DNA from: Aristaeella lactis | GTDB taxonomy: Bacteria > Bacillota > Clostridia > Christensenellales > Aristaeellaceae | NCBI RefSeq assembly: GCF_018118585.1 | Contig: NZ_CP069421.1 | Location: forward strand, 2,170,001 to 2,234,000 | Direction of reading: 5' to 3' | DNA: 64,000 nucleotides | Part shown: positions 1 through 64,000 of the stretch, in pieces | How positions within the stretch are numbered: the first letter of the stretch is position 1 | Layout: every line of letters starts with the position of its first letter | Notes under the pieces: model-generated | Databases searched by the model: none | Seen by the model: the letters and a program-made list of their open reading frames with translations, nothing else | Told to the model about the DNA's origin: nothing | Translations under genes and position numbers: made by a program

Positions 1-66
1 CATTTCAAAGCAATTCATTGCTTTGAAATATTTCATTGCTGAGCCTGAATGGCATTCAGGCTCAGC
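1..66. repeat. Hairpin array A (two hairpins, left edge of window)
   Basis: Two perfect inverted repeats: arms 2-13/18-29 with a 4-base loop, and arms 38-50/54-66 with a 3-base loop. They are separated by ATTTCATT, a variant of the ATTCATAT spacer found in the arrays near 33.0, 62.6 and 63.4 kb. The second hairpin contains the stop codon (62-64) of the adjacent minus-strand gene. The array may continue to the left of the window. Confidence 0.85.
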
Positions 67-1516
67 CAGGCATCGCCAGCGCAGCGGTTCCAGCGCCGAC
101 CAGCGCCAACTCCGGTCCGTTCTTCGCCAGCAGGCAGGTATCCCCTGCCTTCATCGCCACCATACCACCGGAGAAACGAAGCTCCATCTCCCCCTCGATC
201 ACGGTCAGGATGCCGAACTCGTGAACAGCGGGCAGCAGTTCCATCGTATCGGTATGGATCAGATCCAGTGTGAAATACTTTTCAGACAGCACCCGGCGGG
301 TACCGAAAGCCTTCCCGACCCGTTTCATGGCCGGTGCGCTCCTCAGCCGTGCCACATCCAGCGCCTTGTCCAGATGCAGTTCCCGCTTATTTCCATCCGC
401 ATCCGCCCGGTCCCAGTCATAGAACCGGTAGGTCAGGTCGGAAGACTGCTGGATCTCATACAGCATCACGCCTGCTCCGACAGCATGCACACAGCCCGCG
501 GGAATAAAGCATACGTCTCCCCGCTTGACCTTCACTTTGTTCAGCAGCTTTTCCACGGTGCCTTCATCGCACGCCGCCTTCAGTTCCTCCCGGGTTGTCC
601 CCTGCTTCACGCCGTACACCAGGTCACCGCCGCCGGCAGGCGTATCCAGTACCAGCCATGCTTCAGTCTTGCCCAGCTTGCCGTTCTCATGTTCCGCGGC
701 GTAAGCGTCATTCGGATGCACCTGAACGCTCAGCTTTTCCCGCACGTCGATCAGCTTCAGCAGCAGCGGAAACGGCTTGTCCGCGTAGCTCCCCACCAGC
801 TTTTCCCGGTGTTCCGCAATCAGTTCCGTCAGCTTCCGTCCCTGGGCATCTGTGCTTTCAAATCCGGGAATACAGCTGACCTCCATGCTTTCGCCGGTCC
901 GGTCGTTCTTTGTTTCTTTTCCGTATATCTCGTGCAGCCGGTTTCCGCCCCAGGGAGTCAGCGCCCCGTCCCGGAAAGCCGGTTTCATGAGGATCGGCCA
1001 CAGGGGCGTTTCCCGCTTCAGCGGCTTGTCAAAGGTGATATTGTCGCCTTCCGCGCCTTCCCAGTGGATCTTTCCGCACCTGCGGAATCCCAGTTTTTCA
1101 TACAGCCGGATCGCGTGTTCATTCTGTTCCGAAGTATCGCACCGTACACAGTCGCATCCGCTGCGCCGAAGCAGCTGCAGCACATCATCCAGTACCAGGC
1201 CGCCCATGCCGGCTCCCTGCATGGAGGGATGCACACCCAGCCGGTGGAAGATGCCGGGCCGCAGCCCGCAGGACCAGGTCAGGGAGTCATACTCCGGTTC
1301 CTGGCCGTTCATAAACACGACCGCCGCCACCAGGGCCCCGTCACTGCGCATGTAATACAGGTCGCCCCGCAGGACGTCCTCCCGGATGATCTCCTCACTC
1401 GGATACACGCCCCAGCGCCACTGCTGCAGGCCGCTTTTTCCCATGTTATCCGCCACATGCTGATAAAAGGCAAGCAGTTCATCCAGTTCCTGCTCTGTTG
1501 CCCGAATCAGTTCCAT
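62..1516 (-). CDS. GNAT acetyltransferase fused to type I mannose-6-phosphate isomerase
   Basis: 484 residues in one frame. Residues 1 to about 150 form a GNAT domain (acetyl-CoA loop around LGVHPSMQGAGMGG, then YEKLGFRRCG). From about 160 to the end the protein matches class I phosphomannose isomerase: WGG near the domain start, QVHPND zinc-site motif, a KTEAW glutamate, and HAVGAGVMLYEIQQSSDLTYR. The isomerase half interconverts mannose-6-P and fructose-6-P; the substrate of the acetyltransferase half is unknown. No good ribosome binding site precedes the internal Met near the junction, so a fused product is expected. It lies 25 bp downstream of dut on the same strand. The stop codon sits inside a hairpin repeat. 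Confidence 0.88.
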   Translation of the reverse strand: MELIRATEQELDELLAFYQHVADNMGKSGLQQWRWGVYPSEEIIREDVLRGDLYYMRSDGALVAAVVFMNGQEPEYDSLTWSCGLRPGIFHRLGVHPSMQGAGMGGLVLDDVLQLLRRSGCDCVRCDTSEQNEHAIRLYEKLGFRRCGKIHWEGAEGDNITFDKPLKRETPLWPILMKPAFRDGALTPWGGNRLHEIYGKETKNDRTGESMEVSCIPGFESTDAQGRKLTELIAEHREKLVGSYADKPFPLLLKLIDVREKLSVQVHPNDAYAAEHENGKLGKTEAWLVLDTPAGGGDLVYGVKQGTTREELKAACDEGTVEKLLNKVKVKRGDVCFIPAGCVHAVGAGVMLYEIQQSSDLTYRFYDWDRADADGNKRELHLDKALDVARLRSAPAMKRVGKAFGTRRVLSEKYFTLDLIHTDTMELLPAVHEFGILTVIEGEMELRFSGGMVAMKAGDTCLLAKNGPELALVGAGTAALAMPG

Positions 1517-1541
1517 GGTGTAATTCCCTCCAATGATATCC

Positions 1542-2024
1542 TCATTTGTTCGTCGAACCGAATCCGCCGGTCCTCACAGCGAAGTCGTCTTCCTCCTCCG
1601 CCGTTCCGTAGGGCAGGAATACGCCCTGGCAGAATCTGTCCCCCCTGCCGATGGACACCGGTGTGTCCAGCGGGTTGCGAAGTTTGACCATAATATGGCC
1701 CTCGTTCTTCGCATACGCGTAATCGCTGTCGATCACGCCCACCGTATTGGCCAGCCGCATGCTGTATTTGAACCCCAGCGAGCTGCGGGGAAAGAGCATC
1801 AGCACCCAGCCCTGTTCCATCTCCGCCCGGATCCCGGTGGGGATCAGGGCCGTTTCTCCCCCGGGGATCGTCACGTCCACCGGCGACACAAAGTCGTATC
1901 CGGCACTGCCGGCTGTCGCGCGTTTGGGCAGAGGAATCTCTTCCAGCGGAAGAAAACCCTCCCGGCCGGACATAGCTTCCCGGTACTGTGCCTCAGATAC
2001 ATGCGTAAATCTTGCAATCTTCAT
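1542..2024 (-). CDS. dut: dUTP diphosphatase (dUTPase)
   Basis: Hydrolyses dUTP to dUMP and pyrophosphate, keeping uracil out of DNA and feeding dTMP synthesis. The trimeric dUTPase motifs appear in order: AGSAGYDF, PRSSLG, NTVGVIDSDY, GDRFCQGVF and a C-terminal glycine-rich RTGGFGST. The insertion after VIDSDY followed by NEGH is the form common in Clostridia. The frame is open further upstream, but ATG at 2024 is preceded by AGGAG at good spacing and starts the conserved region, giving 160 residues. It lies between rsmA and the GNAT-isomerase fusion, all on the minus strand. Confidence 0.93.
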   Translation of the reverse strand: MKIARFTHVSEAQYREAMSGREGFLPLEEIPLPKRATAGSAGYDFVSPVDVTIPGGETALIPTGIRAEMEQGWVLMLFPRSSLGFKYSMRLANTVGVIDSDYAYAKNEGHIMVKLRNPLDTPVSIGRGDRFCQGVFLPYGTAEEEDDFAVRTGGFGSTNK

Positions 2025-2145
2025 TTCTTTAAACTCCTGAAGTATCGGGCTGCAAACAAACTCCCCGCTTATACACCTGCGGTCTGCCCGTCCGAAAAGG
2101 CACGGAAGCAGCCCGTTATGCTGTGGCGAGCGCAGGGGTATCCAA

Positions 2146-2973
2146 TCATTCAATCACATTGGCTAAAGACGCCAATTCTTCCAGAGTAAGCTTTTCTCCG
2201 CGGATCTTCTCGTCCAGCCCGGCTCCCGTCACCCATTCCACCGCTTTCGCGCGGTCCACGCGGAACGTGGCGCACAGGTTATTCACCATCGTCTTTCTCC
2301 TCAGCGCGAACGCCGCGTTCGCCACCCGGAAGAACAGATCCCGGTCCTTCACTTCCACAGCGGGCTTCTCCCGCACAGGCAGCACCACAAAGGCGCTGTC
2401 CACCTTCGGCGGAGGCGTGAACATCTCCGCAGGCACCTTCACCGCCAGCCGCGGCTCGCACAGGAACTGGCACAGGATCGACAGCGGTCCCCAGGCATCC
2501 TCCCCGGGCTGCGCCAGGATCTTATCCGCCACTTCCTGCTGGACCATCAGCGCCAGCCGGCTCACCGGCAGGTCTCCGCCCAGCAGCAGCTTGATCAGCG
2601 GCGTGGTAATGTAATACGGAATATTGGCCACCACGGCAAAGGGCTTTTTCAGCTCCGCGGTAACCTCCTGCAGGTTCAGGGACATCACATCCCCTTGTAC
2701 CACGGTCAGGTTCTTTTTCTCGTCCAGGAAAGCATGCAGCAGCGGAATCAGCCGCTCATCCAGTTCCACAGCCAAAACACGGTTCGCCGCGTCGCACAGG
2801 TGCTTCGTCAGGCTGCCGCATCCCGGACCGATCTCCAGCACATCCTCATCCTTTGTAACCCCGGCCGCGGCCGTCAGTTCCGCCAGCAGGCCTTCGTCAT
2901 AAAGGAAGTTCTGTCCCAGGCTTTGCTTATACCGGAGATTGCTTTCCCGGATCCGCTCTTTTGTCTTACTCAT
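2146..2973 (-). CDS. rsmA: 16S rRNA (adenine1518-N6/adenine1519-N6)-dimethyltransferase
   Basis: SAM-dependent enzyme that dimethylates two adjacent adenines near the 3' end of 16S rRNA during 30S maturation. Visible: the conserved KQSLGQNFLYD N-terminus, SAM motif I VLEIGPGCGSLTKHL, the catalytic NIPYYITTPLI motif, and a helical C-terminal domain. An upstream in-frame start at 3000 exists, but ATG 2973 has AGGAGG eight bases before it and matches the family start, giving 275 residues. About 120 bp separates it from dut. Confidence 0.95.
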   Translation of the reverse strand: MSKTKERIRESNLRYKQSLGQNFLYDEGLLAELTAAAGVTKDEDVLEIGPGCGSLTKHLCDAANRVLAVELDERLIPLLHAFLDEKKNLTVVQGDVMSLNLQEVTAELKKPFAVVANIPYYITTPLIKLLLGGDLPVSRLALMVQQEVADKILAQPGEDAWGPLSILCQFLCEPRLAVKVPAEMFTPPPKVDSAFVVLPVREKPAVEVKDRDLFFRVANAAFALRRKTMVNNLCATFRVDRAKAVEWVTGAGLDEKIRGEKLTLEELASLANVIE

Positions 2974-3277
2974 CCGGGCGCACCTCCTTTGCTGTTGCAT
3001 CCTTTATATTCTACCATTTCCCGCCATTCAAAACAAGTCACAAGGATTTGCCTGCAAAAGCAGGCAAATCCAATGCAGAATTCAAAATGCAGAATTCAGA
3101 ATGAAATGCTGTCCCGCCTCGTTATCACATCACAGTCCGTAACAGAAACCGCGGCACAATATTCAGTGAGTACAGGACCAAACCATTTATAATTCTTAAT
3201 TCTGAATTCTTAATTCTTAATTGAACTAAAATGGCAAAGAAAAGAGGCTGCCTTGCGGCAGCCTCTTCGTAGCCATT
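2974..3277. other. Intergenic region with AT-rich periodic tracts
   Basis: No gene seen. It contains two AT-rich tracts of about 8-bp period built from AATTC and TTAATTC words (about 3074-3110 and 3186-3226), a small hairpin CTGCAAAAGCAGG around 3053, and the PFOR terminator at the right edge. Confidence 0.6.
3235..3268 (-). terminator. Terminator downstream of PFOR
   Basis: Perfect 9-bp stem (GAGGCTGCC/GGCAGCCTC, 3245-3268) starting ten bases after the PFOR stop. On the minus strand it is followed by TTTTCTTT, a typical intrinsic terminator. Confidence 0.85.
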
Positions 3278-6200
3278 TTAGTTCTGTCCGGCCATCTTCT
3301 TGTAGGATTCGCGGCGCACCTTGGCGTCCTCTTCCTGCTGTACAAAGAGCTTGGCGGCGGCATCCGGGAACTGCTGGGCCAGGGAGGTGTAACGAACCTC
3401 GCCCTTCAGGAATTCCTGGTAATCGCCGGTGGGATCCTTGCTGTCGATGGTCATCGGGTTCTCAGCTTCCGGATTGTACCGGTACAGCTGCCAGTAACCG
3501 CACTCAACGGCCTTCTTGATCTCAGCCTGGGCCTTACCCATGCCGCCCTTGGCCTTCAGGCCGTGGTTGATGCAGGGTGCGTAGGCAATGATCAGGGACG
3601 GTCCATGATAAGCTTCCGCTTCCAGCATGGCCTTGATGACCTGCTGCGGGTTGCTCATGGCGACCTGCGCGACGTACACATAGCCGTAGCTCATGGCCAT
3701 CATGCCCAGGTCCTTCTTCTTGGTGCGCTTACCGGAGGCAGCGAACTTCGCCACAGAACCGGTGGGGGTAGCCTTGGAGGCCTGGCCGCCGGTGTTGGAG
3801 TACACTTCGGTGTCCAGCACGAGGATGTTGACATCCTGGTTCTGGGCCAGCACATGGTCAACTCCGCCGTAGCCGATATCATAGGCCCAGCCGTCGCCGC
3901 CGAAGATCCAGATGGACTTCTTGGTCAGCAGGTCCTTGTTGGCCAGGATGAAGGCTTTCTTGTCGGCGCCGCCGTCCTTGGCTTCCAGCGCGGCAACCAG
4001 CTTTTCACCGGCCTTGCGGGAACCTTCGGCGTCGTCCATGTTGTCCAGCCATTCCTTGGCAGCAGCCACGATGGCTTCGTCCTTGCCGACTTCGACCACT
4101 TCCGCGATCACTTCAGCCAGCTTGGCGCGGCGCTGGGTGGTGGCCAGGTTCATACCGAAGCCGAACTCAGCGTTGTCTTCGAACAGGCTGTTGGACCAGG
4201 CAGGTCCGAAGCCCTTCTCATTGGTGGTGTAGGGGCAGGTCGGGGCGGAACCGCCGTAGATGGAGGAGCAGCCCGTCGCGTTGGCGATCATCATGCGGTC
4301 GCCGAACAGCTGGGTAACCAGCTTGACGTAGGGCGTCTCGCCGCAGCCGGCGCAGGCGCCGGAGAACTCGAACAGGGGCTTGAGGGCCTGGCTGTTCTTG
4401 ACGGAAGCCTTGTTCTCGATCTTGGAAGCAACTTCCGGAACGGTCATGGCGTACTCCCAGTTGGCCTCTTCCTTACGCTGGCTGTCCAGGGGCTTCATAA
4501 CCAGGGCCTGCTTGCCTTCCTTGTCCTTCAGCGGGCAGACGTCAACGCAGTTGCCGCAGCCGGTACAGTCGAGCGGGCTGACCTGCAGGCGGTACTTCAT
4601 GCCGGCAAATTCCTTACCGGTAGCGTTCTTGGTGGCGAAGCCTTCCGGCACTTCCGCATCACCCTCAACATAGATGGGACGGATGCAGGCGTGCGGGCAG
4701 ACGATGGAGCAGGTGCCGCACTGGATACAGTTGTCGATCTGCCATTCAGGCACAAACACGGCAATACCGCGCTTCTCGAACTTGGTGGTGCCGGTGGGCA
4801 CGATACCGCGGGGATCCAGCTTGGATACGGGCAGCTTGTTGCCTTCCTGGGCCAGAACCGGAGCGATGAACTCATCATAGTACTCGTTGGTTCCGGGCAC
4901 CTTGGCGGGCACAGCGCCTTCGGTGGTGGTCGCCCAGTCGGCGGGGATGTCAACCTTGACCAGGCCGGTCAGGGCAGCGTCGATGGCGGCGAAGTTCATG
5001 TTGACGACATCCTGGCCCTTCTTGCCGTAGGAAGCGACAACCTTTTCCTTCATGTACTTGTCGGCATCTTCGTAGGGGATGATGTCGGCCAGTTTGAAGA
5101 AGGCAGCCTGCATGGTGGTGTTGGTACGTCCGCCCATACCGACCTTGCGGGCCAGGTCAATAGCGTTGATGATGTAGAAGTTCGCCTTCTTGGCAGCCAG
5201 CTTGTTCTTCATGGAAGCGGGCAGGCGCTCGTTGAGCTCCTCAACGCTCCACTGGCAGTTCAGCAGGAAGGTGCCGCCTTCGCGCAGGGGGCTGACCATG
5301 TCATACATGGTAACATAGGCGGGGTTGGAGCAGCTGATGAAGTCGGCCACGTCGATCAGATAGGGGCTCTGGATCGGGGTGTCACCAAAGCGCAGGTGGC
5401 TGACGGTCAGGCCGCCGGACTTCTTGGAGTCATAGAAGAAGTAAGCCTGGGCGTACTTCTCGGTGTGGTCACCGATGATCTTGATGCTGTTCTTGTTGGC
5501 GCCGACGGTACCATCGGAACCAAGGCCGTAGAACATGCAGGCAGCGGTACCGGCGGGAGCGGCGGCGAAGGTTTCGCCCAGCTTCAGGCTGGTGTTGCTG
5601 ACGTCATCATCAATACCCACGGTGAAGTGGTTCTTCATCTCACCATCCAGGTTGGCGAACACGGCCTTGACCATGGTGGGGGTGAATTCCTTGCTGCCCA
5701 GACCGTAACGGCCGCCCACAACCTTGATGTCGCCGCGTCCGGCTTCTGCCAGGGCGGAAACAACATCCAGGTACAGGGGCTCGCCCAGGGAACCGGATTC
5801 CTTGGTGCGGTCCAGCACAGCGATCTTCTTCACGGTCTTCGGGAGCACCTTCATCAGGTATTCCACGGAGAAGGGACGATACAGGTGGCACTTCACGATA
5901 CCGACCTTTTCGCCGCTCTCGAGCATCTTGTTGATGGTCTCGTGGGCAACGTCGCAGCTGGAGCCCATGGAGATGATGACCTTTTCGGCATCCGGAGCGC
6001 CTTCATACTGGAAGGGCTTGTAAACCCGACCGGTCAGCTTGGCGACTTCGTCCATGCACTCTTCCACGATGGCGGGAACGGCAGCGTAGAAGTTGTTGGC
6101 GGCTTCACGGCCCTGGAAGTAGATATCACTGTTCTGGGCGGTACCGGCCTGATGCGGATGTTCCGGATTCAGGGCGCGGGCGCGGAACTCTTCAACCTTG

Positions 6201-6802
6201 TCCCACGGCACGAGAGCCTTGATCTCTTCGTAGTTGTTCTTGGTGTCGATAGCGTCGATCTTCTGGATTTCGTGGCTGGTGCGGAAACCGTCGAAGAAGT
6301 GCAGGAACGGCACGGAGCTCTTCAGGGTCGCCAGATGGGCAACCAGAGCCATGTCGTGGGCTTCCTGGACGGAGTTGCTGGCCAGCATGGCGAAACCGGT
6401 CTGGCGGCACGCCATAACGTCGCTGTGATCACCGAAAATGTTCAGGGCGTGATACGCCAGGGCGCGGGCGCTGACATGGAAGACAGCGGGCGTCAGTTCG
6501 CCGGCGATCTTGTACATGTTGGGGATCATCAGCAGCAGACCCTGGGATGCGGTGAACGTGGTGGTCAGAGCACCGGCGGACAGGGATCCGTGCACGGCAC
6601 CGGCAGCGCCGGCTTCAGACTGCATTTCAGCAATGCGCACAGTCTGGCCGAACAGGTTTTTCCTGTCATGGGCGGCCCATTCATCCGCGACTTCCGCCAT
6701 GGGGGAAGAAGGGGTGATGGGGTAGATAGCTGCCACATCGCTGAACGCATACGCAACGTGGCTGACAGCGGTATTGCCGTCAATGGTCAGTTTGATGGAC
6801 AT
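3278..6802 (-). CDS. nifJ: Pyruvate:ferredoxin (flavodoxin) oxidoreductase
   Basis: 1174 residues, the full length of single-chain PFOR. Oxidatively decarboxylates pyruvate to acetyl-CoA and CO2 and reduces ferredoxin, the central step of clostridial fermentation. Two CxxCxxCxxxCP ferredoxin clusters are visible (CIQCGTCSIVCP near residue 690 and CTGCGNCVDVCP near 750). The C-terminal part has CAGCGETPY near 817 for the proximal cluster and the thiamine diphosphate motif starting GDGWAYDIGYGG near 970. AGGAGG precedes the start; a consensus promoter lies about 110 bp upstream and a terminator follows, so it is a single-gene unit. Slow codon bias shift is absent; codon use is strongly GC-ending, as expected for a highly expressed gene. 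Confidence 0.97.
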   Translation of the reverse strand: MSIKLTIDGNTAVSHVAYAFSDVAAIYPITPSSPMAEVADEWAAHDRKNLFGQTVRIAEMQSEAGAAGAVHGSLSAGALTTTFTASQGLLLMIPNMYKIAGELTPAVFHVSARALAYHALNIFGDHSDVMACRQTGFAMLASNSVQEAHDMALVAHLATLKSSVPFLHFFDGFRTSHEIQKIDAIDTKNNYEEIKALVPWDKVEEFRARALNPEHPHQAGTAQNSDIYFQGREAANNFYAAVPAIVEECMDEVAKLTGRVYKPFQYEGAPDAEKVIISMGSSCDVAHETINKMLESGEKVGIVKCHLYRPFSVEYLMKVLPKTVKKIAVLDRTKESGSLGEPLYLDVVSALAEAGRGDIKVVGGRYGLGSKEFTPTMVKAVFANLDGEMKNHFTVGIDDDVSNTSLKLGETFAAAPAGTAACMFYGLGSDGTVGANKNSIKIIGDHTEKYAQAYFFYDSKKSGGLTVSHLRFGDTPIQSPYLIDVADFISCSNPAYVTMYDMVSPLREGGTFLLNCQWSVEELNERLPASMKNKLAAKKANFYIINAIDLARKVGMGGRTNTTMQAAFFKLADIIPYEDADKYMKEKVVASYGKKGQDVVNMNFAAIDAALTGLVKVDIPADWATTTEGAVPAKVPGTNEYYDEFIAPVLAQEGNKLPVSKLDPRGIVPTGTTKFEKRGIAVFVPEWQIDNCIQCGTCSIVCPHACIRPIYVEGDAEVPEGFATKNATGKEFAGMKYRLQVSPLDCTGCGNCVDVCPLKDKEGKQALVMKPLDSQRKEEANWEYAMTVPEVASKIENKASVKNSQALKPLFEFSGACAGCGETPYVKLVTQLFGDRMMIANATGCSSIYGGSAPTCPYTTNEKGFGPAWSNSLFEDNAEFGFGMNLATTQRRAKLAEVIAEVVEVGKDEAIVAAAKEWLDNMDDAEGSRKAGEKLVAALEAKDGGADKKAFILANKDLLTKKSIWIFGGDGWAYDIGYGGVDHVLAQNQDVNILVLDTEVYSNTGGQASKATPTGSVAKFAASGKRTKKKDLGMMAMSYGYVYVAQVAMSNPQQVIKAMLEAEAYHGPSLIIAYAPCINHGLKAKGGMGKAQAEIKKAVECGYWQLYRYNPEAENPMTIDSKDPTGDYQEFLKGEVRYTSLAQQFPDAAAKLFVQQEEDAKVRRESYKKMAGQN

Positions 6803-6908
6803 GAATTTACCTCCTGACTTGATGTGGCGGAGCGGTTACCCGCCCATATGTTGACCGTTACCTTCGTGCAAAAGAGCGCACGAAAAAAGCGGTTCGCCTC
6901 TGTATGTA

Positions 6909-6937
6909 ATTATATGCATTATATAGGTAGATGTCAA
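6909..6937 (-). promoter_or_regulatory. Sigma-A promoter of PFOR
   Basis: On the minus strand TTGACA (6932-6937) and TATAAT (6909-6914) are separated by 17 bp, a perfect consensus. About 105 bp of leader precedes the ATG; it holds a GTGCGCTCTTTTGCAC hairpin but no riboswitch I can recognise. Confidence 0.85.
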
Positions 6938-6970
6938 TGCAACTTCCGCCTCCGGAAGGCGGAAGTTGCA
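6938..6970. repeat. 13-bp perfect inverted repeat next to the PFOR promoter
   Basis: Arms TGCAACTTCCGCC and its complement flank a 7-base centre, abutting the -35 box of the PFOR promoter. It is followed by an AT-rich tract (about 6970-7005), the same hairpin-plus-tract arrangement seen elsewhere in the window. It could be an operator or just a repeat. Confidence 0.65.
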
Positions 6971-7148
6971 TAATGAAAAATGAAGAATGAACAATGAACA
7001 ATAATATCGTGTTCAGTCCTTTCGAAGCGCTTCGCCAACTGTCTTTCGCCATAAAATGTCATCAGAAGACAAGACAAATAATTATTCATAATTATGGATT
7101 ACTGGTTTATATGTCATCATTGGTCACATACACGGCGCTTTTTTATGG

Positions 7149-7178
7149 TTGCGAAAAAGCCTGTAAACCCTGTATAAT
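7149..7178 (+). promoter_or_regulatory. Probable argS promoter
   Basis: TTGCGA (7149-7154) and TATAAT (7173-7178), 18-bp spacer, about 97 bp before the argS start. The leader has no T-box AGGGTGG motif. The rest of 6971-7148 shows only AT-rich tracts. Confidence 0.6.
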
Positions 7179-7274
7179 GATTGTTTGTACAGTATGGTGG
7201 CAGATATGCCCCGACTGTTCAGTATCTAAACATTATGCATCAAGCATTATGAATTATGAATTGAGGGATTAATC

Positions 7275-8993
<1,719 letters not shown>

Positions 8994-9067
8994 GCGCGGC
9001 CGCGGTGCGTCCGCAATGAATACTGAAAACTGAAGACTAAAAACTTAAAAATGTTTGTGTAAACCTG

Positions 9068-9099
9068 AAGCGCATTGGAGAAATCCAATGCGCTTTTAT
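9068..9099 (+). terminator. argS terminator
   Basis: 11-bp stem AAGCGCATTGG (9068-9078) with CCAATGCGCTT (9085-9095), six-base loop, followed by TTATC. It lies 75 bp after the argS stop. Confidence 0.75.
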
Positions 9100-9102
9100 C
9101 TC

Positions 9103-9212
9103 GGGAACGATAGGGACGGTCCTTTTCGTTCCCCCGCATGTCCCTTATTCACTTTTCTGGCTGGAAAAGGAACGAAAAGGACCGTCCCTATCGTTCCGTC
9201 CCTATCGTTCCC
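9103..9212. repeat. REP-like pair (family a: GGGAACGATAGGGACGGTCC)
   Basis: A forward copy at 9103-9133 and an inverted copy at about 9167-9198, followed by a partial copy to 9212. Each copy is a bulged palindrome with outer arms GGGAACGA/TCGTTCCC and an inner GGAC/GTCC stem. Two inverted copies around a spacer is the arrangement of bacterial BIMEs. Same family as the copies flanking the RAYT gene near 40-41 kb. Confidence 0.85.
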
Positions 9213-9248
9213 AACAAGCATAGGAACCCCATCGTCTTGCCTCCTTTG

Positions 9249-9358
9249 TCATCTCGACCGGAGCCGCAGGCGTAGTGGAGAGATCTGATCAGTTCTTACA
9301 AACAGCGCTCTGCGCTGTTTTCTCCACCATTATTCATTTTTAATTCTTCATTGTTCAT
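9249..9358. repeat. Composite repeat: GTCAT element, hairpin, AT-rich tract
   Basis: GTCATCTCGACC...GAGAGATCT (9249-9288), then hairpin AAACAGCGC-TCT-GCGCTGTTT, then a TTCATTG-period tract. The hairpin-plus-tract half recurs at 19025-19087 with the stem changed to AAACAGCAC/GTGCTGTTT, and a related hairpin is at 21383-21405. Confidence 0.75.
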
Positions 9359-9359
9359 T

Positions 9360-9397
9360 GGGGCCGAAAAAACGGTTTTACCGTTTCTCCGGCCCCC
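9360..9397. repeat. Nested hairpin
   Basis: Outer stem GGGGCCG/CGGCCCC and inner stem AACGG/CCGTT separated by short unpaired stretches. No T-run follows directly, so terminator function is uncertain. Confidence 0.6.
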
Positions 9398-9563
9398 TAC
9401 GCTTGCGTTTTTACGTTGTTTCCCTTATAATGTGAAGGAATTGTAACTATGTGTAACGAAATTTTTAAAGAATGATTTTGTCATTCCGGTTATTTCGGTC
9501 ACAGAAACACAATGATGTATTGTGAATTCCTCATTCTGAATTTGAAAAGGGTGGGCACATAAA

Positions 9564-10721
9564 ATGAGTAGAGCAAAGAAGAGCAAGGCTGTCCCGATCG
9601 TCCTGGTTATCACGATCCTGCTTGCCGTGCTGGCTGTTGTCTGCTTCCTGATTAATCCCCTGGTCATCCAGCCCAAGAAGGATGCCATTGACAAGGCCTA
9701 CGAGGATGCGAAGGCTGCGGTGGAAGAGCATAACAAGCAGATTGATATTGAATACCAGCTGCAGCTTTCCGAAGCGCAGGCCGCGTATAACAACCCCGAG
9801 AACCCTTCCTGGCCGGAAAACGATGATAAGCTGGAATGGGAAGTGCTGGACCTGTCCCAGTACCCGCTCCAGGATCAAAGGGCTGTACACAGCAACCGGC
9901 AGGAGATCATGTATAACGGCATGCTGCTGGTCAACGCGTGGCACTCCCGTCCCACGGATTACAGCGATGCGGGGATTGTCGGCGTAAGCAAGGCTTATAA
10001 GGGCGAAGAAAAGATCCAGGCCAAAGATAACAACGTAACGCTTCACACCAACGCGCTCGCCGCGCTCCACGAAGCCCTCCTGGCTGCCAAGGCGGAAGGC
10101 ATGGAACATTACCTGGTGGAGGAAGGCTACCGCACCATCGAAAGGCAGCAGGAATACTACAACAAGAAGAGGGAGAAGCTCTCTTCCAAGTATTCCGGAG
10201 AAGCCCTCGATGAAGCCACCAAGAAGGAAGTCAACTATCCCGGCACCAGCGAATACAACTCCGGTCTCGCTTTCGAGCTCCGCCTGTATGACAAGAATGA
10301 TCCCGATGTCGGTTCCCCGAAGTATTCCACCACACCTGAAGGCAAGTGGATGAACGAGAACTGCTGGAAGTACGGCCTTGTCTTCCGTTTCCCGCAGAAC
10401 CAGTGGCCCCTGGAAACCTCCACGGACAAGAGCTTTAAAACCGGCGTTTCCGTTCACCTGAACGTCTACCGCTATGTCGGCAAGGGCAACGCCGCCATCA
10501 TGCACTATATGGACTTCACCATGGAAGAGTATATCGAGTACCTCGAGGAGCATCCCCATATTGCCCTGTATGTGGATGACCATCTGCAGTATGAAGTCTA
10601 CCGCCAGATCGTCGGTGATGATGAGGAATTCGATATCCAGCTGAACAGCACAAACAACTGGGAATCCTCCCTGGACAACATGGGCGGGATCATCACAGTC
10701 TTCGACTATACACACGTATGA
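9564..10721 (+). CDS. Membrane-anchored VanY/LdcB-fold protein lacking zinc ligands (likely pseudoenzyme)
   Basis: 385 residues. A single N-terminal membrane segment (about residues 10-32) is followed by an alpha-helical linker and a domain clearly of the peptidase M15B (D-alanyl-D-alanine carboxypeptidase, VanY) type. In the family the zinc ligands lie in SEHxxGxAxD and WHxRYVG. Here the equivalents read SEYNSGLAFEL (near residue 230) and NVYRYVG (near 303): His to Tyr, Asp to Glu and His to Val. All three metal ligands are therefore replaced while the frame is intact. I infer a peptidoglycan-binding or regulatory role rather than carboxypeptidase activity. It overlaps the following SDR gene by ATGA, so the two are translationally coupled. 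Start supported by AGGGTGG upstream. Confidence 0.85.
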   Translation: MSRAKKSKAVPIVLVITILLAVLAVVCFLINPLVIQPKKDAIDKAYEDAKAAVEEHNKQIDIEYQLQLSEAQAAYNNPENPSWPENDDKLEWEVLDLSQYPLQDQRAVHSNRQEIMYNGMLLVNAWHSRPTDYSDAGIVGVSKAYKGEEKIQAKDNNVTLHTNALAALHEALLAAKAEGMEHYLVEEGYRTIERQQEYYNKKREKLSSKYSGEALDEATKKEVNYPGTSEYNSGLAFELRLYDKNDPDVGSPKYSTTPEGKWMNENCWKYGLVFRFPQNQWPLETSTDKSFKTGVSVHLNVYRYVGKGNAAIMHYMDFTMEEYIEYLEEHPHIALYVDDHLQYEVYRQIVGDDEEFDIQLNSTNNWESSLDNMGGIITVFDYTHV

Positions 10722-11440
10722 GCACCATCCTGATCACAGGCGCCTCTCACGGCGTGGGTAAGGCCTTTGCCATTGCCTGCGCGGAGTCCGGGCGCTTCAC
10801 CAAGATCATCCTCAACGGCGGCAGCGACAAGGCTGCCCTGGAGGATACCGCCCGCCGCGTTTCCGCAGCGGGTGATCTTATCTGCATCGCCGACATCGGC
10901 GATGTCAGCGACCTGGCCTATGTGCAGGGCCTGCGGGAACGTTTCGGTCCTGTGGATACCCTGGTCAACAACGCCGGCATCTCCCGCACAGGCCTGCTGA
11001 CGGATATGTCTCCGGAGGAGTGGGACCGGGTGCTGCGGGTCAACGTGACCTCGCTTTACAACACCTGCCATACCTATGTACCGGACATGGTCTCCGCCGG
11101 CGGCGGACGGATCCTGAACGTTTCCTCCGTCTGGGGTCTTTGCGGCGCTTCCTGCGAAGTGGCCTACAGTGCCTCCAAAGGCGCGGTGAACGCCTTCACC
11201 AAAGCCCTGGCAAAAGAACTGGCGCCCTCCCATATCCGGGTGAACGCCATTGCCCTGGGCATCATCGATACGCGGATGAACGCGCACCTTTCAGAAAATG
11301 AAACCGCGGAGATCCGTGACCAGATCCCCGCGGGCTATATCGCTTCTCCGGAAGAGGCGGCACAGGCCATGCTCCGCCTGCTGGAAATGCCGGAATACTT
11401 TAACGGTGAGATCGTCCGTTTCGACGGATGCTGGATATAA
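10718..11440 (+). CDS. Short-chain dehydrogenase/reductase, FabG-like
   Basis: 240-residue Rossmann-fold oxidoreductase, probably NADP(H)-dependent. Visible: TGASHGVGKA cofactor loop at the N-terminus, NNAGIS, catalytic Ser in NVSSVWG, and the YSASK Tyr/Lys pair; GIIDTRM follows in the cofactor lid. It resembles 3-oxoacyl-ACP reductases, but single SDRs outside a fab cluster have varied substrates, so the symbol is left open. Coupled by a 4-bp ATGA overlap to the VanY-like gene. Its 3' end overlaps the convergent DMT transporter by 41 bp. Confidence 0.88.
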   Translation: MSTILITGASHGVGKAFAIACAESGRFTKIILNGGSDKAALEDTARRVSAAGDLICIADIGDVSDLAYVQGLRERFGPVDTLVNNAGISRTGLLTDMSPEEWDRVLRVNVTSLYNTCHTYVPDMVSAGGGRILNVSSVWGLCGASCEVAYSASKGAVNAFTKALAKELAPSHIRVNAIALGIIDTRMNAHLSENETAEIRDQIPAGYIASPEEAAQAMLRLLEMPEYFNGEIVRFDGCWI

Positions 11441-12326
11441 CCGGCGAAAGCTGGGCCAGGATCACCGCGGTAAACATCATAATACATCCGACGGTCTCAC
11501 GGACCGTCATTTTTTCGCCCAAAAGCAGGGCCCCGGTCAGCACCGCGAACACCGCTTCCAGGCACATCAGCAGCGATGCGACAGTGGGGTCCGTATCCCG
11601 CTGGCCCAGCACCTGCAGCGTATAGCCTGCCGCTCCGGACAGGATACCGGTGTAAAGGATGGGAACCAGAGCTTCCCGAATGCCTTCCCCGGTGATCGTT
11701 TCGGTCATCAGGGCGATCAGCATGCTCAGTGCGCCGGTCACCAGGAACTCGTCCCGGGCCAGTTTCACGCTGCTGACCCGCGGCGCGAAATGATCCACGC
11801 ACAGGATCTGGAAGGTAAACGCCACCGCGCATCCCAGCACCAGCAGGTCTCCGCCCTGCAGGGCCAGACTGCCGCCCGCGGGCATGCACAGGAGCCACAG
11901 GGCCACCACAGCGATCGCGACGCCAAGCCAGATGATCTTTCCGGGATTCTTCCGGAACATCAGCCACGCCGCCACCGGCACCAGCACCACATACAGGGCG
12001 GTAATGAACCCCGCTTTTCCGGCGGTCGTGGAAACCAGTCCCATCTGCTGCAGGGACGTGGCGATAAACAGCAGCAGGCCGCAGGCAACGCCGCTGATCC
12101 GCTGCTCTTTGAAATCCGGAGCCTGGTAACCGGGCTCTTTTTTGTTTCTCCGGTCCATCCACAGGGTCACCGGGATCATCACCAGCCAGGCCAGCAGCAT
12201 CCGGATCCCTGTAAAAGTATACGGCCCCATGTGATCCATTCCGACGCGCTGTGCCACAAACGCCGCGCCCCAGATCACGGAGCCGAGAAGCAGCAGTAAA
12301 CTGCCGCGCAAAGACTTACGGTTCAC
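11400..12326 (-). CDS. EamA/DMT-family membrane transporter
   Basis: 308 residues, about ten hydrophobic segments arranged as two EamA repeats, with the N-terminal GSVIWGAAFVAQRVG typical of drug/metabolite exporters. Likely exports a metabolite or amino acid; substrate unknown. The start is GTG at 12326 (GGGAT about ten bases upstream). Its last 41 bases overlap the end of the convergent SDR gene, so no room exists for a terminator between them. Confidence 0.88.
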   Translation of the reverse strand: MNRKSLRGSLLLLLGSVIWGAAFVAQRVGMDHMGPYTFTGIRMLLAWLVMIPVTLWMDRRNKKEPGYQAPDFKEQRISGVACGLLLFIATSLQQMGLVSTTAGKAGFITALYVVLVPVAAWLMFRKNPGKIIWLGVAIAVVALWLLCMPAGGSLALQGGDLLVLGCAVAFTFQILCVDHFAPRVSSVKLARDEFLVTGALSMLIALMTETITGEGIREALVPILYTGILSGAAGYTLQVLGQRDTDPTVASLLMCLEAVFAVLTGALLLGEKMTVRETVGCIMMFTAVILAQLSPVISSIRRNGRSHR

Positions 12327-12339
12327 TTAATCCAATCCC

Positions 12340-12380
12340 TTTATGTTAATTCATAATTCATAATTCACAATTCATAATTG
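12340..12380. repeat. AT-rich 8-bp-period tract
   Basis: Successive ATTCATA/ATTCACA words between two minus-strand genes. One of about twenty such tracts in the window. Confidence 0.7.
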
Positions 12381-12422
12381 TATATGCCCGCATCGATATA
12401 TCAGGACGGCGTTTCTCCCGGT

Positions 12423-12541
12423 GTCATTCTGAGCACAGCGAAGAATCTCCTCCGGGTTCAGATTATGTCCACATACTTGTAGGAAATCAATTCTCTCTAC
12501 CCAACCCAATTCTGAATTCTTAATTCTGAATTCTGAATTAA
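12423..12541. repeat. Composite GTCAT repeat of about 118 bp
   Basis: GTCATTCTGAGC...GAATCTCC, then TTCAGATTATGTC, ATACTTG, CCCAACCCAATTC and an AATTCTGAATTC tract. The same order is found at 23876-23998, and a divergent copy at 25410-25528. The tract ends on the TAA stop of the adjacent deacetylase gene. Confidence 0.8.
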
Positions 12542-13311
12542 TCCTTGTTCCTGTAGTTTTCCTTGTTATACACATACAGCTCATCGCTGGTTTCCGGCGG
12601 ATCAAACCCGAACAGCTCGCTCACCGTCACCATCTCAAAGCCCTTTTCCTGCAGTGCCGGGATCAGTTTTTCCAGGAACAGCGTATCCTTTTTCTTGCTG
12701 TGGAACAGCAGGATGCTGCCGTTCTTCGTCTTTTCCAGCGCCTTATCCAGATCCTTTGTCTCGCTGACTTCCCAGTGAACAATATGTTGGAACCCGTACT
12801 TCCGGATCGCGTTGATAACCTGCTGTTCCTTCAGCTTCTTTCCGTCACCCACGGTACCGTAGGGCGGCCGCAGCCAGCGGATCTCATAGTGGTATCCCAG
12901 GGTCTTGTCCAGCGCTTCCTGGCTCTTGCCCAGGCCGCCGATGATGGACCAGGCATCCCGGTTGCCCATCTTCACATGATAATTGGTATGGGTACCGATC
13001 TCGCAGCCGCTGTCCACCACTTCCTGCCACAGATCCCGGTACTTTTCTTCCAGGCAGCCGGTGTTCACCAGCGGGAAGAACGTCATCGCGATGCCGTACT
13101 CCCGGCACAGCTCCGCATCCCGCTTAATCCATTCCGTCGCGCTTTTATAGCAGTCGTCCACCGTAATGGCGATCTTTTTGCTTTCCCTGTCTCCGTAACG
13201 CAGCACAAAGGTCTTCAGCAGCTCCTCATTTCCCTCCGCTGCCGCGCAGGCCGCAGGCAGCAGCGCGCACAGGCACAGGGCCAGGGCCAGGATTCTTTTC
13301 AGGCTCCTCAT
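12538..13311 (-). CDS. Secreted polysaccharide deacetylase (NodB fold)
   Basis: 257 residues with a Sec signal peptide (about 1-24, hydrophobic run then AAAEG). NodB motifs: ITVDDCYK in place of the usual TFDDG, THTNYH metal-binding histidines, RPPYG, and a C-terminal ILLFHSK. The metal triad Asp-His-His appears intact, so it probably deacetylates cell-wall or exopolysaccharide N-acetyl groups outside the cell. It overlaps the upstream cysE gene by ATGA. The stop TAA is at the edge of an AT-rich repeat. Confidence 0.9.
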   Translation of the reverse strand: MRSLKRILALALCLCALLPAACAAAEGNEELLKTFVLRYGDRESKKIAITVDDCYKSATEWIKRDAELCREYGIAMTFFPLVNTGCLEEKYRDLWQEVVDSGCEIGTHTNYHVKMGNRDAWSIIGGLGKSQEALDKTLGYHYEIRWLRPPYGTVGDGKKLKEQQVINAIRKYGFQHIVHWEVSETKDLDKALEKTKNGSILLFHSKKKDTLFLEKLIPALQEKGFEMVTVSELFGFDPPETSDELYVYNKENYRNKD

Positions 13312-14159
13312 ACTTCTCCCTCCCGGTAGGTAACAATGCTGCCCGGCTCTACAGAGCGGGTCAGCCAGGTATTGCCGCCGATCACGCTGTTATCCCCGAT
13401 GCGGGTATTCCCGCCCAGGATCGTGGCGTTGGCATAGATGACCACGTGGTTCCCGATATCCGGATGCCGCTTGATCTTCTTCACCGGATTGCCGTTGGCG
13501 TCCAGTTCAAAGCTCTTTGCGCCCAGGGTTACGCCCTGATACAGCTTCACATGGTGTCCGATGGTGGTGGTTTCACCGATGACAATACCTGTGCCGTGGT
13601 CAATGAAGAAATACTGCCCGACCGTGGCGCCGGGATGGATATCGATTCCCGTGCGCTCATGGGCGTACTCCGTCATGATCCGGGGGATCAGCGGCGCGTC
13701 CAGCACATACAGCTCATGGGCAATGCGGAAAATGGAGATCGCCCGGAAACCCGGATAGGTGACCATCACCTCTTCCCGGCTCCCCGCGGCGGGGTCTCCC
13801 TCATACAGGGCTTCCACATCCAGCAGCAGCAGACGCTTGACTTCCGGCAGCCGCGCGGAAAACTTTTCGCAGATTCTGTCCGCCTCAGCCATGGGGTCTC
13901 CCTCCAGGCCGTTGCGGAAACGCAGGGCCGCCGTCAGCTGGTCCCTCAGGCGGTACAGGGCGCGGCTCAGCAGCGTTTCATCCGCCATATCCGGATATTC
14001 CCGCCGGAAGGCCATGGGAAACAGCAGGGCCTGCAGCTCATGGATCACCTTGACGATCTCCTGCCGGTCCGGCGGCGGACAGGCATGAGCGTTGCAGTGG
14101 ATCTGTTCCACCGTAATCTGTGTCAGCTCTTTGACCGTCTTCCTGATTACTTCCTTCAT
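13308..14159 (-). CDS. cysE: Serine O-acetyltransferase
   Basis: Transfers acetyl from acetyl-CoA to L-serine, the first step of cysteine synthesis. 283 residues from ATG 14159 (GGAGGGG before it). An N-terminal helical domain is followed by left-handed beta-helix hexapeptide repeats with the family signature IDIHPGATVG, FIDHGTGIVIGETT and VKLYQGVTLGAKS. Length and an extended N-terminus fit the EpsC-like serine acetyltransferases. The downstream deacetylase overlaps its stop codon by ATGA, an odd pairing that suggests co-transcription by chance or an envelope-linked role. Confidence 0.93.
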   Translation of the reverse strand: MKEVIRKTVKELTQITVEQIHCNAHACPPPDRQEIVKVIHELQALLFPMAFRREYPDMADETLLSRALYRLRDQLTAALRFRNGLEGDPMAEADRICEKFSARLPEVKRLLLLDVEALYEGDPAAGSREEVMVTYPGFRAISIFRIAHELYVLDAPLIPRIMTEYAHERTGIDIHPGATVGQYFFIDHGTGIVIGETTTIGHHVKLYQGVTLGAKSFELDANGNPVKKIKRHPDIGNHVVIYANATILGGNTRIGDNSVIGGNTWLTRSVEPGSIVTYREGEV

Positions 14160-14174
14160 GCTGTCCCCTCCGGA

Positions 14175-14383
14175 AATGAATAATTCATGATTCACAATTC
14201 ATAATTCATAATGATAATGGCTCGGCCCCATCCCTGAAATACATATGGGCCAAGGACATTCACAACAAATTATTATACCTTTTTATACAATATATCCGCA
14301 AGTTTTTTACTGTTCTTTTACTAATCTCATTCATCAAGCTTTTCAGGTATATATAATTATGAATTATGAATTGTGAATTAACT
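14175..14383. repeat. AT-rich periodic tracts between cysE and the next gene
   Basis: Two tracts of ATTCATA/ATTATGA words (about 14175-14215 and 14350-14383) flank a short AT-rich segment without a gene. Confidence 0.65.
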
Positions 14384-14390
14384 ATACTTT

Positions 14391-14828
14391 TCATTCATCC
14401 ACAAGACGCCACTGGCTTTTCCCCCTGGCGCCGTATACCCAGTATTCCATGATAATGTATTTCTCAACACCGTCTTCCCGGACTTCACTTTGCCTTGGTT
14501 CCTTCAGATTATCATAGCAATAGTGACCCATATCATCCAGCACGTCAAAAGGGCAGACATTCACACCCTCCAGCTGCTCATGTGAATTGTGCTCTTTCAG
14601 GTATTCCCGGAATTCGTCCAGTCCCTGTTCATAGCGGACCACTTTCTCCACAACGCAATGATTCCAGCAGATATCGTTAGCCACGATCCTCGTTCCCAGG
14701 AAACCCGTTGCCCCTTCCGGCAGCTGAAGCCAGTCCAGTTTTGTCCGATAATAACCCCGGACAAGAACCAGGATCGCGATAATCAATAAGACAATCACAC
14801 CCCGCCTGAAGTCTTTATCAGCTTTCAT
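14391..14828 (-). CDS. Small membrane-anchored protein of unknown function
   Basis: 145 residues from ATG 14828 (GGGAGGAG upstream). One membrane segment near the N-terminus (about residues 9-28, VIVLLIIAILVLVRGYY), then a soluble part of about 115 residues that should face outside. Three cysteines (WNHC, VCPF, YCYD) are present in the soluble part. I recognise no family. It sits alone between AT-rich tracts. Confidence 0.7.
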   Translation of the reverse strand: MKADKDFRRGVIVLLIIAILVLVRGYYRTKLDWLQLPEGATGFLGTRIVANDICWNHCVVEKVVRYEQGLDEFREYLKEHNSHEQLEGVNVCPFDVLDDMGHYCYDNLKEPRQSEVREDGVEKYIIMEYWVYGARGKSQWRLVDE

Positions 14829-14919
14829 TTTCTCCTCCCTTTCTGCTCCCATGATTCATTATATTTTACGCTTTCCGGCACGTTTTTCTTCCCCGCTGCT
14901 CATTCGGTGCGCCGAAAGA

Positions 14920-14948
14920 TTGACATCCCCTTGTCCGCTGTATACAAT
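14920..14948 (+). promoter_or_regulatory. Sigma-A promoter for the following deacetylase
   Basis: TTGACA (14920-14925), 17-bp spacer, TACAAT (14943-14948). The leader of about 70 bp contains an AT-rich repeat tract. Confidence 0.8.
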
Positions 14949-15020
14949 GCTTGTACGTACAGCAGGACGCACATGAATCATTATGAATTATGAATTCATA
15001 AAACAGGGAGGTTTTTTACC

Positions 15021-15647
15021 ATGCCCATGATCGCCCTTACCTTTGACGATGGCCCGAACACCGTCATCACACCCCGGGTGCTGGATATCCTGGAAGAAAA
15101 CGGCGCCGTGGGCACCTTCTTCCTCATTGCGCAGAACATCAACCCGGAATCCGCGGAGATGGTCCGCCGGGCCGTATCCCTGGGCTGCGATATCGAAAAC
15201 CATTCCGTCACCCACAGCTTCATGGATGAGATGACCCCGGAAACCATCCGGGAAGAGGTGAAAACCTGCTCGGAGAAGATCACGGCCATCACCGGCCGGG
15301 CTCCGCAGTTCTTCCGTCCGCCCTTCATCCGGGTCAGCCGGGAAATGTATGACAACATTGACCTCACCTTCATCTGCGGCGCCGGCTGCGAGGATTGGGT
15401 TCCCGAGGTCACCGCGGAGCAGAGGACAGAGCGGGTCCTGGCCAACGCCGAGGACGGCCAGATCGTTCTCCTCCACGATATGGAATGGAACGTAAACACC
15501 GTGGAAGCGCTGAAGACCATCGTTCCGGAGCTGAAGAGGCGCGGATACCGTTTCGTCACCTGCGCGCAGCTCTTTGCCGAAGCGGGCGTCACCCCCGTTC
15601 ACGGCCGTCTCTACTCCAACGTTTACCAGACCGTGGACAAACCCTGA
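15021..15647 (+). CDS. Polysaccharide deacetylase family protein without signal peptide
   Basis: 208 residues. All NodB motifs are present: TFDDGP at residues 7-12, HSVTH, RPPF, and a C-terminal LLHDME. Unlike the paralogue at 12.5-13.3 kb there is no signal peptide or membrane segment; the protein starts directly with the catalytic strand. A cytoplasmic deacetylase of a small N-acetylated compound is therefore possible. GGGAGG precedes the start and a consensus promoter lies upstream. Confidence 0.88.
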   Translation: MPMIALTFDDGPNTVITPRVLDILEENGAVGTFFLIAQNINPESAEMVRRAVSLGCDIENHSVTHSFMDEMTPETIREEVKTCSEKITAITGRAPQFFRPPFIRVSREMYDNIDLTFICGAGCEDWVPEVTAEQRTERVLANAEDGQIVLLHDMEWNVNTVEALKTIVPELKRRGYRFVTCAQLFAEAGVTPVHGRLYSNVYQTVDKP

Positions 15648-15699
15648 TAAGCATTCTTTCAGAATGCTTTACTGAAAACCAGATCCTTCGACTGCGCTC

Positions 15700-16005
15700 G
15701 CTACGCTCGTCCCACTTCGTGGCCCGGGGCTGATACCCGCAACTTCAATCATCGCGACTGTCTCTCAGACAGTTCGCTCGTTTCAGTTGACCTCAGAACC
15801 GATGAGATTTCCTCCACTGGAGGTCATCGGTTCTTCGCCCCGTTCTCCACTGAAATAGAATCCGCAACCTCAATCGTCGCGACTGTCCCCCAGACAGCTC
15901 GCTCGTTTCGGTTGACCTCAGCTCTGATGATATATCTGCCACTGGCAGTCCTCAGAGCTTCGCCCACTGGCTCTTTCTCCGGGCGTTCCGAACCCCAGGA
16001 TGACA
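15700..16005 (-). repeat. Structured hairpin module, minus orientation
   Basis: Gene-free. It holds two copies, in reverse orientation, of the nested hairpin also found at 22.2-22.45 kb and 53.1 kb. The outer stems differ (GAACCGATGA versus AGCTCTGATGA, each with its matching partner arm) and so do the inner stems (CCTCC/GGAGG versus TGCC/GGCA), while the loop ACT and framework stay the same. GCAACYTCAATC...CGCGACTGTC end motifs occur twice. Confidence 0.8.
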
Positions 16006-16036
16006 TTTTACAAGGAAAATGAATAATGATGGATAA

Positions 16037-16068
16037 AACAGCTTCCGGTTCCGGAAGCTGTTTTTACC
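16037..16068. terminator. Convergent terminator
   Basis: Stem AAACAGCTTCCGG with its complement, very short loop, then TTTTTACC on the plus strand and a T-run also on the minus strand. It lies between the plus-strand deacetylase and the minus-strand chromate transporter genes and could serve both. Confidence 0.75.
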
Positions 16069-16069
16069 T

Positions 16070-16110
16070 GAATTTTTAAGTTTTAAGTTTTAAGTATTCA
16101 TTATTCATTA
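16070..16110. repeat. AT-rich periodic tract
   Basis: TTTTAAG words repeated three times, then ATTCATT words. It lies just beyond the chromate transporter stop. Confidence 0.65.
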
Positions 16111-16122
16111 GGCATCATGATC

Positions 16123-16686
16123 TCAGAAGATCAAGATGCCAGATATTGCCGATATCCCGATCAGCAGTATCGGCGATATTCCCTTCTTCAGCGCCTTGAT
16201 CTTCCGGGAACCGAAATAGATCACCGCCAGCACCGCTGCCAGCGCCGGAGCCCGCCAGTCCCCTGTTCCCGTAACCACGGGCTGGATCGCGTTCTTATAG
16301 AGCATCTGAACGCCAACCGCCGTGATCACGCCGATCACGCAGCTCTGCAGGCCCTTCATGACCGCCTGGACATACTTATTGTTCAGCGTATGCCGCAGCA
16401 CAGCCATCACCAGCAGGATGATCACAAAAGCCGGCAGGATGGAGGCCAGCGTCGCGATGGCTGCCCCGGGAATCCCCGCCTGGCTGCTGCCCACATAGGT
16501 CGCCAGGTTCACCATAATAGGGCCGGGCGTGCTCTCACTGACCGCGATCATATCCGTCAGCATTTCCTCGCTCACCCAGCCGTAGGAAAGCACCACGTCC
16601 CGGATCAGCGGAATCGCGGCGTACGCGCCGCCGAAGGAGAAGCAGCCCACCTTCAGGAAGCCGATCAGCAGTTCCAGATAGATCAT
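16123..16686 (-). CDS. Chromate transporter, second half-size subunit
   Basis: 187 residues, about six membrane segments; one ChrA (CHR) domain with the conserved FGGAYAAIPLI N-terminus and ESTPGPIMVNLATYVG. With the preceding gene it forms the split, two-gene type of CHR transporter, in which two half-size proteins of opposite topology probably associate. True substrate in anaerobes may not be chromate. The start codon overlaps the preceding stop by ATGA. Confidence 0.9.
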   Translation of the reverse strand: MIYLELLIGFLKVGCFSFGGAYAAIPLIRDVVLSYGWVSEEMLTDMIAVSESTPGPIMVNLATYVGSSQAGIPGAAIATLASILPAFVIILLVMAVLRHTLNNKYVQAVMKGLQSCVIGVITAVGVQMLYKNAIQPVVTGTGDWRAPALAAVLAVIYFGSRKIKALKKGISPILLIGISAISGILIF

Positions 16687-17255
16687 TGCTGATCACCTTC
16701 CTTCCTTTTCAGCGTATCCTGCACCAGGAACACCGCCAGGCTGACCGCCGCCGCGCAGAGCAGCAGGACAATGGTGGAAAGGTTCCAGCCCAAAAAGCCG
16801 GCCAGCAGCATCGCGGCCAGCGCGGCGATCATCAGCACGATCCGCAGCGGCTCTTTCGGCATCTTCCGTGCCATTTTGATACCCACATCCAGGATCAGCA
16901 GGCCCACGGCCACCCGGATGCCCTTGAACGCGCTGGCCACCCAGGCAATCTCAAGGAACCGTTCCAGGAACATGGAGATCGCCCAGATGATAATGAAGGA
17001 CGGCAGCACAACACCCAGCGTGGCCGCGATCGATCCCCATATGCCTTTCTGCTTGTAGCCCACAAAGGTCGCGCAGTTGATGGCCACCGGTCCCGGCGTG
17101 CTTTCCGCGATCACCGTTACGTTCACCAGATCCTCATGGGTAATCCACTTCTTCTGTTCCACGCAGATGTTCTCGATCACGGAGATCATCGCGTATCCCC
17201 CGCCGAAGGTGAATGCCCCGATCCTGAAAAAAGTCAGGAATAAGGTCCACAGCAT
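16683..17255 (-). CDS. Chromate transporter, first half-size subunit
   Basis: 190 residues, one CHR domain with FGGGYAMISVIE and ESTPGPVAINCATFVG motifs and six or so hydrophobic segments. First gene of a coupled pair (ATGA overlap). GGGAGAG precedes the ATG, and TATAAT lies about 45 bp upstream on the minus strand. Confidence 0.9.
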   Translation of the reverse strand: MLWTLFLTFFRIGAFTFGGGYAMISVIENICVEQKKWITHEDLVNVTVIAESTPGPVAINCATFVGYKQKGIWGSIAATLGVVLPSFIIIWAISMFLERFLEIAWVASAFKGIRVAVGLLILDVGIKMARKMPKEPLRIVLMIAALAAMLLAGFLGWNLSTIVLLLCAAAVSLAVFLVQDTLKRKEGDQQ

Positions 17256-17339
17256 ACTTTTCTCTCCCGTAAGTCAAAGTACAGAAACACTTCTGTGATT
17301 ATATCATTATTCATCCCGAAAGGAAACGGCACACATGGA

Positions 17340-17369
17340 TTGGATGATTTTCCTTTTCTGTGATATGAT
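17340..17369 (+). promoter_or_regulatory. Probable promoter of the MATE gene
   Basis: TTGGAT (17340-17345), 18-bp spacer, TATGAT (17364-17369), 45 bp before the TTG start. Confidence 0.55.
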
Positions 17370-17413
17370 TGCTGATACAATCCCGGCAGGGGGACAGCCC
17401 CGGAGGTGATCAC

Positions 17414-18766
17414 TTGGCACGGATGGACCTGGATATGACCGAGGGCAGCATCTGGAAACACATGCTGCGCTTCTCAATCCCTATGGCGATCGGACTGCTG
17501 TTCCAGCAGCTTTATAACACTGTGGATACCCTGGTCGTAGGCCAGTTTGTAGGCCAGCAGGCCCAGGCCGCGGTCGGCTCCACCGGCCCAATCATCAACA
17601 CGATCGTCGGTTCCTGCGCGGGCCTGGCCACCGGCGCGTCAGTCGTCATCTCCCAGCGCTACGGCGCCCACGATGACGAGGCGCTCAGCAAGGCCGTCCA
17701 CACCACCGTTGCGGTCACCTTCATTATCAGCGCCCTCGCCACGATCCTCGGGCAGCTCATCATCGGGCCCATGCTGGACTTCATGCAGACCCCGGCGGAC
17801 GTGCTCCCGGAATCCCGAACCTATCTTTCCATTTATTTTGCCGGTGTTTCCGGCATCCTGTTCTATAACCTGGGCAGCGGCATCCTCCGCGCGGTCGGAG
17901 ACTCCCGGCGGCCCCTGGTCTTCCTGATCATCTCCGCGCTGCTGAACACGGTGCTGGACCTGCTGTTCGTGCTGGTCTTCGGCATGGGCGTGGACGGCGT
18001 AGCTTACGCCACCATCCTGTCCCAGATCCTTTCAGCCCTGCTGATCCTGTTTACGCTGACCCGGGAAAAAGGCAACTACGGCATCCGCTGGCGGAAGCTC
18101 TGTATCGACCGCCGCTCCGTTTCCCTGATCCTGAAGCTGGGTCTCCCCAGCGCCATCCAGTCAGCCATCACCGCTTTCTCCAATGTGTTCGTTCAGTCCT
18201 ATATCAACTATTTCGGTTCCGCCTGCATGGCCGGTTACGGCATCTACGGCAAGATCGACGCCTTTGCCCTCATCCCTGTACAGAGCATCAGCATGTCCTC
18301 CACCACCTTTGTCGGGCAGAACTGGGGCGCTAAGCAGCCCGCCCGGGCCCGGGAGGGCGTTAAGACCGCCATCACCATGAGCATTGTGTCCACTGCCGCC
18401 CTGGGGCTCATCGTTTTCGCCCTGGCAAGGCTCCTGACCGGCTTCTTTTCCCCGGAGGCGGAAGTCATTGACTACGGTGTGCGCTTTATCCATATCGTGA
18501 CCCCGTTCTACCTGGCCATCTGCTTCAACCAGATCTACGCTGGTGCCCTGCGGGGCGTCGGGGACGCCACCATGCCGACCGTCATCATGCTGGTCTCCTT
18601 TGTGGCTTTCCGCCAGGTTTACCTGGCCGTCACCAAAGCCCTCGACGCGGGCTTCGTCGCTGTCGCCCTGGCCTACCCCGTCGGATGGATCCTCTGCTCC
18701 ACCCTGCTGATCATCCGCTATTCCCGCAGCGCCCTGGTCACAGGAAAGATAACCGATCCAGTTTAA
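17414..18766 (+). CDS. MATE-family multidrug/Na+ antiporter
   Basis: About 451 residues, twelve membrane segments, two related halves. Typical MATE sequences are seen: IPMAIGLLFQQLYNTVDTLVVGQFVG near the start, GSGILRAVGDSRRP, and GALRGVGDATMPT in the second half. Exports organic cations driven by Na+ or H+. The start is placed at TTG 17414, seven bases after GGAGG; ATG 17423 is the alternative. Followed by two terminators. Confidence 0.92.
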   Translation: MARMDLDMTEGSIWKHMLRFSIPMAIGLLFQQLYNTVDTLVVGQFVGQQAQAAVGSTGPIINTIVGSCAGLATGASVVISQRYGAHDDEALSKAVHTTVAVTFIISALATILGQLIIGPMLDFMQTPADVLPESRTYLSIYFAGVSGILFYNLGSGILRAVGDSRRPLVFLIISALLNTVLDLLFVLVFGMGVDGVAYATILSQILSALLILFTLTREKGNYGIRWRKLCIDRRSVSLILKLGLPSAIQSAITAFSNVFVQSYINYFGSACMAGYGIYGKIDAFALIPVQSISMSSTTFVGQNWGAKQPARAREGVKTAITMSIVSTAALGLIVFALARLLTGFFSPEAEVIDYGVRFIHIVTPFYLAICFNQIYAGALRGVGDATMPTVIMLVSFVAFRQVYLAVTKALDAGFVAVALAYPVGWILCSTLLIIRYSRSALVTGKITDPV

Positions 18767-18778
18767 TCCCCTTCCCGG

Positions 18779-18857
18779 GAGCCTCCGCTCCGGTTTTTTT
18801 TCATGCCGTACGACCCGGAAAGAAAACACGCTTACAATCCTCGTAAGCGTGTTTTTC
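18779..18857 (+). terminator. Tandem terminators after the MATE gene
   Basis: First: GGAGC-CTCC-GCTCC then GG and eight T (18779-18801). Second: ACACGCTTAC (18826-18835) with GTAAGCGTGT (18843-18852) then TTTT. Confidence 0.85.
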
Positions 18858-18895
18858 TATTGCTGTTCCTTCTATTCCACAGATCAACGCTATTT

Positions 18896-19088
18896 GTCAT
18901 CTCGACCAAGCGCAGCGCGTGGAGAGATCTCCCACGGATTCCGATTCACTCAATAATCATGGGATTCTATAGCTGTGCACTTGATTTGTCATTCCGACCG
19001 AAGCGGAGGAATCCCTTAATTCGAAAAACAGCACTCTGTGCTGTTTTTACCACCATTGTTCATTGTTCATTGTTAATTGTTAATTGAA
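18896..19088. repeat. Composite repeats between convergent genes
   Basis: Two GTCAT-type elements (18896 and 18988), an AAACAGCAC-TCT-GTGCTGTTT hairpin (about 19025-19049) and a TTCATTG/TTAATTG tract. The tract runs into the coding end of the methyltransferase and supplies its last codons and stop. Confidence 0.8.
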
Positions 19089-19690
19089 ATGATCCCTGCG
19101 CAGAACGAAACCTTCTCAAACTTCAGTCCCGGGAAAACCTTCCGCATTTCATCGGCCTTCCAGTAGAACTCCTCATCGTCCCACTCGTCTCCGGCTTCCA
19201 CACTGCATTTTTCCATTGCCTCCAGGCTTTCAAACGCCACGTCCCCGACCAGGATCTGTCCACCCGGGTTCAGGCATCCCAGCAGCTGCCGCAGGAAAGA
19301 AGCCTTCTGTTCATCCGGCAGGTGGTGCATGGAATAGGTTGCCGTAATGAAGTCATACTTCCGTCCGGCCAGCGGCTCCACCAGGCCTTTGGAAAAGTCT
19401 CCCTGGTACAGGTGCGCGCCGGGCATCTTCGCGGAAGCCAGTTCGATCATCCGCTCGGAGAAATCCTGTCCCCAGACGTCGCATCCGTTTTCATACAGCT
19501 TTGTGGTCAGCGTACCGGTTCCGAAGCCGATATCCAGCACCGAAGCGCCGGGCTTTTCCATGATCGTCCGGAAGATCTTTCCCAGTACCTCCTTGTATCC
19601 CGCAAAGGGATAGGTATTATCCTCATCGGAAAGGCCCACTGCCTCATCATATCCGTCTGCCCACAGGTCAAATCCTTGTTTGTCCAGCAT
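19073..19690 (-). CDS. SAM-dependent class I methyltransferase
   Basis: 205 residues. Motif I VLDIGFGTGTLTTKLYENG binds SAM; YDFITATYSMHHL and LNPGGQILVGDVAF are the post-motif strands of the UbiE/MenG-like small-molecule methyltransferases. Substrate unknown. ATG preceded by CAGGAGG. The C-terminal residues ISINN and the TAA stop come from an AT-rich repeat tract, so the end of the protein has probably been altered by the repeat. Confidence 0.88.
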   Translation of the reverse strand: MLDKQGFDLWADGYDEAVGLSDEDNTYPFAGYKEVLGKIFRTIMEKPGASVLDIGFGTGTLTTKLYENGCDVWGQDFSERMIELASAKMPGAHLYQGDFSKGLVEPLAGRKYDFITATYSMHHLPDEQKASFLRQLLGCLNPGGQILVGDVAFESLEAMEKCSVEAGDEWDDEEFYWKADEMRKVFPGLKFEKVSFCAGIISINN

Positions 19691-19943
19691 TCCTTAGTCC
19701 TCCTGTTCATTTGCGTCTATTATATATCAAGAATACCTTCCCTTCTATCACTAATTTATCATTTTCGACCGCAGCCGTGTGACTGCGGGACAGACGTAAT
19801 GTCATATGCAGTGTGACATTACGTCTGTCCCTCTGTCACACGGGCAATCTCCATTTTCCATGCGTCAGGAAAGATGATAATATGTTTAAGACTATTTTTT
19901 CAGATTTTTTTCCGCAGATCGAACCTTTCCCTGCCGGCCTGCG
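19691..19943. other. Intergenic region before the sigma-fusion gene
   Basis: No gene seen. It contains an inverted repeat at about 19790-19835 in which GGGACAGACGTAATGTCA recurs as its complement, a strong hairpin of about 18-bp arms, and AT-rich sequence. Confidence 0.55.
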
Positions 19944-19955
19944 ACTATATAGGTG
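19944..19955 (+). promoter_or_regulatory. Conserved ACTATATAGGTG motif upstream of sigma-fusion gene
   Basis: A 12-bp element starting 51 bp before the ATG at 19995. The other sigma-fusion gene has ACTATACAGGTG (42071-42082) starting 50 bp before its ATG. The two minus-strand ECF genes also carry AGGTGAA upstream, so this may be part of a shared promoter or leader signal. Confidence 0.5.
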
Positions 19956-19994
19956 AAAGTCGATTTTCAAGACCACCTGAAAGGGAGTGAAGCC

Positions 19995-21278
19995 ATGGAT
20001 GATTTCGAAACCCTGCTCGCCGGCAGCAAAACAGCTGTGGAACGGTGGGTGAAAGCCCGTATGAGCAATCCTGCCGATGCGGAAGACATCCTGCAGGAAA
20101 CATACCTGGCTGCTTTCAAGGGATACAGGGAACTTCGGAATCCGGCCGTGTTCCTCCCCTGGATACTGAGCATCGCAAGAAGAAAATGCGCGGACTGGTA
20201 CCGGATGAAAGCCAGACGGAACGAGATCCTGCTGGATGAGTTTCCGGAAAAGGCCGCGGAAGAATCCCCGGACAACTCAGCCGTAGAGGAAACGCTGGAA
20301 GCCCTTCCGGAACGGGATCGTCTCATGCTCCGGCTGTTCTATCAGGATATGCTGTCACAGAAACAGATATCCGAGCAGCTGAAGATTCCTGAAGGCACAG
20401 TCAAAAGCCGGATGAGCATGGCCCGGTTCCATTTCCGTACCGCCTACCCCTACCCGCCGAAAGGAGAGATTATCATGAGTAATAAAATGCTGAAACTGCC
20501 CGCTGTCCTGCCTGAATATTCCATCATCTGGAAAGACGAACCCGCTTTCGCCGTCAACTGTGAGGAACTCACCGGCTGGTTCATCGTGCCGAAGATCGGT
20601 GAAAAAGTCACCTGGGGCATGTACGACCTGCCTTCCCGTAAGCTGGATGTTTCCTATGAGATGGCCGTCACCGGCCCGGCAAACGTACACGGTCTGGACG
20701 GCGTTGCCATCCACGCCAAGGTTATCGAAGCCACAGCCGCTGAAGGCGATCCGATGAAAGCCGCTGTGGATGCCTCCACCGGCGGCCAGGAAGAATGGTT
20801 CTTCACCGCCCAGGAAAAGGACGGCTACACCCGCTTCCTTTCCGCTGAGCATATTGATAACGGTGTCCGCACCCTGACCACTTTCCTGGACGGCGATGCC
20901 TTCATGGACAACTGGGGGCTCGGCGAGGAAAACTGCGGAACACCCGTCGCTGTCAAATCCTGGGGAAAGATCCAGCGGAAGGGCAGCGAACTGACCGTCA
21001 ACGGAGACAAGCCTTTTGTTGATGTGGCCGGCCGCTGCGATGTGACCCTGGACGGCACCGTCTATGAAACCATATGCGTCATGGACTTCGGTGACTACAA
21101 TGAGGGCGTCATCAGCGAGCAGTACCTGGACCGCAGCGGACACACCGTCCTCTGGCGCCGCTTCAACCGGGATGACTGGGCCGGCAAGTGCTGGTCCGAG
21201 CTCCTGCCCAACAACGAGCAGATCGTGGTCAACGGCCAGCGTTATGTTCACTGGTACGACTGCCTCTGCGTTCGTTGA
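19995..21278 (+). CDS. ECF-type sigma-70 factor fused to a 267-residue C-terminal domain
   Basis: 427 residues from ATG 19995 (AAGGGAG upstream). Residues 1-155 form an ECF sigma: region 2 with DAEDILQETYLAAFKGY and region 4 with LPERDRLMLRLFYQDM, IPEGTVKSR. From Met161 (nucleotide 20475) a soluble, beta-rich domain of unknown family begins; it has no membrane segment. This Met is preceded in frame by AAGGAGAG seven bases upstream, so the C-terminal domain can probably also be made alone. The same design appears in the gene at 42.1-43.7 kb. The domain may sense a ligand or act as a built-in regulator; that is inference. The stop codon lies in a hairpin repeat. Confidence 0.85.
   Translation: MDDFETLLAGSKTAVERWVKARMSNPADAEDILQETYLAAFKGYRELRNPAVFLPWILSIARRKCADWYRMKARRNEILLDEFPEKAAEESPDNSAVEETLEALPERDRLMLRLFYQDMLSQKQISEQLKIPEGTVKSRMSMARFHFRTAYPYPPKGEIIMSNKMLKLPAVLPEYSIIWKDEPAFAVNCEELTGWFIVPKIGEKVTWGMYDLPSRKLDVSYEMAVTGPANVHGLDGVAIHAKVIEATAAEGDPMKAAVDASTGGQEEWFFTAQEKDGYTRFLSAEHIDNGVRTLTTFLDGDAFMDNWGLGEENCGTPVAVKSWGKIQRKGSELTVNGDKPFVDVAGRCDVTLDGTVYETICVMDFGDYNEGVISEQYLDRSGHTVLWRRFNRDDWAGKCWSELLPNNEQIVVNGQRYVHWYDCLCVR
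20459..20477 (+). promoter_or_regulatory. Internal ribosome binding site and in-frame ATG
   Basis: AAAGGAGAG followed seven bases later by ATG at 20475, exactly at the sigma/C-terminal domain junction. It resembles a remnant gene start and suggests a second, shorter product. Confidence 0.6.
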
Positions 21279-21500
21279 ATGAATGGGCTTGTCCCTTCAT
21301 TCAACAGCTCTTCACTCTTCACTTTTCACTGGTATCTCATCACTGCCGAACGGCTAAGCGTTCGGCAGTTTTATTAGAAAAAAACAGCACTATGTGCTGT
21401 TTTCTCCAGAATTCTTAAGTTTTAAGTTTTCGTTTTTCAGTTTTAAGTAGTATCCCGCCGCAGCGGATAATTCTGAATTCTGAATTCTTAATTCTGAATT
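21274..21500. repeat. Hairpins and AT-rich tracts after the sigma-fusion gene
   Basis: A hairpin GAATGAAtGGG/CCC-TTCATTC overlaps the stop of the sigma-fusion gene. A terminator-like stem ACTGCCGAACG (21342-21352) with its complement (21359-21369) is followed by TTTATT. AAAACAGCAC-TAT-GTGCTGTTTT is at 21383-21405. AT-rich tracts follow to 21500 and give the stop codon of the next minus-strand gene. Confidence 0.8.
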
Positions 21501-21943
21501 ATCATAGTCATGTTTTCCCCCGACTCCACAAACCCCAGCTTCCGGTACAGCGGTCGTCCGGCCTCCGTGGCGTCCAGGCTGATCTCACTCACGCCCCTGC
21601 CCCGGGCTTCCTCAATGAGCATGGTTACCAGTTTTTCGGCGATGCCCTGTCGGCGGTAATCCTTATTCGTCCACACGTTCATCAAATGGGCCCTCCGTCC
21701 GGAGGGATGGGCATAGGTGGGCATCAGGTCGATGTAGCACATAGTCGCGCAGCCCACTGCGCGGCCGTTATCAATAGCAAGCACGGTCGACTGGTCTCCC
21801 TCCCGGAAGTATTCCCTGCTGGCTTCCAGGAACTCTTCGCTGAACTTATAATCCTCATCCAGGCTGTTTACGTCCCGAAGGGTATCCATCCTGCTCCGGA
21901 TCATCAGGTTCATATCGTCGGTCGTGGCATATCTGTATTCCAT
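21488..21943 (-). CDS. GNAT-family N-acetyltransferase
   Basis: 152 residues from ATG 21943, where the conserved domain begins (MEYRYATTDDMNLMIRSRM). The acetyl-CoA loop is NKDYRRQGIAEKLVTMLIEEARGRG, and the C-terminal strand is LYRKLGFVESGENMTM. Substrate unknown. The last residues IIQN and the TAA stop derive from an AT-rich repeat; the same IIQN-stop end occurs in the GNAT gene at 35.7 kb for the same reason. Confidence 0.88.
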   Translation of the reverse strand: MEYRYATTDDMNLMIRSRMDTLRDVNSLDEDYKFSEEFLEASREYFREGDQSTVLAIDNGRAVGCATMCYIDLMPTYAHPSGRRAHLMNVWTNKDYRRQGIAEKLVTMLIEEARGRGVSEISLDATEAGRPLYRKLGFVESGENMTMIIQN

Positions 21944-22054
21944 AGGTCTGCTCTCTTTCCAAAGGTTACCGGCAATCATAACATGAGATTCCCGCCCGCG
22001 CAACCCATACCCTTTACTGCGTTTGTTCCAATCTGAATGACACAACCATCTGGG

Positions 22055-22600
22055 TTGTCATCCCGAGCATAGTCGAGGGGAGTGAAGGAAGCGGTGCCAC
22101 AGTGTGGCATTTACCGAAGGTAAAAGTGACCTGGAGTCCTGTCGCGCGCGGTGCGCGGGGTTCGAAACGCCCGGAAAACGAGCCTGTGTGCTCGTTTTCA
22201 GTGAAGAACGGGGCGAAGAACCGATGACCTCCAGTGGAGGAAATCTCATCGGTTCTGAGGTCAACCGAAACAAGTGGTCTCCACAGTGTGGAGCCACGTC
22301 GATTGAGGTTGCGGGTATCAGCCCTGGGCACGAAGGAATTCCGCCCGCGGTGCGTGTGCGTTTCCTTACCGAAACAAGCAATGCGATGCGCTCCAGGGCG
22401 AACCTCTGATGACCGCCAGTGGCGGAAATATCATCAGAGGGTTTGGAGCGCCCGGAGAAAGAGCCAGTGGCTCTTTCTCAGCGAAAAACGGGCGGCAGCC
22501 CCGAGAGGTCAATCGAAAGGGAGCAAGCTCCCCAGTGGGGAGTTGCGACCATTGAGATTGCGGTAAGTGCGCCGATTGAGGTTGCGGATATCCCTTACTA
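22055..22600 (+). repeat. Structured hairpin module, long copy
   Basis: Gene-free. Begins with a GTCAT element, then hairpins TGCCAC-AGT-GTGGCA (22095-22109) and TTTACC-GAA-GGTAAA (22110-22124), then GGAGTCCTGTCGCGCGCGG, nested hairpins with outer stems GAACCGATGA (about 22217-22255) and CCTCTGATGA (about 22405-22442), AGAGCC-AGT-GGCTCT, and two GATTGAG(A/G)TTGCGG end motifs. The right part is nearly identical to 53.1-53.3 kb. Open frames here are by-products of the GC-rich repeat. Confidence 0.85.
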
Positions 22601-22623
22601 CGCCGAAGGCGCATTCAATCAAA

Positions 22624-22647
22624 GAAAGCGCGCACCTGCGCGCTTTC
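22624..22647. repeat. GAAAGCGCGC hairpin
   Basis: 10-bp stem GAAAGCGCGC/GCGCGCTTTC, four-base loop. A sister copy with a slightly different centre is at 23842-23864, so the pair brackets the secreted-protein gene. The left copy may act as its terminator. Confidence 0.7.
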
Positions 22648-22690
22648 CTCCGTCATTCTTCATTCTTCATTTTTCATTATTCATTATTCA

Positions 22691-23773
22691 TTACTGTAAG
22701 TCTACCCCATACGTTTCCTTGCTCTCTTCCAGCAGGGAGAACGGGATCAGCACCGGACGAAGCTTCTTTTTGTCTCTCATATCCTGAATAATCACATAGG
22801 CTGTTCCATCCGGAGCCATATAGAACCGCGGATCATAATCCTGGTACTCCGGATCGACCTTCCGCATGTCCAGCTTGCAGACATTCAGATCTTCATCCAG
22901 CGTCATCGCGAAAACAGTGAAGACCTTCCGGGATTTGGCCACAGCGGAACCATAGATGGTGCAAAGCCCGGTTTCTTCATCAAGCCTTGATTCCCAAACG
23001 CTCAGGACCACCTTGTTACCCGTCAGCCGCAGGTGCCTGTCCGCCTCGCCTTGTGCGTCATAATGCGTCAGTTCCACCGGGGAATAATCACCACTGGGGT
23101 AGGTATATGTCGTGATAAAGCCGCCTTTTCCGTCAGGAGCCTGGAAATAAGCGCTCCACGGCAGTTCCGCCTTATATTTCACTTCTCCGTGGTCAATACA
23201 GGTTATAAATTTCCTGAATCCCTCTTCTTTGTGTGTCTCCACCAGGAATAAACCCTTTCCGGCAGCAATGCATCCACGGATTTCTTCCCCTTCAGCCGGA
23301 ATGCTGTCAGGCAGGGCGGTTTCGTTCCCGTGGTACCGGATCTTCCAGCCATTTTCTTCTTTGATCAAGGCAGGATCATCAATATCAAACGAACTGACCT
23401 CATACGCGGGAACATCCGTCAGGCCTTCTTCTGTCCATTTCATATAGGTGACTTCTGTGCTGTCTTTAGCCACTTTTTTGGCCATGAATAATGTGTCTCC
23501 GTCCCTGCCGACCACGGCAGGCACCATTGTGATATCACCCTTTCCCGATATATCCCTGTACAGTTTTCCGTCCCTGTACCATGTCACATGCCATCCCTTA
23601 GTCATGGTGCGGTTCAGGGCAACGGTATTATGAGCGTCCAGCGCCAGGTATCCCCATGTACTGTCGATGGACATATCCCCTTCCGTCAGCCGGTAATCTT
23701 TATATTCCGCAACAGCAGAAACCGAGGCCATCAGCAGTATGCCCGCCAGGATCACCAGGATCACTTTTTTCAT
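22691..23773 (-). CDS. Secreted protein of unknown function
   Basis: 360 residues from ATG 23773 (AGGAGG ten bases upstream). Sec signal peptide at the N-terminus (KKVILVILAGILLMASVSAVA). The rest is rich in beta-strand and WYRDGK, SPDGT-like turns, compatible with a beta-propeller, but I recognise no family. No LPxTG or membrane anchor. The TAA stop lies at the edge of an AT-rich tract (22655-22692). Confidence 0.75.
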   Translation of the reverse strand: MKKVILVILAGILLMASVSAVAEYKDYRLTEGDMSIDSTWGYLALDAHNTVALNRTMTKGWHVTWYRDGKLYRDISGKGDITMVPAVVGRDGDTLFMAKKVAKDSTEVTYMKWTEEGLTDVPAYEVSSFDIDDPALIKEENGWKIRYHGNETALPDSIPAEGEEIRGCIAAGKGLFLVETHKEEGFRKFITCIDHGEVKYKAELPWSAYFQAPDGKGGFITTYTYPSGDYSPVELTHYDAQGEADRHLRLTGNKVVLSVWESRLDEETGLCTIYGSAVAKSRKVFTVFAMTLDEDLNVCKLDMRKVDPEYQDYDPRFYMAPDGTAYVIIQDMRDKKKLRPVLIPFSLLEESKETYGVDLQ

Positions 23774-23841
23774 ATATATCATCCCTCCTGATTACCAAAC
23801 GATTTACCCGTCCGTTTCCTTTCCATCATTTATTCAAAGAA

Positions 23842-23998
23842 AGCGCGCACCACGCGCTTTCCCTCCGATTCAATTGTCATTCCGAGCAAGGTCGAGGGAT
23901 CTCCTACGGATTCAGATTATGTCTATATACTTGCAAGACATCAAGTATCTTTTCCCAACCTAATTCTGCATTCTGAATTCTGAATTCTGAATTGAAAA
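23842..23998. repeat. GAAAGCGCG hairpin and composite GTCAT repeat
   Basis: Hairpin GAAAGCGCG/CGCGCTTTC, then at 23876-23998 the 118-bp composite (GTCATTCCGAGC, TTCAGATTATGTC, ATACTTG, CCCAACC, AATTCTGAATTC tract) matching 12423-12541 block by block. Confidence 0.8.
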
Positions 23999-24062
23999 TC
24001 TGTGTTATACTTTCCTTACCGGTAATCGATCATCGCAAATACCCCTTACGGGAGGAATCGGA

Positions 24063-24914
24063 TTGAAAACAGCCCTGATTATGGAAGGCGGCGCCATGCG
24101 CGGTATGTTCACCTGCGGCGTCATAGACGTTTTCATGGAAAACGGAATCACCTTTGACGGCGCCGCCGGCATCTCCGCCGGAGCAGGCTTCGGCTGCAAT
24201 ATCAAGTCACGGCAGATTGGCCGGCCCATCCGCTATAACAAGAAATACTGCCGGGATCCCCGTTACTGCAGTATCCGTTCCCTGCTGAAAACCGGCGACC
24301 TGTTCGGCGCGGATTTCTGCTACCGGGAACTGCCGGAGATCCTGGACCCCTTCGACAGCAAAACGTTCGCGGAAAACCCCATGGCCTTCTATGCCGGAGC
24401 GACAGACGTTGAAACCGGCAAATGCGAATACCATTTGTTCACGGACGGAAAGGGCGAGGATATGCTCTGGTTCCGGGCCACGGCCTCCATGCCCATGGTT
24501 TCAAGGCCGGTCCCCATCGGCGGTCATGAATACCTGGACGGTGGCATCAGCGACGCCGTCCCATATGCCTTCATGGAGCAACAGGGGTATGACCGGAACG
24601 TCATCGTCCTGACCCAGCCCGGGGGCTACCGGAAAAATCCGAATACATCAGCCCTTATGAAACTGTTCCTCCGCCGATATCCGAAGATCCGTGAAGCCAT
24701 GGAACACCGGCATGAGATGTATAACCGGGAGATGGACGATCTGGACCGCATGGAAGCGGAAAAGACCGCCCTGGTGATCCGTCCCCCGGAAGCCCTGGGA
24801 ATCAGTCACACAACAAAAGATCCGGATGAACTGGAACGGGTCTATCAGATTGGCCGGAAGGAAGCCGAAAAACGCCTGCCGGAAGTCCGGCAGTGGCTGG
24901 GAGGTACCGTATGA
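24063..24914 (+). CDS. Patatin-like phospholipase
   Basis: 283 residues. Patatin fold with oxyanion GGAMRG (residues 9-14), nucleophile elbow GISAG (36-40, Ser38) and the catalytic Asp in DGG near residue 159, so the Ser-Asp dyad is intact. Related to the bacterial RssA/YjjU group; probably a cytoplasmic lipid acyl hydrolase. The start is TTG 24063, seven bases after GGAGG. The next gene overlaps its stop by ATGA. Confidence 0.92.
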   Translation: MKTALIMEGGAMRGMFTCGVIDVFMENGITFDGAAGISAGAGFGCNIKSRQIGRPIRYNKKYCRDPRYCSIRSLLKTGDLFGADFCYRELPEILDPFDSKTFAENPMAFYAGATDVETGKCEYHLFTDGKGEDMLWFRATASMPMVSRPVPIGGHEYLDGGISDAVPYAFMEQQGYDRNVIVLTQPGGYRKNPNTSALMKLFLRRYPKIREAMEHRHEMYNREMDDLDRMEAEKTALVIRPPEALGISHTTKDPDELERVYQIGRKEAEKRLPEVRQWLGGTV

Positions 24915-25327
24915 TTGAAACATTGCTGAATAAGCCTTACTGGGTAATTGACTTCCTGCCGGAGCAGGTGCCGGATGGCAGCGCCGGGCAGTTCTTCGCG
25001 GTGGAAGAGTATTATCTCCGCGAGCCCGCGCTATCCACTTTGCGCCGCCGTTTCACGGATATCCTCCTGAAGCTGAACTGTTATTATGATTTCCAGGTCT
25101 GCGCCGCCGATTCGGAGGAGTTTGTCCGCAATCCCGCTCCGGATATTCTGGCTTCCCGAATCCTCGACACGCAGGAAAACCTGTGTATCCTCCTCCCTCG
25201 GGAGGACGCGCTGATCACCCTGGATCGGGATGATACCTGCATGACCGTTTACAATCCTTCCGAAACCCTGCTGAACCGCCTCCGTCTTCTCGCCACCGCC
25301 GAAGGTCTCTTCCTCTGGCAGCCCTGA
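24911..25327 (+). CDS. Conserved small protein of unknown function, coupled to patatin
   Basis: 138 residues from ATG 24911, overlapping the patatin stop by 4 bp. Soluble, no signal or membrane segment; begins ETLLNKPYWVIDFLPEQVP, which I recall as a conserved opening of a clostridial hypothetical family but cannot tie to a function. Coupling suggests a shared pathway or partner. A terminator follows within 15 bp. Confidence 0.75.
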   Translation: MIETLLNKPYWVIDFLPEQVPDGSAGQFFAVEEYYLREPALSTLRRRFTDILLKLNCYYDFQVCAADSEEFVRNPAPDILASRILDTQENLCILLPREDALITLDRDDTCMTVYNPSETLLNRLRLLATAEGLFLWQP

Positions 25328-25340
25328 TCGCACAAAATCA

Positions 25341-25378
25341 ACAGCCCGAAGGGATCTTTCCCTCCGGGCTGTGTTTGT
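25341..25378 (+). terminator. Terminator of the patatin operon
   Basis: Stem ACAGCCCG/CGGGCTGT with an inner GGGA/CCCT extension, then GTTTGTTT. Confidence 0.8.
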
Positions 25379-25409
25379 TTACTGTAATTGTCTACCATTG
25401 TTCCCGGAT

Positions 25410-25528
25410 GTCATTTCGACTGAAGCGAAGCGGAATGGAGAAATCTCCTCCGCAGTCTCTATCCAACCCGATGCTCCGGATAATACCTTCGTCTCTTCCC
25501 AATCTAATTCTTAATTCTTAATTATATT
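25410..25528. repeat. Composite GTCAT repeat, divergent copy
   Basis: GTCATTTCGAC...GGAGAAATCTCCTCC, an altered middle, then CCCAATC and a TTAATTC tract ending at the stop of the next minus-strand gene. Confidence 0.7.
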
Positions 25529-26857
25529 TCAGGGGTTGTAGCTGACCTTGTACAGCGTGTAGCTTCCCCGTTCGCCGGGCAGCAGGATCAGCGTGCCGTC
25601 ATCGGAAATCTTCGCGTCATAGATACCGCTGAAGGTCACACCGGGCAGCACTTCCTCGCCCTTCTGGCCAACCACGCGGCAGGTATCATCCATTTCCTTG
25701 ACGATGGCATAGGGATTGCCGTCCGCCTGGGCCGGGAAACCGGCGTTCGTTTCCTTATAGCGTCCGGGCAGCTCACCGGCCATGGCGCTGATCAGGATCT
25801 TGCCTTCCCGGGCATCATTCACCAGGATGAAGTTGGCCCGCTGGTCACCCGCATCCTTCATGAAGGTGAAACCGGTTTCCTCTCCGGTGGTCAGGCTGAC
25901 AAAGCCGTTCTTGCCGTCCTTCTCCACATACAGATATCCGGATTTCTGCGCGCCGGCCAGCGCGTAGCTCATCCTGTCATATGCGCAGGGGATGATCACC
26001 TTGCCGGTGCTGTCCGCCAGGCCAACCTTGCCGTCCGCGTTCTCCAGCTTGATCAGGTTGGATTCAGCGTCCACCTGCACGTTTTTGTAATCAGAGAAGT
26101 CCGCCAGCACATTGCCCTGCAGGTCCAGCAGCTGTTTGTCAGAGTTGACCCACACAGACTGCAGCACCTCATCCGCGGTCAGTGTGCAGTCAGCGGTGAA
26201 GGCCGCCTGGCCGCTGCCCAGGTGAGTAACAGTCTTTGTGGAGTAATCGTTGTTATACTCATAGGCATAGGATGCTTCCGCCAGGGACTTCACAAAATCC
26301 TTGTTGTAGAAGGACTGTTTGCCTTCCCGGTCCTCGATGGCGATGTAATCGCCAAAGGCTTTGGCATAATCCCATTCTGCCCGGGTAAGGGTGGCTTTCT
26401 TTTCGCCGGCGTAATACACGTCAACGGAATCGATCATGTAGCTTTTACCGCCGAACAGGGACTTGTAGTCCGGATTCTCTTCGGAATCCTCGCTAACCAC
26501 CAGCTTGATACCGGCAATCCACTTGGTTCCGTAGACCTTGATCTCGCCGTATTCCAGGGGCAGCAGCTGCTTGCCCTGGCCGTCCAGCAGGCCCAGGTGC
26601 AGATCTTCATTGCCCACGGTGTAGAATCCGTCGTTGGAGGAAATATAGGCAAAGCTGTCGCTCAGCTTGTTGCCTTCGGTGTCCACCACATACTTGTCGT
26701 ATGTTTTTCCATCCGTCAGGACAAGTGTATTCGCTTTCGTATTCAGCTCCAGGCCATAGGCTTCGATCACCTTGGACTCAACGGTTGTCTCAGCGCATGC
26801 CGCGGCCGCGCAGACACACAGCGCCAGTGCCATGACCATTGCCAGGATCTTTTTCAT
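25529..26857 (-). CDS. Secreted WG-repeat-like protein
   Basis: 442 residues. N-terminal signal peptide (KKILAMVMALALCVCAAAACA). The body holds recurrent units of the form GLxDxxGKxxLPxxYxxI, as in NEDLHLGLLDGQGKQLLPLEYGEI and KVGLADSTGKVIIPCAYDRM, characteristic of WG beta-hairpin repeats. Function of such proteins is mostly unknown; surface binding is usual inference. AGGAGG upstream. A family-b REP-like element lies about 155 bp upstream. Confidence 0.8.
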   Translation of the reverse strand: MKKILAMVMALALCVCAAAACAETTVESKVIEAYGLELNTKANTLVLTDGKTYDKYVVDTEGNKLSDSFAYISSNDGFYTVGNEDLHLGLLDGQGKQLLPLEYGEIKVYGTKWIAGIKLVVSEDSEENPDYKSLFGGKSYMIDSVDVYYAGEKKATLTRAEWDYAKAFGDYIAIEDREGKQSFYNKDFVKSLAEASYAYEYNNDYSTKTVTHLGSGQAAFTADCTLTADEVLQSVWVNSDKQLLDLQGNVLADFSDYKNVQVDAESNLIKLENADGKVGLADSTGKVIIPCAYDRMSYALAGAQKSGYLYVEKDGKNGFVSLTTGEETGFTFMKDAGDQRANFILVNDAREGKILISAMAGELPGRYKETNAGFPAQADGNPYAIVKEMDDTCRVVGQKGEEVLPGVTFSGIYDAKISDDGTLILLPGERGSYTLYKVSYNP

Positions 26858-27012
26858 AACAGATAACCTCCTTCGTCTGTCTCATCAAAAGTACTGCTAA
26901 ATTTTACCACAGCCCCGCCCCTCCGCCTGTTTTTCCCTTGTTCTGCGGAAAGCGTACAAAAATCATACCGCCTCTTCAGCAATGCATGATAGAACAAAAT
27001 TGCCATACCCGC

Positions 27013-27050
27013 AAAAATGGAACCCCGGGACGGTTCCCTGTTCCACTTTT
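27013..27050. repeat. REP-like element (family b: GGAACCCCGGGACGGTTCC)
   Basis: Single copy between two secreted-protein genes. Palindromic around CCCGGGACGGTTCC with outer GGAAC/GTTCC arms. Shares the GGGACGGT core with families a and c. Confidence 0.8.
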
Positions 27051-27056
27051 CTTCTT

Positions 27057-28376
27057 TCACGGTTTTCCGGTGTCAAAGGTGAACGCCTTGATCCCGTCCT
27101 TTGTGCCGATGATCAGCGCGTCCGTGTTCCATTCGATACAGACAGGGTATCTTCTTGACATTACGCCGCTGTTGATGTCCACTGCGTCCAGGCCGCCCAC
27201 TTTCACAACCGCCATGTCCTCCAGCCGGACCAGAAGCAGGTTTGCGGAATCACCCAGGGCATGCAGCAGCAGGTAATGGCCGTCCGGTGAGAAAACAGCT
27301 TTATGGATCTCCTGGTAGGCACATTCGTCTTCCATAGCCTTTTGGAATTCTTCCGGCGACAGGCTGACGATCTCATTCGTGTCCTTTGTTACGCAAAGGA
27401 TCCGGTCCAGTCCCTCGAAATCCTTTTCCGGATTGATGATCTGGAAAGCGAAGGTTTCCTTCAGATCCGTCTTTTCCGTCAGGCACACAAGACCTGTGCC
27501 GGCAGCATAATTGAGTTCGTCCGCGTAGAGGCATGTCCGGTCCAGCGGCAGCTCAGTTTCCTGCAGGGTCCAGCTCCCGTTATCTTCTTTCGCGATGACC
27601 AGGCTTTCCTTTTCATCGTTCCGCCGGGCCTCATTGAGCATCAGCAGGCTTCCGTCACTGAGCTCTGAAAGATGCGGATAGTACAGGTTCTGATCCGACT
27701 GAAAGCAAAGCTCTGTCTCTCCGGTGGTCAGGTCATAGCGGTATACACTGATCAGCATCTCCCCGCTGCGCCCGAAAAAGGTGTAATAGAAATACCGGCC
27801 GTCCGCTGAAAACAGCCCGGAGGTCAAGGCGCCGGAGCCTTCAATGCTCAGCTTGCCCGGATAAGTCGCTGTCAGGATCAGTTCCCCCGTGGAAAGATCC
27901 AGCAGAATCGGATCAATGTACAGCTTCATGTACATCAGCGTCTGATTTCTGTTGCCGATGAACGCGTATTTCCCGTCAGGAGAATAGACAACGCCCTCCT
28001 CACCGATCAGGTGGCTCATATCCGTATTGAGGCCGTTATAATACCGGTCCAGGTTGCCGTATTCGTCCTTCACGCCCTGTTCGGAAGACGGATGAACAAC
28101 AGAGAGCTTCTCGTCATACACCGTCAGCATAGACTTGCCGAGAGTAAAAATGCCGGAATAACCAACCGGTGATATGGACACCACGCGAAGTTCCTCATCA
28201 CTTTCTTTCAGCAGGGAAACAGTTTCTTCCGTCATCTTAAAATCAAATTCTCCCGTCACTTCACTCAGTATGGGAGACCCGGAATCAAACACAGCGTCCA
28301 TTTCTGAATCCGCATACGCGGAAAACGCCGCCATAAGCATCATCAGGGTTAATCCAAAGCAGATCAGTTTCTTCAT
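27057..28376 (-). CDS. Secreted putative beta-propeller protein
   Basis: 440 residues from ATG 28376 (GGGAG seven bases upstream). Signal peptide KKLICFGLTLMMLMAAFSAYA. Three clear SPDGxY-type blade motifs (SPDGKYAFIG, SADGRYFYYT, SPDGHYLLLH) point to a TolB/WD40-like beta-propeller. No catalytic motif recognised. It may belong with the neighbouring WG-repeat protein as a pair of exported sensors, but no operon is evident because a REP element separates them. Confidence 0.75.
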   Translation of the reverse strand: MKKLICFGLTLMMLMAAFSAYADSEMDAVFDSGSPILSEVTGEFDFKMTEETVSLLKESDEELRVVSISPVGYSGIFTLGKSMLTVYDEKLSVVHPSSEQGVKDEYGNLDRYYNGLNTDMSHLIGEEGVVYSPDGKYAFIGNRNQTLMYMKLYIDPILLDLSTGELILTATYPGKLSIEGSGALTSGLFSADGRYFYYTFFGRSGEMLISVYRYDLTTGETELCFQSDQNLYYPHLSELSDGSLLMLNEARRNDEKESLVIAKEDNGSWTLQETELPLDRTCLYADELNYAAGTGLVCLTEKTDLKETFAFQIINPEKDFEGLDRILCVTKDTNEIVSLSPEEFQKAMEDECAYQEIHKAVFSPDGHYLLLHALGDSANLLLVRLEDMAVVKVGGLDAVDINSGVMSRRYPVCIEWNTDALIIGTKDGIKAFTFDTGKP

Positions 28377-28433
28377 AGTCACACTCCCTTCAAAGAAAAA
28401 GACGAATGAAAACCTGTCTGGGTTCCATCGTCT

Positions 28434-28742
28434 TTATTCATCCTCATTTTGCCGCCTGGTCTCGCTGTTCAGCCATCTGCTGTATCCTTCCTGGGCTTCC
28501 AGGCTTTCCTTCCTTTCGCGCCAGGCATCGATCTCCGCGCGGATCGCCAGCATCTCATCGATGATCATTTCCATCGAACGGGGTTTCGCATGATACAGAT
28601 AGGAGGTCAGCCGGTCGATGGCTTTGGGGCTTCCCAGCTGTTTCGCCAGCAGATCTGCGAATTCTCCCGGATAGCCCAGCGAAACAACAGCCTTTGCCAG
28701 CTGATCCCTGGACCACGCCCATTGCCTCTGATTCGGTGTCAT
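28434..28742 (-). CDS. Conserved small helical protein of unknown function
   Basis: 102 residues from ATG 28742 (GGAGGGG upstream). Predominantly helical, charged; contains QLGSPKAIDRLTSYL and IDEMLAIRAEIDAWRERKES. I recall similar short proteins in gut Clostridia with no assigned role. Alternative upstream start at 28793 lacks a ribosome binding site. Confidence 0.7.
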   Translation of the reverse strand: MTPNQRQWAWSRDQLAKAVVSLGYPGEFADLLAKQLGSPKAIDRLTSYLYHAKPRSMEMIIDEMLAIRAEIDAWRERKESLEAQEGYSRWLNSETRRQNEDE

Positions 28743-28826
28743 GCTTTCCCCTCCATTCCCCGAAATCATAGCACGGCAGTTTCTCCCGGGCAAGTTAGCT
28801 GGACTTGAGAAGCGAACCGAAGGGAA

Positions 28827-28965
28827 AACGGAACCCCGGGACGGTTCCTAGTTCCACTTTTGAAAAACCACCATGTAAAATGGAACCCCGGGACGGTTCC
28901 GGGGTTCCATTTTGCGAAACTGCAGGACTAAAATGGAACGAGGAACCGTCCCGGGGTTCCGCTTT
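28827..28965. repeat. Three REP-like elements (family b)
   Basis: Copies at 28827-28862 and 28878-28914 in one orientation and 28930-28964 inverted, all with CCCGGGACGGTTCC. Forms a BIME-like cluster between divergent genes. Confidence 0.85.
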
Positions 28966-29045
28966 CCTTCCTATCCACCCATCGCTTGTCATTGCATATC
29001 GAAACATGCATAATAAAACTGATCTAAAAAAATTTTCCCAACCCC

Positions 29046-29076
29046 TTGACTCTGACGTTACGTAATACCTTATCCT
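29046..29076 (+). promoter_or_regulatory. MerR-type promoter with 19-bp spacer
   Basis: TTGACT (29046-29051) and TATCCT (29071-29076) separated by 19 bp. Over-long spacers are the mark of MerR-activated promoters; the spacer contains the palindrome TTACGTAA, a likely operator. Suggests autoregulation. Confidence 0.75.
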
Positions 29077-29107
29077 GTTCCTGCCACGGACAGGAAGGAG
29101 GATTTCC

Positions 29108-29845
29108 ATGAAAACAGTCCATGAGGTCAGCCGGCTGACAGGCGTGAGTATACGCACCCTGCAGTATTACGACAGTATCGGTCTCCTGCACCCGTCGGAA
29201 TATACCGAAGCGGGCTACAGGCTGTATGACGATACAGCCCTGGAAACCCTGCAGCAGATCCTTTTGTTCCGGGAACTGGAATTCCCGCTGAAAGAGATCA
29301 GGCAGATCATCGAAAGCCCGGACTTTGACCGGGAAAAGGCGATCGACCAGCAGATCGAACTGCTCCGGCTGAAAAAGGAGCACCTGGAAAACCTGATGAA
29401 CCTGGCCCGTGAGATGAAGCAAGGAGGAACGTCAGGAATGGATTTCAAGGCGTTTGACAAATCAAAACTGGAAGACTATGCCCGCCGGGCCAAGGCCGAA
29501 TGGGGCAGCACCCCGGAATACCGGGAATACGAACAGAAGGTGGAAGGCCGGACTGATGAGCAGACCGGTGACCTGAACCGCCAGATGATGCAGATCTTCA
29601 CCGAGATCGGTGCTGAGCGGAATGGCGATCCCGCCTCCGAAAAGGTCCAGGGTCTTGTAAAGAAGCTGCAGGACTTCATTACGGAGCATTTCTATACCTG
29701 CTCCGACCAGATTCTTTCCGGTCTCGGCCAGGCCTATGCCGCCGGCGGTGAAATGACGGAAAACATCGACCGGGCCGGTGGAGAAGGAACCGGTGCTTTC
29801 GCCAACAAAGCGATCCAGCTCTACTGCTCTGCCAAAAGCAACTAA
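29108..29845 (+). CDS. MerR-family regulator with TipA-like effector domain
   Basis: 245 residues. N-terminal MerR winged helix (KTVHEVSRLTGVSIRTLQYYDSIGLL), a dimerising coiled coil near residues 75-110, then a TipAS-like antibiotic-recognition domain (QIFTEIGAERNGDPASEKVQGLVKKLQDFI, HFYTCSDQILSGLGQAY). TipA-type proteins bind thiopeptides or other drugs and activate resistance genes and themselves. No obvious target gene is adjacent; the following phosphorylase is separated by REP elements. Confidence 0.92.
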   Translation: MKTVHEVSRLTGVSIRTLQYYDSIGLLHPSEYTEAGYRLYDDTALETLQQILLFRELEFPLKEIRQIIESPDFDREKAIDQQIELLRLKKEHLENLMNLAREMKQGGTSGMDFKAFDKSKLEDYARRAKAEWGSTPEYREYEQKVEGRTDEQTGDLNRQMMQIFTEIGAERNGDPASEKVQGLVKKLQDFITEHFYTCSDQILSGLGQAYAAGGEMTENIDRAGGEGTGAFANKAIQLYCSAKSN

Positions 29846-29848
29846 AAA

Positions 29849-29999
29849 ACGGAACCCCGGGACGGTTCCTAGTTCCACTTTTCGGTGGGCCAGAGGGACT
29901 GGGCCAGAGGGACGGTTCCGGTGGCCCAGGTGGAACAGAGGAGACGATTCCTTCGATCTATTTTAGCCTGGGCCACCGGAACCGTCCCTCTGGCCCACC
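29849..29999. repeat. Mixed REP-like cluster (families b and c)
   Basis: Family b at 29849-29881, then family c (GGGCCAGAGGGACGGTTCC) forward at 29884-29935 and inverted at 29967-29999. All carry GGGACGGT, which shows that the three families are variants of one element. Confidence 0.85.
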
Positions 30000-30092
30000 G
30001 CATTCCCCTGTCTTTGATGTCCTTAACTTCTTCTTTGGTTTTTCCGGGTTCTGTGCTATCATATGTCAAAATACCGGAAAACGGAGGCAGCC

Positions 30093-30854
30093 ATGATCAC
30101 AGATACTTTTGATAACCGGACAGAAGAGATCATCAAAGTATGGCGCAACGAAAACGCGAAGAAGGTGGATGCCTGCATCCTGACCTTCTCCAACAATATC
30201 CTGCAGTATGTGCTGGAGCGGTTTGACTGTGAAAAGATCGGCGACCTTTATTCCTCCAACGGGGCGAATCCCGTGTACGTATTCACCTATGAAGGAAAGG
30301 AATTCGCGGTATACATGTCCTATGTCGGTGCCGCCGGCTGCGTGGCCGATATCGAGGATACCCTGTCCCTGATCAATACAGACAAGTATGTCGTCTTCGG
30401 CGGAAGCGGCTGCCTGAACAAGGAGATCGCCCGGGGCAAAGTCATGGTTCCCACCGCCGCCTACCGGGATGAAGGCACTTCCTATCACTATGCGCCCGCC
30501 TCGGACTACATCACCGTGAAAAACAGCGATACCGTCGCCGCCTTCATGGAGGAGGCCGGTCTTCCCTGGATTCAGGGCAAAACCTGGACCACGGACGCCG
30601 TGCACCGGGAGACCCGGGGAAACTTTGAAAAGCGGAAAAGCGAAGGCTGCATCTCCGTGGAAATGGAATGTGCCGCTGTCCAGGCCATGTGCGATTTTCG
30701 CGGCCTGAACGCTTACTTCTTCTTCACCTGCGGCGACCTCCTGGACGCCCCGAAGTGGGATGCCCGGATGACCAAAAACCAGGTCAAAAACACCCAGCAC
30801 GATCCCGGCCATTTCGACATCGCCCTGGAACTCGCCCGCTATATTGTCAGATAA
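30093..30854 (+). CDS. Nucleoside phosphorylase (PNP/UDP family)
   Basis: 253 residues from ATG 30093 (GGAGG upstream). Matches the trimeric/hexameric nucleoside phosphorylase I fold: VVFGGSGCLNKEIARGKVMVP and the nucleoside-binding SVEMECAAVQAM signature near residue 190. It cleaves a nucleoside with phosphate to base and ribose-1-P. Closer to uridine phosphorylase-like proteins, but specificity cannot be set by eye. Terminator follows. Confidence 0.88.
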   Translation: MITDTFDNRTEEIIKVWRNENAKKVDACILTFSNNILQYVLERFDCEKIGDLYSSNGANPVYVFTYEGKEFAVYMSYVGAAGCVADIEDTLSLINTDKYVVFGGSGCLNKEIARGKVMVPTAAYRDEGTSYHYAPASDYITVKNSDTVAAFMEEAGLPWIQGKTWTTDAVHRETRGNFEKRKSEGCISVEMECAAVQAMCDFRGLNAYFFFTCGDLLDAPKWDARMTKNQVKNTQHDPGHFDIALELARYIVR

Positions 30855-30868
30855 TCCCGGCCATCCAA

Positions 30869-30900
30869 AAACCAGCGCCCTCCGGCGCTGGTTTCTTTAT
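30869..30900 (+). terminator. Terminator of the nucleoside phosphorylase gene
   Basis: 11-bp stem AAACCAGCGCC (30869-30879) with GGCGCTGGTTT (30883-30893), four-base loop, then CTTTATTG. Confidence 0.85.
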
Positions 30901-30934
30901 TGTTTCCGGTTTTCACAGTATAACCATCTTACTC

Positions 30935-31052
30935 GTTCGCCGTCAGGCGAACATTTCACATTGTGCGGTTAACCGCACAATATTTCACATCTGTTCCGAT
31001 TAAAGTGTCATCCTGAGCAAGCGGTACGAAGGGAGCGCAGTCGAAGGATCTC
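30935..31052. repeat. Hairpin array B and GTCAT element
   Basis: GTTCGCC-GTCA-GGCGAAC (30935-30952), spacer ATTTCACA, TTGTGCGG-TTAA-CCGCACAA (30961-30980), spacer TATTTCACAT. A GTCAT-type repeat starts at 31007 and ends at the stop of the MFS gene. Confidence 0.8.
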
Positions 31053-31056
31053 CATT

Positions 31057-32274
31057 TCACTTACCCTCTTTGACCGAAGGCAATTCCGTTTCTTTTTTAC
31101 CTGTTTTCTTTCTCACCATCACAAGCCCTGCTCCCAGCAGGATCGGAAAGCAGATGGCCGCGCCGATGCCCAGCCGCATATCCCCGTTCGCGGAGGAGGC
31201 GATCAGTCCCGCGAAGGTCGGCCCGCCGGAGCATCCCAGGTCCCCCGCCAGGGCCAGCAGCGCGAACAGCAGGGTTCCCCGCCCTTTGATATTCGCCGAG
31301 GCCAGGCTGGTGGTCCCGGGCCAGAAGATTCCGACCGCGAATCCGGTCAGTCCGCAGCCCATCAGGGCGATCACCGGATTGGGCACCAGGGCAATGATCA
31401 CATAGGACGCTATGCACAGCGCCACGGAAACGCCCATAAACTTTTTCAGGTCCAGCTTCCTTCCGCGCACGCCGTAGATCGTCCTGGACACCGCCATGCA
31501 CAGGGCAAACAGCATGGGCCCCAGCAGGTCTCCCATGGTCTTGGAAACCCCCAGGCCCTTTTCCGCAAAGGCGGACGCCCACTGGCTCACCGCCTGCTCC
31601 GAGGCCCCGGCGCACAGCATCATCAGCATCATGATCCAGAAGAACTTCTGCTTAAACAGCGTCCCGATGCTCCCCCGCACCCCGTCATCCGGCTCCAGTT
31701 TCGCGATCGGCACCCTGGTGAACATCACAAAATCAACAGCCGGGACAATGCACCACACAAGCGCCAGGATTCTCCAGTTTGCGATCCCGAAGCAGGCAAA
31801 GAAAACCGTCGAAACCAGCACCACCGCCATATGTCCCCAGCAGTAGAACGAATGCAGCAGGCTCATGACACTTTCCTTGTTGTCCGTCGGGCACGCCTCC
31901 ACAATGGGGCTCACCAGCACCTCCTGCAGCCCGCCGCCAACGGCGTAAACGCATACGGAGATCAGGATCCCGACGAAGGGATTGCCCGTCACGCCCGGCA
32001 GGATGGTCAGCAGCACCAGGCCCGCGATCGCGCAGGCATTGGACAGCAGTATGGACGCCCGGTACCCGATCTTCTCCACAAAGGGCGTGGACAAAAGGTC
32101 GATCAGCAGCTGCAGGCCGAAGTTAAAGGTGATCAGCAGGGTGATCTGTGCCAGCGGGATGCTGAACTCACTCTGCATCCGAATAAACAGCAGCGGCACG
32201 AAATTGTTGACGATCGCCTGCACAACATACCCAAGGAAGGATGCCCGGATGGTTGCCCTGTATTTCCCGTTCAC
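31057..32274 (-). CDS. Major facilitator superfamily transporter
   Basis: 405 residues, twelve hydrophobic segments. Two six-helix halves with the cytoplasmic loop motif between helices 2 and 3 (VEKIGYRAS). Resembles sugar/proton MFS permeases. An open start at 32298 would overlap the upstream hydrolase, but GTG at 32274 has AGGAGAG eight bases before it and is preferred. Probably co-transcribed with the hydrolase, so a sugar or ester import-and-cleave pair is possible. Confidence 0.88.
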   Translation of the reverse strand: MNGKYRATIRASFLGYVVQAIVNNFVPLLFIRMQSEFSIPLAQITLLITFNFGLQLLIDLLSTPFVEKIGYRASILLSNACAIAGLVLLTILPGVTGNPFVGILISVCVYAVGGGLQEVLVSPIVEACPTDNKESVMSLLHSFYCWGHMAVVLVSTVFFACFGIANWRILALVWCIVPAVDFVMFTRVPIAKLEPDDGVRGSIGTLFKQKFFWIMMLMMLCAGASEQAVSQWASAFAEKGLGVSKTMGDLLGPMLFALCMAVSRTIYGVRGRKLDLKKFMGVSVALCIASYVIIALVPNPVIALMGCGLTGFAVGIFWPGTTSLASANIKGRGTLLFALLALAGDLGCSGGPTFAGLIASSANGDMRLGIGAAICFPILLGAGLVMVRKKTGKKETELPSVKEGK

Positions 32275-32290
32275 GTTTTTTTCTCTCCTG

Positions 32291-32920
32291 TCAGCCAATA
32301 TGGTTCATCACCCAGGCAAAAGCCCTGGCAGTTCTCAGATCCGGATCCTTAAAGTGGTTTCCCTCATTCCATTCCAGTGTGCAGCAGGTCCCCTGCCGTT
32401 CCAGCAGCTCGCGTGCCTCCCGGATGCAGTCCCCCGCCCTCGCCATCACCTGGTTCCGGGTTTTCTCCTCCCTGTCCCCCAGGCTCAGGTAAACACACCC
32501 GGCCTTCATGGTGTTCTCCCGCATAAAATCCGAAAAGCCCGGAAACCACACGGAAGGGGAAGCCGCCGCGATCCCCGCGAAACAGTCCGTCCGGTATCCT
32601 GCCCACAGGGCAAACAGTCCGGCCAGGGAATATCCGCCGAGGATGATCTTTTTCTTCTCCCCGCCTGCCAGCTCCAGGATTTCCTGCAGTGTCTCCCCTG
32701 CTCCGTTCCCGAAGCCTTCCTTTCCGAAAACCGGCGGCGCCTCCCAGGGCGTCAGGTCCCGGTTCCAGTCCCGGACCCGCACCGCGGTCAGGTGGAAATC
32801 CCGCCCGGCAAGCTGCCGGATGGCCGCCGCCTCGCTTTCGATCAGTTCCAGGTCGTGATCATCCACAGGCTGGATCAGGAGAATATCCGAGGCACGCTCC
32901 CCGACTTCATAGATCTGCAT
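32291..32920 (-). CDS. Alpha/beta-hydrolase, esterase-like
   Basis: 209 residues. Nucleophile elbow GGYSLAGLFALW (Ser near residue 97) and a C-terminal GNHF histidine fit the esterase D/enterobactin-esterase-like group; no signal peptide. GAGAGG precedes the ATG. It lies directly upstream of the MFS gene on the same strand with a 16-bp gap to the preferred MFS start. Substrate unknown. Confidence 0.85.
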   Translation of the reverse strand: MQIYEVGERASDILLIQPVDDHDLELIESEAAAIRQLAGRDFHLTAVRVRDWNRDLTPWEAPPVFGKEGFGNGAGETLQEILELAGGEKKKIILGGYSLAGLFALWAGYRTDCFAGIAAASPSVWFPGFSDFMRENTMKAGCVYLSLGDREEKTRNQVMARAGDCIREARELLERQGTCCTLEWNEGNHFKDPDLRTARAFAWVMNHIG

Positions 32921-32987
32921 AGAATAATCCTCTCAGGTGTTTTCCGTTTCCCTGTTATTATCCATGATCCTTCGCTCTATTTCAACC

Positions 32988-33160
32988 AAAAAGAACGAAC
33001 CACTCGGTTCGTTCTTTTCCCGTGCGAAGCACAGTAACTATCATATGCCCGAAGGGCATAATTCATATTGGACGAAGTCCAATAATTCATATCGACGCAG
33101 TCGATAATTCACATTGAACAGCTTTGCTGTTCAATAATTCATTGTAGCCCGCAGGGCTAC
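32988..33160. repeat. Hairpin array C: seven hairpins with near-constant spacers
   Basis: Stems in order: AAGAACGAACC (loop ACTC), GTGC (loop GAA), TATGCCC (GAA), TTGGAC (GAA), TATCGAC (GCA), TTGAACAGC (TTT), GTAGCCC (GCA). From the third on, spacers read ATTCATA, TAATTCAT, ATTCACA, TAATTCATT. Every stem differs and is perfectly paired, while the spacer stays almost the same. The last hairpin contains the TAG stop (33157-33159) of the adjacent gene. Confidence 0.9.
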
Positions 33161-34968
33161 TCCTCATATCCCGGCATCTGCTCCGCCGGCAGTTCTTCCG
33201 TTCCGCTGGATGCCAGTTCCACAACCTCCGTGGGCATTCCGTTTTCGTCCAGCGTCACCCGGTAGTCCGGCAGGTTCGACCAGTGGCAGCGGAAGGTTAC
33301 GGTGTTTCCGTCGATCTCCGGCGTCCAGAACGTCTCCCTAAAGATCGGAATACTGTCCTCTTCCGGGCAGTCATAGCTCAGGTCCGCGAATTTGTGGATC
33401 ACCGCCAGGCGCGCCAGGTACAGCGGACCGTTCTCCTCCAGTTCCATCTTCGCCCAGATGCGGTGCAGTGTGATCATGTGATAAGGCGGTTCCAGGGTAT
33501 AATGATCCGCCTTGTACATATCCAGGTCTGTGATCTCGCCGGTCACGGCATCGATCTCCACCACCATGTCCCTGTATTCCCCGAAGTATTCTATCAGCCG
33601 GAACTTCCACACAGGATTGGGTTGTGAATCGATCAGGCAGGCGCTGTTGTATTCCCCGACGCGCACGCCGGTTCTCCGGAACGCCTGTTCTTCCGCCTCT
33701 TCCAGGGTCAGCAGGCCTTCATGCCAGGCGATCCACGGCGTGGCTTTCACGATCCGGCCAGTCATGGTTTCCGCAGTCAGGTTCGGCGCAGCGGCGGCCA
33801 CGGCGGCCCACACCTCGCTGGGCCACTCATCATACCAGCCATAGACAGCCCGGTTCCGATCCAGGATATTGTCAGCCGTGATATCTCCCGCGTCCGCCCT
33901 GATGATCTTCACCTTACCGGTCTTTTCGCTGACCTGGGCATTGCAGTAACCCCAGTCCATCGTTTTGCTGATAAAAACGATGTCCCAGGTTACGTCATCC
34001 GTCCCCGGCAGCGCATGTCCTAAGCTCTCAAACTTTTCCGGATCCTCCAGCGGAATATCCTTCTTCAGCTTCTCCCGGATGCCCTCCGCGGCGATATGCA
34101 TCATTTCCTCTTTTTCCTTGCTCGGTTTCAGAAGCTCCTCCGGCGCGTCGGCCGCCTTCCGGGTCATGGAAACAACGCCCAACAGATTCCCCGCCTTATC
34201 CAGCGCGGCGGTATAGAAGTCATACCGTTCCTCTCCCCGCGGCCAGGCTTCCAGGTGCCATACGGTTCCGTCCGTCTTCGCCTCCGGATAATAGTCCAGG
34301 GCCAGGGCAAACTTTTCCCTGTCTGCCAGGTTCATCTCTTCTCCGTAGTCAGACAGATACATCTCATCGTTAAACTCTGCTTCGATCGCCTCGATCATCT
34401 TTGCCCGGGCTTCCTCCTCGGTCAGGTCATCCGGCCCCGGCAGCGGCTGGCTTTCCCCGTCCGTGAAGCCAATCTCCGTCAGCATGTCGTCAAACCAGTG
34501 GCGTTCCTCCAGGGTCCAGGTGCTGTAGGTTCCGCCGAAAGCCTGGCGGCACACCTCCATGATAGCCTCCTCCTCGTCATAGCCATCGCCATTGCGAAGG
34601 GCTTCCATAAGAGGATGGCTGTCGTCTATTTCAATCCCGATCTCATTGGCTTTCCGGATGAAGGTTTCCAGCTCTTCCGCTGAGAACTCCATATTCACCC
34701 TCCAGTCCGGATCGTTTTCCTGTGCCATGGGCACTGCCACCTGCTCCACCACTTCCTTCGGGCTGAGCAGCGCCACTGCCACGGCGGTCGCGGCCGCCAG
34801 CAGCAGTACAATGGCCAGTACCAGGCCGTATGAAAGCTTCCGTTTCACTTTATATCCTCCTGTCGCGTTTTCAAAAAACTGATCGCGCTGCCAGGAAGTT
34901 GTGTTCAGTCCGGAAAGCTCCGCGTTCAGCGAATGCTGAATCTGCTGTTCCAGTTTCTTATCCTTCAT
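33157..34968 (-). CDS. Membrane-anchored putative anti-sigma factor with PepSY-like extracellular region
   Basis: 603 residues from ATG 34968, overlapping the sigma gene by 11 bp. N-terminal cytoplasmic part of about 45 residues, one membrane segment (about 47-70), then a very large outside region with repeated PepSY-like units (for example MVVEIDAVTGEITDLD and AQVSEKTGKVKIIRADAG). The short N-terminal segment (LNAELSGLNTTSWQRDQFFENATGGYKVKRKLSYG) resembles that of the second pair at 38.4-39.6 kb and probably binds the sigma factor. The length of the sensor region is unusual. Stop codon in a hairpin repeat. Confidence 0.8.
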   Translation of the reverse strand: MKDKKLEQQIQHSLNAELSGLNTTSWQRDQFFENATGGYKVKRKLSYGLVLAIVLLLAAATAVAVALLSPKEVVEQVAVPMAQENDPDWRVNMEFSAEELETFIRKANEIGIEIDDSHPLMEALRNGDGYDEEEAIMEVCRQAFGGTYSTWTLEERHWFDDMLTEIGFTDGESQPLPGPDDLTEEEARAKMIEAIEAEFNDEMYLSDYGEEMNLADREKFALALDYYPEAKTDGTVWHLEAWPRGEERYDFYTAALDKAGNLLGVVSMTRKAADAPEELLKPSKEKEEMMHIAAEGIREKLKKDIPLEDPEKFESLGHALPGTDDVTWDIVFISKTMDWGYCNAQVSEKTGKVKIIRADAGDITADNILDRNRAVYGWYDEWPSEVWAAVAAAAPNLTAETMTGRIVKATPWIAWHEGLLTLEEAEEQAFRRTGVRVGEYNSACLIDSQPNPVWKFRLIEYFGEYRDMVVEIDAVTGEITDLDMYKADHYTLEPPYHMITLHRIWAKMELEENGPLYLARLAVIHKFADLSYDCPEEDSIPIFRETFWTPEIDGNTVTFRCHWSNLPDYRVTLDENGMPTEVVELASSGTEELPAEQMPGYEE

Positions 34969-35485
34969 ATTCCGCACCTCCCGTCAGCTGTCCCTTCAGG
35001 AGCTCTTCCGCCTTTTTCAGCCGGCGCTGTATAGTCGGCTGTGAGGAGCCCAGCGCGTCGGCCGTTTCCTGCATGGTGAGTCCCTGAAAGTAGTAGAGAA
35101 GAATGACCTGTTTATATTTGTCCGGCAGGTCCATCACGGTCAGTGTGACGGTACGGTCTTCCGCCTCCACGGCGGTCAGCTGCGGCGGCAGTTCGTCCAG
35201 GGCTTTGCTCCGGTCCACATGCCGGAACCACGCCGAGCGCCGATAGTCCTTGCAGGTATTGATCGCGATACGCAAAAGCCATGCCTTTTCATTGGCAATG
35301 CCTTTCCGTTCAAAATCATCCATATGCTTCCAGGCCTTGATCCACGTATCCTGCGTGGCATCCTCCGCCTGGGCCCGATCGGACAGATAAACAAAACAGG
35401 TCCGCAAAACAGGATCGGAGTATTCTTCGATCCATCTGCTCAACCGTTGTTCACGGATCATGCCGGGTACCTCAGCATGTTCCAT
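34958..35485 (-). CDS. ECF RNA polymerase sigma factor
   Basis: 175 residues. Region 2 (DRAQAEDATQDTWIKAWKHMDDF) and region 4 (LPDKYKQVILLYYFQGLTMQETADALGSSQPTIQRRLKKAEELL) are complete. Overlaps the anti-sigma-like gene downstream, the classic arrangement for a membrane-signal-controlled sigma. GAAGGAGG precedes the ATG. Upstream sequence CGTC, four to five bases, then AGGTGAA is shared with the second ECF gene, compatible with autoregulation. Confidence 0.93.
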   Translation of the reverse strand: MEHAEVPGMIREQRLSRWIEEYSDPVLRTCFVYLSDRAQAEDATQDTWIKAWKHMDDFERKGIANEKAWLLRIAINTCKDYRRSAWFRHVDRSKALDELPPQLTAVEAEDRTVTLTVMDLPDKYKQVILLYYFQGLTMQETADALGSSQPTIQRRLKKAEELLKGQLTGGAEYEG

Positions 35486-35573
35486 GGCCGATCACCTCCT
35501 TCACCTTTTATGACGAGAGGGACAGTATTGATTATTCACATCGTATATATTTTTATATCCAACCCATTTATGA

Positions 35574-35745
35574 ATTGTTGAGGAGTCATCCATGCTTTTG
35601 CATGGCTAATGACTCCCATGCTACAGCCGTCAAAATGTCCCGGACATTTTGGTAACGGCGATCGCAGAATTCTTAATTCTTAATTGTTCTTTCCCCGTTG
35701 CAGCGGGATAATTCTGAATTCTGAATTCTTAATTCTGAATTATTT
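35574..35745. repeat. Nested hairpins and AT-rich tract
   Basis: Nested hairpin with outer GAGTCAT/ATGACTC and inner TGC/GCA stems, then a hairpin CAAAATGTCC/GGACATTTTG within an outer CCGT/ACGG pair, then AATTCTT-type tracts that run into the end of the GNAT gene. Confidence 0.75.
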
Positions 35746-36355
35746 TTTGCAGGCTCCAGCTTCCGATCGTTTTCCCTTTATAGGCAAACTGCCTTTCATC
35801 AAATTCCGTAAATCCGTTCTTCCGGTAAAACACCCTGTTTCCCTGTGAGTTGGTAAACAGGCACAGCTTCTTCCCGCCGTGTTCCTTCACATAGGGGATC
35901 AGGCATTCCTGCAGCATCCGGCTGCCGATCCCTTCCCCCTTCCGGTCCGGGGAGACCACCAGCATATTGAGATACCAGGCGTCCTTCCTGTTCATTTCCC
36001 GGCACGGGCCGAAGGCTTCATACTCCATCCTGTCCCAGGCCGACACGTCCCTGAATCCGCCGTACAGCATGGACTTCCAGAAGCCCCCGCGCAGGTATGC
36101 CGCGGCGGAGGGTTTGATATACCCCGGGCGGCAGAGGATCGCCGCGGCCACCGTCCGGTCTCCCTCCTTCGCGGTCAGGAACACTTCCAGCCCGTCGTTG
36201 ACCCGGAATTCCGTGTCGATCATGCTGCGCAGGAAGCGGTACCGCCGCTCACCCCGTGGAAAATACACCGTAAAGTATTCATAGTCATCAAAAGCCCGTG
36301 CAGCCAGCTCAGCGCAGGCGCCCCGCTCTTCCTTTTTCATCTCCCGGTAATCCAT
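35729..36355 (-). CDS. GNAT-family N-acetyltransferase
   Basis: 208 residues. Acetyl-CoA loop VVSPDRKGEGIGSRMLQECL, with LYLNMLVVSP before it and RVFYRKNGFTEFDE after it. Longer than the minimal GNAT; similar proteins act on small molecules or antibiotics, substrate not known. The C-terminal IIQN and TAA come from the AT-rich repeat, identical to the end of the GNAT at 21.5 kb. Confidence 0.88.
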   Translation of the reverse strand: MDYREMKKEERGACAELAARAFDDYEYFTVYFPRGERRYRFLRSMIDTEFRVNDGLEVFLTAKEGDRTVAAAILCRPGYIKPSAAAYLRGGFWKSMLYGGFRDVSAWDRMEYEAFGPCREMNRKDAWYLNMLVVSPDRKGEGIGSRMLQECLIPYVKEHGGKKLCLFTNSQGNRVFYRKNGFTEFDERQFAYKGKTIGSWSLQKIIQN

Positions 36356-36521
36356 TCATCTCACTTCCATTCTGTACATTGTATACATTCCATGATAACC
36401 GGATATCCATTTCTTTTCAAGTTTGCCTCCTGTCCGGACAATTTGCGAATTGTTTACTCCCCCGAAAGTATGCTATGATAGACATGGTTGCCAAGAACTT
36501 CACATTTTGCTGAGGAACTCT

Positions 36522-37022
36522 ATGGATATTACTGCGCTTTCCGCCCGCTATCGCGTCAGGCGGCTGACCCCGGATGACGCCCCGCTTGTTTATGCGCTCT
36601 GCCGCGAAAACAGCCTGTATTACCAATACTGCCCGCCCTTTGTGACGGAGGAGGGCATCATCGGTGATATGGCAGCCCTTCCCCCTCGGAAGACCCTTTC
36701 CGATAAGTACTATGTCGGCTATTTCGACGGAGAGAAGCTGGTCGCGGTCATGGACCTGATCGTTTCCTTTCCGGATGAGTCCACGGCCTTCATCGGTTTT
36801 TTCATGACGGACGTATCCGTCCAGCATGCCGGTATCGGAAGCGGGATCATCGACGAGCTTTGCGCCGCCATGCCGTCCTTCGGATATAAGAGCATCCGCC
36901 TGGGCTGGGTCAAAGGCAACCCGCAGGCGGAATCCTTCTGGCATAAAAACGGCTTTACCGAAACCGGCGTCACCTATGACACGGACCACTACACCGTTGT
37001 TGTCGCGCAGCGGAACCTGTAA
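36522..37022 (+). CDS. GNAT-family N-acetyltransferase
   Basis: 166 residues from ATG 36522 (GAGGAA upstream). N-terminal YRVRRLTPDDAPLVYALC, cofactor loop SVQHAGIGSGIIDELCAAM, and LGWVKGNPQAESFWHKNGFTETG. The KGNPQA motif is common in GNATs of Clostridia acting on small molecules. Divergent from the previous GNAT and 41 bp upstream of ydcF-like gene, probably one transcript. Confidence 0.9.
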   Translation: MDITALSARYRVRRLTPDDAPLVYALCRENSLYYQYCPPFVTEEGIIGDMAALPPRKTLSDKYYVGYFDGEKLVAVMDLIVSFPDESTAFIGFFMTDVSVQHAGIGSGIIDELCAAMPSFGYKSIRLGWVKGNPQAESFWHKNGFTETGVTYDTDHYTVVVAQRNL

Positions 37023-37063
37023 ATATCATCTTATTAAGCATCAGATCAGGAGATTAACAGATC

Positions 37064-38095
37064 ATGTACCTCGCCCTCGCCGCCATCGTGTTTTCCATGT
37101 TTTGCTGGTTTATGTTCGTCCTGTATTTCCGTAAGGACAGAAGCCGTTACCGCAACTGCTATCTCCTGTCCCTTGCGCTGCTTTCCCTGTTTCCCCTTGC
37201 TGTCGGCGTGCTGGGCCGCTACAGCAGCATGCCCGTAATGCTTACGCTGTGGCTGGGCCTGCTGATCATCCTGATCGTTCCCTTTTTCCTGATCTTCAAC
37301 GGCATCGTCATGATCCGGAAGGAAGGCCGGCACCTGTCCCAGCTGCTTTCCCTGGTTTTCGGCATCGCCATCCTCATCGGTGAACTCATCACCTTCGGCG
37401 GTATCCTGCGCTATGCCGCCCTGGACGGCAAAGAGCCCTTTATCCCCCAGACCTTTATCGCGGTTTTCGCCGCGCTGTTCAGCTTCACGGTGATCTACGG
37501 ATCCGTTTCCTTCCTCATTTTCATGATCTACACCCTGTTCCTGCAGATCATTCCCCGGAAAAAGGATTTTGACTTCGTCATCATCCACGGAGCCGGCCTG
37601 CTGGACGGAAACCGGGTTTCCAAGCTCCTGCAGGACCGCCTGGACAAGGCGATCGAGGTCTACAAGGCGGATCCGACCCCGCCCAAACTGATTCCCTCCG
37701 GCGGCAAGGGTTCCGATGAAACCATCTCTGAGGCGGAAGCCATGTCACAGTACCTGATGTCCCACGGCGTCCCCGAAGACGATATTCTCCCCGAAACTGA
37801 GTCCACCACCACCCTGGAGAACCTCCAGTTCTCCAAAAAGATCATGGACACCTATGACTGCCGGAAATATACTGCCCTGGTAACCAGCAACTACCATGTC
37901 TACCGTGCACTCCGCTACTGCCGGGATATCGGCCTGAAGTGCACCGGCATCGGCAGCCATGTGGCCTGGTATTTCTGGCCCAGTGCTTTGATCCGCGAAT
38001 ACATCGCCATCCACATGGAGAAGAAACATTTCATCCTCTTCGCCGGCGGCTGGCTCGCCTGCGTCGCTCTCATCATGTACTTCATCTACCAGTAA
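37064..38095 (+). CDS. YdcF-like (DUF218) membrane protein
   Basis: 343 residues. Four or five membrane segments (about 1-160), then a DUF218 domain: VIIHGAGLLDGNRVSK, PSGGKGSDE, ESTTTLENLQFSK, TSNYHVYRAL, and a last membrane helix at the C-terminus. DUF218 proteins such as SanA and YdcF are linked to envelope integrity; ElyC affects peptidoglycan precursors. The exact role here is unknown. Confidence 0.9.
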   Translation: MYLALAAIVFSMFCWFMFVLYFRKDRSRYRNCYLLSLALLSLFPLAVGVLGRYSSMPVMLTLWLGLLIILIVPFFLIFNGIVMIRKEGRHLSQLLSLVFGIAILIGELITFGGILRYAALDGKEPFIPQTFIAVFAALFSFTVIYGSVSFLIFMIYTLFLQIIPRKKDFDFVIIHGAGLLDGNRVSKLLQDRLDKAIEVYKADPTPPKLIPSGGKGSDETISEAEAMSQYLMSHGVPEDDILPETESTTTLENLQFSKKIMDTYDCRKYTALVTSNYHVYRALRYCRDIGLKCTGIGSHVAWYFWPSALIREYIAIHMEKKHFILFAGGWLACVALIMYFIYQ

Positions 38096-38100
38096 TCAGG

Positions 38101-38333
38101 TGGGCCTGGGGTGGGCCTGGGGAACGATAGGGACGGTCCTTTTCGTTCCCCTCGACTTTGGCTTAAGCGTTATTTCGCTTTGATTTCTGAATGGTGATGA
38201 AAAAAGGGAACGAAAAGGACCGTCCCTATCGTTCCCATGGTGATGAAAAAAGGGAACGAAAAGGACCGTCCCTATCGTTCCCAGTCCCTATCGTTCCCTT
38301 AATGGGCCACCGGAACCGTCCCCCAGGCCCACT
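38101..38333. repeat. Large REP-like mosaic (families a and c)
   Basis: Family a forward at about 38119-38151, inverted at 38205-38236 and 38251-38282, a partial copy to 38298, bracketed by family c halves (GGGCCTGGGG at 38101-38120 and GGGCCACCGGAACCGTCCC at 38304 onward). The linker GATTTCTGAATGGTGATGAA matches the linkers upstream of the RAYT gene in reverse orientation. The nesting indicates insertion of one element into another. Confidence 0.85.
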
Positions 38334-38360
38334 TACCACTCCCGACCGAAGGGAAAAGAG

Positions 38361-38383
38361 AAGGACGGCACTTAGCCGTCCTT
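38361..38383 (-). terminator. Terminator of the second ECF operon
   Basis: Stem AAGGACGGC (38361-38369) and GCCGTCCTT (38375-38383), five-base loop, followed on the minus strand by CTCTTTTCCC. Lies about 10 bp after the stop of the anti-sigma-like gene. Confidence 0.8.
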
Positions 38384-38392
38384 CCTTGCTTA

Positions 38393-39556
38393 TCATCTGT
38401 TCAACTTGATCTCTTCCGCTTCCTTCATCTCCGCGTCAACATCAATTTCGCCTTCCTGCTCCTCAATGATGCGAAGGCTCAATTCCTGCGGAACTTTACC
38501 GGTGCCCTCAAAAGTGATGGTACCCTCTTTTTTCTCATCATCCCAGCCTTCGTTCTGGAACAGAACCGTTCCTGTTTCATCCGTCAGGTAAAAGGCGTAC
38601 CAATGGTCCTCCGGTAGTTGCGGAAGAAGCTCAGAAAAATGAATATCCAGTGCGGCAGATGATGCGGATGCAGTGACTGAAGCGCTGAAGTCCGTCCCCT
38701 TATACGTACCTGTTCCGCTGAAAACAGGAGCTTCCGCGCCAGTCTTCTGAACAACCGCCCTCATGACTCCGGCTGGTTCTGTTTTCTGAAGCGTCCAGGT
38801 CTTTTCCCCGTCAAAGTACAAATATTCTTCCGTACGGTACAGCCGGATATTGACGGTCAGTTGATCCAGGTTCCGCAGTTCTTCTGTCAGCGGTGTGTTA
38901 TATTCACGCATTGTGTATTCAAGTCCGTCTTCACCTGTGCGGGTTTCTTCCGTTCTGGGACTGATATCAATCCCATCATCTGTTTCCGTATGATCACTCG
39001 GCCAGACGTGATACTGTACAAGTCCTGCTTTTCTTCCTTCCTCCCGGGCCTGTACCCATGCCGTGATCAGTTCCCCTTCTTCGTCATTGTCCGCCGCCCA
39101 GACCAGGTTATTATCCATCTGTGTCATTGCAGCTGCCAGGGTTTCATCCGGAAGATATTCCTCCATGCGGGAACTGTTCCGGATCGTATATCCGACAATC
39201 AGCGATGTTCCGTCATAATAGGCGCTGTTGATCGCCGCGTCCGTTTGTCCCAGTTCCTCACTGTTTACACTCACTTCCGGCGTGCTCTCCAGCGTTGTAT
39301 ACGGCGCAAGCTCCGCATACCTGCTGTCTGTTTTGCCGAACAGTTCAAACACGTTGACTCCCAGTACCTCTGCCACTGCCGCTACCGCAAGCAGAAGCAG
39401 TAAAACCATTGCTAAAACAAAGGCGAATGATATCTTTTTCTTCATTTCAGGTTCTCCTTTCCCTTGCGCGATCACGCGCTGAGCCAGGAACGGATCTTCC
39501 TTCAGGCCGGAAAGGGACTGGTTCAGCCGGTTTTGCATCTCACGCTTTTCATCCAT
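38393..39556 (-). CDS. Membrane-anchored putative anti-sigma factor (DUF4179-like)
   Basis: 387 residues from ATG 39556. N-terminal cytoplasmic segment of about 42 residues (QNRLNQSLSGLKEDPFLAQRV), one membrane helix (ISFAFVLAMVLLLLLAVAAVA), and an outside region beginning with NVFELFGK as in DUF4179 proteins. Overlaps the sigma gene by 8 bp. Probably holds the sigma factor inactive until an envelope signal. Terminator follows. Confidence 0.85.
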   Translation of the reverse strand: MDEKREMQNRLNQSLSGLKEDPFLAQRVIAQGKGEPEMKKKISFAFVLAMVLLLLLAVAAVAEVLGVNVFELFGKTDSRYAELAPYTTLESTPEVSVNSEELGQTDAAINSAYYDGTSLIVGYTIRNSSRMEEYLPDETLAAAMTQMDNNLVWAADNDEEGELITAWVQAREEGRKAGLVQYHVWPSDHTETDDGIDISPRTEETRTGEDGLEYTMREYNTPLTEELRNLDQLTVNIRLYRTEEYLYFDGEKTWTLQKTEPAGVMRAVVQKTGAEAPVFSGTGTYKGTDFSASVTASASSAALDIHFSELLPQLPEDHWYAFYLTDETGTVLFQNEGWDDEKKEGTITFEGTGKVPQELSLRIIEEQEGEIDVDAEMKEAEEIKLNR

Positions 39557-40076
39557 CCTGCTCACCCCTTTCAGCATTACCCAGCGCTTTGCGGAGTCTT
39601 GCCCTCGCCCTCATCAGCCGGCCTGAAACCGCCTGCTGGGAGATCCGAAGCGTCTCCGCGATCTCATTGGTATTCATATCCTCAAAATAGTAAAGCAAAA
39701 CAACTTCCCGCAGGCGGATCGGCAGGTTCATCACCTCAACCGATACCGCATCCTCTTCGGGATCCGTTTCTTCCGCGCGCAGCGGCAGCTGCTCTATCGT
39801 GATCGAACGGTCTATATGCCTGAACCAGCTGCCCCGGCTCATATCCCGGCAGCAGTTGATCGCGATCGCCGAAAGCCAGGTCTTCATACTGGCGTTTCCC
39901 CGGAACTGGTCCAGCTTCCTGTACGCCTTCAGGAAGGTCTCCTGAACCGCGTCCTCCGCCAGTGCCCGGTCATGCAGATAGGCAAAACACAGACGCAGCA
40001 GCGCCAGCTGATGTTCTTCCACCAGGCGCGTGATTTCTTCTTCCGCCGAACGGCAAGGGCCCTTTACCGTTTCCAT
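39549..40076 (-). CDS. ECF RNA polymerase sigma factor
   Basis: 175 residues. Region 2 DRALAEDAVQETFLKAYRKLDQF, region 4 LPIRLREVVLLYYFEDMNTNEIAETLRISQQAVSGRLMRARARL. Same organisation as the pair at 33-35.5 kb, and similar in size and sequence, so the two operons are probably paralogues. Upstream CGTC then AGGTGAA motif shared with that pair. Confidence 0.93.
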   Translation of the reverse strand: METVKGPCRSAEEEITRLVEEHQLALLRLCFAYLHDRALAEDAVQETFLKAYRKLDQFRGNASMKTWLSAIAINCCRDMSRGSWFRHIDRSITIEQLPLRAEETDPEEDAVSVEVMNLPIRLREVVLLYYFEDMNTNEIAETLRISQQAVSGRLMRARARLRKALGNAERGEQDG

Positions 40077-40157
40077 GGCACCGCATACCCCCTTTCACCT
40101 GTTTAGACGCACACTTATGCCGATTATACAACATCTCCCAAAAAAGAATAATCAAAA

Positions 40158-40360
40158 AGGGAACGATAGGGACGGTCCTTTTCGTTCCCTTTTTCATCAC
40201 CATTCAGAAATCAAAGCAAAATAACACCTAAACCAAAGTCGGGGGGAACGATAGGGACGGTCCTTTTCGTTCCCTTTTTTCGTCACCATTCAGAAAGTAA
40301 AGTGAAATAACGCTTAAACCAAAGTTGAGGGGAACGAAAAGGACCGTCCCTATCGTTCCC
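40158..40360. repeat. REP-like array upstream of the RAYT gene
   Basis: Family a elements at 40158-40189, 40244-40275 (forward) and 40329-40360 (inverted), linked by two copies of a conserved 50-bp spacer (TTCATCACCATTCAGAAA, then AAACCAAAGT). The last element ends about 50 bp before the transposase start. Confidence 0.9.
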
Positions 40361-40411
40361 TTTCTTGTCGCTTGTATCTTATCTATGATATAGTAGCCAT
40401 GGGTGATGAAC

Positions 40412-41266
40412 ATGCCGAGAACAGCAAGAAAAACCAGCTTATCCAACATCTATCATGTCATGCTGCGTGGAATCAACAGGCAGAACATTTTTGAAGAGGA
40501 TGAAGATCGGCTGTATTTCATGAATATCCTGGGAAGATGCAAAAAAGGTTCAGGATTTAAGCTCTATGCTTTTGTTTTGATGTCCAATCATGTTCATCTT
40601 CTGATAGAACCGGCAGATGAATCGCTGGACACAATCTTCAGAAGGATCGGCACGCGCTATGCCGTCTGGTTTAACCAAAAGTATCAACGGGTCGGTCATT
40701 TGTTTCAGGATCGATTCAGAAGTGAAAACGTTGAATCTGGCCTGTATTTCATGACAGTTTTACGATATATTATTCAAAATCCGATGAAGGCAGGAATCGA
40801 AAGCCGCCCGGGCAGCTATCGCTGGAGCAGTTTCCTTGCTTATGAACAGGGAAAAGGCACAGTAACAGACACCCAATATGCGTTGGATCTCTTTGGCGGA
40901 AAGCAGCAACTGGTTGAATATCTCAATCAAAAGAATGATGATGATTCTGTCATGGATGAAGCCAGTTGTGACCGGCGCCTTAAGAATGATCTTGCTAAGG
41001 AAAAGATGCGCAGGATTACACAATGCTCATCCGTTTCAGAATTTGAACAGCTGGATTCATCTCTTCGAAAAGAGTACGTAAGAAAAATGCACCATGAAGG
41101 GCTTTCATTAGGCCAGATATCACGCTTGACAGGAATGCCGAAAACAACAGTCTACAAAGCCGTACAGGTACCTGAGGATCAGGCCGGCGCTGAAAAGCCT
41201 CTGCAGCTTCACGAACCCGAACCGGATTTTGTGCTATACTGTATGGATCCGGATACTATCTGGTAA
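40412..41266 (+). CDS. REP-associated tyrosine transposase (RAYT, Y1/HUH superfamily)
   Basis: 285 residues from ATG 40412. N-terminal PRTARKTSLSNIYHVMLRGINRQ, HUH metal motif in SNHVHLLIEP near residue 60, and RYIIQNPMKAG downstream, the arrangement of TnpA_REP proteins, which bind and cleave REP hairpins as single-stranded DNA. A C-terminal helix-turn-helix (LSLGQISRLTGMPKTTVYKA) is present. It is flanked on both sides by family-a palindromes, its likely substrates; the same palindromes occur elsewhere in the window without a transposase. Intact, probably active or recently active. Confidence 0.93.
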   Translation: MPRTARKTSLSNIYHVMLRGINRQNIFEEDEDRLYFMNILGRCKKGSGFKLYAFVLMSNHVHLLIEPADESLDTIFRRIGTRYAVWFNQKYQRVGHLFQDRFRSENVESGLYFMTVLRYIIQNPMKAGIESRPGSYRWSSFLAYEQGKGTVTDTQYALDLFGGKQQLVEYLNQKNDDDSVMDEASCDRRLKNDLAKEKMRRITQCSSVSEFEQLDSSLRKEYVRKMHHEGLSLGQISRLTGMPKTTVYKAVQVPEDQAGAEKPLQLHEPEPDFVLYCMDPDTIW

Positions 41267-41275
41267 AATATGAAC

Positions 41276-41311
41276 AAGGGAACGAAAAAGACCGTCCCTA
41301 TCGTTTCCCGA
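41276..41311. repeat. REP-like element downstream of the RAYT gene
   Basis: A slightly diverged family-a copy (GGGAACGAAAAAGACCGTCC...CGTTTCCC) ten bases after the transposase stop. It leads directly into the ribosome binding site of the next gene. Confidence 0.85.
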
Positions 41312-41326
41312 CAGGAGGGAAAGAAC

Positions 41327-41971
41327 TTGAAGAACAGAACCATCAAATCCATTTGCATTCTGCTGATCATGACGATGTTTGTTGGAATCGCCGGCTTTGC
41401 CCAGGCAGAACCCGATTATTACCATATCGGCCTGGAAGTCACCTCCGTGATGAGTGAAATGGTGGACAGCGAAACCTATCTCTCCCTGCTTGGCACCCCT
41501 TCCACCTGGAACGATGTCCGGGAAGCCGTGAACACCGGTGACTATGACAAGCCCGTTGCGGTTTATGCCGTCACCCTGGACAACCCCGAAGCCTATCTTA
41601 AAATCATGATCGACAAGGATCCGGACAGCAGCAGCCAGTGGAACAGCCTCTCTGATAACCTGCAGGAACAGATCCTGAATAAAATTGGCGTTACAACGAT
41701 CTGCAGCATCGTGAACGGACAGGCGGGCGCGTCCTCCGTTTCCTTCGCCAACCTTGCGCAGGCCTATATCAAAAACAGCGACCTGACGGAAGAAAAAAAG
41801 GTCTCCTACCTGTACCTCTTTGAAAAGGGAACACCCATTCTTGTTACCTTCGGGTATCACGCGGCAACCGGCATGTTTGTTTTCATTCCGGCGGAATCCC
41901 AGGGCTCCGTGGAGAGCCTCAAGACAGTCCTGCCTTTTGTCGAAATCACCCTTGTTGAAATCGAAAACTGA
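41327..41971 (+). CDS. Secreted protein of unknown function
   Basis: 214 residues from TTG 41327 (AGGAGGG upstream). Signal peptide TIKSICILLIMTMFVGIAGFAQA. The mature part is about 190 residues, mixed alpha/beta, without cysteine motif or anchor that I recognise. An earlier ATG at 41270 would translate through the REP element and is unlikely. Terminator follows. Confidence 0.7.
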   Translation: MKNRTIKSICILLIMTMFVGIAGFAQAEPDYYHIGLEVTSVMSEMVDSETYLSLLGTPSTWNDVREAVNTGDYDKPVAVYAVTLDNPEAYLKIMIDKDPDSSSQWNSLSDNLQEQILNKIGVTTICSIVNGQAGASSVSFANLAQAYIKNSDLTEEKKVSYLYLFEKGTPILVTFGYHAATGMFVFIPAESQGSVESLKTVLPFVEITLVEIEN

Positions 41972-41995
41972 TCAGCGATAGTCGCTCCATTTGCG

Positions 41996-42031
41996 GTTCC
42001 CTGCAGGATTGTCCTGCAGGGAACTTTTTTG
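41996..42031 (+). terminator. Terminator
   Basis: 13-bp perfect stem GTTCCCTGCAGGA (41996-42008) with TCCTGCAGGGAAC (42012-42024), three-base loop, then TTTTTT. Confidence 0.9.
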
Positions 42032-42070
42032 TTATGATACTTCTGACCTATCCAAATCATTTTTGCAGGC

Positions 42071-42082
42071 ACTATACAGGTG
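42071..42082 (+). promoter_or_regulatory. Conserved ACTATACAGGTG motif
   Basis: Differs at one base from the motif at 19944-19955 and has the same distance to the start codon of a sigma-fusion gene. Confidence 0.5.
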
Positions 42083-42120
42083 TAAATGCATTTACATCCT
42101 GACGGAAAGGAGGGATGACC

Positions 42121-43710
42121 ATGGATCAGAACGGGATACTGAAATATGTCGAGCCGGTTCTGAACTTCTGCCGGAAGCGCCTGAACAATCCCAGCGATGC
42201 CGAAGACCTGGCGGGCGACATTCTCCTGCACGTGCTGACCGGTATGAAGAAGTACAGCATCAATTCGCCGGACGCGTGGGTCTGGCGTGTTGCCCGCAAC
42301 CGGTACGCCCGGTTCATCAACGCCCGGGCGCAGAACAGGATGATCCTTTCGGGCGATGATCTGCCGGACACCGCCGCCGAAGAGCAATCCGGCGAAGATG
42401 ATGAAGCGGAATACCAGAACGTGTTCAGATATCTCCACACGCTTTCCACCGAATACCGGAATATCTTTGTCGATTACTACGTCGGTGAGATGAGCGTACG
42501 CGATCTTTCGGTCAAATACTCCCTTCCCGAAACCACTGTCAAATGGCGTCTCAGCGAGGGACGCCGCAAGATCAAGGAACGGATAGGAGCAGATGAAATG
42601 GAAAGAGTATATAAACGCATCAACTGGAACACCACGGTGTGCAACGGCGACCTGAACACCTATGAATACCTGCACTCCCAGGTTGCGCGGGCCATCTGTC
42701 TCGCCGCGTACGAAAAGCCGCTGACCGTTGAGGAGATCAGCATAGCCACCGGGATCCCCGCCATGTATATCGAGGACGAGCTTCCGAAGCTGGTATACGG
42801 TGACGCCGTCAGACGCGCCGGCAACAAATACGCGACTGACTTTATCCTTCTCCGCCTGGAAGACCGGAAGCAGCTGGAAGCCGCCTCCGCTCAGCTGATC
42901 CGGTCCTTTGCGGATTTCTTTGAAAACCTGTTCTCAGAAAGATCCGAAGCGGTAAGGGAGCTTGACTTCTACGGCCATGATTTCGGCATGGACCGGCTCG
43001 GTTTTATCGTGATCCCGTATGTCCTGCGGAATATGATCAGCGCCGTCAAAACAAAACTGCGTTTCGAAAACGGCCCGTATCCGGTCCGGCAGGACGGCGG
43101 CTACGGCTGGATGATCGTTGAGGAAACAGAAGACGAACGCGAGATGGCGGCGGAATTCAACTGCGGCTGCAACACCACCGGCGATGACAGCGGCAGCGGA
43201 AACGAAAAGCCGTCCCATATCTATTACTACTGGATATCCAGATACTTCGACCCGGGTGTCTACCACGTATACGGCACCTGCCGGATGCACGCGGAAGGCA
43301 TCCCGCAAAGCAGTGAAAACGGGATCATTCAGATCAGTCTCAGTGACGAGGACGCCGCGCATTATATCAGCAACGGCCTGATCCGGAAGTGCGCTGACGG
43401 GTATCAGCTCAGTTTCCCCTGCTTCACCGCTGCGGCTTTCAAAGCCTTTGTTTCCCTGTTCGATGCCGACAACGGCCTTGAGGCGCCTCTTGGCGAATGG
43501 ATCAAAGATCTCCGGAAAGCCTTTGCGTCCTTTGTCCCGAAGCGGCTTGATTCCCAGATCAACCAGTGGGTTTCCTGCTACGCGAACCAGCTCGCCGGTT
43601 ATGTTTCCGATGAGCTGATCCGCCGCGGCGTCCTGAAGAAACCCGATGAACACCGGCCCCTGACCGACGGCGTGTTTTACGTGGAAGGCGAGTACATCAA
43701 AAACATATAA
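42121..43710 (+). CDS. ECF-type sigma-70 factor fused to a 370-residue C-terminal region
   Basis: 529 residues from ATG 42121 (AAGGAGGG upstream). Residues 1-155: sigma region 2 (NPSDAEDLAGDILLHVLTGMKKY) and region 4 (LSTEYRNIFVDYYVGEMSVRDLSVKYSLPETTVKWRL). From Met160 (nucleotide 42598) a soluble region follows with a winged-helix-like part (KPLTVEEISIATGIPAMYIEDELPKL) and Cys-containing CNCGCNTTG-like and YGTCRMH stretches. GGAG lies eight bases before Met160, so an independent C-terminal product is possible, as in the 20-kb gene. The C-terminal domains of the two fusions are not alike. Confidence 0.85.
   Translation: MDQNGILKYVEPVLNFCRKRLNNPSDAEDLAGDILLHVLTGMKKYSINSPDAWVWRVARNRYARFINARAQNRMILSGDDLPDTAAEEQSGEDDEAEYQNVFRYLHTLSTEYRNIFVDYYVGEMSVRDLSVKYSLPETTVKWRLSEGRRKIKERIGADEMERVYKRINWNTTVCNGDLNTYEYLHSQVARAICLAAYEKPLTVEEISIATGIPAMYIEDELPKLVYGDAVRRAGNKYATDFILLRLEDRKQLEAASAQLIRSFADFFENLFSERSEAVRELDFYGHDFGMDRLGFIVIPYVLRNMISAVKTKLRFENGPYPVRQDGGYGWMIVEETEDEREMAAEFNCGCNTTGDDSGSGNEKPSHIYYYWISRYFDPGVYHVYGTCRMHAEGIPQSSENGIIQISLSDEDAAHYISNGLIRKCADGYQLSFPCFTAAAFKAFVSLFDADNGLEAPLGEWIKDLRKAFASFVPKRLDSQINQWVSCYANQLAGYVSDELIRRGVLKKPDEHRPLTDGVFYVEGEYIKNI
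42585..42600 (+). promoter_or_regulatory. Internal ribosome binding site at domain junction
   Basis: ATAGGAGC then in-frame ATG at 42598, at residue 160, matching the junction position (161) of the other sigma-fusion gene. Confidence 0.5.
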
Positions 43711-43783
43711 AGCAGGAAAACAGCCGGCAGCCGGTGAAAACTTAATGGCTTTCACTTAATCCCCGCAAAAGGAACGCAGCAGT

Positions 43784-44272
43784 ATGGAAATCCTGACCCT
43801 GGCACAGCTCACGCATGACAATTTCCGGGATGCCCGGGCGATCAACCGGGACGATATTCCTGAAGCATGGGTGGATACCGCAGACACGCTGATGGAAGTT
43901 ACAGATTACGGCGCTGAGCATCATCTGATCGGGCATACATTCATTGCATACATGGGCAGGAAACCTGTCGGTTTAATTATGATCGGGGAAGCCATCCCCT
44001 GGGATACCGATCCTGACGAAATGAAAGGGAAACCGTTCTACAGGGTGATGGGATTTGTGGTTGACAGGGAATACCGCAGCAAAGGGATCGGCGGAGAAAT
44101 CCTGGAAAAGGCGGTCGCCCGGGTATACGATGAGTTCGGGAAACGCTCCATTGCGCTGGGCGTTCACAAGGACAATACCCGTGTCGGAACATTCTATGAG
44201 CACCACGGGTTCAGAAGAACCGGCGTTTTTGAAGGCAGCGATGAGTATTATCTCAGGATAATTGATTGCTGA
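43784..44272 (+). CDS. GNAT-family N-acetyltransferase
   Basis: 162 residues. Cofactor loop FVVDREYRSKGIGGEILEKAV, LGVHKDNTRVGTFYEHHGF C-terminal strand. Fifth GNAT-type domain in the window. Substrate unknown; AAGGAAC precedes the start. Located 73 bp after the sigma-fusion gene on the same strand and may belong to its transcript. Confidence 0.88.
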   Translation: MEILTLAQLTHDNFRDARAINRDDIPEAWVDTADTLMEVTDYGAEHHLIGHTFIAYMGRKPVGLIMIGEAIPWDTDPDEMKGKPFYRVMGFVVDREYRSKGIGGEILEKAVARVYDEFGKRSIALGVHKDNTRVGTFYEHHGFRRTGVFEGSDEYYLRIIDC

Positions 44273-44375
44273 AAAAACACACCCTGCAGGCGGCGCGCCG
44301 GAACACTGATGTAATATAGCGGGTATAATAATGCCAGCACAACAGATCACAGATAATATAAGAATGACATCAAAA

Positions 44376-44410
44376 AGATCCTCAGGTCATTTAGACTTGA
44401 GGATCTCTTT
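44376..44410 (-). terminator. Terminator
   Basis: 13-bp stem AGATCCTCAGGTC (44376-44388) with GACTTGAGGATCT (44394-44406; one mismatch), followed by TTTTTG on the minus strand. Serves the small secreted-protein gene. Confidence 0.75.
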
Positions 44411-44434
44411 GATTAGTCAAAGCACGATCATCAT

Positions 44435-44818
44435 TCAGTCGATCGCCGGAAGGATCCGCAGCAGCGTCCATTCAGCCATCTCGATGGTTCCCTCATACGG
44501 ATTGTATTTGGGATTCGCAATCACCAGGAAATAGTTTTCAAAAAAGCCTTTTTCCTCGTCCCAGAACTGCACGAATGAACTTTCTTCATTTGCTCCGGAA
44601 AAAAGATTTACCTCTCCGGTTTCATCAACCGCAAGGGCCACAACCGGATTAAGCACCTGCTTGATTTTCAGAAGCAGCATGCAGTCCCCGCATTCTCCCT
44701 TTGCATCCATCCATTCCCGGATTGTGACGAACTTCGGTCCTTCTTCAGCCTGTGCAATGCATGAAAGTGAAACAAGGACGAGAACAATGGAAAGTGCCAG
44801 TGCGATGGTTTTTTTCAT
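44435..44818 (-). CDS. Small secreted protein of unknown function
   Basis: 127 residues with signal peptide (KKTIALALSIVLVLVSLSCIAQA). Mature part about 104 residues with two cysteines (CGDC) that could form a disulphide or bind metal. AAGGAG upstream. No recognised family. Confidence 0.7.
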   Translation of the reverse strand: MKKTIALALSIVLVLVSLSCIAQAEEGPKFVTIREWMDAKGECGDCMLLLKIKQVLNPVVALAVDETGEVNLFSGANEESSFVQFWDEEKGFFENYFLVIANPKYNPYEGTIEMAEWTLLRILPAID

Positions 44819-45369
44819 TGAGGGTCAGCTCCTTTCATTTATGCGCTTGTCTGATATTGACCATAATAACCGACATCCCCCGATAACACAATACAGAATT
44901 ACGGTGGGCATGGGGAAAAAGAACAGACCGCTGAAAAACGCCGTAAAAAACCTTGGGATATTATATCGTTCAGGTTATCTGACCATTGGCATTATCTTGT
45001 GTTTCGTAAGGAGTGCTGCATTCCGTCATTTGATTATCGGAAACAAAGATGATAAAATAATACTGTCAGCCGGCATTCTGTTTTAGGCGGATACCGCTGA
45101 CAACGTGAATTGAATACAGGTCACCGGAGGGCAGTGTGCCGCAGCACAGGGGATCGTTGGCTTACGCCAGCAGGCCGCCTGCCGGATAAGGTGTCGGGTG
45201 CGCTCGGTTTTAGAATGCAATGAAGAGTTGTGTTTTAGCCGGGCGCTTGTTTTATAGGAGATGAAAAGCCTGAAATCAAAAATCCGCCCTTAATCCCGGC
45301 CGCGCCGGGAATTCAGATACATTCCTAAAGGTGATTAACGAATACTGATACAGAAAGGAAGACCTTTAT
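44819..45369. other. 550-bp region without a convincing gene
   Basis: A short plus-strand open frame (about 44910-45086) has no ribosome binding site and is probably chance. The rest holds small hairpins (TGTGC-CGCA-GCACA near 45137; CCCGGC-CGC-GCCGGG at 45295-45309). Composition differs from neighbouring genes; possibly a decayed gene. Confidence 0.5.
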
Positions 45370-45912
45370 ATGGCAAAGATCACCCTGACACCGCTCACCG
45401 ATGATGACCGGGAACAGTTTGTCCTCGATAATCAGCGTGCCTTTAAGTATGGTGCGATGGAGGAGTTCGGACTCCGGGATGCCCATTATGAAGAAGACGG
45501 GGAAATCATCTCCCGGAAAACGATTCTGCGCAGCATCCGTGACGGCGCAGCCTACCGCATCCGTGAAGACGGCCAAATTGTAGGCGGCATCGTGCTCAGG
45601 ATCGATGAAAAAACGCAGCACAACCACCTGGATCTGCTGTTTGTCTGCCCGGACGCCCACAGCAAGGGGATCGGCTGCGCCGCCTGGAAAGAAGTGGAAC
45701 GGCTGTATCCGGATACAAAAGTCTGGGAAACCTGCACGCCGTACTTTGAGACCAGGAATATCCATTTCTATGTCAACAAATGCGGTTTCCATATCGTCGA
45801 GTTTTTCAACAGCCATCACCCGGATCCTCATGATCCCGAAACCGGCGAGGAGGAAAACTATGAAGAGGGCGGCGGCATGTTCCGGTTTGAAAAGCAAATG
45901 ATCAGCCGGTGA
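45370..45912 (+). CDS. GNAT-family N-acetyltransferase
   Basis: 180 residues. N-terminal KITLTPLTDDDREQFVLDNQRAF, cofactor loop VCPDAHSKGIGCAAWKEVERLYP, and a C-terminal NKCGFHIVEF. The TLTPL...DNQ start and length recall a clostridial GNAT subgroup of unknown substrate. AAAGGAAG upstream; 58 bp before the next gene. Confidence 0.88.
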   Translation: MAKITLTPLTDDDREQFVLDNQRAFKYGAMEEFGLRDAHYEEDGEIISRKTILRSIRDGAAYRIREDGQIVGGIVLRIDEKTQHNHLDLLFVCPDAHSKGIGCAAWKEVERLYPDTKVWETCTPYFETRNIHFYVNKCGFHIVEFFNSHHPDPHDPETGEEENYEEGGGMFRFEKQMISR

Positions 45913-45970
45913 ATCACGGTAAAGCCCCGTACGCGGGACCGCCCGGAGGAACAATATCAAGGAGGAGAAC

Positions 45971-46594
45971 ATGATGAAAAAAACAGTATTCCTGATCCTG
46001 GCAGCTGTGATGATCCTCACAGCATCAATCGCAGCGGCAAAAACCGTGGAACCCGAAAGCACAGAAACCGACGGCCTGGCCGGAGTGACGGTCCATGCGA
46101 CAGTCGGCGAATATGACGCTCAGACAAAAACCTTCACGGTGACCCTCTACGATGATGATCGTTTTGACATCGACAATATTGAAAAGCTGGAAGCCGGTGA
46201 TACCCTGCTGGCCGGCGGACGGCTGTACAGAGTAAAGGAAAAAACGGAAGAGGAAAGCGGAGATATCCTGATCGCGACAGAGGATGGATATGAAATCGTA
46301 TTCTTCCAGGTCGGTGACGAGGACATGATCGCCCAGAGCACAGACGATGACAGGCGGTATATGCACGCGTTCAGCATCCTGCACCTTCCGCCGGCAGCCG
46401 CGATCCGCTATGAGGACAATTCCGACCCGGAAAAGGAGGAGCCGGTTGTAACCCGGGGCCTCGAAAACATATTGAAGGTCAAGGCCGAAAAAGAAGCAAA
46501 CAGCATCGGTTTCGACTTTTATGCCACAATCATCACGCTGAATGAAAACATGGAAATCGAAGTGATCCACCAGGATTTTGATGTGGCTCAATAA
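45971..46594 (+). CDS. Secreted protein of unknown function
   Basis: 207 residues with signal peptide (KKTVFLILAAVMILTASIAAA). Acidic, beta-rich mature domain with DIDNIEKLEAGDTLLAGGRLYRVK, a pattern like small beta-barrel (SH3-like) modules. ATG 45971 or 45974, both close after AAGGAGG. No recognised family. Confidence 0.72.
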   Translation: MMKKTVFLILAAVMILTASIAAAKTVEPESTETDGLAGVTVHATVGEYDAQTKTFTVTLYDDDRFDIDNIEKLEAGDTLLAGGRLYRVKEKTEEESGDILIATEDGYEIVFFQVGDEDMIAQSTDDDRRYMHAFSILHLPPAAAIRYEDNSDPEKEEPVVTRGLENILKVKAEKEANSIGFDFYATIITLNENMEIEVIHQDFDVAQ

Positions 46595-46671
46595 CAGGGA
46601 AGCAGCAGGGATAATCCCTGTTCCGGAAAGCTCTGTAAACACCATGGTTTTCAGAAAGGCCCCTTTCGTTA

Positions 46672-46700
46672 TTGACATATGTCATTAATTGTACTATACC
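46672..46700 (+). promoter_or_regulatory. Promoter with overlapping palindrome TGACATATGTCA
   Basis: TTGACA (46672-46677) and TATACC (46695-46700), 17-bp spacer. The perfect 12-bp palindrome TGACATATGTCA (46673-46684) covers the -35 box, a likely operator, perhaps for the DUF134 protein itself. Confidence 0.7.
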
Positions 46701-46722
46701 TTAACAAAGGAGGAGGTGCCGC

Positions 46723-47454
46723 ATGCCAAGACCGGTCAGATGCAGAAGGATCGGGCAGATGCCCATGTTCCGCAGTTTTTCGCCGGATGACGCGCCGGAC
46801 GCCGAAGTGATCCGTCTGACGCTGGACGAGTATGAGACGCTGCGCCTGATGGATGCGGAAGGGCTGAATCAGGAATCCTGCGCCGCCCGGATGAATGTGG
46901 CAAGGACCACGGTGACCGCGATCTATGAAAGTGCCAGGCGTAAAACCGCCACGGCGCTGGTCCAGGGAAAAAGACTGCAGATCACCGGCGGATGCTGCGA
47001 GTTCGCACCGGTTCCGCCTCCGGAACACCTGATGATGAAAGGAATCCAGAGCATGAGAATCGCAATACCTTACGAACAGGGAGAAATCTTCCAGCACTTT
47101 GGCCACACCGAACAGTTCAAGCTGTATGATGTGGAAAACGGAGCCATTGTCCGGGAACAGATCGTGGATACCAACGGCAGCGGACACGGAGCACTGGCTG
47201 GTTTCCTGCAGGCAGCCCGGGCGGATGCCCTGATCTGCGGCGGGATCGGCGGCGGTGCTCAGATGGCACTGGCGGAAGCCGGGATAAAGCTGTATGCCGG
47301 TGTGACCGGCAGCGCGGACACCGCGGCGAAGGCCTTGGCCGCAGGCAGCCTGGAATATGATCCTGACGCGCGCTGCGACCATCATGACCACCACGGAGAA
47401 GGTCATGACTGCCACAGCCATGGATGCGGAGAGCATTCATGCCATAAAGCATAA
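46723..47454 (+). CDS. DUF134 DNA-binding protein fused to a NifX/NifB-type domain
   Basis: 243 residues. Residues 1-100: DUF134 helix-turn-helix (PRPVRCRRIGQMP, LDEYETLRLMDAEGLNQESCAARMNVARTTV). Residues about 110-215: dinitrogenase iron-molybdenum cofactor fold (RIAIPYEQGEIFQHFGHTEQFKLYDVE, ALICGGIGGGAQMALAEAGI). The C-terminus is His/Cys rich (CDHHDHHGEGHDCHSHGCGEHSCH), suggesting metal binding. Probably a metal- or Fe-S-responsive regulator. AAGGAGG upstream, terminator downstream. Confidence 0.92.
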   Translation: MPRPVRCRRIGQMPMFRSFSPDDAPDAEVIRLTLDEYETLRLMDAEGLNQESCAARMNVARTTVTAIYESARRKTATALVQGKRLQITGGCCEFAPVPPPEHLMMKGIQSMRIAIPYEQGEIFQHFGHTEQFKLYDVENGAIVREQIVDTNGSGHGALAGFLQAARADALICGGIGGGAQMALAEAGIKLYAGVTGSADTAAKALAAGSLEYDPDARCDHHDHHGEGHDCHSHGCGEHSCHKA

Positions 47455-47467
47455 TCTGAAAAATAAA

Positions 47468-47511
47468 ACGACGGGCAGGAGTTCAGTTGCGGCTCCTGCT
47501 CGTGTTTTTTT
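47468..47511 (+). terminator. Terminator of the DUF134 gene
   Basis: Stem GCAGGAG/CTCCTGC extended by ACGA/TCGT, then eight T in nine bases. Confidence 0.8.
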
Positions 47512-47578
47512 CTATGACAACACCGTCACCGTTGTTGAGAATTATGAATTGTTCTCTCCCCTTTTCAGTGTTCACTTC

Positions 47579-47650
47579 TTGATTCACTACGGTGAGTATG
47601 ATATACTTCCTTTCGGAAGTAGCTCGAAAAGACGAGCAACTTCCGAAAGG
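47579..47650 (+). promoter_or_regulatory. Promoter and leader hairpin of the DUF4143 ATPase gene
   Basis: TTGATT (47579-47584), 17-bp spacer, TATACT (47602-47607). Immediately downstream an 18-bp stem (arms 47609-47626 and 47633-47650, one A-A mismatch, six-base loop) would form at the very 5' end of the mRNA and includes the AAGG of the ribosome binding site. Confidence 0.75.
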
Positions 47651-47661
47651 AAACAAAAAAT

Positions 47662-48951
47662 ATGATTGAACGCAGAAAATATCTGGATGCCCTGATCAGA
47701 CGCCAATGGAACGGCCGGATTAAGGTGATTACCGGGATCCGCAGATGTGGAAAGAGTACACTGCTGTTTGACCTGTACAGGGAATATCTTCTTGCGGACG
47801 GTGTCCCGGAGGATCATATTATTCTGCTGGCGCTGGATGATGATCTGAACGAAAAGTACCGTGATCCGTACTGCCTTTCTGCTTATATCCGGGAACGCAC
47901 ATCCGATTCCAGCCGGAAATACTATGTTTTTATCGACGAAATACAGTTTGCCATTTCCAAAGACGAACTTAAGCAGCAGGATAAGCCTGTCAGGCTTTAC
48001 AGTGTTCTGAACGGATTTCTTCGCCTGAAGAATATTGATGTGTATGTAACAGGCAGCAATTCGAAAATGCTTTCAAAGGATATTGCCACAGAATTCAGGG
48101 GCCGCGGAGATGAAGTGAAAGTGTACCCGCTTTCTTTCCGTGAGTTTTACGAGGCATACGGTCAGGATAAGACAGAAGCCTATAACGAATACAGTATGTA
48201 TGGCGGAATGCCCTACCTGTTATCCCTGGACAGGGATGAGGATAAGTTTAAGTATCTGTCCGATCTGTTCGAGGAAATCTATTTCAAGGATATAGAAGAA
48301 AGGTATAATGTTGCGCTGCCTGCTTTGCTGCGGGAACTGACCAGTGATCTTTGTTCATCAATCGGTTCGCTGACGAATGCCAGCAAAATATCAAGAACCC
48401 TTCAAAGTGTAAAACACATCAAAGTGGATGCTGAAACCATCAGTGCTTATCTGAAATACCTGACAGAGAGCTTCCTTTTTTCTGAGGCAGTCAGATATGA
48501 CATCAAAGGGAAAAAATATTTTGAATATCCTTCCAAGTATTACTGCACAGATGTCGGACTTCGCAATGTCAGGCTTGGATTGCACCAGCAGGAAGAAACG
48601 CATATTATGGAAAACCTGATTTATAATGAACTGTTGGTCAGGGGTTATCATGCAGACGTTGGCGTAATTCCGATTGTGGAGAAAAATGATGAAGGAAAAC
48701 GGGTGCAGAAGAACTGCGAGATTGATTTTATCGCAACCGGCGGAGGCAAACGGTACTATATTCAGTCCGCCTTGAATATGGATGACCCGCAAAAAGCCGG
48801 GACAGAAATCAGACCGCTGAATGCAATAAAGGATTCTTTTAAGAAAATCATTATTTCAAAATCTTACGGAAAGAGCTGGACTGATGAAGAAGGAATTCTG
48901 AGAATCAACATCATCGATTTCCTTCTGGACGAAAACAGCCTTGACCGATAA
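47662..48951 (+). CDS. AAA-type ATPase with DUF4143 C-terminal domain
   Basis: 429 residues. Walker A in TGIRRCGKSTLL (about residue 25), Walker B-like YYVFIDEIQ, sensor TGSNSKMLSKDI, then a DUF4143 domain with restriction-endonuclease-like features (ENLIYNELLVRGY, CEIDFIATGGGKRYYIQSA). This family is common, often multicopy, in gut bacteria, with unknown function. Codon use is more AT-rich than the genes before it, compatible with transfer. Confidence 0.93.
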   Translation: MIERRKYLDALIRRQWNGRIKVITGIRRCGKSTLLFDLYREYLLADGVPEDHIILLALDDDLNEKYRDPYCLSAYIRERTSDSSRKYYVFIDEIQFAISKDELKQQDKPVRLYSVLNGFLRLKNIDVYVTGSNSKMLSKDIATEFRGRGDEVKVYPLSFREFYEAYGQDKTEAYNEYSMYGGMPYLLSLDRDEDKFKYLSDLFEEIYFKDIEERYNVALPALLRELTSDLCSSIGSLTNASKISRTLQSVKHIKVDAETISAYLKYLTESFLFSEAVRYDIKGKKYFEYPSKYYCTDVGLRNVRLGLHQQEETHIMENLIYNELLVRGYHADVGVIPIVEKNDEGKRVQKNCEIDFIATGGGKRYYIQSALNMDDPQKAGTEIRPLNAIKDSFKKIIISKSYGKSWTDEEGILRINIIDFLLDENSLDR

Positions 48952-49324
48952 ACTTCAGCGGAAAGGGGAACGGTATGAAAAAAGTACTGGAAGTTTTTCC
49001 CGGGGTCGGATGCGCGTGGATAAACCCTTTGACGATACTGTCCGGGATATGCTGTTCATTCCATTGGGCCTGCGCAGTACTTTTTTCGCAACACCCGGCA
49101 ACACAAAACTTGCAAGATTTTTGATGGAGAGACAAATTTGACCGTCGATGTGAGCGGTTCGGATCATCCGAACTGTTGGCAGTTGGATCTTTTGTTCAGT
49201 TTGTCCTACCGACTGAGCCATGCCGCTGGCGTTCTTCTGTTGATGAATGCCAGCGGCAAATATCTTCTGCCAAAAATCCAGAGGATATGTTAAAATTAGG
49301 GTTGGTAGCCAGTATGGGCTTGCC
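48952..49324. other. Mosaic region before the HIT gene
   Basis: No convincing gene. It contains a hairpin-plus-promoter-like element at 49222-49300 that is repeated at 56257-56333, and short hairpins (CGGATCATCCG near 49157). Confidence 0.55.
49222..49300. repeat. GCCGCTGGC hairpin element, copy 1
   Basis: 36-bp hairpin: GCCGCTGGCGTTC, loop TTCTGTTGAT, GAATGCCAGCGGC, followed by a conserved tail ending AGGATATGTTA. Copy 2 at 56257-56333 has the same loop and tail. Confidence 0.85.
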
Positions 49325-49362
49325 AAAATATCTTTTGAGTTATATGGCGATCGACAAATCGG
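49325..49362. repeat. 5' framing repeat of the HIT gene
   Basis: 38 bp, identical at 34 positions to 51420-51457 upstream of the beta-lactamase-fold gene; AAAATATCTTTTGAGTTAT and CGACAAATCGG are invariant. Confidence 0.85.
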
Positions 49363-49432
49363 GATTTGGCTTTTGCAATCATCGATTTGCTGTTACGGAA
49401 CGCAATATCAAGTTATGGGCGGAAAGGCAAAT

Positions 49433-49843
49433 ATGGAAGACTGTGTGTTTTGCAAAATAGGTTCCGGCGAGATACAGGGACTCAGGATCTGTGAAGATGA
49501 CGAGGCTCTCGCATTCATGGACATCTCGAGGGATTATGACGGACATATTCTTGTTATACCCAAGAGGCACTATCGATATGTGACCGATTGTCCCGAGAAT
49601 GTGGCTTGTAAGGTTTGGTTCATGGCACAGAAGGTCAGTAAACACCTGATTGAAGACTGCGGTTACGACGGAGCCGACATCATGTCAGCCAACAGTCCCG
49701 TGAGCCAATCACTCCCTCATTTTCATGTACACATAATCCCGAGAAAAATCGGGGATCGACTGGGCAATCCAGGAGAATGGCCTACGCCAGCAGGGGCTAA
49801 GGAAGATGTGCGCGTTATGCATGAAAGGCTGAAAATGATCTGA
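49433..49843 (+). CDS. HIT-family (histidine triad) nucleotide-binding protein
   Basis: 136 residues from ATG 49433 (GGAAAGG upstream). N-terminal EDCVFCKIGSGEI, and the triad HFHVHIIPR near residue 100, so the nucleotidyl hydrolase/transferase site is intact. Typical Hint-like AMP-lysine or nucleoside phosphoramidate hydrolase. Framed by a 5' repeat (49325-49362) and a 3' repeat (49904-49955) which both recur around the beta-lactamase-fold gene. Confidence 0.92.
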   Translation: MEDCVFCKIGSGEIQGLRICEDDEALAFMDISRDYDGHILVIPKRHYRYVTDCPENVACKVWFMAQKVSKHLIEDCGYDGADIMSANSPVSQSLPHFHVHIIPRKIGDRLGNPGEWPTPAGAKEDVRVMHERLKMI

Positions 49844-49903
49844 TATATTCAAGGATGATGGGAAAGAAAAGCATTTTCTTCCCTGTTCATTTCCCTTTGA
49901 ATG

Positions 49904-49955
49904 ACAAATTCCAGTTTGTCAAGGCACCTGTTGGTAAGAAAACTCGTAAGATATA
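49904..49955. repeat. 3' framing repeat of the HIT gene
   Basis: ACAAATTCCAGTTTGT followed by ACCT(G)TTG...AAGAAAACTCG..AAG.TATA; matches 52865-52915 after the beta-lactamase-fold gene. Confidence 0.85.
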
Positions 49956-49991
49956 TTTTGATTTTCTTCAGCATCAGAAACAGGAGAAAAA

Positions 49992-51350
49992 GTGATACGG
50001 ATCAAGGATTTGACATCAGGGAATCCCGTGAGGCTGATACTGGTTTTTGCGCTACCGGTTCTTACGGGGAATATGCTGCAGCAGTTTTATAATTTGGTTG
50101 ACTCTCTGATTATCGGGCAGCTGCTGGGAGTTACAGCACTGGCAGCGGTTTCGGCCTCCGGGTGGCTGGACTGGGCCGTGCTGTCAATCCCCATGGGGCT
50201 GGCGCAGGGATATTCCATCCATGCCTCCCAGTGCTACGGTGGAAAACAGTATGCGGAACTGAAAAGAACCGTTGCACAAAGCTATCTGATCTCCGCAGCA
50301 GTGACAGTCGCACTGGAGGCAATCAGCCAGACGCTGCTGCGTCCTGTGCTGACATGGATGAATTCGCCGGAGGAAACCATTCATCTGACAGAGAACTATC
50401 TGCGAATTATCTATGCAGGCCTGCCGGTGGTGATGTGCCTGAATGTGTTCAGCGGCTTTCTGTACGCGCTGGGAAACAGCAGAACGCCTCTGCTGGCTCT
50501 GGCCTGCGCCACGGCGGTAAACATCGCTCTGGACTGGTGGTTTGTCGGTTCCCTGGGCCTTGGCACTAACGGCGGCGCGTATGCGACCGTGATAGCACAG
50601 GCGGTTTCCGCCGGAATCTGTCTGGCTGCGGTATTGAAGATTCCGGAACTTCGCCCTCAGCGGGTCGATTACCGTCCTGACCGGATAGTGATTCGAAAAC
50701 TTATTCGGCTCGGATTCCCGATTGCCTTTCAGAACCTCATCATTTCACTTGGAGGGCTCATACTGCAAGGCGTGGTCAACGCCTTCGGATTCATCTTTAT
50801 GGCCGGGTACAACGCGGCCTCCAGGCTGCAGGGACTGGTGGAAATCGCAGGATCTTCCCTAGGAAGCGCGGCGGGTACCTTTACCGGGCAGAATTATGGC
50901 GCCGGAAGAATGGATCGTGTAAGGCTGGGGCTGCGGCGTTCAGCACAGATCGGTTTTCTGCTCGCGCTTACCGTCGGAGGGCTGATGACAGTATTCGGAA
51001 AGTCCATTCTTTCCCTGTTTATCCGGGATGAGGCGGAACTGGCAGATCAGGTGCTGGCGATTGGATATGATTTTCTTCGGGTGATGGCAGCCGGGTTGCC
51101 CATGCTGTATCTGCTTTTTGTTTACAGAACTACCCTGCAAGGCTTGGGCGATACAGTGATGCCGATGATTTCCGGCTTTTTGGAATTGGCGCTGCGTGTT
51201 GGAGCAGCGCTGCTTCTTCCTGCGATTCTGGGATATTGGGGAGTTTATCTGGCAGAGATTGCAGCATGGATTGGTGCGGGAGCTTTTCTGATCATGGTCT
51301 GTTATCATCGACTGCACAGGCTGACAAATACCGTGGAAGAAACAAAATGA
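49992..51350 (+). CDS. MATE-family multidrug/Na+ antiporter
   Basis: 452 residues, twelve membrane segments. PVLTGNMLQQFYNLVDSLIIGQLLG start, SGFLYALGNSRTPL, GTFTGQNYGAGRMDRV and TTLQGLGDTVMPM are typical. GTG start, five bases after AGGAG. Distinct from the 17.4-kb paralogue. Lies between the two framed cassettes. Confidence 0.92.
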   Translation: MIRIKDLTSGNPVRLILVFALPVLTGNMLQQFYNLVDSLIIGQLLGVTALAAVSASGWLDWAVLSIPMGLAQGYSIHASQCYGGKQYAELKRTVAQSYLISAAVTVALEAISQTLLRPVLTWMNSPEETIHLTENYLRIIYAGLPVVMCLNVFSGFLYALGNSRTPLLALACATAVNIALDWWFVGSLGLGTNGGAYATVIAQAVSAGICLAAVLKIPELRPQRVDYRPDRIVIRKLIRLGFPIAFQNLIISLGGLILQGVVNAFGFIFMAGYNAASRLQGLVEIAGSSLGSAAGTFTGQNYGAGRMDRVRLGLRRSAQIGFLLALTVGGLMTVFGKSILSLFIRDEAELADQVLAIGYDFLRVMAAGLPMLYLLFVYRTTLQGLGDTVMPMISGFLELALRVGAALLLPAILGYWGVYLAEIAAWIGAGAFLIMVCYHRLHRLTNTVEETK

Positions 51351-51419
51351 CGCGATATTGTTCCCTAAGATTTACGCACCTTTCCGGTTTGATGGCTCCC
51401 TTTTGGCAAGATATTTCGG

Positions 51420-51457
51420 AAAATATCTTTTGAGTTATGTGACCAACGACAAATCGG
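51420..51457. repeat. 5' framing repeat of the beta-lactamase-fold gene
   Basis: Second copy of the 38-bp repeat at 49325-49362. Its left half is also part of a hairpin AAGATATTT-CGGA-AAATATCTT (51408-51429). Confidence 0.85.
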
Positions 51458-51477
51458 AGTTTATGGAGAGAAACAAA

Positions 51478-52854
51478 ATGGATAAGAATACAGCAATGGA
51501 AAACCTTGCCCGGGCGCTGCAGGAAAAAGACGGCTTCAACGGGGCGTGGCTCTATGCGGAAAACGGCGAGATCGTGTCCAAGGGAGCTCTCGGCTTCCGG
51601 GATCCTGAAAACACGCTTCCGATTACGGAGGACACGATCTTTCAGTTGGCTTCGATCAGTAAGCAGTTCACGGCGACGGCCGTTATGCTGCTGATGCGGC
51701 AGAGCCTTCTCAGCCCGGAGGACAGGATCACAAAGTATTTTCCGGAACTTGCTGCGTATGAGGGCGTAACTGTCCGGCATCTTCTGAACCACACCAGCGG
51801 AATTCCCGACTATTTTGACGATGCGGACTGGTTTATAAAAATCTGGAAGGAAGAAAAACGGGTCCCGTGCAACGACGAAATCCTCAGTTTTCTCCTTGAA
51901 ACCAAAGCGAAACCATACTTCGCACCGGGGGAAGGATTGCATTACTCCAATACCGGCTATAACCTGCTGGCTCTGCTTGTGGAGCGGCTCTCCGGCGTTC
52001 CTTTCGAGGAATTTTTGCAAAAGAACATCTTTGAGCCTGCCGGGATGACCTCCACCCGCTGTTGTCATATCCGCAGGGACGGCGTTCCGTTCGAGAACTA
52101 CGCCCGTGCGACGGTATTCGAAGACGATAAATGGGTTGCCGATATTGACTCCGCCGAGGACGGAGAAGTGGTTGCCTTTGATGGTCTGAACGGTGACGAC
52201 TATGTGTACACCAACATTTTTGACATGCTCAGATGGGACAGGGCGCTGCGCGAGGGCAAGGTGCTTACTGCCGAGGAGCAGCAGATCATGTACACTCCCG
52301 GGAGACTCAACAACTGCGAAGATGCTGTTTACGATGAAGACGATGGACTGGGCTACGGATTCGGATGGGGAATCGGACACGACGAGAAGTACGGTCTGAT
52401 TGTTAGTCACAGCGGCGGCATGCCGGGTGTCGCTACCTGGTTTGAACGCTTCATAGATGCGGACAGGGTTCTTGTGATCCTCGCCAACCGGGACTACAGG
52501 GATGTAAGGGCGTATTTGGGTTACTGGAACGGAATGGAAGCAATCGCAAGGGATAAGGAACCGGAGCCCATCGTGTCGATTGAGGATATTGCACTCAAAA
52601 GTGTCGACAAGTCGAAATGGAATAGTTTCTGCGGCAAGTACGAGCATCCTGAGGACGCCGATTTTATTGTCGACGAAGTCTTCCTGAGAAACGATGAGCT
52701 TTACGCAAAAGCAATCGACGAAGACGGCGATGAAGTCGAATTCATGCTCTATCCCATCGGGGAAAACGAGTTCGGCAGGAAGGGCGGGATGCTCAAGTTG
52801 ACCTTCAGTGACAGCTGTGTGGCGTACGACGAACTCACCTGCAAAAAGCTGTAA
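51478..52854 (+). CDS. Beta-lactamase-fold serine hydrolase (class C/AmpC-like family)
   Basis: 458 residues from ATG 51478 (GGAGAG upstream). Catalytic SxxK in SISKQFTATAV (near residue 59), Tyr motif HYSNTGY (near 157), and third motif HSGGMPG (near 311): a complete penicillin-binding-protein/class C active site. No signal peptide, so it is probably cytoplasmic, acting as an esterase or peptidase rather than a periplasmic beta-lactamase. A C-terminal domain of about 100 residues resembles the DUF3471-type extension. Framed by the paired repeats. Confidence 0.9.
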   Translation: MDKNTAMENLARALQEKDGFNGAWLYAENGEIVSKGALGFRDPENTLPITEDTIFQLASISKQFTATAVMLLMRQSLLSPEDRITKYFPELAAYEGVTVRHLLNHTSGIPDYFDDADWFIKIWKEEKRVPCNDEILSFLLETKAKPYFAPGEGLHYSNTGYNLLALLVERLSGVPFEEFLQKNIFEPAGMTSTRCCHIRRDGVPFENYARATVFEDDKWVADIDSAEDGEVVAFDGLNGDDYVYTNIFDMLRWDRALREGKVLTAEEQQIMYTPGRLNNCEDAVYDEDDGLGYGFGWGIGHDEKYGLIVSHSGGMPGVATWFERFIDADRVLVILANRDYRDVRAYLGYWNGMEAIARDKEPEPIVSIEDIALKSVDKSKWNSFCGKYEHPEDADFIVDEVFLRNDELYAKAIDEDGDEVEFMLYPIGENEFGRKGGMLKLTFSDSCVAYDELTCKKL

Positions 52855-52864
52855 GCATCATTTT

Positions 52865-52915
52865 ACAAATTCCAGTTTGTTGGGATACCTCTTGAAAAGA
52901 AAACTCGGAAGTTAT
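52865..52915. repeat. 3' framing repeat of the beta-lactamase-fold gene
   Basis: ACAAATTCCAGTTTGT (52865-52880) identical to 49904-49919, then a 35-bp tail with few differences. Confidence 0.85.
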
Positions 52916-52939
52916 ACGGGCTAACGGTCATTGGTTGAT

Positions 52940-53340
52940 GTGAACGAGTCGCCTGCAAGGGTACGCAGTTTTGTACTGGACTCGAACCAGGGAACGAAAG
53001 AAGTGATAACCCAGTGGGTTATTTGCCGCAGGCAAAAGCGCGGTGGAGTCCTGTCGCGCGCGGTGCGCGGGGCGGGAATACCGCCCGCGGTGCGTGTGCG
53101 TTTCCTTACCGAAACAAGCAGTACGAAGCGCTCCAGGGCGAACCTCTGATGACCGCCAGTGGCGGAAATCTCATCAGAGGGTTTGGAGCGCCCGGAGAAA
53201 GAGCCAGTGGCTCTTTCTCAGCGAAAAACGGGCGGCAGCCCCGAGAGGTCAATCGAAAGGGAGCAATCTCCCCAGTGGGGAGTTGCGACCATTGAGATTG
53301 CGGTAAATGCGCCGATTGAGGTTGCGTAAGAGAGCGAAAC
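52940..53340 (+). repeat. tRNA-like fragments and structured hairpin module
   Basis: GATGTGAACGA (tRNA-Val anticodon arm-like), CAAGGGTACGCAGTTTT, GTACTGGACTCGAACCAG (tRNA-Val T arm), then hairpins ATAACCC-AGT-GGGTTAT (53006-53022) and TTTGCC-GCA-GGCAAA (53022-53036), GTGGAGTCCTGTCGCGCGCGG, GGGCGG/CCGCCC, the nested CCTCTGATGA hairpin (about 53144-53180), AGAGCC-AGT-GGCTCT and GATTGAG(A/G)TTGCG end motifs. No gene. Confidence 0.85.
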
Positions 53341-53360
53341 AACTATGCCGAAGGCACATA

Positions 53361-53565
53361 TGGACTCGAACCAGTGTTCCGTTCGCTCAATCGTCGCTGC
53401 TCGCCCTTGGAGCGGGCTCGCCGCTCGTTTATGTGTCATTCTGAGCAGAGCCGCAGGCGACGTCGAAGAATCTCCTACGGGTTCAGAGCGAATCAACACA
53501 CATGGGAACCGCATAGTAATGCACCTAAAATGTCATCTCGACCAAGGCCGTTTACGGCCGCGTGG
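53361..53565. repeat. 205-bp near-perfect direct repeat, left copy
   Basis: Identical to 60853-61057 except at one position by my reading. Starts with the tRNA T-arm word TGGACTCGAACCAGTG and ends with GGCCGCGTGG; contains two GTCAT elements. Confidence 0.9.
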
Positions 53566-53739
53566 GGAACGATCCGAGTGGTGACCCGGTGGGTCATTCG
53601 CCAAAGGCGAAAATAAGGTGGAGTCCTGACGCGCGCGGTGCGCGGGACGGGGATCCCGTCCGCGGTGCGTGTGCGTTTCCTTACCGAAACAAGCAATGCG
53701 AAGCGCTCCAAGCGAGCAGTGCGCCGATTGAGGTTGCGG
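53566..53739 (+). repeat. Structured hairpin module inserted in the left 205-bp repeat
   Basis: About 174 bp present here between CGTGG and AGAGATCT, absent at the matching place in the right copy (61057/61058). Contains TGACCC-GGT-GGGTCA (53582-53596), TTCGCC-AAA-GGCGAA (53597-53611), GTGGAGTCCTGACGCGCGCG, GGACGGG-GAT-CCCGTCC and ends GATTGAGGTTGCGG. Confidence 0.85.
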
Positions 53740-54080
53740 AGAGATCTCCCCCGGCCGCAGCCGGATAATTGTTAATTGATCTTCGGCGTACTGGACTCGA
53801 ACCAGTGTTCCGTTCGCTCAATCGTCGCTGCTCGCCCTTGGAGCGGGCCCGCCGCTCGTTTCGCGCTAACAAACTCAGGGCGCTTGCCTGCGGCACTCCA
53901 CACTGTGGGGAACGATCCGCGTGGTGACCCAGTGGGTCATTCGCCATAGGCGAAAACAAGGTGGAGTCCTGACGCGCGCGGTGCGCGGGACGGGGATCCC
54001 GTCCGCGGTGCGTGTGCGTTTCCTTATCGAGGCAAATAGCGGGTTGCAGCAAAAGCAATACCCGCTATGCCGACCGAGAT
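53740..54080 (+). repeat. Further repeat block and hairpin module copy
   Basis: 53740-53804 matches 61058-61124 (end in tRNA T-arm word). A fragment of the 205-bp repeat follows, then a fourth hairpin module with TGACCC-AGT-GGGTCA (53925-53939), TTCGCC-ATA-GGCGAA (53940-53954) and GGACGGG-GAT-CCCGTCC. No gene. Confidence 0.8.
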
Positions 54081-54103
54081 TGCGGAAAGACTTCCTTCGT
54101 TTG

Positions 54104-54126
54104 CCCCATCGATGTGAACGATGTGC
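54104..54126 (+). repeat. tRNA-Val anticodon-arm copy (possible attachment-site remnant)
   Basis: 23 bp identical to 61377-61399 inside the tRNA-Val gene, same orientation, 7.27 kb away. Covers the anticodon stem-loop and one or two flanking bases. Confidence 0.8.
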
Positions 54127-54179
54127 ACTGGGCTACCGGTCAAGTTGTCAAACTGAAATGTGGACGTGAACACACCTGA

Positions 54180-54208
54180 AAAGCCTTTAAAATAAAGGCT
54201 TTTTCTAT
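54180..54208 (+). terminator. Terminator-like hairpin
   Basis: AAAGCCTTTA-AAA-TAAAGGCTTT then TTCTATTTT. Followed by three GGTGTTCA direct repeats; on the other side GTGAACACACC is their complement. Confidence 0.75.
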
Positions 54209-54478
54209 TTTCGGAGGTGTTCAATGAAAAGGTGTTCAGGGGGTGTTCACGGGCCAGGAGTGTAAAATACTCCCCATAGAATGGACAGATGAATTTAACC
54301 CGATCCCGGTTTGTGGACAGATAAAATAGCCGAAATCCTCAAAAATGGACAAGACTATTAACACAGAGTCCTCATACCTGGACAATGGAAATAGCACACT
54401 AACAAGAAAAGCAATGCAGAATGCTTGCTGGACAAAGGATGGAGGTGATATACCAAACGAAAGGAAGGATAGTTGACA

Positions 54479-54604
54479 ATGGCTAGAGATTCAAAGTTTA
54501 CAGAGGAAGAGATATCTATTGTAAAGAGTTCTAAGATTAGCCCCCTGTATTCATTTACGGTTTCATTATATACATTCTTCTTGTCAATACATACATCGCC
54601 ATAA
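54479..54604 (+). pseudogene. IS3-type OrfA remnant
   Basis: 41-codon frame starting ARDSKFTEEEISIVKSS, which looks like the N-terminus of an IS3-family OrfA helix-turn-helix protein, then unrelated residues to a stop. Upstream are several TGGACA words (54294, 54348, 54379) as in IS ends. Probably a decayed insertion sequence covering about 54280-54620. Confidence 0.4.
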
Positions 54605-54633
54605 GTGATTGCTGCTTAAACCCAAAGATGACG

Positions 54634-54673
54634 AAAACCCGCAGAGCAGATTGTGATAAGCTCTGCGGGTTTT
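54634..54673. terminator. Bidirectional terminator
   Basis: 14-bp stem AAAACCCGCAGAGC (54634-54647) with GCTCTGCGGGTTTT (54660-54673). The A and T ends allow function on both strands. The stretch 54674-54871 shows nothing else recognisable. Confidence 0.8.
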
Positions 54674-54871
54674 CACATGACACTCGAAGGGCAATTATTT
54701 ACCCCGATTTATCCATACCGTTCATCTCAAAAAGGGAAGGGAACGGTACAGGATCATATGTATTCCCTTTGGCGACTCTCGGACAAGATTATATTCCGAG
54801 AAATATTTTGGTCTCTGAATGCGGAGACGCATCCTGTTTTTGATGAAGAATTTTTGTTCTAGAGGATGCCT

Positions 54872-55753
54872 TTATTTCCTGTGAGATTTTTCAATGCGGT
54901 TCGTGATCTCCTCCCCCGCCACGGCGTCGGCCAGGCCGATGCCGTACAGGTAGGCCGTGCATTTTCTGGCGTCCCGTTTATCCAGCAGTGTTTTAAAGGT
55001 ATAGTCTTTTTCATCCCAGGGAAATTCATCCCGGAAATGAGCTTCCAGTTGTTCCGGGCTGTCCGAATAATTATCCCGGGTTTTCCGGAAGGATTCATCC
55101 AGGTAATACCCGCTATCCAGAACGATGATCAAATCCGGGCCCATCAGAAGGTTGGCGCTTATCATTTCCTCCCGCCTTGTGGCGGAAGTGCAGATAATCA
55201 CGGTATCGCAGGCGTTAAGATGAATCATATCCTCCGTGTCATCCACTTTCGTTTTTCCGTTAACCAGCAGGAAATCCCCGATGTTCTTGTCGACGTTCCT
55301 TTTGCTTCCGCGGATTACGATTCCCAAGGGAGAGAAGCGCTCGCAGATTCCGATGCAGTTCGCTAGGTTCGTGCGGCCTGTCCCGATGAATCCCACGTTT
55401 TTCGGTTTTTTTCGCATCAGCTGTTCCATCGTGAAAACCGTCATCAGGGAACAGCGGTATCTCGTCAGCGCCAGATCCCTGTATTCGTGTTCACTTCCAT
55501 CCCGCTCCCGAATATCAAGAATTTCCTCTGTTTTTCCGTTTACGTCATTTGTGTAGATTTTCTTCAGACTGCTGACGCCGTCGATCGTCAGCCCCCGAAG
55601 AAATCCCGTAGAAGCAGTCACGATGCCCGCCGCGTCCCGCTCGTCCACTTCCACATCTTTGATTGGACACATCTCCGTGTCGTATTTTCCCCCGAAGGCA
55701 CGGATGTAATTTTCCCGCATCATCTTCAGTGAGTCAATAAAAAATCGATTCAT
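54872..55753 (-). CDS. Ornithine cyclodeaminase/mu-crystallin-family dehydrogenase
   Basis: 293 residues from ATG 55753 (GAGAGG upstream). Rossmann motif GFIGTGRTNLAN near residue 125 preceded by a typical N-terminal domain with GLTIDGVSSLKKIY and followed by TVIICTSATRREEM and LDSGYY. Family members oxidise or cyclise amino acids (ornithine cyclodeaminase, alanine dehydrogenase, ketimine reductase, opine synthase). The substrate cannot be told. More AT-rich than the first half of the window. Confidence 0.87.
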   Translation of the reverse strand: MNRFFIDSLKMMRENYIRAFGGKYDTEMCPIKDVEVDERDAAGIVTASTGFLRGLTIDGVSSLKKIYTNDVNGKTEEILDIRERDGSEHEYRDLALTRYRCSLMTVFTMEQLMRKKPKNVGFIGTGRTNLANCIGICERFSPLGIVIRGSKRNVDKNIGDFLLVNGKTKVDDTEDMIHLNACDTVIICTSATRREEMISANLLMGPDLIIVLDSGYYLDESFRKTRDNYSDSPEQLEAHFRDEFPWDEKDYTFKTLLDKRDARKCTAYLYGIGLADAVAGEEITNRIEKSHRK

Positions 55754-56018
55754 AAGGCTGCCTCTCAAGAGTGTGAATCAGAATAAAAGCCCAACCGGAC
55801 GGTCTTTCGATTCCGCTGAATCATTATACTTCTTTTCTCTGAAAAGGAAAGAAGGAAATATATTCCTCAGAGGTCAATTGCAAAAGGAAGTTTTGATTTG
55901 TCGACAGTTCTTTGAATTCAAAGTTAAGTGGTTTTTCAGATCCCGAGTTGTCGAACCGATGTTCCTAACCAGTATTCTGCCATCTTTCCCGAATCTCCTG
56001 CAATCAAAGTGAAACTTT
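55754..56018. other. Intergenic region without recognisable feature
   Basis: No gene or clear repeat seen; AT-rich with a possible degenerate promoter for the phage fragment. Lies between the OCD gene and the tape-measure remnant. Confidence 0.4.
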
Positions 56019-56247
56019 ATGGCTGAAACCCTGCGCGAACTGGTAGTCGCGCTGTCGCTGGACTCCAGCAATTTCTCGCGCAATATGCGCACCATCAACC
56101 AGCAGATCAAGGAAGCCGAGCCCACCTTCCGTCTGGCCGGGGCTGGCGTTGAAAACTATGAAAAGACCATCGCGGGCACGGAAGCCAAGCTGTCCATGCT
56201 GGGCAACAAGCTCACCCAGCAGCAGCAGGCTGGACGTCATGTCTTCA
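56019..56247 (+). pseudogene. Phage tail tape-measure protein, N-terminal fragment
   Basis: About 75 residues starting AETLRELVVALSLDSSNFSRN and continuing INQQIKEAEPTFRLAGAGVENYEKT, EAKLSMLGNKLTQQQ, the conserved N-terminus of tape-measure proteins of tailed phages of Firmicutes. It is then cut off by the GCCGCTGGC hairpin element, after which the frame is meaningless. Normal tape-measure proteins have many hundreds of residues. A prophage remnant. Confidence 0.8.
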
Positions 56248-56256
56248 TGACGGAAA

Positions 56257-56333
56257 GCCGCTGGCATTCTTCTGTTGATGAATGCCAGCGGCGAAAATTC
56301 TCTGAAAAATTCACCAGGATATGCTATCATTGG
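56257..56333. repeat. GCCGCTGGC hairpin element, copy 2
   Basis: Same hairpin and loop as 49222-49257, and the same tail to AGGATATGCTA. It truncates the tape-measure fragment and lies just upstream of the CmpB-type gene. Confidence 0.85.
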
Positions 56334-56397
56334 AACCGGGAACCATTGTTAGGCATAAACAGACAACCTTGACTTCCGGTTAAGGAGGAGCGCCGTC

Positions 56398-57345
56398 ATG
56401 AATGCGACAGGCACAATGCTGATAGATCTTGTTCTTCTGTTTTTCATTTATTCTCTTACGGGATGGTGTATTGAGGTTTGTCTAAAATATATCCAGTATC
56501 ACCGTTTTATCAACCGTGGATTCCTTACAGGGCCGATCTGCCCTATCTATGGAACCGGGGCAGTACTGATCACCGTTGCGGTACACCTCTTGACTCCCTT
56601 TGAAGAAGCCTTTGGTACAACCTTTGTCATATCATTTCTATTGTGCGGTGGAGTAGAGTATTTTACAAGCTGGTATTTGGAGAAACGCTTTCATGCCCGT
56701 TGGTGGGATTATAGTCAAAAGCCCATGAATCTGCATGGTCGGGTGTGGATAGGAAATTTGATTCTGTTTGGATTGGGTGGTGTTGCGATCGTCCATTTCT
56801 TTAATCCGGTACTTTTTACAATACTGGATAGGATTGCTCTGCTGACAAAAGAAATTGCAGTTGGAGTGCTGGCCGCGGTCTGTGCTTCGGACTATGCCAT
56901 GACTCACTTTATCCTGAAACTGGTGAAAACGAGCGTTGAGTGTAGTCAGGCAGACAATACAGAGGAAATTAGTTTGGAGATCAGACGTACGCTCACAGAT
57001 AAATCTGTTTTTTATCGCCGCTTTGCTGAAGCCTATCCAGACGTGATTTATAGGACTGACCGCATAAAGGCGCGGTTGGCTGAAATAAAAGCAGAGACAG
57101 AAATGCTTAAGAAGGAGGCAGAACAAAGAGCACAGGACCTGACAAAAAAGGTTGGGCAAATCGCTGAGCCAACAGCTTTGGTTAAAGCCAGTCTGATTGA
57201 GCGACAGGGAAATTTGATTGCATTGCTATACGATGAAAAAACGGCGAACGAGGAAGTAAAAGCTCTGAAAGCGACAATAGATGCGGATCTGGAAAGGCTG
57301 GAGAACAGACCCATTACTAAGATCGAGAATATTATAAGGAAATAG
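56398..57345 (+). CDS. Putative ABC-transporter type IV membrane protein (CmpB family)
   Basis: 315 residues. Five or so membrane segments with the family start FFIYSLTGWCIEVCLKYI, RGFLTGPICPIYGTGAV and WWDYSQKPMNLHGRVW, followed by a cytoplasmic helical tail (about 195-315) with coiled-coil character (ARLAEIKAETEMLKKEAEQRAQ). Family PF06541-like; function not settled. AAGGAGGAG upstream. Lower GC than the core genes. Confidence 0.87.
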   Translation: MNATGTMLIDLVLLFFIYSLTGWCIEVCLKYIQYHRFINRGFLTGPICPIYGTGAVLITVAVHLLTPFEEAFGTTFVISFLLCGGVEYFTSWYLEKRFHARWWDYSQKPMNLHGRVWIGNLILFGLGGVAIVHFFNPVLFTILDRIALLTKEIAVGVLAAVCASDYAMTHFILKLVKTSVECSQADNTEEISLEIRRTLTDKSVFYRRFAEAYPDVIYRTDRIKARLAEIKAETEMLKKEAEQRAQDLTKKVGQIAEPTALVKASLIERQGNLIALLYDEKTANEEVKALKATIDADLERLENRPITKIENIIRK

Positions 57346-57407
57346 AAGCATCAATCAGTAACAATATTTGCATTATATAATTAATACGCTTTCTTTTATA
57401 GAAAAAG

Positions 57408-57433
57408 GGCTCACCATGTTTCCATGATGAGCC
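57408..57433 (-). terminator. Terminator of hsp20
   Basis: Stem GGCTCACCATG (57408-57418) with CATGATGAGCC (57423-57433), followed on the minus strand by CTTTTTCT. It lies 37 bp after the hsp20 stop. Confidence 0.75.
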
Positions 57434-57469
57434 ATGCGGTTGGTTTAGCTTGCTTGGGATGAGAGCCCA

Positions 57470-57907
57470 TTATCCTTCAATCGCGATCAGCTTCTTTTCA
57501 GGAAGCTTTTTCTCGTTTTTCTTCGGGATGTTCAAGCTCAGCACACCATGCTCCAGCTTTGCGGTGATATCTTCCTCCGTAAGCGCATCGCCCACATAGA
57601 AGCTCCGCTGCAGCGTTCCGTCGTAACGCTCCTGACGTATGGTCTTGCCCTTCTTCGTCTTATCCTTCTCGACCTCTTTCGTGGCCGTGATGGTCAGATA
57701 ACCATTCTCAAGACTCAACTGAATCTGATCCTTCTGGAAGCCGGGCAGGTCAATGTCCACTTCGTAATGGTCATCATGCTCATGCACATCGGTCTTCATC
57801 TCACGGGCAAAGTGCCTGCCGTAGAGCTGACGATCCATGTTCCGGAAAGACGGGAAATCAAACCAATCATCGAACAAATTCTCAGCAAAAATACTCGGCA
57901 TCAACAT
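57470..57907 (-). CDS. hsp20: Small heat-shock protein (Hsp20/alpha-crystallin)
   Basis: 145 residues. N-terminal arm, alpha-crystallin domain (DHYEVDIDLPGFQKDQIQLSLENGYLTITA, LEHGVLSLNIPKK) and short tail. ATP-independent holdase for unfolding proteins. AAGGAGG precedes the ATG. Its promoter overlaps a near-perfect CIRCE, so HrcA should repress it. Confidence 0.95.
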   Translation of the reverse strand: MLMPSIFAENLFDDWFDFPSFRNMDRQLYGRHFAREMKTDVHEHDDHYEVDIDLPGFQKDQIQLSLENGYLTITATKEVEKDKTKKGKTIRQERYDGTLQRSFYVGDALTEEDITAKLEHGVLSLNIPKKNEKKLPEKKLIAIEG

Positions 57908-58012
57908 AACTCTTACCTCCTTGGGTGTTGGGCCGCCATGGCAGCCACGCCATGTTGATTTTGAGCATTGGGACGGTGGTTTATTGGATCGCTGTTCCTT
58001 TGTTCAGCACAT

Positions 58013-58040
58013 ATTATAGTCATATTGTTAGCACTGTCAA
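58013..58040 (-). promoter_or_regulatory. Sigma-A promoter of hsp20
   Basis: On the minus strand TTGACA (58035-58040) and TATAAT (58013-58018), 16-bp spacer; the -35 box lies within the CIRCE. The leader is about 105 nt. Confidence 0.85.
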
Positions 58041-58054
58041 GAGGTGAGTGCTAA
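58028..58054. promoter_or_regulatory. CIRCE operator (HrcA binding site) for hsp20
   Basis: TTAGCACTG-N9-GAGTGCTAA; only one position departs from the TTAGCACTC-N9-GAGTGCTAA consensus. Confidence 0.92.
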
Positions 58055-58122
58055 TTTTTTTAATTTTTTTCTCTTTTCTATGTGGCAACCTTAGAGTGCC
58101 ATCGTGCTACGACAAATGTCAG

Positions 58123-59829
58123 CTATTTCAGCTTTTTGATCGAGAATATCGCCAACGCGATGGAAAAGACGATCCCGGCTACAGCCAGCAGGGGCACTCC
58201 GTTGGGTAGAATCGGCTTGAAATCGGTGGTGCAAAGAATGCAGGATCCGATGAACAGTACCAAAGCCACCAGCGTCAGTACGGTGTACCGCAGGAAGTGG
58301 AAGATCCGGTTTAGGGGTTCCTCATAGCCGGACAACTCGAAGCGCACCTTCGTCTTTCCCTTCACCATACCCTCCAGAACTTCAGAAGCGAGGAGAGGGA
58401 TTCTTGCTGCCTTTTTACCCGCCTTGACCAGTTCCTGCCCTTTCTCAAAAAGCTCACGCGGAATGTTCATATTCTGCCGCGCACGCTCCTTCAGCTTATC
58501 ATAAAGCATATCGAATATGTTCAGGTCAGGGCAAAGCTGCTCAATGACGCCTTCCAGGGTGGTGAGGGAGCGGGCGAGCATGGTGAACCTGCCAGGCATA
58601 GAAACGTGGTTTTTGGCAGCCAAGCTCATCACTTCGTCGAACACCTCGATCGCATTGATGTCGCTGACGCTCTTCACATTCATATACTTCTGGATGAACA
58701 TTTCTGCATCCCGGGTAAGCATAGTGCGGTCGGTTTTCTCCGAAGCAGCGCCCATACCCATGACCGCGTTGACCAAAGAGTCAGCATCCTGGATCAACAG
58801 CGCCTTGACCGCGTCTTGGATTAAATCGATATCCTTGTCCGTGACGTGCCCGATCATCCCGAAGTCGATCCAATAGGGCTTGCCATGGCTGACCAGGATG
58901 TTGCCCTGATGCGGATCGGCGTGGAATGTGCCTACGTCCAGCACCTGATGCAGGTAACTGTCCACAATCACGCGCCCGATCTCATCCAGATCGCAACCAT
59001 CCGCAGTCAATTTTTCCGTGTTGGCGACAGAGCAGCCATCGATATAGGTCATGGTAAAGATGCGTTCGGTGGTCAGCTCATCGATGACGGTTGGGCAGGA
59101 GATCAGTTCTTCGTCATCAATGCACTTCTTCCTAAAAAGACGTGTGTTTTCTGCCTCCACGCGGAAATCAAGTTCAGCTTTGGTAACACGTTCAACCTCT
59201 CTGATCACCGATTTGAAGTCGATGACCTGTTCGTCGGAATCTTCCTCGACGATGTTCACCAGGTCAACAAGCTTGTTGAGAAGCACGAAGTCTTTTCGCA
59301 TCATGTCGGCGATCAAAGGGCGCTGTATCTTGGTAACGACTCGGGTACCATCCTTGAGGACACCATAATGGACCTGTGCGATCGATGCGGATCCCAGTGG
59401 TTCATCCCGAAACTCAGAATAGATTTCGTCGTTTTTTTTGCCGGTTTCCTGCTCGATGACGGCTTTGGCCACAGCCGGGTCCAGAGGCTTTACGCTATCA
59501 CGCAGCTTTGCCAGTTCCCTGCAATACCCGACAGGCAGAAGATCAACCCGACTGGACATGATCTGGCCGATCTTTACATAGGTTGGCCCAAGATCTTCCA
59601 GGGTCGTCCGAAGCTCCTGCGGTGTAAAACCGTTGGCGTAGAAATTATGCCTGGCAAAGATAGCGATCATTTCGGTGGAGCGGTGCTTCTCGCGCTTCTG
59701 AAACGCATTGATCTCACTTTCAAGGAGCCGCTTCAGTTCCGCACTCATTTCCTCCGTACTATGTTTGATCTGTTCTTTTTCAGTTTCAAGCTTGTCCACC
59801 ATTTTTTGCGCTTTATCGTTCAGAGGCAT
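58123..59829 (-). CDS. AarF/UbiB (ABC1) family atypical protein kinase
   Basis: 568 residues from ATG 59829. KxGQ motif in YVKIGQIMSSR (near residue 87), alanine-rich loop EPLGSASIAQVHYG, catalytic-loop equivalent FHADPHQGNIL and metal DFG-equivalent IDFGMIG. Two C-terminal membrane helices. UbiB proteins are ATPases/kinases acting in quinone or lipid metabolism; an anaerobe without ubiquinone suggests lipid handling. Overlaps the DUF308 gene by 17 bp and shares its heat-shock promoter. Confidence 0.92.
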   Translation of the reverse strand: MPLNDKAQKMVDKLETEKEQIKHSTEEMSAELKRLLESEINAFQKREKHRSTEMIAIFARHNFYANGFTPQELRTTLEDLGPTYVKIGQIMSSRVDLLPVGYCRELAKLRDSVKPLDPAVAKAVIEQETGKKNDEIYSEFRDEPLGSASIAQVHYGVLKDGTRVVTKIQRPLIADMMRKDFVLLNKLVDLVNIVEEDSDEQVIDFKSVIREVERVTKAELDFRVEAENTRLFRKKCIDDEELISCPTVIDELTTERIFTMTYIDGCSVANTEKLTADGCDLDEIGRVIVDSYLHQVLDVGTFHADPHQGNILVSHGKPYWIDFGMIGHVTDKDIDLIQDAVKALLIQDADSLVNAVMGMGAASEKTDRTMLTRDAEMFIQKYMNVKSVSDINAIEVFDEVMSLAAKNHVSMPGRFTMLARSLTTLEGVIEQLCPDLNIFDMLYDKLKERARQNMNIPRELFEKGQELVKAGKKAARIPLLASEVLEGMVKGKTKVRFELSGYEEPLNRIFHFLRYTVLTLVALVLFIGSCILCTTDFKPILPNGVPLLAVAGIVFSIALAIFSIKKLK

Positions 59830-60391
59830 CTTCCGCACTCTCCTTCCCGTTTTTGAACGGCCACACCCAAATGAGCCTAAGCGTGCTCACAAAAGCGGAA
59901 AACAGGAGCGCGCCACCGATGATCCTCATGAGTAAGGTCGGGGAATCCCACCAGGGATTCAAAAAGATCAATACACCCAAAGCCATAAGCACAATGGCAA
60001 ATATGATCAGCATCCACCAACCCTTCCGATTGGAGCGGCGGGCAAACAACAGAGCATTCAACAGCGTAAACAGGCTATCTTGCACCAGCACGAATCCGAA
60101 CAGCCAGCCCAAGGCTTTCAGAAGATCCTGATTGTAAATGAGTATGAAGACGCCGAGAATAGCGATGAATAATGCGCCGGTAAAAATGATGTAGTGAATC
60201 AAGGCTTTTTTGCTTACAATGAATTCAAGCATCTCCACGAGCGCAAAGATAATCATCCCATAGCCCACGGTCACAACGAGGGTATTCACATAGCTTTCGG
60301 GGCAAATCAGCATGACCACACCGAGAGCCATCATGAGAATTGCAGCCAGTATCGACTGCCGCTTGAGTTTATCCAATGATTGAAACAACAT
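59813..60391 (-). CDS. DUF308/HdeD-like membrane protein
   Basis: 192 residues, six membrane segments in paired repeats (ILAAILMMALGVVMLICPE, MLIIFAIVLMALGVLIFLNP), the pattern of HdeD/DUF308 proteins tied to acid or envelope stress. AAGGAG upstream. First gene of an operon with the AarF-like kinase. Its upstream region is a diverged duplicate of that of hsp20 and contains a degenerate CIRCE. Confidence 0.88.
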   Translation of the reverse strand: MLFQSLDKLKRQSILAAILMMALGVVMLICPESYVNTLVVTVGYGMIIFALVEMLEFIVSKKALIHYIIFTGALFIAILGVFILIYNQDLLKALGWLFGFVLVQDSLFTLLNALLFARRSNRKGWWMLIIFAIVLMALGVLIFLNPWWDSPTLLMRIIGGALLFSAFVSTLRLIWVWPFKNGKESAEDASER

Positions 60392-60530
60392 ACAGCAGTG
60401 CTCCTTATTTAATCAGTTTAAGAAGGATTCCTCCTCGTGTGTTGATCACTTTGGCAGCCATGCCATGTTAATTTAAGCATTGGAACAGTGCTTTATTGGA
60501 TTTCTGTTCCTTTGTTCAACATATATTATC

Positions 60531-60557
60531 ATAGCACTGCTACTAGGTGAGTGTTTA
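60531..60557. promoter_or_regulatory. Degenerate CIRCE upstream of the DUF308-aarF operon
   Basis: ATAGCACTG-N9-GAGTGTTTA, aligned with the hsp20 CIRCE. About 130 bp of flanking sequence (CAGCCATGCCATGTT, CAGTGCTTTATTGGAT, CTGTTCCTTTGTTCA) also matches the hsp20 upstream region at 57935-58060. Confidence 0.75.
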
Positions 60558-60852
60558 TTATTTTTTGATATTTTTTCCTATTAGGCATACGAAACTCGAA
60601 AGAAAAACTGCTCGTTAATTGCTTATGTTTCTGGTGAAAAAAACGGAAGTTGGCTAAAGCATCACGATGGATGTGAACGAAATGCTTCCAAGGGTACGCA
60701 GTTTTCAGGTGAACTGCGTACCCTTTTTGCGTACCCCTCTGACAAAAAAGTGCGTACTCCTGACTTCGAAAAGTGCGTACCCTTGAGGGGTACGCAAAAA
60801 AATCCGGTAAGCGTTGAACTTGAACGCCTACCGGATTCGTGGTGGTGACAGT
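60558..60852. repeat. GGGTACGCA hairpin cluster
   Basis: tRNA-like GATGTGAACGA at 60670, then CAAGGGTACGCAGTTTT shared with 52.95 kb. GGGTACGCAGTT with GAACTGCGTACCC then TTTTT forms a terminator-like hairpin (about 60692-60730). Further GCGTACCC words and hairpins GCGTACCC-TTGA-GGGGTACGC and AATCCGGTA/TACCGGATT follow. No gene. Confidence 0.75.
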
Positions 60853-61124
60853 TGGACTCGAACCAGTGTTCCGTTCGCTCAATCGTCGCTGCTCGCCCTT
60901 GGAGCGGGCTCGCCGCTCGTTTATGTGTCATTCTGAGCAGAGCCGCAGGCGACGTCGAAGAATCTCCTACGGGTTCAGATCGAATCAACACACATGGGAA
61001 CCGCATAGTAATGCACCTAAAATGTCATCTCGACCAAGGCCGTTTACGGCCGCGTGGAGAGATCTTCCCCGGCCGCAGCCGGATAATTGTAAATTGATCT
61101 TCGGCGTACTGAACTCGAACCAGG
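60853..61124. repeat. 205-bp direct repeat, right copy, plus conserved flank
   Basis: 60853-61057 repeats 53361-53565; 61058-61124 repeats 53740-53804. Lacks the 174-bp hairpin module found in the left copy. Confidence 0.9.
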
Positions 61125-61300
61125 TCTCGCTGCGCTTCGCTTGCTCGGTCAAGTTCGCAATCGTCGCCCTGCTTCGCTGCCGCTTGCATGACTTGTTGCT
61201 CACTACGCTTCCGCCTCGCTTCATCTGCCACTGGCAGCGCTTCGGCTCCGCGCCCAATCGATGCGCTTAACGCATCGATTGGACACTGGTGAGAGGCCAG
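61125..61300. repeat. GC-rich repeat with hairpins before the tRNA terminator
   Basis: Contains GCCACTGGC and a hairpin CGATGCG-TTAA-CGCATCG (about 61257-61276). No gene. Confidence 0.6.
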
Positions 61301-61314
61301 TACACGGGCACAGC

Positions 61315-61343
61315 GAAAAACCCACCCGCTAGGGGTGGGTTTT
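61315..61343 (-). terminator. Terminator of tRNA-Val
   Basis: On the minus strand AACCCACCC, short loop, GGGTGGGTT then TTTCGC. Located seven bases after the tRNA 3' end. Confidence 0.85.
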
Positions 61344-61349
61344 CCCGTG

Positions 61350-61422
61350 TGGTCTGTACTGGACTCGAACCAGTGACCCCATCGATGTGAACGATGTGCT
61401 CTACCAACTGAGCCAACAGACC
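61350..61422 (-). tRNA. tRNA-Val (anticodon CAC)
   Basis: 73 nt forming a complete cloverleaf on the minus strand: acceptor GGTCTGT/ACAGACC, D arm GCTC/GAGC, anticodon stem CATCG/CGATG with loop TTCACAT (anticodon CAC), T arm ACTGG-TTCGAGT-CCAGT, discriminator A. CCA is not encoded. Pieces of its T arm and anticodon arm are scattered through the repeat regions at 53-54 and 60.6-61.1 kb. Confidence 0.95.
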
Positions 61423-61441
61423 ATAACAGGGAACGAAAGGC

Positions 61442-61470
61442 ATTATATCACGCGATAAAGATTCGGTCAA
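61442..61470 (-). promoter_or_regulatory. Promoter of tRNA-Val
   Basis: On the minus strand TTGACC (61465-61470), 17-bp spacer, TATAAT (61442-61447), about 20 bp before the mature tRNA. Confidence 0.85.
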
Positions 61471-61653
61471 GCAAAAACCTTTTATTGTTCATTGTTAATT
61501 GTTCATTGTTCATTGATCTTTTTGCCCAAAGGTCAAAAAGATCCCGCCCTCCCCCGTGGTATGCAGTGACGGGAAAGGGCGGTTCTTTATGGGGATTCAG
61601 TTTGCTATTATATTCATCCGAACCCCTTTTGTCAGTGACTAGATCACACAGCC

Positions 61654-62313
61654 TCAGCGGGCTGTTTCCTCCAGCTTTTTCAGGTTCTTCAGCATCACGC
61701 CGCCCCTGTGGATCTCGATCATTCCTTCCGCCGCAAAACGCTTCAGCATCCGTCCAACGGTCTCCCGCACGGAGTTCACCTGTCCGGCCAGCTGCTCCTG
61801 GGTCAGGCGGATCTCCGTGTCCCCGGTCTTCTTGTACAGCCGCAGCAGGCACCCCGCCAGCCGCTTGTCCAGCCGGGAAAACAGCGTCTGCTCCATCACT
61901 GCCACCACAGAGGAGAACCGCGTCGTCGCCAGCTCATAGGCGAAACACCGCACATACACATTTTTCTCGCAGAATTCCCCGAACAGCTCCACGGGAATGA
62001 TCAGGATATCGGAATCTTCCGAGGCCTCCATATGCGCCTCAAAGCTGATCTGCGCCAGCACGCAGGAAGCGGAGATAATGCAGTTGTCCCCCTGCACCAC
62101 CCGGAACAGCGTTACCTCCCGGCCTTCATCCGAAAGCAGGTATGCCCTGGTTTCCCCTTTCAGCACATGGATCATGCCCACGCATTCCACATAGGGCCCG
62201 TACATCTGTTCTCCCGTAACATAGTGCCGGATATACGCCGACTCCGCGGCACGCTTCTTTTCATCTTCCGTCAGATATTCCCAGTACGGAATCTGCTTCA
62301 GCATTTCTGTCAT
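61654..62313 (-). CDS. Crp/Fnr-family transcriptional regulator
   Basis: 219 residues. N-terminal cyclic-nucleotide-binding-type barrel (GMIHVLKGETRAYLLSDEGREVTLFRV), dimer helix, and C-terminal winged helix RLTQEQLAGQVNSVRETVGRMLKRFAAEGMI. No cysteine set typical of Fnr Fe-S clusters at the N-terminus; the sensed ligand is unknown. Clostridial relatives respond to stress or metabolites. GGAGGG upstream. The region to pcp holds no other gene. Confidence 0.92.
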   Translation of the reverse strand: MTEMLKQIPYWEYLTEDEKKRAAESAYIRHYVTGEQMYGPYVECVGMIHVLKGETRAYLLSDEGREVTLFRVVQGDNCIISASCVLAQISFEAHMEASEDSDILIIPVELFGEFCEKNVYVRCFAYELATTRFSSVVAVMEQTLFSRLDKRLAGCLLRLYKKTGDTEIRLTQEQLAGQVNSVRETVGRMLKRFAAEGMIEIHRGGVMLKNLKKLEETAR

Positions 62314-62549
62314 CTTCTCATTCCCTCCGAAACAAAAACAGGTTTTCGCTCAAAACAGGATTAAGAAAAAAACGAAGAATGATAGGTCTCTTTTGTGCGC
62401 AGATGGATAACCATTGATTTACAGGGAAATTATACCATTTTTCTCATACATATACAAACAGAAGTTACAACCGGAGTTTCTCCGTTCTAATCTGAACCTG
62501 TGGCCAGATTTCTCCGCTGCACTCACTGCGTTCGTTCCGGTCATCATCA
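62314..62549. other. Intergenic region upstream of the Crp/Fnr gene
   Basis: No gene. AT-rich part near the start codon may hold the promoter. A divergent GTCAT-like segment is possible near 62490-62530. Confidence 0.4.
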
Positions 62550-62670
62550 TATTCGGCGTAGCCGAATAATTCATATTGAACGGCTGGCCGTTCAATAATT
62601 CATATCGTCGCAGACGATAATTCATATTTGCCGAAGGCAAATAATTCATTGAACGGCTTCCGCCGTTCAA
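62550..62670. repeat. Hairpin array D: five hairpins with constant spacers
   Basis: Stems TATTCGGC (loop GTA, 62550-62568), TTGAACGGC (loop TG, 62576-62595), TATCGTC (loop GCA, 62603-62619), TATTTGCC (loop GAA, 62625-62643), TTGAACGGC (loop TTCC, 62649-62670). Spacers ATTCATA, TAATTCA, ATTCA, ATTCA. TATCGTC and TTGAACGG stems recur in array E. Confidence 0.9.
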
Positions 62671-62690
62671 AATTTCACTTACCCCTTCCT

Positions 62691-62727
62691 TTTTATTGAA
62701 AAATGCTTTTCAGGCATTTTTCAATAA
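62691..62727. repeat. Hairpin covering the end of pcp
   Basis: Arms TTTATTGAAAAATGC and its complement with a short loop span the last ten codons and the stop of pcp. Confidence 0.75.
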
Positions 62728-63250
62728 ACCTTTCCACTATCTCCCCAAACGCCTCCGCCTTCTCCCTCTCCGCCGGCACATGAATGAACTGCACCGGCAC
62801 AGCGCTCTTCACGCCCGCCAGGTAGAAGGTGTCATTACACACATAGGTTCCCGCGTCTTCGGATACTTCGATCCCGTATCCTTCCGCCTTCATCTCTTCC
62901 GTGATGGCATCCACGGGAAACACCGTCAGGTATTCCTCCGGCCCGTCCGCCAGGATCTTCTCCCCTTCCGGCTTATTCCCTTCATTGTCCGGGATCCGGG
63001 CATTCCGCTCATTCCTTCCCCGGCGTTCCGGGGTCACCGCTGTCCGGCCTCCGGCCTCCCCCAGCAGAAAGATACAGTCCGCCTTACAGGTCAGAGCCTT
63101 CTCCGCCGCCTTCCCGAACACCACCGGCAGCAGCGCCTTTTCCACCCCGGCCCCGCCAATCTCCTTCGGCAGCTTTTCCAGCACCGCCGCGGACGTATTC
63201 ACCGCGCTTCCGCCAAACGGTTCAAACGCCGTGATCAGAATCTTCTTCAC
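62693..63250 (-). CDS. pcp: Pyroglutamyl-peptidase I
   Basis: 185 residues from GTG 63250 (GGAGGAG seven bases upstream). Cysteine peptidase C15 removing N-terminal pyroglutamate. Active-site Glu in LGEAGGRT, Cys in YVCNDTFY and His in FIHVP are all present; N-terminal LITAFEPFGG is the family signature. Somewhat shorter than the usual 200-215 residues. The last ten codons and stop form one arm-pair of a hairpin, so the C-terminus may have been replaced by repeat sequence. Confidence 0.93.
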   Translation of the reverse strand: MKKILITAFEPFGGSAVNTSAAVLEKLPKEIGGAGVEKALLPVVFGKAAEKALTCKADCIFLLGEAGGRTAVTPERRGRNERNARIPDNEGNKPEGEKILADGPEEYLTVFPVDAITEEMKAEGYGIEVSEDAGTYVCNDTFYLAGVKSAVPVQFIHVPAEREKAEAFGEIVERFIEKCLKSIFQ

Positions 63251-63300
63251 TGTTTTCTCCTCCGGAATCATTTCCCCGTATTGTGTACATAATTATATCA

Positions 63301-63499
63301 TATTTGCCACAGGCAAATACCCCGTGCGAAGCACAGTAACTATCATATGCCTGGAAGGCATAATTCATATTGAACGGTCTCCGCCGTTCAATAATTCATA
63401 TCGTCGCAGACGATAATTCATATGTCAAAGCAATGAATTGCTTTGACATAATTCATTCTTGCACTGGAGCCGTTGAGCACCAACGGTCTCAGTGCAAGT
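63301..63499. repeat. Hairpin array E: seven hairpins
   Basis: Stems TATTTGCC (loop ACA), GTGC (GAA), TATGCC (TGGAA), TTGAACGG, TATCGTC (GCA), TATGTCAAAGCAA (palindrome 63421-63450) and a nested CTTGCACTG...CAGTGCAAG hairpin with inner CCGTTG/CAACGG (63458-63499). Spacers ATTCATAT or close. The segment CCCCGTGCGAAGCACAGTAA also occurs in array C. The rest of 63500-63583 has no recognisable feature. Confidence 0.9.
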
Positions 63500-63583
63500 C
63501 TGTTCGTACATTACAGAAAATTTACAAAAAAATTTCAAAACCATGGCACAAAATCCCCTCCTCATTCGTCTATATATATGAGT

Positions 63584-63597
63584 ATGTTCTAGAACAT
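63584..63597. promoter_or_regulatory. Perfect palindrome ATGTTCTAGAACAT
   Basis: 14-bp palindrome 20 bp before the start of the last gene, overlapping its leader. The GTTC/GAAC half-sites resemble repressor operators, but spacing is shorter than the usual LexA box. Confidence 0.5.
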
Positions 63598-63617
63598 GAA
63601 CCGGAGGAATTAACTGT

Positions 63618-64000
63618 ATGACCAAGAAAATCGTTTCCCTGTTCCTTGCCCTGGCCCTGCTGGCAGCAGTTCCCGCCTTTGCGGAACCCACTGAGATCGA
63701 TGGTATTTCCGACCGTAACATCAAAATCAATCGTGCCGGCCTCAACCCTTCCGCGGATGACGTGATCGGCGAAGGCTTCAGCCCCACTACCGGCCGCGCG
63801 CTGGATGAAATCGAAGCCCCGGACGGCTTCCTGGGTGTTTCCGTCACCGGCCAGTACCAGCCGATCATGGTACAGATCTCCAATTCCGGCAACGGCGTCG
63901 GCGTTAGCAAGAGCGGCAAGCTGTACATCGTCGCCCCCGTCAACGGTTCCTATTCCGATGTGGTCTATGAAGCGCCCCAGAAGAAGGGCGGCAATGAAAC
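63618..64000 (+). CDS. Secreted DUF3048-like protein (partial, runs off the window)
   Basis: First 127 codons seen. CGGAGGA precedes ATG 63618. Signal peptide TKKIVSLFLALALLAAVPAFA, then SPTTGRALDE, PIMVQISNSGNGVGVSKSGKLYIVAPV, SYSDVVYEAP. The layout (TG..., P.MV.I.N, ...A..VYE) resembles DUF3048/YerB-type secreted proteins, but the C-terminal half is outside. No lipobox cysteine seen. Confidence 0.65.
   Translation, partial: MTKKIVSLFLALALLAAVPAFAEPTEIDGISDRNIKINRAGLNPSADDVIGEGFSPTTGRALDEIEAPDGFLGVSVTGQYQPIMVQISNSGNGVGVSKSGKLYIVAPVNGSYSDVVYEAPQKKGGNE

Follow-up and report, generated by a model that had tools for sequence, protein, structure and literature searches.

Do hairpins whose two arms change together betray a folded RNA, or can they be the mark of a repeat that is kept, and moved, as DNA? 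The question arises from four copies of a hairpin module with covarying arms in the window, by which we mean the whole 64,000-nt stretch of DNA that was analysed. A reading made from the sequence alone had claimed repeated hairpin modules at 22095, 53006, 53582 and 53925, and all four were found in the sequence. The framework that the modules were said to share is exact in three of them, whereas the copy at 22095 differs in the first base and reads CTGGAGTCCTG, not GTGGAGTCCTG; the exact framework has 9 occurrences in the 3.45-Mb genome, 3 of these inside the window. With up to three mismatches allowed, the window contains six matches to CGCGCGCGGTGCGCGGG (0.37 expected) and four to GCGGTGCGTGTGCGTTTCCTTA (0.00 expected), counts so far over expectation that the copies are not due to chance.

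The module exists as a unit, but it is one composite of a nested family and not an isolated module. From compared copies and alignments we named the parts A, B, C, D and E. Part A is a junction with two hairpins (hairpins 1 and 2 of the sequence-only reading), part B a long hairpin containing hairpin 3, and part E a roughly 55-nt hairpin that ends in TTGCGG and has CGAAA / ATTGA as its internal loop; the module of the window is the composite A-B-E. The C element (103–104 nt) joins a first hairpin (GGCGA...) to an E hairpin, its alignment of 104 columns starting with GGCGA and ending with TTGCGG, and the D element is a 65-nt hairpin with the end CGGGCGGCAGCCCCG. A BLAST search with one 536-nt composite (L009:1390-1925) gave 66 matches whose ends clustered at few query positions, which indicates that the composite is built of reusable parts. 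D elements were found inside B, C and E hairpins, and nesting reaches three levels in copy 1, where the E hairpin holds a C element that in turn holds a D element (Table 1).

Table 1. Hairpins, elements and related genes, with positions in the window or locus handles
Feature	Position or locus	Strand	Remarks
Hairpin 1, four copies	22095-22109, 53006-53022, 53582-53596, 53925-53939		
Hairpin 1 of copy 1	53006-53022	+	ATAACCC-AGT-GGGTTAT
Hairpin 2, four copies	22110-22124, 53022-53036, 53597-53611, 53940-53954		
Hairpin 3, intact, three copies	53070-53086, 53645-53661, 53988-54004		In the copy at 22095 split by about 180 nt (22158-22340)
Hairpin 3 of copy 1	53070-53086	+	Within part B
A-B-E composite, copy 1	52991-53326	+	First module of the sequence-only reading; E hairpin split by C element
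C element in E hairpin of copy 1	53137-53303	+	Split by D element; placed by comparison with uninterrupted copies (L040, L008) and model R1 match 53220-53303
D element in C element of copy 1	53179-53243	+	65 nt
A-B-E composite, copy 2	53566-53739	+	Uninterrupted
A-B-E composite, copy 3	53909-54085	+	Uninterrupted; E hairpin different
A-B-E composite, copy 4	22082-22587	+	Insertions in both B and E hairpins
D-type element with C inside	22158-22340	+	Splits B hairpin of copy 4; right edge inexact
C element in D-type element of copy 4	22212-22314	+	103 nt; model R1, 120.6 bits
C element in E hairpin of copy 4	22397-22563	+	D element at 22439-22503 inside; model R1 match 22480-22563
C element	15737-15839	-	103 nt; model R1, 112.1 bits
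C element	15862-15964	-	103 nt; model R1, 109.2 bits
RAYT-like Y1 transposase gene	40448-40777	+	289-aa frame; inverted repeats of type GGGAACGATAGGGACGGTCC on either side
In-frame copy in GH3 glycosidase	L173		
In-frame copies in MutS2	L181		Four tandem copies, two among the 111
In-frame copy in pseudouridine synthase	L087	antisense	

Other repeats accompany the family. A dispersed repeat of about 70 nt that starts with TGGACTCGAACCAGTGTTCCG lies between or beside the hairpin elements at 53361, 53792 and 60853 of the window, the copies at 53361 and 53792 being 99% identical, and a hairpin-like repeat (CATTCTGAGC...GTCGAAGAATC) adjoins hairpin elements at 53437-53476. Stretches resembling TGTCATCC/TTC...GA flank many element copies and can host D elements.

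Within the family, nearly fixed unpaired letters surround variable but matched arms: NGT triloops, tandem G-A steps and the CGAAA/ATTGA internal loop. The NGT loop is present in 91 of 92 first hairpins of C and in 83 of 92 E hairpins. In DNA, GNA triloops are very stable, as are tandem G-A steps, which agrees with the letters seen here. Of 37 C copies 103 nt long, 73% have an open forward frame 1 (42% in shuffles), and two reverse frames are open in 92% and 100% (60% and 56%), while forward frame 3 and one reverse frame are open in none (43% and 61%), a pattern that may mirror merely the fixed letters.

The arm-to-arm compensatory change on which the earlier claim had rested is genuine, and it becomes stronger in a larger alignment. 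Among 22 copies of the C element found by sequence alone, 26 of the 35 predicted pairs show double-sided change; among 111 model matches (99 distinct) the number rises to 30 of 35, with 98.7% of cells paired, although perfect pairing is favoured in this set because its 92 sources were mostly picked among the best-scoring matches. The covariation score of the 111 matches is 0.447, compared with a mean of 0.155 for shuffled controls and 0.041–0.073 for slid pairing partners. The A-B part, with 24 copies from the genus, has double-sided changes at 14 of its 36 predicted pairs.

The covariation is almost strictly Watson–Crick, and this bears on the choice between "folded RNA or single-stranded DNA" that the sequence-only reading had offered. 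Across 94 unique full C copies, a set picked largely by model score, we counted 23 G-T, 7 A-C and 35 other mismatches in 3285 cells, 9 of the G-T cells falling at a single pair; the 22 BLAST-found copies gave 4 G-T and 6 A-C in 770 cells. Full C copies numbered just 4 among the loci found by pattern, so a count independent of structure scoring was taken from E hairpins, using the 54-nt ones (42 of the 90 distinct) from a pattern scan that fixes conserved letters and not most stem positions. These contained 4 G-T, 11 A-C and 53 other mismatches in 588 cells, the last probably coming from loops of other size that fall out of register. Where structure score played no part in choosing the copies, G-T is thus rare and no commoner than A-C (4:6 and 4:11). 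As a control, TPP riboswitches of the same genus were aligned and folded with the same tools (27 of 44 matches, leaving out 3 loci at contig ends and matches without a locus); with only 17 pairs and two TPP subtypes mixed, they gave 51 G-U and 4 A-C in 459 cells. The G-T share of 0.5–0.7% in the element sets against 11% G-U in the riboswitches is a large difference, and without the G-U-rich pairs of both sets it shrinks to 14/3191 against 8/405 (p 0.002), a value to be taken as a guide only, because cells are not independent. The B stem is an exception, with two haplotypes and fixed G-T pairs in each. In a published model, G-T is little favoured in single-stranded DNA viruses and G-U is favoured in RNAs (PMC6993869). 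The choice had been a fair one; the contrast with the riboswitches makes its RNA half the less favoured and speaks for a hairpin kept at the DNA level over a classical RNA.

The elements occur throughout the genus, one of gut Clostridia that may be Aristaeella or a close neighbour of it. Model R1, built from the 22 C copies found by BLAST, matches all 45 genomes examined from the genus, at 1 to 46 copies per genome and at least 626 in total (E<=1e-3), counts that are lower bounds because at most 88 candidates were scored per genome; this genome has 46 matches at E<=1e-3 and 69 at E<=10. When 248 genomes were sampled across the order, 6 matched R1, 4 of these in this genus, and outside the genus the matches amounted to 2 of 14 other genomes of the family (weak) and 0 of 230 others sampled in the order. 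The weak matches (L333, L334, L338 and L339, in G184 and G156) belong to two other genera of the family and possibly represent a diverged branch. Plain BLAST found matches in 34 of 37 genomes of the genus and in 0 of 24 others. A pattern scan of named genomes matched at least 120 stretches, and the 80 matches listed all came from uncultured Clostridia or Clostridiales, often with names referring to ruminant samples, apart from one Candidatus Limiplasma. The plasmid and phage records searched gave no match to the elements. Five viral contigs (L430-L434) match one E pattern and none matches a second, and copies may accordingly ride on prophages.

The elements lie at unrelated sites, C copies having sharp edges and unrelated flanks. 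Among 106 C copies with distinct flanks, a G stands two bases before GCGA in 103 and directly before it in 99; on the 3' side, a G directly follows TGCG in 103, and then an A in 78. Five of the 106 sit within another element's NGTGG loop (L004 and L013 possibly stemming from one event), and the 3' junctions of these nested copies have one to three bases not accounted for by a simple GG duplication; a GG target duplication cannot be told from a simple insertion at GG. Tandem arrays occur as well, head to tail with a period of 102 to 104 nt. A crude gene finder of our own making places 96 of the 111 C copies between genes and has the other 15 touching an ORF. Of the copies with a called gene on either side, 20 lie between convergent and 5 between divergent genes, 30 are of type (+,+) and 23 of type (-,-); the orientation preference between genes is not strong (30 against 23), and summed over the neighbour counts, 56 copies follow a gene in sense and 33 in antisense.

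Four of the 111 copies, in three genes, lie in frame within an ORF that continues on both sides (Table 1), and for MutS2 the relatives provide empty sites. The MutS2 query has matches in 42 of 45 genomes, some solely via a MutS-domain paralogue, and in 20 genomes the two parts on either side of the insert meet directly, at query residues 233 and 368 with a 6-nt overlap, so that the net insertion in G030 is 136 codons, or 4 x 102 nt. The MutS2 of G064 contains one copy at the same place with different arm sequences. Over 30 loci covering the site (L340-L369, of which L349 ends at a contig edge), the element is present in 2, and several have unrelated longer loops.

We consider it probable that the elements are non-autonomous, hairpin-forming mobile DNA repeats. 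Such an element would be recognised as a DNA hairpin, either on the single strand at replication or as a cruciform, by an enzyme supplied in trans that would read the fixed unpaired letters, and the element would be inserted at GG, sometimes within another element's NGTGG loop. The arms would be free to change provided that pairing is kept, whether through a failure of unpaired copies to spread or through replication in which one arm serves as template for the other. The host would tolerate copies chiefly in intergenic stretches, with an occasional in-frame copy within a protein. A more specific version, which we put forward tentatively and regard as doubtful, has the hairpins moved by a single-strand-acting enzyme that recognises their shape and a few unpaired letters and often lands them in the loops of other such hairpins; elements would then nest, and the composites formed in this way (A-B-E, C in D, C in C) would go on to spread as units in their own right, with arm sequence free and only pairing counting.

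Several observations speak against mobile DNA. Movement is read from sequence comparison and no enzyme was found: a transposase travelling with the elements was sought in the flanks of Y1_Tnp genes and among the 15 largest clusters of proteins near E hairpins, with none detected. The nested junctions do not match a clean 2-base 3' duplication. Some single-strand elements show replication-strand bias; with dnaA taken as the origin, this genome alone gave 29 against 11 (p 0.006), but four genomes together gave 81 against 64 (p 0.18), and the bias is not consistent. The B stem has fixed G-T pairs in both haplotypes. The excess of G-T over A-C in the largest alignment (23 to 7, both rare, with 9 of the 23 at a single pair) is a lean that an RNA reading would predict.

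That the elements are instead structured regulatory or catalytic RNAs, made from many intergenic loci and with stems selected on the RNA, would also account for the extreme covariation, for fixed unpaired letters and tandem G-A steps of a kind familiar from RNA, for the fixed G-T pairs of the B stem and the G-T excess in the largest set, and for the excess of copies following a gene in sense. We nevertheless find it improbable, given the scarcity of G-T beside the TPP control, the nested, tandem and in-frame copies within coding genes, and the lack of any Rfam match above threshold. That RAYT-like Y1 transposases encoded in these genomes move the elements in trans, as REP-type elements whose hairpins are unlike the repeats beside the transposase genes themselves, is unlikely, even though this genome has four Y1_Tnp genes above the Pfam cut-off, one inside the window, and REPINs are likewise hairpins with compensatory changes (PMC3116915) and REPs also occur within genes (PMC3733652). 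As carriers of the elements these genes were rejected: each of the four has other repeats, of GGGACGG type, on its flanks, and within about 1.5 kb of them none of the searched element motifs occurs. The elements, at 65–180 nt, are moreover longer than REPs, and the C alignment ends without a GTAG or CGTC tag. The three Y1_Tnp genes outside the window each adjoin a different GGGACGG-type repeat. A recurrent neighbour gene as the enzyme was likewise dismissed, for the 517 proteins near E hairpins at 284 loci gave, as their 15 largest clusters, transporters and products of other ordinary genes, with no transposase among them.

A different kind of explanation, quasipalindrome template switching, would make the elements old palindromes kept perfect without selection by a polymerase that copies arm from arm. 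The mechanism is described in the published literature, and it would leave G-T and A-C states nearly absent, as they are. Double-sided changes are seen even between copies only 3 bases apart, so matched changes arise quickly, through selection, arm-to-arm copying or both. Against it, 34 close pairs of copies (<=5 differences, the pairs not being independent) have 25 one-sided and 14 double-sided stem changes, which means that single-arm mutations occur, and commonly. Loop inversion is a by-product of template switching (PMC8604942), yet the inverted loop ACN is found in 0 of 92 first-hairpin loops and 0 of 92 E loops. Nor does template switching explain the fixed unpaired letters and the dispersal. 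As the sole cause we judge it very improbable; it may act alongside the movement of mobile DNA hairpins, which we continue to prefer.

Covariation is commonly taken as proof of a structured RNA. Here textbook covariation comes with DNA-like base pairs, so RNA screens could list such elements as candidate RNAs; palindromic candidates have been reported in a microbiome RNA screen (PMC8040213). Counting G-T against A-C is a cheap way to separate DNA from RNA hairpins. With hundreds of copies, 45 related genomes and both filled and empty sites in a conserved gene, the family can also be used to ask how palindromes of the RPE kind move, still an open question in a review (PMC2229807).

The earlier reading could not connect the module to a known family, and no sequence match was found by us either; the kind, however, has been described before: RPE, ERIC, CIR and REPIN, for example, are small dispersed palindromic repeats (PMC2229807, PMC3116915). 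In the Rfam check that it had proposed, no family of Rfam 15 reached threshold inside an element: a gathering search of the whole window returned only a tRNA, and when 52900-54200 and 6 loci were searched permissively, no hit within an element exceeded the gathering score. Just past an element, L009:1971-2060 (-) has a sub-threshold match to Gut-1 RNA (E 0.004; 32.8 bits against a gathering score of 50); the stretch consists of short hairpins in a row, with GTGAAATA-like linkers as spacers. In the main text of open-licence papers, no description was recognised as this hairpin family.

Compared with structured noncoding RNAs, the elements lack G-U tolerance on the transcribed strand, the B stem excepted. 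Cyanobacterial small dispersed repeats also land in one another and are very small (about 20–30 nt), whereas the present elements have 65–180 nt and covarying arms. Integron attC sites, which keep structure rather than sequence, were considered for that trait; the tandem copies here run head to tail. In way of life the family appears closest to RPE, in size and in-frame gene insertion. RPEs are dispersed palindromes of about 105–146 bp with frames fused in frame into protein genes, their target duplication and mover being listed as unknown (PMC2229807); the mover was likewise not found here, and the C element is similarly palindromic, dispersed and roughly 100–150 bp long, with in-frame copies in GH3, MutS2 (two genomes) and pseudouridine synthase genes. 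The likeness is one of description, and RPEs occur in other bacteria, while the present family is modular, nested and tandem with measured covariation. In hairpin behaviour the closest relatives would be REPINs, as hairpin DNA repeats with compensatory changes that also occur inside genes (PMC3116915, PMC3733652); REPs, however, are 20–40 bp and tagged with GTAG or CGTC, and flanking of a cognate RAYT gene was found at 0 of the 4 Y1_Tnp genes of this genome. The two-arm layout seems closest to the CIR of Caulobacter and Brucella, where a linker connects two independent stem-loop arms (PMC2229807), an arrangement that the C element shares; the CIR loop has a GANTC site in place of NGT. Our best reading, made by comparing descriptions, is therefore a new family akin in lifestyle to Rickettsia palindromic elements and REPINs and distinguished by its modular nesting and by covariation that is almost strictly Watson–Crick.
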